DNA of 34,704 bases from Planctomycetia bacterium. Lineage in GTDB: Bacteria > Planctomycetota > Planctomycetia > Pirellulales > JALHLM01. The notes beneath the pieces are model-generated. The model did not search any database. It saw nothing but the letters and a program-made list of their open reading frames with translations, and was not told the origin of the DNA. The stretch is taken from positions 1 through 34,704 of the forward strand of contig JAWXBP010000332.1 in the NCBI GenBank assembly GCA_034440135.1. Reading direction: 5' to 3'. The position numbers were made by a program, and so were the translations under genes. Below, in pieces: positions 1 through 34,704 of this stretch; positions within the stretch are counted from its first letter, which is position 1; the number at the start of each line of letters is the position of its first letter.

Positions 1-1944
1 GCGCTTGGGCAACGCCTCCAATTGCCGCTCGTACCAACCCGGTTGCGGCGCGTCCTGGAGCAACTCCAGCACCTGCACGCGTCGTTCATGCAAGCGTTGA
101 TCGGTCTTCGACGCGGGAGCGTCGCCGGCGAGGTGCCGCATCGTGCGGTGGTACAACTCCCCGAGCACTTCGACCTTCCAGGCATTCAACACGCCGGGCC
201 CCACGGCGGCCAGATCCGACGCGGTGAGCAGCACCAGCATCTGCAACAATTCCGGTGAGCCGACGTCGACGGCGAACTGCACGACGACTTGCTCGTCGCC
301 CGTGTCGCGCCGAAACGCGAGGTGCGACATCATCAAGTGCTTGTGAACCAGATAGCTGAGCGCGGCCGCATCGCGTTCGTTGAGATGCAAGCGGATCGCA
401 TTCGATTCCGCCATTCGTTTGCCGACTTCCGAATGATCCTCTTCGTAGCCCTTGCCCAAGTCGTGAAGTAACAGCGCGAGGTGCAGCAGCCATTTGCGCT
501 TCAGACCCCGGTAAATATCGCCGAACAGGCCGGGGTCCAGTCGCAGCTCCGTTGCGTATTCCACGGCGCGAAAGCTGTGCTCGTCGACCGTGTATTTGTG
601 ATACTGATTGAATTGCAGCAAGCAGCGCGCGTGATCAAACTCCGGAATGACCTTTTCCAGCACGCCCAGGCTGTGGAGCGATCGCAACAGCTCGCCCAGT
701 CGCGCCGGCTGCGAAAGCAGCGAACGGAAACGCGCCGCGGCGGCCTCATCAAGCTCCTCGGGCAATGTCGGAACGGCCGCGCGAATCGCCTCCATCGTTT
801 CATGGTGGATCGGCTTGTCGTACAGATTGGCGACATCGCAAAGGCGTAGAATTTGGGCGAGGCTCCCCGTGATCTTGGGCAACGCACGCTCACTGGCGGC
901 GATTGACCCGGGGCCGACGAGGAAATCGCCTTCGAAGCGATGGCTCCACAAAGGCGCCGCGAGCTTTCGCCACACCTGCTGCGATCGCGCACGGACGGCG
1001 AAGCGCGAGACGATATCGCTCACTTCGCTCGTCAGGCGGAAGTAGTCGCGCATGAAAACTTCCACCGGCAGCAGGCCATGCTGCGCCTCATAGCCAAATT
1101 TCTCGGCGATCCGCAATTGCTCCACGCGATCCAAAGAGTCGTTCGGCTTGTCCTGATGGAAGTGCATCTCGTTCCGCAAGCGGAGCAGGAACTCGTGCGC
1201 GCGCTTGAGCGACTTGTAATCCAGCTCCGAGATCAACCCGCGGAGCCGCAGTCCGTCGGCGTCCTGCACGCCGTAGCGCACGCTGCCGAGCCAGCGCAAC
1301 ATTTGCAGATCACGCAGCGCGCCGCGCGAACGCTTGATGTTCGGCTCCAGCAAGTAAACGGTCTCGCCGAAGTCGTTGCGTTCGTCTTCCCGGGCGGCGG
1401 CGATGCGAGCCAACACGCCCGCGCGGCCGCGCCGCATCTGTTGCTCGAATCGCGTGCTGAAGCGCGTGAACAGTTCCTCGTTGCCAGCGAGATAACGCGC
1501 TTCCGCGAGCGACGTCAGGATCGTGGCGTCTTCGCGGGCGAGATTGCAGGCCTGCGCCACGGTGCGGACGCTTTGCCCGACGATCAGGCCGATGTCGAAC
1601 AAGTCTCGCAACAATCGCTGAGCGAGCGACTCGATCGCGCCGCTCTCGCCGGTCTCGTGCAGGATCATCAAATCGACGTCAGAGTGCGGCGCCATATCGC
1701 GCCGGCCATAGCCGCCGTGCGGGACCAGCGTGGCAGCCGCGGCAAGCTTCAGCTTCCCGTCTGGATCGAGGTCAGCCAGCGTTTGTTGATAGACCCGTTC
1801 GACCACGCGGTCCACGAGGTCCGTCAACGCATGACAGACCTGCGCACCAGGCGTGTCACGTTCGTGCGATTCGCGGATTTTGCGCCGCCCTTCGACCAGC
1901 GTTTCGCGAAGCTCCAAGATCAGCGGCTTCAACGTAACGGACAT
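1..1944 (-). CDS. glnD: Bifunctional PII uridylyltransferase/uridylyl-removing enzyme, 3' end cut off by the window
   Basis: GlnD adds UMP to the PII protein when glutamine is low and removes it when glutamine is high. The frame is open from an ATG at 1944 to base 1, giving 648 codons with no stop, so the C-terminus lies outside the window. Residues 77-92 read GGYGRRDMAPHSDVDL, the nucleotidyltransferase signature. A GlnD-type middle region follows, and an HD phosphohydrolase motif (LLLHDLGKG, His-Asp at 494-495) supplies the removing activity. Family members are usually 850-950 residues, so the two C-terminal ACT glutamine-sensing domains are expected just beyond the edge. A TGA lies in frame 24 bases upstream of the ATG, which fixes the start region; no clear ribosome site is visible. 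The gene follows glnB by 101 bp on the same strand, matching substrate and enzyme. Function is near certain. Confidence 0.95.
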   Translation of the reverse strand, partial: MSVTLKPLILELRETLVEGRRKIRESHERDTPGAQVCHALTDLVDRVVERVYQQTLADLDPDGKLKLAAAATLVPHGGYGRRDMAPHSDVDLMILHETGESGAIESLAQRLLRDLFDIGLIVGQSVRTVAQACNLAREDATILTSLAEARYLAGNEELFTRFSTRFEQQMRRGRAGVLARIAAAREDERNDFGETVYLLEPNIKRSRGALRDLQMLRWLGSVRYGVQDADGLRLRGLISELDYKSLKRAHEFLLRLRNEMHFHQDKPNDSLDRVEQLRIAEKFGYEAQHGLLPVEVFMRDYFRLTSEVSDIVSRFAVRARSQQVWRKLAAPLWSHRFEGDFLVGPGSIAASERALPKITGSLAQILRLCDVANLYDKPIHHETMEAIRAAVPTLPEELDEAAAARFRSLLSQPARLGELLRSLHSLGVLEKVIPEFDHARCLLQFNQYHKYTVDEHSFRAVEYATELRLDPGLFGDIYRGLKRKWLLHLALLLHDLGKGYEEDHSEVGKRMAESNAIRLHLNERDAAALSYLVHKHLMMSHLAFRRDTGDEQVVVQFAVDVGSPELLQMLVLLTASDLAAVGPGVLNAWKVEVLGELYHRTMRHLAGDAPASKTDQRLHERRVQVLELLQDAPQPGWYERQLEALPKR

Positions 1945-2045
1945 GGGCAGGCGCAGGGATTCGACTCAGTGCGAAGCAGCGAATAGAAAAGTGTAGGACG
2001 GAATCGGCCCCGGGAAAGTCCGGCGATGGCCGCCTCCGGGCCGCT

Positions 2046-3922
<1,877 letters not shown>

Positions 3923-3958
3923 GTGCGCGACCTCCGAAGCTCAATGTGCTTGGCGCAT

Positions 3959-4005
3959 GTCACGGTTCGCCGCCTGGAGACGCCCACCATCCCAGGAACC
4001 GTGAC
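3959..4005 (-). promoter_or_regulatory. Stem-loop in the amtB leader region
   Basis: A perfect 10-bp inverted repeat, GTCACGGTTC (3959-3968) and GAACCGTGAC (3996-4005), encloses a second short pairing CTGG/CCAG. On the minus strand it lies 36-83 bases upstream of the amtB ATG and would form a strong hairpin if transcribed. No U-run follows it and I see no sigma-54 promoter consensus nearby. It could be a leader regulatory element, a protein-binding palindrome or a terminator for the upstream gene. Only one copy occurs in the window, unlike the repeat families elsewhere. Confidence 0.4.
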
Positions 4006-4145
4006 CCAACTGTCCGCCGCCTCTCGGACGTGGGACGTCGCGACAGATTCTCGGCGCGACGAAACAGCTTGGAAGGCCATAACCTAGCCGCCCCCCGAAA
4101 GGCCGTAAAGCCCCAAGGCGTCCGTTTCCCGCGTCGAGGTCGCGG

Positions 4146-7100
4146 CTAACGGAATTCTCGGCGCCGCCGCGGTTTCTCTCCCTCGAAAGTCGGCGACGTG
4201 TTCCACATACCGAACACAGCGTCATGAGCCGCGCCCAACGTGAAACGCGTGGCCGACAAGGCAGTCGTGGGAGTATCCGGCGTCCTGGCAACGGCCATCG
4301 GCGCCGACACGCCGAAATGGTTGCGCACCGCGTTCAGGTCGCTCACATCGACATCGCCGTCGTGGTCCGCATCACCCAGGCCGCCGCTGTCACGGCCGAA
4401 TTGCGTTCGCACCGCCAGCAGATCTTCGATATCCACATCGTTGTCGCCGTCCGCGTCGCCCAATTGTTGGACTACGTCTTCGCGTCCCGGCGATCCGCCA
4501 TGCAAGCGACTCGCGCGCCAACCCTGTTTCAGGCCCCAATTCGCGAGCTCCGTGTGTGTGTCTTGGATGACCAAGGTTTCACCGTCCCCATCCGTACTTC
4601 GGAACCAAGCATCGGAGTACGCGAAGTTGTGGATAATCGCGTCGTCCGTGTCGCGCACGATGATCCCCTCGCCGCTATTGCTCAACTGCCCGGAGTACAT
4701 GCCGGCCACCGGCAACGCATCGCCGTAGCGCTCGCGAAACGCCGCTTCGTTGGCCACGATCAACACGTGCGCGCCCGGCGCCAATTCACGAATCGCGCCG
4801 TGCGTGAAATGAAATTCGACCCCCTGATCGAACCACACGCCCGTCAGATCCAGCGGCGCGTCGCCGATGTTCGTCAACTCCACGAATTCGTAGTCGTTGC
4901 CGTCGAAGGGACTTCCGGCCGCCGGATCGTAGGGATGGTAGTTGATTTCGGTGATGCGTAAGTACTTCTGCGCGTCGGATGGCTCGCCTTCGTAGACGAA
5001 CCCGGCGACTTCACGGCCACTGGCATCGACGATCCGGATCGAACCGCCGCTGCCGGGCAAGACGCCCGTGTAGCCGTCTTGCACGAACAGCACTTGATTG
5101 CCACGGGGGCCGACGTCGCGGGCGCGGAATGCTTTCGCGTCGGGCGTCACGTACAAGTCGCCGCTCGACGGCAGCACCGTGCCGGCCTTGAACGTGTGCT
5201 GAACGGTTCCTTCGATGCGCCAGCCAGAGATGTCGATCGTGCCGCGCGTCGGGTTGTGAATCTTGATGAACTGCTGATCGCGATTACCCGACGCGGGCGA
5301 ATGCTCGACTTGGGCGATCTCCAGACTTTGGATCGCCGCCTGCGCCACGGGAATCGGCCCCCGGCCATTCGACTGCAGGTTGAACAAATAGTTCCGCCGC
5401 TCGGCGAGATACTGCTCGCGGAGAATCGTCAATTGCTGTTCCCAAGTCGGCGAAGCGCCCCACACGCTCCAGCGATTGTTGTCGAGCGCCGCGTCGGCGC
5501 CGATATGTTCCACCAGTGCGTCGATGCGACTCTCGTAATGCCGCTCCTCCTCCGGCGTGTCCGGGCTCTGGAGCAACTCGTCCATCAACGTCCGCAGGCG
5601 GCGCAGGTACATCTGATTGAAACGCGGATCGGCGAACAGCGCGTCGTTCAATAGATTCCCGCGGCCGATGTACAACGGGTTTTGCGAGTACAGCCCGTCG
5701 TCAAAGTAATTGAACGTTGTCGTCCAATTGCGGCCAAACGACAGGTCCAGGTCCCACGGCAGATAAGTCCATTCGCCGTTGCCGAGCGTATCGCGGTAGG
5801 CGTAGTAGTTCTTGTGGCAGCAATCGATGCTGCCGGTGATGACCATGGCCGCCAAGAAATTGGCCATGCTAGCCACGTCCACGTTGTCCCAGAGGAATTG
5901 CGACAACGCCGCGCCGGATTGCCGCAGGCCGGCTTGGAACGCCGCCAGATCGCCGACGCCCTCCTCCTGTCGCGTTTTCTTTTCCGCTTCGCTCGTCGAA
6001 TTGAACGAGTTGTACATCTTGTACAGCGCGCCAAAAGGATCGAGTCCGTTCCGATCCAGGTAGTCGTCGTCGCCGTCTTCCACCAGGTCGTACACGCCCA
6101 GGAAGCGGCCGTTCTGTTGAACGCGCACCGGAAACGCGAAATGCGTCACCGAGCCGGCGTCGCCGTACGTTTCGTAGGCCAGCGTATTGCGCAGCTTCGT
6201 TTTGTCGGCGTAATTCGACAGCAGGTTGAAGTCTTTGACGTTGTAGTCGCTCGACTCGAACGGTTCGAACCGATGGTCGCGCGGGAAATCAACGTTGAAA
6301 CTCTTCTTCGGAAACCCGCGCGACGACTGCCCGTGGATATTGAAGTGCACATTGTCGTAGTAAGCGCCGTTGTAGTACACGCCGCCGCGCGTGCCGACAT
6401 CGCTCTCGGCTCCCGCCAGGCTGGGCAGATGGATGTACATCACCGGCAGGTTGCTGGTCACCGTGGGATCGGCGATCAACAGTCCGTAATTCTGCTCGCG
6501 ATCCAAAGGATCGACCGCGCGCGGCCAGGCTGTCGCCGTGCCAGCGGTATCCACAACCGTGATGCTATAGCGGATCAGCTCGCCGGTCGGCGCCGTGCCA
6601 GCCGCGATGACCGTTCCATAAATCCCGTCGCCCGCCGCACCGTCGCCATGCGCTCCGTCATCGAACATCGGCTGCGTGAACGTCTTCGTTTGTCGCCCTG
6701 AGCCTGTGCGGCCGGTCAGCTTGACTTCCGTCACCGCCAGCGCGCCGAGGATCACGTTCGCGGTGACCGTGATCGGCTCGTCGACCGTCGGCTCGTGCGG
6801 CGAATTCGCGACGTCGATCAGAATCGGTCCCACGTCGGCCGCGCCCGGCCCGTTCGGAGCGCCCGGCGTCGGCGTCGTGAAATAATGGGCCGCGCCATCG
6901 TCGATGGCGCCGGCCCGTTGCGCGATCAATTCCGGGTAGATCAAAAAGTCGTCGCTCGTGGCGCCGAAGTTCAAGCCGTGGATCGCGAGGACGTTTTCGC
7001 CTTGACGCAGTAAATGAGCGTACTGCTGGAGATCGAAATCCTCGGTCACGAGCGCCAATGCATCCGCGCGATCCTCGAACGCGCCGGATTGCCACGTCAA

Positions 7101-7904
7101 GCTGGCCGGCACGTTCCGCGCGGCAACCAGCGTGCCATTCAGATACGCCGCGAAGCCGTCGTCGTATTTGAGACGCAAGTTCAGCGTGCTGTAACTTTCG
7201 ACCGCATCCAGTTCGAATGGCAGCCGCAAATAAGCGCTCGTGCCTTGCCCATACATGGTGTCGTTGACGTTCAGGCCGATGTACGGCGTGTAGCTGGCGA
7301 AGCGTTCGTAACCCAGCCCCGCCGCGCCGGCGAGCCAGCCCGAATCATCAAAATCGACTGCGGTCCAGCTCGTGCCAAGTGTTGCCCCGCCATTGGTAGC
7401 GGTGGGCACGAAGGCCTTGCCCGGCGCTCGTTCCGGGAGGAGCGGAATCGACTCAAATTCCTGGGGCCAGCCGTACGAGACGTCGGCGATCTGCGGGGGA
7501 TAACCGGGCGCGAACGCCGAGGCCACAGTACGCCCGTCGGGTTCCACCAGCGCCAGGTAACCGGCGTCGGCCGCCAGCTTGAAGTTCGTATGCAGCGGCA
7601 GCCCCGGCGTGATTTGATCGTTGTTCGATGCGAACAGGACGAAAAACTGTCCCGGTTCGATCGTCACCGCCGGCAGCCGCCACTTGTTCAACTCCCCGGC
7701 GTCGTCGGTCAGATACCAGCCGGACAGGTTCGCCGTCGCGTCGCCGGCATTGAACAGCTCAATCCAATCCTCGCGATGCCCCGTCTCGTCACGGAGACTG
7801 ATCTCGTTGTCCGCCAGGAACTCGCTGATCACCACTCGGGCATCGAGCAATTGCCGAGCTTCCAACGCCTCGAACCGCGCCTTCGACCGCCGCCTCGCAC
7901 GCAT
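4146..7904 (-). CDS. Large secreted CotH/lamin-tail/dockerin protein
   Basis: A 1252-residue multidomain protein predicted to be exported. The N-terminus (MRARRRSKARFEALEARQLLDA) matches the LEPR-XLL-like start common on planctomycete surface proteins. In order: lamin-tail domain (about 24-127), a beta-rich region (about 177-327), an Ig-like stretch (about 362-460), a CotH domain (about 487-775) with QSSRGFPKKSF, DKTKLRN and YLPWDLDLSFGR, a second lamin-tail-like domain (about 857-972), a third (about 982-1107), and two dockerin/EF-hand-like repeats (DADGDNDVD and DADHDGDVD, about 1148-1199). CotH is a kinase-fold domain; in Bacillus CotH phosphorylates coat proteins, so an extracellular kinase-like role is possible but unproven. 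The ATG at 7904 was chosen because it begins the LEPR-like motif. The frame also stays open upstream to a TTG at 8018, which would overlap gltX. A 12-base G run sits just before the ATG. Confidence 0.85.
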   Translation of the reverse strand: MRARRRSKARFEALEARQLLDARVVISEFLADNEISLRDETGHREDWIELFNAGDATANLSGWYLTDDAGELNKWRLPAVTIEPGQFFVLFASNNDQITPGLPLHTNFKLAADAGYLALVEPDGRTVASAFAPGYPPQIADVSYGWPQEFESIPLLPERAPGKAFVPTATNGGATLGTSWTAVDFDDSGWLAGAAGLGYERFASYTPYIGLNVNDTMYGQGTSAYLRLPFELDAVESYSTLNLRLKYDDGFAAYLNGTLVAARNVPASLTWQSGAFEDRADALALVTEDFDLQQYAHLLRQGENVLAIHGLNFGATSDDFLIYPELIAQRAGAIDDGAAHYFTTPTPGAPNGPGAADVGPILIDVANSPHEPTVDEPITVTANVILGALAVTEVKLTGRTGSGRQTKTFTQPMFDDGAHGDGAAGDGIYGTVIAAGTAPTGELIRYSITVVDTAGTATAWPRAVDPLDREQNYGLLIADPTVTSNLPVMYIHLPSLAGAESDVGTRGGVYYNGAYYDNVHFNIHGQSSRGFPKKSFNVDFPRDHRFEPFESSDYNVKDFNLLSNYADKTKLRNTLAYETYGDAGSVTHFAFPVRVQQNGRFLGVYDLVEDGDDDYLDRNGLDPFGALYKMYNSFNSTSEAEKKTRQEEGVGDLAAFQAGLRQSGAALSQFLWDNVDVASMANFLAAMVITGSIDCCHKNYYAYRDTLGNGEWTYLPWDLDLSFGRNWTTTFNYFDDGLYSQNPLYIGRGNLLNDALFADPRFNQMYLRRLRTLMDELLQSPDTPEEERHYESRIDALVEHIGADAALDNNRWSVWGASPTWEQQLTILREQYLAERRNYLFNLQSNGRGPIPVAQAAIQSLEIAQVEHSPASGNRDQQFIKIHNPTRGTIDISGWRIEGTVQHTFKAGTVLPSSGDLYVTPDAKAFRARDVGPRGNQVLFVQDGYTGVLPGSGGSIRIVDASGREVAGFVYEGEPSDAQKYLRITEINYHPYDPAAGSPFDGNDYEFVELTNIGDAPLDLTGVWFDQGVEFHFTHGAIRELAPGAHVLIVANEAAFRERYGDALPVAGMYSGQLSNSGEGIIVRDTDDAIIHNFAYSDAWFRSTDGDGETLVIQDTHTELANWGLKQGWRASRLHGGSPGREDVVQQLGDADGDNDVDIEDLLAVRTQFGRDSGGLGDADHDGDVDVSDLNAVRNHFGVSAPMAVARTPDTPTTALSATRFTLGAAHDAVFGMWNTSPTFEGEKPRRRREFR

Positions 7905-7909
7905 GAACG

Positions 7910-7921
7910 CCCCCCCCCCCC
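7910..7921. repeat. Twelve-base C/G homopolymer upstream of the CotH gene start
   Basis: Twelve consecutive C on the plus strand, i.e. twelve G on the coding strand, end 5 bases before the ATG at 7904. The tract covers where a ribosome site would be. Such tracts slip easily in replication and are also a common place for sequencing errors. If translation began further upstream in the open frame, each one-base change would shift the frame. Confidence 0.85.
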
Positions 7922-7995
7922 GGGATCCCGCACCGATCGGCGCGGCTGGATCATAGGATAGTGGGGGACAGAGCGGGTGCCAAGGGAAAAGAGGG

Positions 7996-9555
7996 TTAGT
8001 ATCGGACGGCGCGCTCAATTCGCGCTAACGCTCGTTCACGTCCCAAAATCGCCAGAATATCGAACAACCCAAAGCCGACCGCTTTACCGGTCAGCCCGAT
8101 CCGCAGCGCATGCACGATCTGATTCGCCGCGATGTTCTCCTTGGCGATAAAATCGTGCAGCGTCTTTTCCAGCACCTCGGCGTTGAACGGCTCGACGTCC
8201 TTCAACGAATCGCGAAAACCTGCGAGCAGCGTTTTCGCTTCCGGAGCTTGACGAATGCGCTTGTCGAAGGCCGCCTCGTCGTAGGTCAATTGGTCGTCAG
8301 CGGTGAAGAAATCGGCGTAGTCGAGGATATCGCCCGCGGTCTTGATGCGATCGCCGGCCGCGGTGACGATTTGCAGCAGCACGGGGCCGATCGTGCAGGG
8401 GGGCGGTTCCGTCGCCAATCTCGCCCGTTGCAGGTACGGCAACACCATCGCCACTTTTTGCTTCGGCGGCAGTTGTTGCATGTAGCGCTCCTGCACTGAC
8501 ATCAACTTCTTCGGATCAAAGCTCGCCGGCGCCTTGTTCACGCGCTCCAGCGAAAAATGCTCGATCATCTCCTGCCGCGTGAAGTTTTCCGTCTTGTCGT
8601 CGAGCGACCAGCCCAACAGCACCAGGTAGTTGATAATCGCATCCGGCAGGTAACCGACTTGCTCGTAGAAATCGACGATCACCGGGTTGAACGTCTCCGC
8701 GGCGACTTCCAGGTGCATGGCCTCGGCAATCTTCCGGCCGTGCTCGTTGACCTGGGCGAAATCCTTGTTCTTCAGATACTTGTCCAGCTTCCGCTTACTG
8801 AGCTTGTTCTTGCTGCCCGGTTCGGCCACAAACGGGAGATGGGCATACTCGGGGCGCGGATAGCCGAGCGATTCCAGAATGAACACCTGGCGCGGCGTAT
8901 TGGAGAGATGCTCCTCGGCGCGGATCACGTGCGAAATCTGAAAGTCATAGTCGTCGACCACGTTCGCCAGATGGTAGAGACACGTGCCATCCGCGCGTTG
9001 GATTACATGATCCTGTTCGTTGGCCCACTCGAACTCCACCTGCCCGCGAATGTGATCCTGCAACACGAGCTTCCCCTCGCGCGGCATTTTCAATCGCACG
9101 ACACGGGCGCGTCCTTCCGCCTCGAAGCGCGCGGCATCCGCATCCGTCTCCGCCATCCAACGGCGGCTGTAAACGAAGGTCACCTTGGCTTTCTCGGCCG
9201 CTTCGCGCTCTGCTTGCAGTTCTTCGGTCTTGGCGTAATCGCGATACGCGTGCCCGGACGCCAACAGTTTTCGCACCGCCTCCTGATACTGCGTAAGCCG
9301 CTGCGATTGGAAATACCCGTTCGGCGTCCCCGTCGAGTCCGGCCCTTCATCCCAGTCGATGCCCAGCCACGACAAGCCATGCAAAATCGGCGCGAGCGCA
9401 CTCTCGACATTCCGTCCAGCGTCGGTGTCGTCGATCCGCAGAATAAACTGCCCGCCATGCTTCCGCGCGAACAGCCAGTTAAACAGCGCGGTGCGCACCC
9501 CGCCAATATGCAAATACCCAGTCGGGCTGGGAGCAAAACGAGTGCGAACAGTCAT
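7996..9555 (-). CDS. gltX: Glutamyl-tRNA synthetase
   Basis: This cytoplasmic class I aminoacyl-tRNA synthetase charges tRNA-Glu and, in many bacteria, tRNA-Gln for later amidation. The 519 residues start [19 protein letters not shown], giving the HIGH motif as HIGG at 16-19. The second ATP-binding motif is KLSKR at 251-255, and length fits the family. The residues after KLSKR ([11 protein letters not shown]) are more basic than in standard GluRS, where an acidic DGA usually follows. The ATG at 9555 was chosen because it begins the family N-terminus. The frame remains open a further 100 codons upstream, but that extension runs through an inverted repeat and is not believable. It is followed after 91 bp by the CotH gene on the same strand. 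Confidence 0.96.
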
Positions 9556-9635
9556 GGAGCCGCCAACGGAAGTTGCCGAAATCGAATGCCCGTAATCTAG
9601 TCGTTCACGGTCGTCTCCGGGAGGAGGACGGATTC

Positions 9636-9897
9636 GCCCGCGAAACACGCGAAAGGACGCGAAAGCTAGGAAGGGAGAAAGAGGATCTGTCCACGGAATA
9701 CACGGAAAGACACGGAAGGGAAGAGTGAATTCAAGGACCAGTGCGCATCGAATTCTCGTGCCAATCCAACTTGATCGACCAATCCCAACATTTCGAAATT
9801 CGCCGACACACTCACTCCTCCCATTTCCGTGTACTTCCGTGTATTCCGTGGACAACTCTCCCTCCCCACTTTCGCGTGTTCAGCGTGTTTCGCGGGC
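9636..9897. repeat. Long imperfect inverted repeat (type E) in the gltX upstream gap
   Basis: The 431-bp gap 9556-9986 holds no gene. Its left arm (9636-9720) contains GCCCGCGAAACACGCGAAAG and CCACGGAATACACGGAAAG. The right arm (about 9826-9897) carries their reverse complements, ending CGCGTGTTTCGCGGGC. About 105 bp of unrelated sequence separates the arms. The gap lies between two divergently transcribed genes, so the element must sit next to or between their promoters. Similar short phrases are common between genes in planctomycetes and verrucomicrobia, as I recall; only one copy of this type is here, with a looser relative at 28485-28684. Confidence 0.75.
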
Positions 9898-9986
9898 AAA
9901 TTCCTGCGGAGTAGCCAAGGCCGCCCTCGCGCGTCAGAATACAGGCACACGCGCCTTACAAACTCATCAGGCGGAGGGCCCAGGCG

Positions 9987-11509
9987 ATGCGTTCTCAAGC
10001 TTCACGGCGAAATTTCCTGCAATCCGCGGCAGCGGCCGGGCTGGCCGGGTCGTTTCTCGATACTCCCTGGAACGGCCTCTTGCGCCGCGTCAGCGCCGAG
10101 GAAGCCGCGCCGCAGCCAGGCGCCGTCAAGCTCCGGCCGGAGATCGAGCCGCTCGTCAAACTACTGGAAGACACGCCGCGCGAGCGCGTGCTGGAAGAAG
10201 TGGCGGCGCGGATTCGCGGCGGACTCAACTATCAGGACCTGCTCGCCGCGCTGTTGCTGGCTGGCGTGCGGAACATTCAGCCGCGCCCGGTCGGCTTCAA
10301 GTTCCACGCCGTCTTGGTGGTGAACTCCGCGCACCTGGCCAGCATCGCCTCGCCGGACGAACATCGCTGGTTGCCGATCCTCTGGGCCGTCGAAGAATTC
10401 AAGAACTCGCAGCAGCAAGACACGCGCGAAGGCAACTGGACGATGTCGGCGCTCGACGAGAAGTTCGTCCCGAGCGGCGACAAAGCCCTTGGCGCGTTCA
10501 AGACGGCGATGGACCGCTGGGATCCCGAGGCGGTCGATCCCGCGGTGGCCGGCCTGGCTCGTTCGGCCGGCGCGAACGAGATGTTCGAAATCTTCTGCCG
10601 CTATGGCGCGCGGGATTTCCGCGACATCGGCCACAAGGCGATCTACGTCGCCAACAGTTGGCGGACGCTTCGCACGGTCGGCTGGCAACACGCGGAACCG
10701 GTGCTGCGTTCGCTGGCGTACGCGCTCACCCACTACGGCGATGAGAACCCGGCCGACAGCGATCAGGAAGCGGATCGCCCCTGGCGGCGAAACACCAAGC
10801 TCGCGGCTGACATTCGCCCCGACTGGCAAGTCGGTCGCATCGACGACGGCGCCACGCGCGAACTCCTCTCCGGCATGCGCGACGGCAATTGGGGGAAACG
10901 TCGTGCGACACCGCGCTCGCGCAACTCAACGCTGGCGTCGATCCGCAATCGCTCTGGGACGCCATCCACAGTAGCGCCGGCGAACTCCTGATGAACCAGC
11001 CCGGCATCGTGGCCCTGCACGCCGTGACGACCGCCAACGCCCTCCGCTTCGCCTTCACGGAAAGCGGCGACGACGAAACGCGCCGCATGCTCCTCCTGCA
11101 AGCGGCTGCGTTCACCCCCATGTTCCACGCCAACGCCCGGGGGCGCGGCGATGTCGGCGGCACAAAGCTCGACGAACTCGCCGGCACGAGCCCGGGCCAG
11201 GACAGCGCGGCCGTCGAAGCGATCATGCACTCCATCAGCGACAACCGCACGCAAGCCTGCGAGCAACTCCACGGCTACCTCGCGTCCGGCGGCGCCACGC
11301 AACCGCTGATCGACGCGGCCCGACTGCTGGTCTTCTTCAAAGGCACGAATTCGCACGACTACAAATTCAGCAGCGCCGCCTTCGAAGACTACGCGCTGTT
11401 GTCGCCGGGTTGGCGCGAACGGTATCTGGCGACGAGCGTCTTCAACCTCCGCGGAGCGGGGGACCAGGACAACGGGCTGTCGGAACGTGTGCGGGCGGCG
11501 CTTGCATAG
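9987..11509 (+). pseudogene. Tat-signal protein of unknown function, split by a frameshift
   Basis: I do not recognise the family. The protein starts MRSQASRRNFLQSAAAAGLAG, a twin-arginine export signal (SRRNFLQ), so it should be folded in the cytoplasm and then exported. The ATG at 9987 has GGAGG about 9 bases upstream. Frame 9987-10991 encodes about 303 family-like residues, then turns into Arg/Ser-rich text after the G run at 10891-10895 and stops. The frame that starts within 10889-11509 continues smoothly (GETSCDTALAQLNAGVDPQSLWDAIHSS) to a stop at 11509. One extra G in that run would join them into one protein of about 507 residues. This is either a real inactivating mutation or a homopolymer reading error. 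The base pattern does not match a standard minus-one slippery heptamer. Neighbours give no hint of role. Confidence 0.75.
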
Positions 11510-11526
11510 TACGTACTTCTTCTGTA

Positions 11527-11547
11527 GCCGAGGTCTGTGACCTCGGC
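11527..11547. repeat. Perfect hairpin after the Tat-signal gene
   Basis: GCCGAGGTC (11527-11535) and GACCTCGGC (11539-11547) pair perfectly with a three-base loop, 17 bases after the stop at 11509. No T-run follows, so a classical intrinsic terminator is not shown, although it is placed like one. Only one copy is present in the window. Confidence 0.6.
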
Positions 11548-11588
11548 CGGGTTGGACGAAGGATTCTCAACAACGGTGTGACTCGAAA

Positions 11589-11639
11589 ATGGAGACCTTC
11601 GGTCGGGACGGTGGCACGGTCGGGAGACCGTGCCACAAC
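11589..11639 (-). repeat. Palindromic repeat type B, copy 1
   Basis: This 51-bp element is a perfect palindrome (arms GTGGCACGGT and ACCGTGCCAC) plus a tail containing GGAGACCTTCGGTCGGGAC. Copies 2 (12308-12358) and 3 (25492-25542) have the opposite orientation. The two variable arm bases differ between copies but always stay paired. It lies 24 bp before the TPR gene start and, with copy 2, brackets that gene as an inverted pair. Confidence 0.85.
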
Positions 11640-11663
11640 GAGCGGACATCGCCGGAGCGACTG

Positions 11664-12299
11664 ATGGATTTTGAAACACTGCAATTGCTGCGAAAGGATG
11701 CTTGGTCAGCCTACAATGCTGGTCGACTCCCGTCCGTTGTCGAATTGCTCGATGCGTACTTGAAGCGACGCACCGATGACGGGTTCATGTGGTTTCTCTA
11801 CGGAGATAGCCTGCGGATTATGGGAATGATGTCCGCCGCTCGGGACGCGCTGCGGACCGCCCTTAGGCATGCGCCCCGAAGGCGACGATATCGGGTACAG
11901 GGGACTTTAGGGAAACTATACTCGGAATGGGGAAAACGCGCACTTGCAGAAAAGTATTACTCGCGCGCGACGCAAGCGAGAAATGGCGGATCGGAGCTTG
12001 CCTGGATTTGGCAATTGCGAGGCGTGAATCTTGCGAAGATGGAGGAATTTCACGGGAGTTGCACTTGTCTCAAATTCGCGACGGAACTGGACAATGAAGA
12101 TCCAGACGTGTTTCACTCGCTTGGGGCCGTTCTGTGCGCACTCAAGCAATACGCAGATTCAATTGTTGCGCTAGATCGAGCGATCGCGTTACGTGGCGGT
12201 GACTTTCCCGCCGCATTGAAATTACGAAACAGCATGGCTGGAATCGCAGAGGTGATTGATCGCATTGCTACGATTGAGTATGGCAACGGTTCAAGCTGA
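11664..12299 (+). CDS. Small TPR-repeat protein
   Basis: A 211-residue protein made mostly of helix-turn-helix repeats like tetratricopeptide repeats, for example AWSAYNAGRLPSVVELLDAYLKRR, LGKLYSEWGKRALAEKYYSRATQA and LGAVLCALKQYADSIVALDRAIAL. TPR arrays bind other proteins; no partner or catalytic domain is visible, and there is no signal peptide or membrane segment. The ATG at 11664 has GGAG 7 bases upstream. An ATG further upstream at 11589 in the same frame lies inside repeat type B and is not used. Two sampled 60-base lines have about 53-55% G+C, against about 72% in a sampled line of the next gene, which suggests a different origin. Inverted copies of repeat B sit on both sides. Confidence 0.75.
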   Translation: MDFETLQLLRKDAWSAYNAGRLPSVVELLDAYLKRRTDDGFMWFLYGDSLRIMGMMSAARDALRTALRHAPRRRRYRVQGTLGKLYSEWGKRALAEKYYSRATQARNGGSELAWIWQLRGVNLAKMEEFHGSCTCLKFATELDNEDPDVFHSLGAVLCALKQYADSIVALDRAIALRGGDFPAALKLRNSMAGIAEVIDRIATIEYGNGSS

Positions 12300-12307
12300 T
12301 CCCGCTT

Positions 12308-12358
12308 GTTGTAGCACGGTCTCCCGACCGTGCTACCGGCCCGACCGTAGGTCTCCAC
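12308..12358 (+). repeat. Palindromic repeat type B, copy 2
   Basis: Arms GTAGCACGGT and ACCGTGCTAC form a perfect palindrome, followed by the shared tail CGGCCCGACCGTAGGTCTCC. It begins 9 bp after the TPR gene stop and is inverted relative to copy 1. Compared with copies 1 and 3, both bases at the variable arm position have changed together with their pairing partners. Confidence 0.85.
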
Positions 12359-12471
12359 TTCCTGTCGGCACCACGGCACGGTCGCGAGTTGCCAGTCGCA
12401 TCACTCCTGCCGCCGAACTAAACTAGTGCTGCCGAAACCCCAGCTCCGCACGCTTTTTCCGCAGGTGCTTG

Positions 12472-14199
12472 ATGCGCTTCGTCGTCTGTTTGTCCGCGGC
12501 GATCTGCCTGATGTCCTCGTCTTTTTCGCTCGCACAATCCAATCCCCCCGCCGTCTCCGGCTACGATCGCCCCGGCGCGAATAAGCACAAAAGCCGCTCC
12601 GTCACCATCGCCAAGCATGGCATGGTTGCCACCAGCCAGCCGCTCGCGGTGTTGGCCGGGCTCGACGTCTTGCGCGCCGGCGGAAACGCGGCCGATGCGG
12701 CCATCGCGACCAACGCCATGATGGGCCTCGTCGAGCCCATGAGTTGCGGCATTGGCGGCGATTTGTTCGTCCTCTACTGGGACGCCAAGTCACAGAAACT
12801 CTACGGACTCAACGCCAGCGGGCGCAGTCCTTTCGCGCTCAATCGCGACGTGTTCCGCGAAAAGCAGCTCGCGCAGATTCCCAACGACGGCCCGCTCTCC
12901 TGGTCCGTGCCAGGCTGCGTCTCCGGCTGGGAAACGCTGCACCAACGATTCGGCCGCACTAAATGGGATGCGCTGTTCACGCCCGCGATCCAGCACGCCG
13001 AGGAAGGTTTTCCAGTCACCGAGGTCATCGCCGGCTACTGGGCCGGCGGCACGGCGAGCTTGAAGAAATGGCCCGACAGCGCCGCGACGTATCTGCCGAA
13101 CGGGGCTGCGCTGAAAGAAGGCGAAGTCTTCCGCAACCCACGTCTCGCGGCGAGCTACCGCGCCATTGCGACGGATGGCGCAAAAGCGTTTTACGAGGGT
13201 AGCATCGCCCAGCGCATCGTCCAGTTCAGCGAGGCCAACGGCGGATATTTCTCGCTACGCGACTTCACCGAACACACGAGCGATTGGATCGAGCCGGTCT
13301 CGACAAACTACCGCGGCTACGACGTCTGGCAGCTCCCGCCCAACGGCCAGGGCATCGCCGTGCTGCAAATGCTGAATCTGTTGGAGTCGTATGATCTCAA
13401 ATCGCTGGGCCTCGGCAGCCCGGAGTATCTGCATACCTTTGTCGAAGCCAAGAAGCTCGCCTACGCCGACCGCGCGAAGTTTTACGCCGATCCGGCCTTT
13501 GTCGACGCGCCGATCGCGGAGCTGATCTCCACGCCGTATGCCGACGTGCGCCGCAAACTCATCGATCCTCAACACGCGGCGACGAATGTACCGGCTGGCG
13601 ACCCGAAGTTACGACAGGGAGACACGATTTACCTCACCGTTGTCGACGCCGAACGCAACTGCTGCTCGCTGATTCAAAGCAACTTCAACGGCTTCGGCTC
13701 GAAGGTCGTCCCCGGCGACGTCGGCTTCGCGTTGCAAAACCGCGGGGCGCTCTTCGCGCTCGACGACACGCATCTCAATCGCCTGGAACCGCACAAGCGG
13801 CCGTTCCACACGATCATCCCCGCGATGGTCACCAAAGCTGGAAAACCGTGGTTCTCGTTCGGCGTGATGGGCGGCGACATGCAGCCGCAAGGTCAGGTGC
13901 AGGTGCTCGTCAATATGATCGACTTCGGCCTCGACGTCCAAGCCGCCGGCGACGCCGCGAGAGTGCGCCACGACGGCAGCGCCACGCCGACGGGCCTCCC
14001 AGAGACGCCCCCCGGCGGGACGGTCATCGTCGAATCCGGTATCTCAGACGCGGCGGTGAAAGCCTTGGAAGCAAAAGGCCACCAGGTCAAACGCGGCGAC
14101 CCCGACGGCGGCTATCAAGGCATCCAGATCGACTGGGAAAACGGCGTCCTCCGCGGCGGCAGCGAGCCGCGAAAAGACGGCACGGCGCTGGGGTATTGA
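12472..14199 (+). CDS. ggt: Gamma-glutamyltransferase
   Basis: Gamma-glutamyltransferase cleaves gamma-glutamyl bonds of glutathione and related compounds and transfers the group to water or amino acids. It is usually made as a precursor that cuts itself in two. The 575 residues begin with a signal peptide (MRFVVCLSAAICLMSSSFSLAQ), so it acts outside the cytoplasmic membrane. Family features include GLDVLRAGGNAADAAIA and EPMSCGIGGDLF near the N-terminus. The autocleavage site and nucleophile is Thr385 in GDTIYLTVVD, and FSFGVMGGDMQPQGQ lies near the C-terminus. The TTG immediately upstream is also in frame, but ATG 12472 is preferred; AGGTG lies a few bases before it. Length matches the family. 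Confidence 0.93.
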   Translation: MRFVVCLSAAICLMSSSFSLAQSNPPAVSGYDRPGANKHKSRSVTIAKHGMVATSQPLAVLAGLDVLRAGGNAADAAIATNAMMGLVEPMSCGIGGDLFVLYWDAKSQKLYGLNASGRSPFALNRDVFREKQLAQIPNDGPLSWSVPGCVSGWETLHQRFGRTKWDALFTPAIQHAEEGFPVTEVIAGYWAGGTASLKKWPDSAATYLPNGAALKEGEVFRNPRLAASYRAIATDGAKAFYEGSIAQRIVQFSEANGGYFSLRDFTEHTSDWIEPVSTNYRGYDVWQLPPNGQGIAVLQMLNLLESYDLKSLGLGSPEYLHTFVEAKKLAYADRAKFYADPAFVDAPIAELISTPYADVRRKLIDPQHAATNVPAGDPKLRQGDTIYLTVVDAERNCCSLIQSNFNGFGSKVVPGDVGFALQNRGALFALDDTHLNRLEPHKRPFHTIIPAMVTKAGKPWFSFGVMGGDMQPQGQVQVLVNMIDFGLDVQAAGDAARVRHDGSATPTGLPETPPGGTVIVESGISDAAVKALEAKGHQVKRGDPDGGYQGIQIDWENGVLRGGSEPRKDGTALGY

Positions 14200-14204
14200 G
14201 GAAG

Positions 14205-14413
14205 ATTCGTAGGTCAGGCACCTGTTCGAAGGCACGCGCCCTCGCACCATCAGCAACCAAGGCCACATCCCAAATCGACGCAAGCTAATTGCCTGACAGG
14301 AAAGACCGTCGCAGGCCTGTCAGGCAATTAGCCAGCATGGTCATGGGTTGTTGGGGGAAGTCGTCGCAGTGCGACATGTTGCGCCTTCGACCGGGGTGCC
14401 TGACCTACGGAAT
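14205..14413. repeat. Nested double inverted repeat (type G) between convergent genes
   Basis: The outer arms are at 14205-14233 (containing TAGGTCAGGCACC) and 14383-14413 (containing GGTGCCTGACCTA). Inside them is a perfect 17-bp pair at 14284-14300 (GCTAATTGCCTGACAGG) and 14316-14332. Inner and outer arms share GTCAGGCA. The element fills the gap between the ends of ggt (stop 14199) and the hydrolase gene (stop 14418), where a two-way terminator would be expected. There is no T-run. Confidence 0.8.
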
Positions 14414-14417
14414 TGCG

Positions 14418-15335
14418 CTATTTCTTCCCCAAGTGCTTGTCAAACCAATCCCCCAGCGTCGCCATGTCCTTGAGTAAGTCGGGCCAACCATGCCCAGCGC
14501 CCGGCTTCGTCACCAGTTCCGCTTCGACGCCAGCGCCTTTGAGTTTGTCGATCACCAGTTGCGCTTGTTGAATCGGCACCAGCGTGTCGGCGTCGCCGTG
14601 GATGATCAGCGTGGGGGGATCGTCGGCGGTAACTTGGTAGACCGGCGAGATCGTGTGCGCGAGCTCATCGAGCTTCTGCTCGTCCGTGATCGGCTCGAAC
14701 TCCTGCTTCGCGTCGTCGTAATACTGATAGTCGAACGGTGCGCGAAAGTTCGCCAGCACGCCGCGCCCCATCGCGTTTTCGCCGTCCTTGCCGTAGTTCA
14801 GAAAATCCGTCGGCGGAAAGAAGCAGGCCACCGCCTGCACGCGGCTGCTTGCTTTGTCGACGGCGTCCATCGCGTCGGCGCTCCCCTCGGCGCCGGCCGT
14901 GCCGATCATCAGCGACAAATGCCCGCCCGCCGATGCGCCGGTAATGCCAAAGCGCTCCGGATCGACGCCGTAATCGGCCGCGTGCGTGCGAATGTACCGT
15001 ACCGCGCGATTCATATCGCTGACCGCTTCGAGATTCGTGTACTTCGGCTGGCTGCCATGCACGACGGCAAACACCGTGTAGCCGCGGTTCAAGAATTCCT
15101 GCACGAAGCTCGGGTGAATCGCCGCATGGGCGGAAACCCAGCCGCCGCTGACGCAGAAGATGATGGCCGCGCCGTTCTTGTTTTCCTTCGGCGTGAAGAC
15201 GTCCATCGTCATCGCCAGGCCGTCTTTGCGGCCGTAGATGACGTCTTCTTTTCGCTCAAAATTGTCGGCCTCTTGGGCCGACGCCAGTTGGGCGCCTACG
15301 GCGGCCAACAGCAACGCGACGACTGCTCTTTTCAA
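14418..15335 (-). CDS. Secreted alpha/beta-hydrolase (esterase-like)
   Basis: A 305-residue alpha/beta-hydrolase with a signal peptide (MKRAVVALLLAAVGAQLASAQ). The probable catalytic triad is Ser135 in GASAGG, Asp250 in HGDADTLVP and His282 in GAGHGW. The sequence FCVSGGWVSAH may take the place of the usual HGGGW oxyanion-hole motif. It resembles the BD-FAE and acetylesterase-like hydrolases that act on short-chain esters, but the substrate cannot be read from sequence. The TTG at 15335 is preferred because it begins the signal peptide and has GGGAG about 10 bases upstream. GTG codons at 15338, 15341 and 15353 are in-frame alternatives. It converges on ggt and diverges from the methyltransferase gene. 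Confidence 0.85.
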   Translation of the reverse strand: MKRAVVALLLAAVGAQLASAQEADNFERKEDVIYGRKDGLAMTMDVFTPKENKNGAAIIFCVSGGWVSAHAAIHPSFVQEFLNRGYTVFAVVHGSQPKYTNLEAVSDMNRAVRYIRTHAADYGVDPERFGITGASAGGHLSLMIGTAGAEGSADAMDAVDKASSRVQAVACFFPPTDFLNYGKDGENAMGRGVLANFRAPFDYQYYDDAKQEFEPITDEQKLDELAHTISPVYQVTADDPPTLIIHGDADTLVPIQQAQLVIDKLKGAGVEAELVTKPGAGHGWPDLLKDMATLGDWFDKHLGKK

Positions 15336-15453
15336 CACCACTAGCTCTCCCACAAATAAGCCAACCCCGGGCCGGCGACGGCCAGAAGCAAGCTATAATG
15401 CGCAAGTCGCGGTCGGGACGCAACTACGCGAAGTTGCCGCTGCCGTCGCTCCC

Positions 15454-15518
15454 AAGCCCAGGGAAGGCCCCCGGAATCGTGGGTGATGGAGACGATATCG
15501 AAGGCCTTCCCTGGGCTT
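15454..15518. repeat. Palindromic repeat type A, copy 1
   Basis: Perfect 16-bp arms AAGCCCAGGGAAGGCC (15454-15469) and its complement (15503-15518) enclose a 33-bp loop. Further copies are at 20594-20659 and 31556-31621. This copy lies between two divergent genes, upstream of both, so it cannot be simply a terminator. Confidence 0.9.
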
Positions 15519-15561
15519 ACAGCGGCGAACGGTCGTGGAGCGTTGTCGTAAGGAAACCCAA

Positions 15562-16788
15562 ATGCAATCAATGCCAATTCGACGATGTGCATGGCTCCTT
15601 CTCGCGGCGATCGCCGCCGGCACAGCCGTGTCGCCCGCCCGTGCCCAATCGCGGCAGGCCCTGGAAGAAGCCCGGCGGCGGATGGTGGACGAGGAAATCG
15701 AAGCCGCTGGCGTCAAAAACCCGCGAGTCCTGGACGCCATGCGAAAAACGCCCCGGCACGAGTTCGTCGCCGTGGCAGAGCGAAAGCTGGCCTACTTCGA
15801 TATGGCCATGCCGATCGGCTCCGGCCAGACAATCTCGCCGCCGTTTATCGTGGCTTACATGACGGAACAACTCGATCCCCAGCCGACCGACAAGGTGCTG
15901 GAAATCGGCACCGGCTCCGGCTACCAGGCCGCGGTGCTCAGCCCGATCGTGGCCGAAGTGTATTCGATTGAGATCGTCGAATCGCTCGGGCAAAAGGCCG
16001 CGCGGGCGCTGCGTCGACTCAAGTACGAAAACGTCCACACCAAGATCGGCGACGGCTATCAAGGCTGGGCCGAGCACGCGCCGTTCGACAAGATCATCGT
16101 CACCTGTTCGCCGGAGCAAATCCCCGAGGCCCTTGTCGAGCAACTCAAGGAAGGGGGCCGGATGGTCATTCCACTCGGCGAGCGCTACCAGCAGTCGCTG
16201 TACCTGTACCAGAAGAAGGACGGCAAGATGGTCGAAGAAGCGTTGCGGCCCACGCTCTTCGTTCCCATGACCGGCGCCGCCGAAGACGGCCGCCATATCT
16301 TGCCGAACCCTGCCAAGCCCAGCGTGGCGAACGGCGCCTTCGACGAGTCGCTCAAACAAAAGCCCGACGAGCCGGCCGGCTGGCATTACCTGCGCCAAGC
16401 GGAACTCGTCGACGAGGACGGACAAGGTAAATACCTGCGGTTCGCGAATCAAGTCCCCGGCCGCGGCTGCCAGGCCCTGCAGGCGTTCGCCGTCGACGGC
16501 CGCAAAGTAGCACAGCTTTCCGTGTCACTGCGCGTGCAAGGCAAGGACATCGCCCCCGGCCAAGACGCACGGCAGCTCCCTAGCTTGGCGATCACCTTCT
16601 ACGACGAACGCCGCGCGGTGGTCGCGGAGCGCGGCCTCGGCCCCTGGCGCGGTTCCTTCACCTGGCAACCCGAGTCCGCCAAACTCCAAGTCCCCAAGCA
16701 AGCCCGAGAAGCAATTCTCCGCGTCGGCCTAATGGGCGCGGTAGGCGAGTTGGGCATCGACGACGTAGACGTGAGGGCAAGTGAATAG
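15562..16788 (+). CDS. pcm: Exported protein-L-isoaspartate O-methyltransferase with extra C-terminal domain
   Basis: The enzyme methylates L-isoaspartyl residues in aged proteins using S-adenosylmethionine so they can revert to aspartate. A signal peptide (about residues 1-29, ending SPARAQ) precedes the enzyme domain at about 36-240, which has GSGQTISPP (86-94) and the SAM-binding VLEIGTGSGYQAAVLS (112-127). Residues about 256-408 form an additional domain starting NGAFDESL and containing GWHYL, with alternating beta-like strands, similar to carbohydrate-binding jelly-roll domains. That likeness is by eye only. Standard Pcm is about 210 residues and cytoplasmic, so both ends are unusual, and the source of SAM outside the cytoplasm is unclear. 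The ATG at 15562 has AAGGA 7 bases upstream; a GTG at 15535 is in frame but less likely. Confidence 0.88.
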   Translation: MQSMPIRRCAWLLLAAIAAGTAVSPARAQSRQALEEARRRMVDEEIEAAGVKNPRVLDAMRKTPRHEFVAVAERKLAYFDMAMPIGSGQTISPPFIVAYMTEQLDPQPTDKVLEIGTGSGYQAAVLSPIVAEVYSIEIVESLGQKAARALRRLKYENVHTKIGDGYQGWAEHAPFDKIIVTCSPEQIPEALVEQLKEGGRMVIPLGERYQQSLYLYQKKDGKMVEEALRPTLFVPMTGAAEDGRHILPNPAKPSVANGAFDESLKQKPDEPAGWHYLRQAELVDEDGQGKYLRFANQVPGRGCQALQAFAVDGRKVAQLSVSLRVQGKDIAPGQDARQLPSLAITFYDERRAVVAERGLGPWRGSFTWQPESAKLQVPKQAREAILRVGLMGAVGELGIDDVDVRASE

Positions 16789-16790
16789 AG

Positions 16791-16936
16791 GATGACGAAT
16801 GTCGAAATCCGAATGTCGAATCAAATCTGAATGACGAATGCTCAAATGACGAATGGATTTGCGCGGCTTTGGTCCGCCTCCGCCCCATTCGACATTCGAA
16901 TTTGATACGACATTCGGATTTAGAAATTCGTCATTT
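16791..16936. repeat. AT-richer inverted repeat type D, copy 1
   Basis: Two arms of about 50 bp, each built from phrases such as CGAATGTCGAATCAAAT and ATGACGAATG, face each other around a short G+C-rich centre. The element fills the gap between two convergent genes, starting 2 bp after the methyltransferase stop and ending 3 bp before the tss fusion stop. A second copy is at 22157-22278. Confidence 0.85.
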
Positions 16937-16939
16937 CCC

Positions 16940-19900
16940 CTATTCCTCTTCCCCCGGCGGCGACTTAATCCCCAGCTCTCGGTTCATCTCCGAGATCACG
17001 TTGGCGTCGCGGATCAGCTCTTGCATCAACTGCGGGAAAGGCAGCGACCCGAACGCTACGGCGCGTTGGATGATATACGGCACCGGGCTGTGCGGTTCCA
17101 TGCGTTGCAGCGCGGTGGCGGCGTCGTGGAGTTGCTTGTAAAGGTCGTCGCGCGTGACGGCCCGTGAGGCGGACCGCATCACCACGGTCTGGCCGCCGGC
17201 GCCATCGTCGACCGTTTCTTCAACGTCGGCCGCTGATTCGTCGCCCCCTTTGCGGGCGACGATCTGCTTGGCGAGCGTAGCCCCTTCCTCGATCGATCCG
17301 CGGACATAGCTTAAGCCCGGCGCTTCGTTGGCCATCTTCGCACGGAGCTCGTTGACGAGTTGCTTCAACTCCGTCAGCGCCTGCGCCGAGTCGTCCGCCA
17401 GTCGCCGGCATTGTTCCGGCGTGGAGTTGAAAACCGCCTTTTCAACGATCTCGTTGGCCAGGCCTTCTTTTCCTTCGCGCGCCAACTGAAAATGCAATGC
17501 GCCGTAACGCTCACCGCCGACGACGACGACCGGCAGGCTGCGAATCGTGTTGGGAAACACCGCGCCACGATCCGTGTCGTCAAGCCAATTAAACGGCGCG
17601 GCGCGGACTTCCAAGTCGTCGTCTTCGTCGAGCGCCGGCTCCAGGCGGTTCCAGCAGCATTCGACGAGTTGCCGGAACAGATGCAATCCATCGCGCAGGC
17701 CAGCGAAGCCATGGACGCGGGCGAGCGCCTCGGTCAATCGCGCGGCGATCAGCAGGTTCTTCGACTTCTCCGTCAACGTCTGCTGGCAGAGCCGGATCAC
17801 GCCTTGCCAATCGGCGCGGACGGGCTCCGCGGGACGGAGCGGATCGTCCTCGGCGAAATCCGAGGGATTAATCTCCTTGCGCATCTCGTCGAGCTTTTGA
17901 CGCACGTCGAAGGGCACCGAGTCCCCGGCCGGCTCGTCTTCCGAGATCGGCTGCACGAGCGCCAGGAAATCAAGAATCGCCGGCGAGGCCGCTTTGGATT
18001 CACCGTATTTGGTGCTGGCCTTGGTGGCCTCGACCATGGCGGACAAGTCTTGCGTGTCCATAGCTGCGCCCTGATTCGCCGAATCGTCGGCAGCGGTTTC
18101 CGTTTCGTCGCTCACATCACTTGCCATCTTGGTCTCCTCGGCGTTCGCGTCGCCGCCCGCGTCGAGTTCGGCCAACATCGCGTCCAAGTCGATTTCTGCT
18201 TCCGCGTCTTCGGTCGGCTCTGCGTCGTCGTCGCCCAAGCTGGCGAGCATGGCGTCGAGATCGAGGTCTGCTGCCGCTTCGTCGGTTGTGTCAGGGGCTG
18301 CTTCGTCCTTCGCTTGCTCCGCGTCGTCGTCGCCCAAACCAGCCAGCATGGCGTCGAGGTCAATGTCGTCGTCAGTTGACGTTTCAGACTCGCTCGAAGT
18401 TGCGTCGTCGGACGAGGAAGGCACGTTATCGTCGTCCGAACTGTCGCTGTCCGAGTCGTCTGAACCACCGAGACCCGCTAAGAGGGCGTCGAGGTCTGCG
18501 TCGCCGGAACTGGACGGCGCGTCGTCGCTGGAATCGTCGTTGCTCGCCGAGCTTCCTTCATCATCCCCGGCCAACAGTGCCGCGAGATCGTCGTCCGCTG
18601 AACTGGTTTCGCCAGCGTCGGACTTTACTTCGTCTGATTCAGACACGTCGTCGTCTCCCAAACTGGCGAGCATGGCGTCAAGGTCGATGTCGTCAGCGGC
18701 CGATGCCGAATCTTCACTCGCAGCGTCGCTGGAAGTGCCTTCATCGCTCGAAGTCTCTTCGTCGTCGCCGAGCGAAGCCATCAGCGCATCGAGGTCCAGA
18801 TCGTCGCTGTCGTCGCTCGAAGCGCTTTCGTTCGAGTCGGAGGAGTCGTCCGAGGGATCGCTATTATCACTGCCGGAGTCGTCATCCGCGGCGGGGCTCA
18901 CGTCGTCGTCCGAGTCCGAACTCGAATCATCGTCGGAACTCGTATCATCATCGTCGCTTGACGAATTGTCGTCATCGTCGCCGGCCGCCAACAGCGACGC
19001 CAGGTCGTCGTCCACTTCCGGATCGTTCGACCTCACGGTCGTCGATTTCGGCGCCGGGCCGCCCTTGAGTTTCACGGTATCGGACTTCGCTTCGGTCGGC
19101 GAGGCGAAGCTGACTTTCCCGCCGCCGGTCCAGAGGCCCGCCAGCAGCGGTTGCTCCGCGGACAGCGATCGAATCGCCGCCAACTCGACGAGGTCGCGCC
19201 CCTTGAACGACAACGCCGGGATCAGGCCCAACTTGGCCAATTCCGTGCCGACGGCCGAAGTGAAACGCACTTCGGTGATGACACCGACGTCCTCGTCATG
19301 CTCGTCCCGATAAGCATGGACCGGCATGCTATCCAGCACGCGCTTCGCGGCCGGATTCATCTTCCAGCCCGACTCCATAAAGCCCAGCGCCAACAACGTC
19401 GCGCAGGCGACGGCGCTATTGCCCCAGAGATACCCCTCCGGGCGGCCGTCGAATTCCTCAAACGGAATCGAATCGGGCGGGCGATAGTTGTCGCCAAACG
19501 GCGGACGCAACAGAAATCCCGGCGTCGCGAGCGCAACGTAGCTCGCTTCCGGCAAGGCGCGCAATGCTTTCCATGCCGCCGTGAGTTCGTCCGGCAGCTC
19601 GTAACTATCGAGCCGCGTGACGTCGCTTTCCATTCCCGCCAGGAACGGTCCGCCGGCATACGTGGCGATCTTCGCCAGGCGTCCCACGAGCGCGGCGTCT
19701 TCTTCGCTAAGCCCGAAGGAATACAATCCGACGATCATCCCCCAAGGGATGCCGTCAGGCGCCTGCGCCGACTTGTTCACCAGCAGATCGAAGATCGCCG
19801 TTTGTGCGAGGTCGTCCTGGGCCGCGAGGTCGCTCCGCAGTTCCTCGGCGGTCACGTCGAACAGCAGCACCTGCACGCGGCGATCTTTCGACACCCGCCG

Positions 19901-20425
19901 CAACAGCAACGCCAGACCTCGCCACGCACTTTCCAGCAATTGATACGCCGAATGCCTAAGCAATTCGCGCATCTGCAGCGCGGCCGGCGAATTCACTCGG
20001 TCGTCGCGCGAGTCTTCCAGTTTGTTGAAGACGTCAGCGCTTTTATAAATCGGATCCGGGTGGAAATCGTCCAGCTCCCGGAACTCCAACTCGATTTCAT
20101 CGCCCCCGGAGGTGGAAAACGCCAGTTTGGGGCCGATCTCCTCGATCAGCTCGTCCAGGTCGTCGAATGCGGCCTTGCGACCGCGGAGCGATTTCAGCTC
20201 GTCCGCGCTGCGGGGTTCCTCGCGACCGCTCCGGCCGGAAAAGTCTCCCCACACGGCAATGCGCAGCGGCGTTTCGTCCGTCGCCGCATAGTCGGGGCGC
20301 GGGGATTCAAGCTGGCCGAAGTTCGGGGTGTCGGACACGGAGTCGGGGCCCTTGCTGTTCCGTAGCGTGGCGAGGGAGGAGCAGGCCGGGCGCCGCGCCC
20401 TGGCGCGCACCGGCGAACGGCGCAT
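16940..20425 (-). CDS. Type VI secretion fusion protein: TssB-like, TssC-like, acidic linker, TssA (ImpA)
   Basis: Up to 1161 residues. Residues 53-140 resemble TssB (LRIAVWGDFSGR; ELEFRELDDFHPD), the small contractile-sheath subunit. Residues 150-430 resemble TssC, the large sheath subunit (LESAWRGLALLLRRV; LATPGFLLRPPFG; GYLWGNSAVA). Residues 465-815 are an Asp/Ser-rich linker with eight spaced motifs such as DIDLDAMLASLGDDD. Residues 815-960 match the ImpA N-terminal domain of TssA (QPISEDEPAGDSV; RLTEALARVHGFAGLRDGL), and 1085-1150 match the TssA C-terminus (EPHSPVPYIIQRAV). In known systems these are separate proteins: TssB and TssC build the sheath, and TssA starts and caps it. No other type VI gene is nearby. 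The start is uncertain: ATG 20425 is the longest, but GTG 20338 (VSDTPNFG) would remove an atypical Arg-rich lead. Region assignments are by motif recognition. Confidence 0.82.
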   Translation of the reverse strand: MRRSPVRARARRPACSSLATLRNSKGPDSVSDTPNFGQLESPRPDYAATDETPLRIAVWGDFSGRSGREEPRSADELKSLRGRKAAFDDLDELIEEIGPKLAFSTSGGDEIELEFRELDDFHPDPIYKSADVFNKLEDSRDDRVNSPAALQMRELLRHSAYQLLESAWRGLALLLRRVSKDRRVQVLLFDVTAEELRSDLAAQDDLAQTAIFDLLVNKSAQAPDGIPWGMIVGLYSFGLSEEDAALVGRLAKIATYAGGPFLAGMESDVTRLDSYELPDELTAAWKALRALPEASYVALATPGFLLRPPFGDNYRPPDSIPFEEFDGRPEGYLWGNSAVACATLLALGFMESGWKMNPAAKRVLDSMPVHAYRDEHDEDVGVITEVRFTSAVGTELAKLGLIPALSFKGRDLVELAAIRSLSAEQPLLAGLWTGGGKVSFASPTEAKSDTVKLKGGPAPKSTTVRSNDPEVDDDLASLLAAGDDDDNSSSDDDDTSSDDDSSSDSDDDVSPAADDDSGSDNSDPSDDSSDSNESASSDDSDDLDLDALMASLGDDEETSSDEGTSSDAASEDSASAADDIDLDAMLASLGDDDVSESDEVKSDAGETSSADDDLAALLAGDDEGSSASNDDSSDDAPSSSGDADLDALLAGLGGSDDSDSDSSDDDNVPSSSDDATSSESETSTDDDIDLDAMLAGLGDDDAEQAKDEAAPDTTDEAAADLDLDAMLASLGDDDAEPTEDAEAEIDLDAMLAELDAGGDANAEETKMASDVSDETETAADDSANQGAAMDTQDLSAMVEATKASTKYGESKAASPAILDFLALVQPISEDEPAGDSVPFDVRQKLDEMRKEINPSDFAEDDPLRPAEPVRADWQGVIRLCQQTLTEKSKNLLIAARLTEALARVHGFAGLRDGLHLFRQLVECCWNRLEPALDEDDDLEVRAAPFNWLDDTDRGAVFPNTIRSLPVVVVGGERYGALHFQLAREGKEGLANEIVEKAVFNSTPEQCRRLADDSAQALTELKQLVNELRAKMANEAPGLSYVRGSIEEGATLAKQIVARKGGDESAADVEETVDDGAGGQTVVMRSASRAVTRDDLYKQLHDAATALQRMEPHSPVPYIIQRAVAFGSLPFPQLMQELIRDANVISEMNRELGIKSPPGEEE

Positions 20426-20593
20426 CCTGGCCGATCGTTCTATTCTTCCATCGCGGATTTTCCAGCATAACTTTGCTGATCCATTGTAGCCACGGTTTCG
20501 GCCGGTCGTAACGATCGGTCCGACCGGAGAATTGGAACCGCAAAAGCCGCGAGAAGAACGCGGTCTATGCGCGAACGGCGCGTGAAAATGAAA

Positions 20594-20659
20594 AAGCCCA
20601 GGGAAGGCCCTCAGAAACGCCCGCCAATGGAACGGTTACCGGAGGCCTTCCCTGGGCTT
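20594..20659. repeat. Palindromic repeat type A, copy 2
   Basis: Arms AAGCCCAGGGAAGGCC (20594-20609) and complement (20644-20659) enclose a 34-bp loop that contains AACGGTTA, also present in the loop of copy 3. It lies in the 279-bp gap upstream of the tss fusion gene and after the asnS stop, both on the minus strand. The rest of the gap shows no gene. Confidence 0.9.
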
Positions 20660-20704
20660 AGCGGCGACAGCAATGCTCCTTGAAACAACGGTGCCAACTC
20701 ACTG

Positions 20705-22111
20705 TCAAAACTCCGCGCTCCCCGGCGTCCGCGGGAACGGAATCACATCCCGAATGTTCGCCATCCCGGTGATGAACTGCACGGCGCGTTCCAGGCCGAG
20801 GCCGAACCCGCTATGCGGAACCGTGCCGTAGCGGCGCAGATCGCAATACCACCAGTAATCGTCCTTCGAGAGTTCCTGCTCCGCCATGCGTTGTTCCAGA
20901 ATATCAAGCCGCTCTTCGCGCTGGCTGCCGCCGATGATCTCACCCACTTTCGGCACCAGCACGTCCATCGCGCGGACCGTTTTGCCGTCGTCGTTGACCC
21001 GCATATAAAACGGCTTGATCGAGCGCGGATAGTCATGCAAGATCACCGGGCGCTGGAACTTCTTTTCGGTGAGATAGCGTTCGTGCTCGCTTTGCAGGTC
21101 GATGCCCCAAGTCACCGGGAACTCGAACTTCTCGCCGCAGGACTCCAGAATCTTGACCGCCTCGGTGTAACTGAGCCGTTCGAAGTTGGTATTCACGATG
21201 CCGGTCAGCGTTTCGATCGTGGTCTTGTCGATCCGCTCGTTGAAGAACTGCATGTCCTCTTCGCAGCGATTCAAGGCGTCGCCGAAGATGCGCTTCAAAA
21301 ACGCCTCGGCCAGGTCCATGTTGTCGACCAGCTCGAAAAACGCCGCCTCCGGTTCCACCATCCAGAACTCGGCGAGGTGCCGCGAGGTGTTCGAGTTCTC
21401 CGCGCGAAACGTCGGCCCGAACGTATACACGCGGCCCAGCGAGCAGGCGAAGATTTCCGCTTCCAGCTGCCCGCTCACGGTCAGATACGCGGGGCGCTGG
21501 AAGAAATCCTGTGCATAGTCGACGGTTTTCGGCTGCCCTTCCGCGCCGGTTTTCGGGACCTTATCCAGATCGAGCGTGGTGACTTTGAACATCGCGCCGG
21601 CGCCTTCGCAATCGCTGGCCGTGATGATCGGCGGATGCACGTAGAGAAATCCGCGCTCCTGAAAGAAGTCGTGGATCGATCGGCACACGCAGTTCCGCAC
21701 CCGGGCGATGGCGCCAAACGTGTTTGTCCGCGGCCGTAGATGGGCGATCGTCCGCAGATACTCGAACGTGTGCTGCTTCTTCTGCAACACGTACGTTTCG
21801 GGATCCGACGTGCCGTGGAGGATCACGTTGGTCGCCTGCACCTCCGTCTGCTGTCCCTTGGCAGGCGAGGCCTTGACCTCCCCTTCGACCGTGACGCTCG
21901 ACCCGGCCGAAAGGTGCTTGATCTCGCTCTCGTAGTTCGGCAACTGCCCGTCGGCGACGATTTGAATATTGCCGAGGCAACTTCCGTCGTTCAATTCAAT
22001 GAACGAGAAACCGCCTTTGGAGTCGCGCCGCGTGCGCACCCAACCTTGCAAACGCACCACGCGCCCCACCGCCTCAGCACGCCGCGCTTCGACAACGGAC
22101 AAGCGATCCAT
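20705..22111 (-). CDS. asnS: Asparaginyl-tRNA synthetase
   Basis: This cytoplasmic class II synthetase charges tRNA-Asn. The 468 residues open with an OB-fold anticodon-binding domain ([27 protein letters not shown]). The class II catalytic domain follows, with [25 protein letters not shown] as motif 2 (about residues 231-255) and [20 protein letters not shown] as motif 3 near the end. The C-terminus [12 protein letters not shown] is typical of AsnRS rather than AspRS or LysRS. The ATG at 22111 begins the family N-terminus; AAGGA lies about 14 bases upstream. It stands alone, separated by repeats from both neighbours. Confidence 0.96.
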
Positions 22112-22156
22112 GGGAGAACGAATCCTTTCAAGGTCAGACGACCTGGGCGGAAGGTC

Positions 22157-22278
22157 TAATTTCTAAATCTGAATGACGAGTCAAATCCGAATCACGAATG
22201 ACGCAATGCAAAACGACTCCATTCGTCATTCAAGCATTCGAAATTGATTCGTCATTCAAATTTAGAACTTCGTCATTC
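22157..22278. repeat. AT-richer inverted repeat type D, copy 2
   Basis: The left arm contains CTAATTTCTAAATCTGAATG and GACGAGTCAAATCCGAATC. The right arm carries the imperfect complement, ending AAATTTAGAACTTCGTCATT. It occupies the gap between asnS and trxB and ends exactly where the trxB stop codon begins (22279). Copy 1 (16791-16936) abuts stop codons in the same way. Confidence 0.85.
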
Positions 22279-23337
22279 TCAATGCTCTCCTTGTCCCGCC
22301 AGCCAGCGTTCCGCGTCGAGCGCCGCCATGCAGCCGGAGCCAGCGGCCGTGATCGCCTGGCGGTAGTAGTCGTCGGCGACGTCGCCGGCGGCGAAGACCC
22401 CTTCCACGCTCGTGTTCGTGCGGAATGGCACGGTCCAACGGATGTATTTCTTCGCGGTCAATTCCAATTGTCCGTCGAGGAACACGGTGTTCGGCGTGTG
22501 GCCGATTGCCAGGAACAATCCGGACGCCGGGAGTTCGCGCGGCTCGCCGCCTTTGACTTGCTTGACACGGACCGCGGTCACCCCTTCCTTGTCGTTGCCG
22601 AGCACTTCGTCCAGCCCGCTATTCCAAACCATTTCGATCTTCGGATCGTTCAGCGCCCGAGCGGCCATGATCTTCGACGCCCGCAGTTCGTCGCGGCGAT
22701 GCACCATGTACACGCGGCTCGCGAACTTTGAGAGGTACGTCGCTTCCTCGACGGCCGAATCGCCGCCGCCGACCACCACGAGCGGCTTGTTGCGAAACCG
22801 CGGCAATGCCCCGTCGCAGACGGCGCACGCGCTCACGCCACGATTCTTGTAATGGTCCTCCGACGGCAGCCCCAGGTAGTTGGCCCGCGCGCCGGTCGCC
22901 ACAATCACCGATTTGGCGACAATCTCCTGGCCTTCCAAAGTGGTCAGCTTGAACGGCCGCTTGCTCAAATCGACTTTGGCGATGTCGTCCGTGATGATCC
23001 GCGTGCCGAAATTGACCGCCTGCTGCCGCATCAACTCCATGAGTTCGGGACCGCTGATCCCATGCTTGCTATGCGGCGGCATCATCTGTCGCTTGTCCTC
23101 CGCCATCGCGCGATCGAGGTATTCCTCCATGTTCCCAGCCGGAAAGCCGGGGTAATTTTCGACCTCGGTCGTGAGCGCCAATTGCCCGAGCGGCAGCGTA
23201 CCGGCGATGCGGTTCTCTTCAGTGATCGCGCCCTCGAACACGAGCGGTTCCAAGTTCGCCCGGGCGGTATAGATCGCCGCAGCCCAACCGGCCGGGCCAC
23301 TGCCAATGATGACGACTGTTTCAGTTTTCGCGGACAC
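22279..23337 (-). CDS. trxB: Thioredoxin reductase
   Basis: This FAD enzyme passes electrons from NADPH to thioredoxin in the cytoplasm. The 352 residues contain the FAD-binding [10 protein letters not shown] (12-21), the redox pair CAVC (Cys171, Cys174), the NADPH-binding [10 protein letters not shown] (190-199) with [10 protein letters not shown] (213-222), and the second FAD motif GVFAAGDV (313-320). Compared with the usual length of about 320, roughly 25 extra residues lie after NYPGFPAG (about 68-92), including a basic, Met-rich stretch ([13 protein letters not shown]). The start is GTG at 23337 with GAGG 5-8 bases upstream. The thiol-redox gene dsbD is elsewhere in the window but not adjacent. 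Confidence 0.94.
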
Positions 23338-23427
23338 AAAAACCTCGAAGGCACGAGGGGAAGGTGATCAGTACTTCTTTGGATGCAATGGTGACAACTG
23401 GAGCTACGCCCAGTTGCTCACGATCAA

Positions 23428-23533
23428 CTGTGGGAGGCGTCTCCGACGCCGATGAAACGGACGTTGAAGACAGAGACAAACATCGTATCTCGCACGACGT
23501 CGTCACCAGCGGCGACAGAGACGCCTCCCACAG
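23428..23533. repeat. Inverted repeat type C, copy 1
   Basis: The left arm starts CTGTGGGAGGCGTCTCCGAC (23428) and the right arm ends AGACGCCTCCCACAG (23533). The arms match over about 24 bp with two mismatches, around a loop of about 58 bp. Copy 2 is at 34370-34472. The 349-bp gap 23338-23686 between the divergent trxB and cstA genes holds this element, a possible promoter at its right end, and nothing else I can support. Confidence 0.85.
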
Positions 23534-23596
23534 GTCGTGTGACTTTGCAGCGTCGCCATTATAGGTATCCCCAGCCCACCGTCCACCGGGCTTCGG

Positions 23597-23625
23597 TTGC
23601 CGTAGATGCTTGCAGGCGTTATGGT
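23597..23625 (+). promoter_or_regulatory. Possible sigma-70-type promoter for the CstA-family gene
   Basis: TTGCCG (23597-23602) and TATGGT (23620-23625) are separated by 17 bases, each matching four of six consensus positions. Transcription would begin about 55 bases before the ATG at 23687. Matches of this quality occur by chance, so this is only a candidate. Confidence 0.3.
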
Positions 23626-23686
23626 TAGCTAGAGCGGCGGACGGTTCTCGCCCGCCTGCGCGACGACCACTGGCGGCGAACGAAAT

Positions 23687-25447
23687 ATGGTGCTGCTCCC
23701 CATCGTACTGGTCTCCGCGGTCATCCTGATCGTGGCTTATTTCACTTACGGCCGCTTGCTCGCGCGGCTGTTGGACCTCGATCCGAACCGGCCGACGCCA
23801 GCCAACACCCTGCGCGACGATTTGGATTTCATCCCGACCGAACCGCAGTTCCTGCTCAGCCAGCATTTCTCGGCGATCGCGGCCGCCGGGCCGATCGTCG
23901 GCCCGATCCTGGCCGGCATCGCCTTTGGTTGGCTGCCGGCGCTGATCTGGATTCTGGTCGGCTCGATCCTCATCGGCGGCGTCCACGACCTAACCGCGCT
24001 CGTGGCCTCGATTCGCCATCAGGCCCGGTCGATCGCCGAAGTCGTGCGCGACCACATGTCGAAGCGCTCGTACTTGCTCTTCCTGGCGTTCATCTGGATC
24101 GCGTTGGTCTACATCATCGTCGCCTTCACCGATATCACGGCCGCCTCGTTCGTCGGTTCACAGACGTTGGAAAGCGGGCAAGAGGTCACCGGCGCCGGCA
24201 TCGCCAGTTCGTCGTTGATGTATTTGGCCCTCCCGATCGTGATGGGCCTGCTACTGCGCTACACGCGGCTCACCGTCGGTTGGGCGACGGTGCTGTTTCT
24301 GCCGCTCGTGGGCCTGGCCATTTGGAAAGGTCAGGCCTGGCCCTTCGATCTAGGAGCGATGCTCGGCCTTTCCTCCGAAACCACGACGCGGCAGGCCTGG
24401 GACGTGTTGTTGTTGGGCTACTGTCTCGTCGCCGGAGTATTGCCCGTCTGGATGCTGCTGCAACCCCGCGGACATCTCGGCGGCTATTTCCTGTACGTCG
24501 CTCTCGCAGCGTTCGGGATCGGCATGGTCGTCGGCTCCGGCACCGAAGTGAAATACCCTGCGTTCACCGGCTGGACCACGGCCAAGGGAGAAACGCTTGC
24601 GCCGATCTTGTTCATCACCATCGCCTGCGGGGCCTGCTCAGGCTTCCACTCGCTGATCGCCTCGGGCAGCACCTCGAAGCAACTCCGCGTGGAAACCGAC
24701 GCCAAGCCGATCGCCTACGGCGCAATGCTTTTGGAAGCCATGGTCGCCATCTGCTCGCTCTGCTGCGTGATGATGCTGACGGCCGATTCGCCGTTGCTGA
24801 CGAGCGGTCCGAACAACATCTACGCCAACGGTCTCAGCACGTTGCTTTCCGGCGTTGGCGTCGGCGGCCTCCGCCTCGATCCGCAGCTCGTCGTCTGTTT
24901 CGCGCTGATGGCTTTCGTGACGTTCGTCTACGACACGCTCGACGTCTGCACGCGGCTGGGCCGCTACATCATTCAAGAACTCACCGGCCTGCACAACGCC
25001 GCCGGGCGTTGGCTCGGCACTGGGCTCACCGCCGGCGTGCCACTTATGTTCGTGATGCAGACGTCGCTCGGTCCCGATGGCAACCCGACGCCTGTGTGGC
25101 GCACCTATTGGGCGCTGTTCGGCGCGAGCAATCAACTGCTCGCGGCGCTCACGCTGCTCGGCGTGACCGTCTGGCTCTGGAAAACCAAACGCGCCGCCTG
25201 GGTCTGGCTGGTCGTCGGCTTGCCGGCGGCCTGGATGTACACGGTCAGCACCTGGGCGCTGATCCTCATGGTCCGCGGCAATTTTCTGGACGGCAAAGAC
25301 GGCTGGCGCATAACAACGACCTGGGTCGGCCTGGTGCTCATCGCCCTGGCGGCGCTGATGCTCGTCGAAGCACTGCGCGTGTTGCTCTCGCTCGGCCGTT
25401 CTGAACCGCCAAGATCGATGAAATCAGCGATGGCGCCGAGCGCGTAA
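23687..25447 (+). CDS. cstA: CstA-family carbon starvation transporter
   Basis: A 586-residue integral membrane protein of the carbon-starvation CstA family, whose characterised members import peptides or pyruvate. The family core is clear near the N-terminus: DFIPTEPQFLLSQHFSAIAAAGPIVGPILA and GGVHDLTALVASIRHQARSIAEV at about residues 45-117. GACSGFHSLIASGSTSKQL follows at about residues 311-329. Well over a dozen hydrophobic segments run through it. At 586 residues it is shorter than the E. coli CstA of about 700, as are many homologues. The ATG at 23687 starts directly with a membrane segment. Peptide versus pyruvate as the substrate cannot be decided here. Confidence 0.92.
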   Translation: MVLLPIVLVSAVILIVAYFTYGRLLARLLDLDPNRPTPANTLRDDLDFIPTEPQFLLSQHFSAIAAAGPIVGPILAGIAFGWLPALIWILVGSILIGGVHDLTALVASIRHQARSIAEVVRDHMSKRSYLLFLAFIWIALVYIIVAFTDITAASFVGSQTLESGQEVTGAGIASSSLMYLALPIVMGLLLRYTRLTVGWATVLFLPLVGLAIWKGQAWPFDLGAMLGLSSETTTRQAWDVLLLGYCLVAGVLPVWMLLQPRGHLGGYFLYVALAAFGIGMVVGSGTEVKYPAFTGWTTAKGETLAPILFITIACGACSGFHSLIASGSTSKQLRVETDAKPIAYGAMLLEAMVAICSLCCVMMLTADSPLLTSGPNNIYANGLSTLLSGVGVGGLRLDPQLVVCFALMAFVTFVYDTLDVCTRLGRYIIQELTGLHNAAGRWLGTGLTAGVPLMFVMQTSLGPDGNPTPVWRTYWALFGASNQLLAALTLLGVTVWLWKTKRAAWVWLVVGLPAAWMYTVSTWALILMVRGNFLDGKDGWRITTTWVGLVLIALAALMLVEALRVLLSLGRSEPPRSMKSAMAPSA

Positions 25448-25491
25448 GCAATTCAAAAACCAGCGCAAAAAAACGCGCGAGATCTAAATTT

Positions 25492-25542
25492 GTTGTGTCA
25501 CGGTCTCCCGACCGTGACACCGGCCCGACCGAAGGTCTCCAT
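25492..25542 (+). repeat. Palindromic repeat type B, copy 3
   Basis: Arms GTGTCACGGT and ACCGTGACAC, followed by the tail CGGCCCGACCGAAGGTCTCC. It lies in the gap between the convergent ends of cstA and the response regulator. Its variable arm bases (GT/AC) differ from copies 1 (GG/CC) and 2 (AG/CT) with pairing kept. Confidence 0.85.
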
Positions 25543-25622
25543 TCGCGGACGAAGCGGAGCCAAATTGTCGCACGGTCGGACGCCGCCCACGACAGCGGCT
25601 CTAGATCGCCCATTCAAAGCAA

Positions 25623-26255
25623 TTACACCAACCCCTTGCGCACCGCCCACACGGCCGCTTGTGTGCGATCCGAAACGCCGATCTTGCGCAAGATATGTTG
25701 CACGTGTTCCTTGACCGTTTCGTAGCTGATGCCCAGCGCTTGAGCGATTTCTTTGTTCGTCAGGCCGAAAGCGAGTTGCCGCAGCACTTCGGATTCCCGT
25801 TGCGTGAGCGGGACGTCCAGATCGCCGGAAATGCGCGGTGTCGAGAGCGCGCCCGTGACGCGACGCAATTCCTCGCGCGACCAGCATTCTTCGCCACGGG
25901 CCGCTTTGCGAATCATCGCCAGTAATTGTTCTCGCGGCGTTTCCTTGAGCATGTACCCCGTCGCGCCCAGCGCCAAGGCCCGCGCCACGTAGGTCGGATT
26001 CTCGAAGGCCGTCAACATCAGCACCGGCAAGTTCGGGTGGTCCTGCCGTAGTCGGGTCAGCGCCTGCAAGCCGTCGCCATTCGGCATACGGATATCGAGC
26101 AGCACGACATCGAAGGTCTCGGCGGCGCAGCGCTCCACCGCCTCCGCACCCGTCGTCGCCTCGGCGGCGACTTCGATTTCCGTGCCCGCCAACATCGCCT
26201 TAATTCCCGAGCGGACCAGTTCGTGATCGTCGGTCACCAGAATGCGAATGCTCAT
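25623..26255 (-). CDS. NarL/LuxR-family response regulator
   Basis: A 210-residue two-component regulator. The receiver domain (about 1-120) has the acidic pair Asp9-Asp10, the phosphoacceptor Asp54 in VVLLDIRMP, and Lys105 in MLKETP. The C-terminal domain (about 147-210) is a LuxR-type helix-turn-helix: LTQRESEVLRQLAFGLTNKEIAQALGIS followed by TVKEHVQHILRKIG. On phosphorylation such proteins normally dimerise and bind DNA. The ATG at 26255 has GAGGG about 8 bases upstream; a GTG directly before it is in frame. It begins 9 bp after the stop of the histidine kinase gene, so the two form an operon. Target genes are unknown. Confidence 0.94.
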   Translation of the reverse strand: MSIRILVTDDHELVRSGIKAMLAGTEIEVAAEATTGAEAVERCAAETFDVVLLDIRMPNGDGLQALTRLRQDHPNLPVLMLTAFENPTYVARALALGATGYMLKETPREQLLAMIRKAARGEECWSREELRRVTGALSTPRISGDLDVPLTQRESEVLRQLAFGLTNKEIAQALGISYETVKEHVQHILRKIGVSDRTQAAVWAVRKGLV

Positions 26256-26264
26256 CACGGCCCT

Positions 26265-27971
26265 CTATGGATTGCGAACCGTGGCCGGACCGAGCTCGAT
26301 CGGTAGCTCGATCGTCAGCCGCGTACCCTTCCCAGGCGCACTATCGATATCAATTCGCCCGCGCAAGAGCGCGACGCGCTTGCGAATGCCCTGCAAACCA
26401 AAGCGATTCTCGGAGACCTTCCTCGGCGAAAAGCCCACGCCGTCGTCGGAGATCGTCAGCCGAATGCGTCCGTTCGCCTCGTGTAACGTGACCTCGCCGC
26501 GCTCCGCCTGACTGTGCGTGCGCAGGTTCGTGAGCGCTTCTTGCACGATGCGGAACAGCATTGCCTCCAGCAGCGAATCCAGTCGCTTCCAAGACACCTC
26601 GTGTGTGAACGCGATCGGCGGAGCGCCAAAGCCAACTTGTTCGTGAACGAGATACTCGATCGCCGCCACGACGCCTTGCTCGTCAAGAATCGGCGGACGC
26701 AACCCGCTGATCACCAGCCGCGCTTCTTGCATGGCGTCGCGCAGCATCTGCACGACCGTCGCGAAGTCGTCGCGCGATTTGTCGTCGATTCCGGTCAAAC
26801 GCAGCGCCAGCGATTCCAAATACATCAGCGACGCGGAAATCTCTTGCACGAGCCCATCATGCAATTCGTAAGCGATCAATTGACGATCCCGTTCATGAAC
26901 CGCCAGGGCGTATTCCAGAAATCGCCGCTCGTTATTCAGCGCGTCCCGCGATTGCTTCGCTTCCGTGAAATCGCGAAACGCCGCCACGGCGCCGGTAATG
27001 CGCCCCTCGGAATCGCGTACCGGCTGCGCATTCACGCTCAACCACACCGGCGCCGACAGTTCGTCGTGCAGAACGAAAATCTCTTCTTCGACGACGACTT
27101 CGCCGCGCAACGCGCGGACCATGGGAAGCTGACTTTCTGGGATCGGCGTTTCGGCGTCCGCGAGGTAGAGCCCATAGTGTTCGCTCCAGGCGTCCGGTTG
27201 ATCCGAAATCGGGCCGCGCCCGAGTATCCTCGCTGCCGCGGGATTGAAGACGATAAAACGCCCGTCGATATCGCACACGCACACGCCATCGGCGATGCTC
27301 GCCAAGATCGACTGCAAGACTCGATTGCGCTCCTCGAGCGCGGTGACGGCGCGCTTGCGTTCATTGACCTCGCAATCGAGTTGCGAGTTCGTCTCCGAAA
27401 GCTCTCGCGTACGCTGCTCGACCCGCTGCTCTAATTCGTTGTGAGCCTTTTTCAGCGCGGCTTCGGCCTGCACCCTTTCCGTAATGTCGACGGCCAGGCC
27501 CAGTGCGAACTGAACTCGACCGTCCGCATCGCGAATCGGGCGATAAGAAAAATCAAAAGTCCGTCCAAGGAACTCGCCGATGTCTCCGAATTCCTCGCCC
27601 GCCAGCGCTCGCTTCGCCTCGTCGACGATTTTTGGCTGATCCGCATAGACCTCAAAGAAGTTCTTTCCGACCAGACGTCCCGGCGCCATACCAAGAGCCG
27701 CCAATGCCTGGCCGTCGCTGAGTGTGACGATGCCATCGGCTCTTATCTGCCACACCGCCACTGGGGCATGCTGAACCACCTGCTGGAAATGCTCTAGCGA
27801 GGGGTGCGATGCAAGTCGCGGGGAGGCCGTCGGCGCACGGGTTCGTTGCGCCGCGGAAATGCGGTTCTCCAACGCCGCGAGCTGCGCCCGGAGTTGGCGA
27901 TTTTCCGCAACCAGCGCTTCCGCGCTCGGTCGCGCGCCCGCAATCGGAAGTGAAACTGGGTCGACCGTCAT
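26265..27971 (-). CDS. PAS-domain histidine kinase of the NarX/DesK type
   Basis: A 568-residue sensor kinase. No membrane segment is visible, so it is probably cytoplasmic. A short coiled coil at about 20-45 is followed by a first PAS domain (57-165), a coiled coil (170-215) and a second PAS domain (217-340). The dimerisation/phosphoacceptor segment LIAYELHDGLVQEISASL has His371. The ATPase domain has RIVQEALTNLRTHSQAE (Asn482), DDGVGF (509-514) and FGLQGIRKRVALLRG. This HisKA_3 arrangement pairs with NarL-type regulators, matching the next gene. The signal sensed cannot be read; PAS domains often bind heme, flavin or small ligands, but no diagnostic residue was identified. The start is ATG 27971. 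Confidence 0.93.
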   Translation of the reverse strand: MTVDPVSLPIAGARPSAEALVAENRQLRAQLAALENRISAAQRTRAPTASPRLASHPSLEHFQQVVQHAPVAVWQIRADGIVTLSDGQALAALGMAPGRLVGKNFFEVYADQPKIVDEAKRALAGEEFGDIGEFLGRTFDFSYRPIRDADGRVQFALGLAVDITERVQAEAALKKAHNELEQRVEQRTRELSETNSQLDCEVNERKRAVTALEERNRVLQSILASIADGVCVCDIDGRFIVFNPAAARILGRGPISDQPDAWSEHYGLYLADAETPIPESQLPMVRALRGEVVVEEEIFVLHDELSAPVWLSVNAQPVRDSEGRITGAVAAFRDFTEAKQSRDALNNERRFLEYALAVHERDRQLIAYELHDGLVQEISASLMYLESLALRLTGIDDKSRDDFATVVQMLRDAMQEARLVISGLRPPILDEQGVVAAIEYLVHEQVGFGAPPIAFTHEVSWKRLDSLLEAMLFRIVQEALTNLRTHSQAERGEVTLHEANGRIRLTISDDGVGFSPRKVSENRFGLQGIRKRVALLRGRIDIDSAPGKGTRLTIELPIELGPATVRNP

Positions 27972-28484
27972 TGGCCGTGTCCCACATTTGGCGGGTTAGC
28001 TGCTCCCTCTTCCTAGATATCATAGCAGCCCTAATCCCCCATAAAGAGTAGTTGCCGTGGATTTTTTGCACTTTCTGGCGATTGTTTGACCACCTTCCCG
28101 GGGGATACCTCCTGACTGACAAGGGGGCACGGTCAAGTTGGGCGACTGGCGCGCCGATGATCCGGTTGTGACGGTTTTTCTGTGTTGCAGTGCGCCTGGC
28201 CATTCCCTTGGCCATCGCACGGCGGCGACCGTCCAAGAGGACGCTTGGTCGGCCAAAGCGAATGTGCAGGGGCCGCGGCGATCGAGCGACCTCCCGGGGG
28301 GAGATCTGGACGCGCGCGCGAAGCGGGTGCCGGCCGCCAAGCCGACACACAGAGCGGCCGCTTGCGCGACGTTCATCATCCCCTGCCGCCGGCAGCCGAC
28401 GTCCCGGTTACTTCCCATGAGCCGCGCTTCCAAGGTTTGGAACTCCGCGACACGGTTCGCTATGCTAGCCGGGTCGTGCAAATG
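27972..28484. other. Gene-poor stretch upstream of the histidine kinase
   Basis: These 513 bp separate the divergent kinase and enolase-superfamily genes, together with the repeat at 28485-28684. Open frames cross it on both strands, but none has family-like sequence, a convincing start or steady composition. TTGACC (28086-28091) and GGTCAA (28131-28136) form a short inverted pair. I see no tRNA, no clear small RNA and no mobile element. Confidence 0.5.
28437..28466 (+). promoter_or_regulatory. Possible sigma-70-type promoter upstream of the enolase-superfamily gene
   Basis: TTGGAA (28437-28442) and TATGCT (28461-28466) are spaced by 18 bases, each a four-of-six match to consensus. It lies about 270 bases before the ATG at 28735, with the type F inverted repeat in between, so the link to that gene is weak. 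Confidence 0.22.
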
Positions 28485-28684
28485 TTCACCACTGAGACCA
28501 CGGAACGGGGAATGTCCGTTTGAACCGCAGAGGCACGGAGACGCAGAAGGTTGAGTGATGGGTGCCGTCTTAGGAACACTGAAAATTGGAAAGACTCCAA
28601 CTCCCCCTCTCCCCCCTCCGCGACTCAGCGCCTCCGCGGTTAAAAAGACTTTCCCCTCCGTGTTCACCGTGCCTCCGTGGTAAA
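28485..28684. repeat. Long imperfect inverted repeat (type F)
   Basis: The left arm (about 28485-28550) contains ACCGCAGAGGCACGGAGACG. The right arm (about 28617-28684) contains its near complement, with CGCCTCCGCGGTTAAAAAG and CCGTGCCTCCGTGGTAAA. A centre of about 65 bp separates them. It resembles type E (9636-9897) in wording and layout, both made of short phrases around CACGGA. It ends about 50 bp before the next gene's ATG. Confidence 0.75.
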
Positions 28685-28734
28685 TAACCCGAATGACGTC
28701 GCCCGAATGCTTCCCACTTGCCCGCCGAGGCCTC

Positions 28735-29853
28735 ATGCGTATTGTTGAAATCGTTTGCCAGATTCTTCGCGTCAAGAATGTCGAGGCCAAGACCGCCAGC
28801 AGTCAGGACGCCGTGCTGGTCCGCGTGCGCACCGACGACGGGCTCGAAGGCATCGGCGAAGCCGACGCCTCGCCCGAGGTGGTCAAGGCCATCATCGACG
28901 CCCCGTTCAGCCACAACATCGCCAGCGGGCTGCGGCACGTCCTCCTCGGCGAAAACGCCCTGGAGCACGAACGCGTCTGGCAAAAGATGTACCGTGCCAC
29001 GATGTACTACGGCCGCACCTCAGTCGCCATCGCCGCAATGAGCGCCATCGACATGGCGCTTTGGGACTTGAAAGGCAAGAAGTCCGGGCAGCCGATTCAC
29101 CGCCTGCTCGGCGGCCAGCATCACGCGCGGATCAAAGCCTACGCGTCGATTCTCTTCGGCAAGAACGGCCGCGAAACCGCCGAAATCGGCAAGCGCTGGC
29201 GCGATTATGGCTACCAGGCCATAAAATTCGGCTGGGAGCCGATGGGGCAATCCGAACAGTTGGATATCGACCTCGTCCGCGGCGCCCGCGAAGGCGTTGG
29301 CGACGGCACGGTGCTGATCGACGCCGGACTGGTGTTCGACACGCGCACCGCACTGCAGCGCGCGAAGGCCTTCGCCGATTTCGGCATCGGCTGGCTCGAA
29401 GAGCCATTGCAACCTTCGAACTACGACGGCTACGCCTGGCTGCGCGATCGTTCGCCGGTCCCCATCGCCGCCGGCGAAGCCGAATGCGGCCGGGACGGCT
29501 TTCGGCAATTGATCGACCGCAACGCCCTCGACGTCTACCAGGTCGATCTCTCCCGCTGCGGCTTCACCGACGCCAGTTACATCCGCCAACGCGTCGAGGA
29601 AATCGGCGCTCGCCTGTGTAACCATTGCTACACGAGCCCCATCACCGGCGCGGCCAGCCTGCACTGGCTCAGCACCTGCAAAGACGCCTTTCTCTACGAA
29701 GACTGCGTGGAAGACTCGCCGTTGCGCCACAACCTGACCCACGAAAAAATCCAAGCCATCGACGGCTGGATCACGGTCCCAGACGGCCCCGGCCTCGGCG
29801 TGACACTGGACGAAGATTTCGTAAAGGAATACCTGGTGGCGGAATCGCGTTGA
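28735..29853 (+). CDS. Mandelate racemase/muconate lactonizing enzyme family protein
   Basis: A 372-residue enolase-superfamily enzyme, which removes a proton next to a carboxylate with help from a bound magnesium ion. The likely metal ligands are Asp196 (LIDAG), Glu222 (WLEEPL) and Glu248 (AAGEAE). A Lys164 in AIKFGW and an Asp271-His297 pair (QVDLS; CNHCYT) are candidate acid/base residues. The usual KxK pair seems reduced to one lysine, with Phe at the next position, which points toward sugar-acid dehydratase-like subgroups rather than classical racemases; this is inference. The ATG at 28735 was chosen because GAGG lies about 8 bases upstream and the family N-terminus (MRIVEIVCQ) starts there. 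The substrate is not known. Confidence 0.9.
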   Translation: MRIVEIVCQILRVKNVEAKTASSQDAVLVRVRTDDGLEGIGEADASPEVVKAIIDAPFSHNIASGLRHVLLGENALEHERVWQKMYRATMYYGRTSVAIAAMSAIDMALWDLKGKKSGQPIHRLLGGQHHARIKAYASILFGKNGRETAEIGKRWRDYGYQAIKFGWEPMGQSEQLDIDLVRGAREGVGDGTVLIDAGLVFDTRTALQRAKAFADFGIGWLEEPLQPSNYDGYAWLRDRSPVPIAAGEAECGRDGFRQLIDRNALDVYQVDLSRCGFTDASYIRQRVEEIGARLCNHCYTSPITGAASLHWLSTCKDAFLYEDCVEDSPLRHNLTHEKIQAIDGWITVPDGPGLGVTLDEDFVKEYLVAESR

Positions 29854-29878
29854 CGTCGCGACATCCCTGCCAATGTGT

Positions 29879-30022
29879 GGGTGCCTGGGGCTGAGGCATG
29901 CCAAGTAGTCCGATTGGCGCGAAACGGCTGGGGCATCGCAGCGCGTCCAATCTTGATTTAACGAAGCCCCAGCGGGTTCGACCATTGCAAGGCAGCTCTA
30001 AGTGCCCCTGCCCCAGGCACCC
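29879..30022. repeat. Nested double inverted repeat (type H) between convergent genes
   Basis: Outer perfect 13-bp arms GGGTGCCTGGGGC (29879-29891) and its complement (30010-30022) enclose an inner imperfect pair (about 29920-29934 and 29965-29979) built on GCTGGGGC/GCCCCAGC. The two-level layout matches type G at 14205-14413, and both lie between convergently transcribed genes. Confidence 0.75.
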
Positions 30023-30045
30023 GTCCCCTTTGGCAAAAAGTAGTC

Positions 30046-31395
30046 CTACACCAACTCCACCAACGGCCCGCGTTCCACCAGATACTGCGGCCGGCCGGTC
30101 GGGTCAACGATCGTGGTCGTCGTCGGGTCGATGCCGAGGTTGTGGTAGAGCGTTGCCAGGATTTCCTGGACGTGCACTGGGCGGACCTTGGCGTATTCGC
30201 CGAGGCGGTTCGTTTCGCCGATCGCCTGGCCGGTCCTCATGCCGCCGCCGGCCATCAGCGCGCAGCTGACTTGCGACCAGTGATCGCGCCCCGCCTGGGC
30301 GTTGATCCGCGGCGTGCGGCCGAATTCGCCCCAGGCGATCACCGTCACGTCGTCCAACATGCCGTGAACTTCGAGGTCCTCGATCAGTGCGCTCAGCCCT
30401 TGATCGAGCTTGCCGCCGTGATCGCGGACGAGATCAAAGTTCGCGCCGTGACTGTCCCAGCGGCCGTAGCTCAGCGTCACGCAACGGACGCCGGCCTGCA
30501 CCAACCGCCGCGCGATGAGTAGGTGATCGTTCCGCGTCGGCGCGCCGTCGTATTGATAGTTGTACGGCTTGCCGTCGCCGTAACGCTCAACGATCTTCGG
30601 GTCTTCCTTCGCGAGATCGAGGGCGTCGACCAACTTGCTCGACGAGAGCACGTCCAAAGCGCGTTGCCCGAAGGCATCCATCCCGGCCATTTGCCCCGTG
30701 GCATCGGCGTCACGTCGCAAGCGATCAAAGCCAGCCAGCAGCGAGCGCCGGTCTTTCAACCGTTCGAGCGGAATCTCGCCCAGCCGCATGTTGGCCATGC
30801 CCGGTCCGTCCGGCTTGAATGGGCCGTAGCCGGAATTGAGAAAACCGGCCGTACCAGGATCGCTCCATTCCACGTGGCTAGTTCTCTCGGCGAGACCCAC
30901 GAACGGAGGCACCGAGAGATCGACCGGCCCTTGTAATCGCGAAACCGCGGCGCCGATCGACGGGTGTCCGCCCAGCACGCGCAGCTCGTTGAAGCGCCAA
31001 CCGGTGTTGCACTGATACGCGTCGTGGCGATCTTCCGTGCCGACCACGGAGCGAATCACCGCGCACTTGTCCATCATCTGGGCCAAGCGCGGGAAGACCT
31101 CGCAAATTTCGATGCCCGGCACGTTCGTGGCGATCGGCTTGAATTCGCCGCGAATTTCCGACGGGGCGTCGGTCTTGATTTCCCACATGTCCTGGTGCGG
31201 CGGACCGCCCCCGAGGAACACGTTGATCACGGCCTTGTGGGACGAAGGCGATTTTCCCGCCGCGGTTTCCGCCCGCAGGATGTCCGGCAACGTGAGCATG
31301 CTGGCGCCAAAGCCGAGCGCGCCGATCCGCATGAATTCACGTCGCGAAACGCCATCGCAAAAACGGTGGCGGCGGTTGCCGAACAGCGTGAGCAT
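30046..31395 (-). CDS. DUF1501 family protein with twin-arginine signal
   Basis: A 449-residue member of DUF1501, a family abundant in planctomycetes and related to alkaline-phosphatase/sulfatase-fold enzymes, with no settled function. The N-terminus has a twin-arginine motif (SRREFMRIGALGFGASML, about residues 17-34), so export is likely. Family features include FLGGGPPHQDMWEIK, SYGRWDSHGANFDLVRDHGGKLD and VIAWGEFGRTPRINAQAGRDHWSQ. The ATG at 31395 has a very strong ribosome site, AGGAGGAG, 7 bases upstream. In many planctomycetes DUF1501 genes sit beside DUF1549/DUF1553 cytochrome-like genes; none is adjacent here. Confidence 0.93.
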   Translation of the reverse strand: MLTLFGNRRHRFCDGVSRREFMRIGALGFGASMLTLPDILRAETAAGKSPSSHKAVINVFLGGGPPHQDMWEIKTDAPSEIRGEFKPIATNVPGIEICEVFPRLAQMMDKCAVIRSVVGTEDRHDAYQCNTGWRFNELRVLGGHPSIGAAVSRLQGPVDLSVPPFVGLAERTSHVEWSDPGTAGFLNSGYGPFKPDGPGMANMRLGEIPLERLKDRRSLLAGFDRLRRDADATGQMAGMDAFGQRALDVLSSSKLVDALDLAKEDPKIVERYGDGKPYNYQYDGAPTRNDHLLIARRLVQAGVRCVTLSYGRWDSHGANFDLVRDHGGKLDQGLSALIEDLEVHGMLDDVTVIAWGEFGRTPRINAQAGRDHWSQVSCALMAGGGMRTGQAIGETNRLGEYAKVRPVHVQEILATLYHNLGIDPTTTTIVDPTGRPQYLVERGPLVELV

Positions 31396-31555
31396 CGGTT
31401 TCTCCTCCTAAGGCGGGACAAACGGACGGGGAGGATCCGCGCGGCGCGAACGCCACGAGCTGACATCAACCCTGTTTTATGCGTTTCCAGGGGGGATGTC
31501 AAGTTTCGATGTGGACGTTCGGCGTGGAACGGCGAAAGACGCGTCGTTCGAAGAA

Positions 31556-31621
31556 AAGCCCAAGGAAGGCCCCCAAAAACCGTTCCATCGGCAACGGTTA
31601 AGGGAGGCCTTCCCTGGGCTT
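31556..31621. repeat. Palindromic repeat type A, copy 3
   Basis: Arms AAGCCCAAGGAAGGCC (31556-31571, one change from the other copies) and GGCCTTCCCTGGGCTT (31606-31621) enclose a 34-bp loop sharing AACGGTTA with copy 2. It sits between dsbD and the DUF1501 gene, both on the minus strand. The rest of the 251-bp gap shows no gene. Confidence 0.9.
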
Positions 31622-31646
31622 AACCAGCTTGTCGTAGCTATCGGAG

Positions 31647-34286
31647 TTACTGCGGCAGCGCCGCGGTCCGCTGTTCCGCCGGAGTCAGCCGGTTCAACTC
31701 CTCCAACACCTGCGATTGCGTGCAGCCGCCCACGAACACCTTGGCCGGCGTGGTCTGCCCGGGGGCGTAAATCGCCACGACGGGGATTTGCTCGGTGCCT
31801 GCATATTTATTGAGCCATTCGCTGGGCTCCGGCGGGAAGTCCGACATATCCGCTTGCAACGGCACCACGCCCAATTCTTTGAGCTTCTCCCGCACGGCCG
31901 TGGTATTAAGGACGAACTTCTCCATCGCCTTACAGGTCTGGCACCAATCGGCGGTGAAGTCGATCATCACCGGGCGGCCCTGCGAAGTCAGTTCCGCCAG
32001 CGTCTTTTCCGTATACGGGTTCCAAGGAATCGCCGCGCTGGCGTCTTCCACGAGACGAATCTCCAAGGCGCCGCCGCCTTGAGCAATCTTCAATCGAAAA
32101 TCCTCCTCCTCGCGCTCCTGCATCAGTTCTTTGATGCCCACGAACGAAACGATCTCCGGCGTCCACTTCGCCCAGCCGACGAAGGCCACGATGAAGATCG
32201 CGGCGGAGAACGCCGCGGCCTGCGCCCAGGTTTTCAGTTTTTCACCGAGCGTCGCTGTGTATGGCACGCGGCCGATCCACCAGCACGCGGCCCACAGACC
32301 AAACAGCAATGTCACAGTCGGAATGACCAGCGGCGGGCTCAACAACGTGAGCATATAGGCCACGGTGCCCACGAGCACGAAGCCCATCATGTGCTTAAAC
32401 GTGTCCATCCAAGCGCCCGGCTTCGGCAGAAATCGCAACAGCGACGGAAACGCGCCGATCAGCAGATAAGGGCTGGCCATGCCCACGCCCATGCTGAGAA
32501 ACACTCCGAACACATGCAGCGTCGGTTTACCGGTCGTCCAAGCGAGCGCCGTTCCCAAGCCTGGCCCGCTGCAAGGCGTGGCCAGAATCGTCGTCAACAC
32601 GCCCTTGATGAAGGTGCCCGACCAACCTTCCTTGCGCGCCAGGGCACTAGCGGTACTGCCGCCGACGAAGCCCGGGATCGGAATTTCCCACACGCCGAGA
32701 AAACTCAAGGCCATGACGAAGATCACGGCCGTCATCACGATGTTAAAGCTGGCGTAGCTGAACTGTTGGCCCCAACCAAAGCCAGCCAGACTCGCTAGAC
32801 CCGCTAAGAGCGCAAACACCGAGATGATTCCCAGCGAGTACACCGCGTTCAACGCAAACACATGTCCGCGATCTTTGCCTGCTTGCTCGACAAAAGCCAG
32901 CACCTTGAGCCCGATGACCGGCAACACGCACGGCATCAAATTCAACAGCAACCCGCCGAGGAACCCGAAACCAATCGCCGACCAGAATGGCAGGTTCGCC
33001 GATTCACTCTGAGTTACTGCGGGCGCGCCGCTTTCGCTCGGCTCTTGCCGTGATGCCGGGGCAGGCGGTGCAGCTTCAACTTCGCTATCACCGTCCGCCA
33101 GCTTGGCGACTTCGGTGTACGAACGGCCCTTGGTGAACCGCAATGGGGCAGCCTCTTTACCCGTCGCGGCGGCGACTTCAAACATGCCGTTGAATTGCGC
33201 CGCCAACGGGAAATCGCAGACGCCGTTCTCGCCGCCAAGGCAAGCTTGATAACCCACCATGCCGGTCAAACTCAATTTGCCATGCGGCGCGTCGGCCGGC
33301 ACGGTGAGCTGAAACGTCCAGGCGATCGGTTCTTCGTAGAATTTCTCCGGCGAGGCGCTCGTCTCGCTCGCTTTTTCAACCGGTTCGGCGCTCGCGCCCG
33401 GGCCGGCAATCGCCCATTCCGGATGATCGGTCAACAACACCAACGTCGGTTTGCTCGACTGCGGCGTCCGTGGATCCTTCGCCGCGTAGGCGTAAAGGTG
33501 ATAGCTCTCCACCGGCACGGCGGTGATTTGGACGTTCACCACCTCACCAGGGGCCGCGACCGACGGTTCAATCTGCCCTCGCCAAACGACATGGCTTCCC
33601 GAAGCACGATAATCGTCCGGCGTCTCTTCTAGTTGCGGCGGCAACGCATCAACCGTTGGCGCTTGCGTGGCCGGGGAGCGCAGCGGCTTGGGCTCCGGCG
33701 CTTCCGCAGGAGCACCGCTCACCGGGATCATGTCGCCCAATCGCGCCTCGAACGCATAGTCCTTCGGCGGCAGGCAACTGCCCGCGTCGCACAACTGCGC
33801 GCGGACCGACCCTTTGACGACGACATTCTTCAAATCCACGTCGGGCGTGAAGGAAATCGGCGCAAACCACACGACCTTGTCGTGGTGCTCCTCGACATTG
33901 ATGCCGCCGAACAGCGGCTCGGCACGGGATTCCGCAGGCGGGTCCACCGCAAATTCGCCCGCAATCTTGTATTCGCCCGATTCCTCCAGCTTAATCGCCG
34001 TGCGAATCGGCCCCCCCTTGGGCTGCGTAACAGAGTACGTATGCCAGCCCGGCTGCAACTCTGCGATGACAAACAATGTCGCCGGCTGGCCGTTCGCTCC
34101 GGGAGCGAATTGAGCGCTCACCGTCAGCTTTTCGCCGGGCGCGCTGCGGCCGCCATCGAGCAGGGCGTTCAACTCATTGATCTGCGCCGCTGCCGGAGCA
34201 ACCAGCGAGAGCAAAGCGAGCAACGCCAACCACGACGCATGAACAGAACGCTGACGACCAAAAAAACAAACGGGCATGGTGGGCAT
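31647..34286 (-). CDS. dsbD: Thiol:disulfide interchange protein DsbD
   Basis: DsbD carries reducing power from cytoplasmic thioredoxin across the membrane to periplasmic proteins. From ATG 34286 it is 879 residues. After the signal peptide come two similar beta-rich N-terminal regions, each with a cysteine pair: Cys166/Cys171 (LCDAGSCLPP) and Cys349/Cys357 (ACLGGENGVC). The eight-segment membrane domain carries the conserved Cys453 (LMPCVLPVIG) and Cys572 (ATPCSGPG). The C-terminal thioredoxin domain has DWCQTC (Cys782, Cys785). E. coli DsbD is about 565 residues with a single N-terminal domain, so duplication explains much of the extra length. The start could also be GTG 34319 or ATG 34277; GGAG lies just before 34286. 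Confidence 0.93.
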   Translation of the reverse strand: MPTMPVCFFGRQRSVHASWLALLALLSLVAPAAAQINELNALLDGGRSAPGEKLTVSAQFAPGANGQPATLFVIAELQPGWHTYSVTQPKGGPIRTAIKLEESGEYKIAGEFAVDPPAESRAEPLFGGINVEEHHDKVVWFAPISFTPDVDLKNVVVKGSVRAQLCDAGSCLPPKDYAFEARLGDMIPVSGAPAEAPEPKPLRSPATQAPTVDALPPQLEETPDDYRASGSHVVWRGQIEPSVAAPGEVVNVQITAVPVESYHLYAYAAKDPRTPQSSKPTLVLLTDHPEWAIAGPGASAEPVEKASETSASPEKFYEEPIAWTFQLTVPADAPHGKLSLTGMVGYQACLGGENGVCDFPLAAQFNGMFEVAAATGKEAAPLRFTKGRSYTEVAKLADGDSEVEAAPPAPASRQEPSESGAPAVTQSESANLPFWSAIGFGFLGGLLLNLMPCVLPVIGLKVLAFVEQAGKDRGHVFALNAVYSLGIISVFALLAGLASLAGFGWGQQFSYASFNIVMTAVIFVMALSFLGVWEIPIPGFVGGSTASALARKEGWSGTFIKGVLTTILATPCSGPGLGTALAWTTGKPTLHVFGVFLSMGVGMASPYLLIGAFPSLLRFLPKPGAWMDTFKHMMGFVLVGTVAYMLTLLSPPLVIPTVTLLFGLWAACWWIGRVPYTATLGEKLKTWAQAAAFSAAIFIVAFVGWAKWTPEIVSFVGIKELMQEREEEDFRLKIAQGGGALEIRLVEDASAAIPWNPYTEKTLAELTSQGRPVMIDFTADWCQTCKAMEKFVLNTTAVREKLKELGVVPLQADMSDFPPEPSEWLNKYAGTEQIPVVAIYAPGQTTPAKVFVGGCTQSQVLEELNRLTPAEQRTAALPQ

Positions 34287-34369
34287 CCACTCCGCTGTAA
34301 ACTGTTGCGGTGAATTCACTTATTGTACGAGAGTCGTTCCAAACGGGTCAACCGAGGCCTGGATTCAGA

Positions 34370-34472
34370 CTGTGGGAGGCGTCTCCGACGCCGATGGAGT
34401 GGACGTCGATCACCCGTTCGCGATGGACGGCAAACAAGTCTCTCCCATCGGCGTCGGAGACGCCTCCCACAG
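34370..34472. repeat. Inverted repeat type C, copy 2
   Basis: Perfect 28-bp arms at 34370-34397 (starting CTGTGGGAGGCGTCTCCGAC) and 34445-34472 enclose a 47-bp loop. The arms match those of copy 1 (23428-23533) while the loops differ. It occupies most of the gap between dsbD and the gene at the right edge. Confidence 0.9.
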
Positions 34473-34526
34473 ACTACGCACGCTTCGATGCCATGGAGGA
34501 ACGACTGTCACACATTTGACCGAGGA

Positions 34527-34704
34527 TCACGCTAATTCCGTTAAACGCTCCAGCCGCGGCAAGAGTTCATCGAAACGCCCCTCCACCGCTCCCCGGTTGT
34601 CAAAGGTACGTCGATCGACGTACAGCCAGCGGAGCCAATTCACCAGTGACAACACAATGCCGCTGCGATCGAAGGCCTTGATGAGCCGGCCTTCGTCCTC
34701 AGCA
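34527..34704 (-). CDS. C-terminal end of an unrecognised protein, 5' part outside the window
   Basis: The minus-strand frame is open from the right edge to a TGA at 34527, giving about 58 residues: AEDEGRLIKAFDRSGIVLSL, then VNWLRWLYVDRRTFDNRGAV and EGRFDELLPRLERLTELA. Composition and third-base G+C look like those of real genes, and the end is a plausible amphipathic helix. I do not recognise the family. It would be transcribed toward dsbD, with repeat type C copy 2 in between. Confidence 0.6.
   Translation of the reverse strand, partial: AEDEGRLIKAFDRSGIVLSLVNWLRWLYVDRRTFDNRGAVEGRFDELLPRLERLTELA

Follow-up and report, generated by a model that had tools for sequence, protein, structure and literature searches.

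The window analysed here is a stretch of 34,704 nucleotides from a Planctomycetia bacterium, and it carries on its minus strand an open frame of 1161 codons (16940–20425, counted up to an ATG at 20425). Since homologues begin with an M-x-x-x-SFG motif, translation probably starts at the GTG at 20338, residue 30 of the frame. An earlier note had read type VI secretion system (T6SS) TssB, TssC and TssA parts, in this order and in one uninterrupted frame, from short sequence motifs. Profile scores above the cut-offs confirmed this arrangement, from Pfam for all three parts and from NCBIfam for TssA (Table 1). T6SS_VipA (PF05591) matched residues 47–165 (E = 7e-8) and the VipB N-domain (PF05943) residues 150–420 (E = 3e-45), both above the curated cut-offs. 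ImpA_N (PF06812) matched residues 825–949 (E = 6e-27; 94.5 bits versus a curated cut-off of 26.9), and the TssA model TIGR03363 covered residues 819–1152 with profile positions 2–353 of 353 (188.2 bits versus 160.85). The equivalog cut-offs of TssB and TssC were missed (TIGR03358, 28.5 versus 97.25; TIGR03355, 145.7 versus 271.5). The same two profile collections, run over the ORFs of the window, revealed no second tss gene, as the earlier note had stated. The neighbours of the fused gene, none of them a T6SS gene, are asnS, trxB, a two-component pair, a PCMT gene and others.

Table 1. Layout of the fused gene in the window.
Feature	Position	Strand	Basis
Fused gene: TssB core, TssC N-domain, acidic linker, TssA	16940..20338	-	ORF, profiles and homologue starts
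N-terminal segment where TssB has its beta-1 arm; carries family motif (N/S)FGxL	20288..20338	-	Alignments; VipA match from profile position 21/155
TssB/VipA-like core (PF05591)	19931..20287	-	Pfam, 32.8 bits versus cut-off 24
TssC/VipB N-domain (PF05943), lacking handshake domain and ClpV-helix segment	19166..19978	-	Pfam, structure comparison
Acidic low-complexity linker, ~370 residues	17990..19105	-	Composition and motif count
TssA Nt1 (ImpA_N) domain	17579..17953	-	Pfam; phmmer to 6hs5
TssA C-terminal ring domain, EPHSPVPY motif	16961..17146	-	Match to 6h8f; TIGR03363 full length

Searched for first in 57 relatives and then in 396 genomes of the order, the one-frame fusion turned up in five Pirellulales genomes belonging to four genera and three families. 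Besides the window genome, the carriers are the same-genus MAG Pirellulales bacterium Bin_18_1_sub (89%), G016 (45%), G032 (about 50%) and G006, the last being a single 6.6 Mb contig; most genomes behind the survey are MAGs. Among 392 genomes drawn across the phylum, the fusion was absent beyond the window's own genome. Between the window and the same-genus genome, dN/dS was 0.066 for the TssB-TssC part, 0.19 for the linker and 0.043 for TssA. The fused gene is thus under strong purifying selection, and values so far below 1 rule out a pseudogene. The earlier note had held that separate genes in relatives would point to an assembly fusion. Such separate genes do occur, in Gemmatales/Isosphaerales-type genomes, but five independent assemblies carry the fused gene, one of them on a single contig, and the fusion is therefore a genuine evolutionary one. 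An assembly chimera or a decaying gene, which the separate occurrence of the two halves might suggest, is for these reasons hardly credible.

The N-terminal part of the protein differs from a sheath subunit in what it lacks. We call TssBC' the combination of a TssB core and a TssC N-domain in one chain. In the T6SS sheath, strands beta-11/12 of TssC accept TssC beta-13 and TssB beta-1 from neighbouring subunits in a handshake, and an N-terminal TssC helix is the ClpV-binding site (PMC5807055). The TssC part of the fusion consists of the N-domain alone, the C-terminal gpW/gp25-like handshake domain (PF18945) being missing. PF18945 includes the TssC region that takes part in the handshake. In a profile scan of the five fusion genomes, it matched canonical TssCs only and never the fused gene; in the trimmed family alignment its absence is partly due to trimming, and the statement of absence comes from untrimmed checks. 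On the TssB side, the VipA match begins past the arm region, and the window form is also without the N-terminal stretch of TssC in which the ClpV-bound helix lies. The TssC assignment of the earlier note therefore stands for the N-domain only.

The fold, by contrast with these interlocking elements, is predicted to be kept. An AlphaFold2 model of residues 30–437, built with 76 homologues, reached a pLDDT of 91.5 and a pTM of 0.93. It matched TssC chains with Z scores of 25–30 and the single-chain sheaths of pyocins, eCIS and phages with Z scores of about 16, the latter match covering both the TssB and the TssC parts (model residues 20–408). The family-typical long form, represented by Ca. Brocadia pituitae, was compared in the same way. 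Its structural match to TssC stops at residue 397–399 of about 495, and its alignment with the R2 pyocin sheath breaks off at residue 289 of about 385; as far as these models go, the long form ends where the handshake part begins in both TssC and the R2 pyocin sheath. Of the 80 TssBC' family ORFs, 71 end no more than 12 residues past the core.

Residues 30–440 are thus, as read from profiles and predicted fold, a single-chain TssB-TssC core without the handshake domain. It has the core fold of the TssB/TssC (VipA/VipB) heterodimer, with PF05591 and PF05943 both matched, and differs from it in being one chain. With R-pyocin, eCIS and phage sheaths it shares the co-linear order of TssB-like and TssC-like parts; these sheaths, however, retain the C-terminal handshake part and, unlike TssBC', are not encoded with T6SS genes. 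Because the handshake domain is absent, the TssBC' part is a sheath protomer core and not a working sheath subunit. A true subunit that polymerises into the sheath with TssA attached is accordingly very improbable, even though the TssB/TssC profiles and the fold match: PF18945 is missing, canonical handshake-bearing tssB/tssC genes lie elsewhere in all five fusion genomes, and neither the TssB nor the TssC equivalog cut-off is reached. The idea of the earlier note that sheath and cap factor are fixed in a 1:1 ratio is lost on the first two of these grounds.

The TssA half appears complete from its sequence, with an Nt1 domain and a ring-forming C-terminal domain (CTD). It matches Nt1 (6hs5) and CTD (6h8f, E = 4e-5) of TssA1-B, 6h8f being the structure of that CTD (PMC6232143), and in both domains it resembles the short TssAs of the TssA1 clade (B. 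cenocepacia TssA1-B, P. aeruginosa TssA1; TIGR03363). Known TssAs have ImpA_N at the N-terminus, whereas in the fusion it is preceded by 410 sheath-like residues and the acidic, motif-bearing linker. The CTD builds the TssA ring (PMC11106082, PMC6232143). Nt1 was recognised as the domain that docks on the sheath as late as 2024, and its binding requires TssB and TssC to be present together (PMC11106082). Whether an ImpA_N protein works at sheath initiation or at the distal end depends on its CTD (PMC6745524).

In a genome-wide profile scan, the fusion was the sole ImpA_N protein of G006, G016 and G032, each of which encodes one handshake TssC, and it must therefore serve as TssA in these three genomes. 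The fused gene of G006 is the first of a cluster that is otherwise normal, and is followed by tssB-tssC-hcp(x3)-impE-tssE-tssF-tssG, then by clpV, tssK, tssL and tssM. This adjacency to tssB-tssC was counted in favour of the docking role set out below. The window genome contains two T6SS clusters, on contigs C398 and C497, and normal tssB/tssC genes. The C497 cluster has its own tssA. The C398 cluster is of the same type as that of G006, with TssC scores of 834–1134 versus 557–594 for the other type, and has no tssA, so that the C398 system is, by inference, the one for which the fused protein works. An orphan without a T6SS is ruled out by these clusters, and the earlier proposal of an orphan or of a divergent contractile system gives way to that of a component of a T6SS.

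The linker that joins the two halves is strongly acidic, with 34% D+E and 2% K+R over 360 of its residues. In the window protein it contains eight copies of the motif [LIVA][DE]xx[LM]Ax[LMR], for 0.05 expected from shuffles, and each of the five fusion linkers contains six to nine copies, for less than 0.1 expected. The motif was derived from the very proteins that it scored, but linkers that show no other alignment share it. It was considered as a docking motif common to other T6SS genes and rejected: in a scan of the ORFs of the fetched loci, repeated copies occurred in fused proteins only, the expression being too narrow for most unfused tails. The C-termini of planctomycete TssBC' proteins are acidic tails in which repeats such as EEMDPELAALMADLD occur (L153, L154, L155, L161, L157, L034), and the fusion linkers have the same DPELAALL-type repeats. 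Therefore, to judge by this shared motif, the linker is the repeat-bearing acidic tail of a planctomycete TssBC', behind which TssA was added. In Gemmataceae-/Isosphaeraceae-type genomes (L044, L045, L157, L160), one cluster holds a gene for TssBC' and another for a closely related TssA. Trees of both halves group the five fusions with weak support (88/71 and 74/68), and a single origin is no more than likely.

A scan of GTDB genomes with one peptide pattern gave 273 relatives of TssBC'. The 80 that were kept come from Acidobacteriota, Desulfobacterota, Planctomycetota, Gemmatimonadota, Nitrospirota, Myxococcota and Pseudomonadota, and all 76 aligned members matched both PF05591 and PF05943, in the same order in one chain. 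Unfused TssBC' proteins resemble the fusion in their TssB core and TssC N-domain and, in planctomycetes, in their tails with linker-type repeats. They differ from it in not being joined to TssA; most keep a TssB/TssC junction of about 100 residues, which in many of them bears an LLDxxL-like helix resembling the N-terminus of TssC. In the class, TssBC' occurs only with a T6SS: 43 of the 44 carrier genomes encode a canonical handshake TssC, and the lone exception is 86% complete. Only 149 of the 397 class genomes matched the TssBC' profile at all, matches of canonical TssC counted too.

The surroundings of the unfused genes vary. In a number of loci (L062, L066, L053 and L088 among them), TssBC' lies in a T6SS operon of the order hcp-tssE-tssF-tssG-clpV-TssBC', with vgrG next in several, and ordinary sheath genes are also present with loci of this type. 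Planctomycete TssBC' genes often adjoin vgrG and an FHA-DUF6931 gene, and in some Acidobacteriota TssBC' stands by itself ahead of gidA-parA-parB. Many unfused genes, whether near vgrG or clpV or standing alone, give no specific pointer to TssA, which weighs against the docking role set out below. No dedicated family exists for TssBC' in Pfam or NCBIfam, and no description was found in the open-licence literature, which is not proof that there is none. Unfused TssBC' is a widespread and apparently undescribed accessory protein of the T6SS. For a natural TssB-TssC fusion, the open-licence literature gave only unrelated fusions or fusions to tags, absence elsewhere not being implied, and Boyer 2009 and a sheath-evolution survey, both searched with fusion terms, make no mention of it.

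We propose that the product of the gene is a T6SS TssA to whose N-terminus a mimic of the sheath protomer is tethered, as a docking head or primer at the sheath end, and we give this reading a probability of about one half. Since the fused TssA matches Nt1 and CTD of TssA1-B, the expected product is a ring with arms: the CTDs would form the usual TssA ring, from which many flexible arms would extend, each with its own Nt1 and TssBC' head. Behaving as pseudo-protomers, these heads would attach to a sheath end or to Nt1. Because the sheath surface is present while the interlocks and the ClpV helix are absent, a head could dock and yet never be built into the sheath, as no strand exchange would take place; it could be displaced by real TssBC, and its extraction or recycling by ClpV is not expected. 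The heads would serve as stand-ins, either priming the first ring or retaining the ring of TssA at the growing end until genuine TssBC arrives. This role is a prediction by analogy with TssA. From the sequence alone, a distal cap, a baseplate primer and an autoinhibitor cannot be told apart.

The last of these possibilities would make the head a pseudosubstrate in cis, filling the sheath-binding groove of Nt1 in its own ring and keeping TssA inactive until TssBC or the baseplate displaces it. It agrees with the recognition of TssBC by Nt1 only as a pair (PMC11106082), both halves of which TssBC' offers in one chain, with a flexible linker long enough for contact in cis, and with a head that cannot lock into the sheath. 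Unfused TssBC' is, however, widespread and has no tie to TssA, so that inhibition in cis cannot be the general role of the family, and we regard this reading as unlikely, though a serious competitor.

Comparable weight, also well short of that of the docking head, may be given to a role confined to the baseplate side, in which TssBC' would form or template the first ring by TssE/VgrG and the fusion would deliver it together with a TssA1-type initiation factor. An unfused TssBC' gene is often flanked by clpV and vgrG, the fused gene of G016 and the unfused ones of G052, G223 and others adjoin vgrG and the FHA-DUF6931 gene, and the class C TssA1 of P. aeruginosa is located where initiation takes place (PMC6745524). 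Against this, a head without handshake strands would have no normal link to TssE, and many family members are far from vgrG. The vgrG neighbourhoods favour the baseplate side, and the fusion to TssA allows both ends. These neighbourhoods would also suit an adaptor that uses its acidic, motif-bearing tail to load an effector or other cargo onto VgrG or into the sheath lumen, as would the short linear motif repeated in tails and linkers, but fusion to an assembly factor such as TssA is unexpected for an adaptor of this kind and neither Pfam nor NCBIfam finds an effector domain in the fused protein, which leaves this idea improbable.

The docking-head reading can tentatively be extended to the whole family. 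TssBC' could be a general and so far unnamed part of the T6SS, a non-interlocking protomer that forms the end ring of the sheath as cap or primer, whose site of action would be revealed by the fusion to TssA. Opinions differ on the way in which TssA grips the growing end of the sheath and on the composition of its final layer, and the cryo-EM density of the V. cholerae distal end fits either TssA or a flat ring of sheath subunits (PMC5813253). A natural TssA tied to a non-interlocking protomer links the TssA and the flat-ring models, and provides one molecule with which to test them. TssBC' itself appears to be a T6SS component present across several phyla, outside any Pfam or NCBIfam family; if the extended proposal is true, a subunit dedicated to the sheath terminus, like that of phage tails, would exist in the T6SSs of several phyla.

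The window genome holds a second T6SS cluster (contig C497), in which two TssC paralogues of 500 and 565 aa lie in tandem, together with a sigma-70-type gene. The sister species carries two small ORFs, missing from the window, which separate the fused gene from asnS; judged by eye, they resemble a RelE/ParE toxin-antitoxin pair. Clusters of the Gemmatales/Isosphaerales type (L044/L045) encode, between tssB and tssA, a conserved 213-aa protein with no match in Pfam.

Three genomes carrying the TssA fusion (G016, G032 and G006) possess an unfused long-form TssBC' as a second copy. In Acidobacteriota, a lone unfused TssBC' directly precedes gidA-parA-parB-tatC, an arrangement conserved in about 11 loci, and T6SS genes are distant from it.

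Coordinates of the features (L, fetched loci; C, contigs; G, fusion-carrying genomes)
Feature	Location	Remark
Tandem MDPELAALLADL motif	window 17990-19105	also tails in L153, L154, L155, L157, L161, L034
Tandem TssC paralogues, C497 T6SS cluster	L006 3707-6942	window genome
Second, unfused TssBC'	G016:C73, G032:C122, G006:C1:5399294-5400859	loci L035, L036, L038
Two small ORFs, RelE/ParE-like by eye	L008 4835-5436	sister species
213-aa protein	L045 3182-3823	
TssBC' before gidA-parA-parB-tatC	L097 7935-15760 (example)	also similar loci in Acidobacteriota
FHA-DUF6931 gene	L027 13502-14440; L030 18576-19532; L156 7534-8088	

In planctomycetes, vgrG and TssBC' are repeatedly adjoined by an FHA-domain protein with DUF6931, possibly a T6SS regulator. 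The acidic tails of planctomycete TssBC' contain the short motif MDPELAALLADL in up to about eight tandem copies, which looks like a candidate multivalent docking motif.
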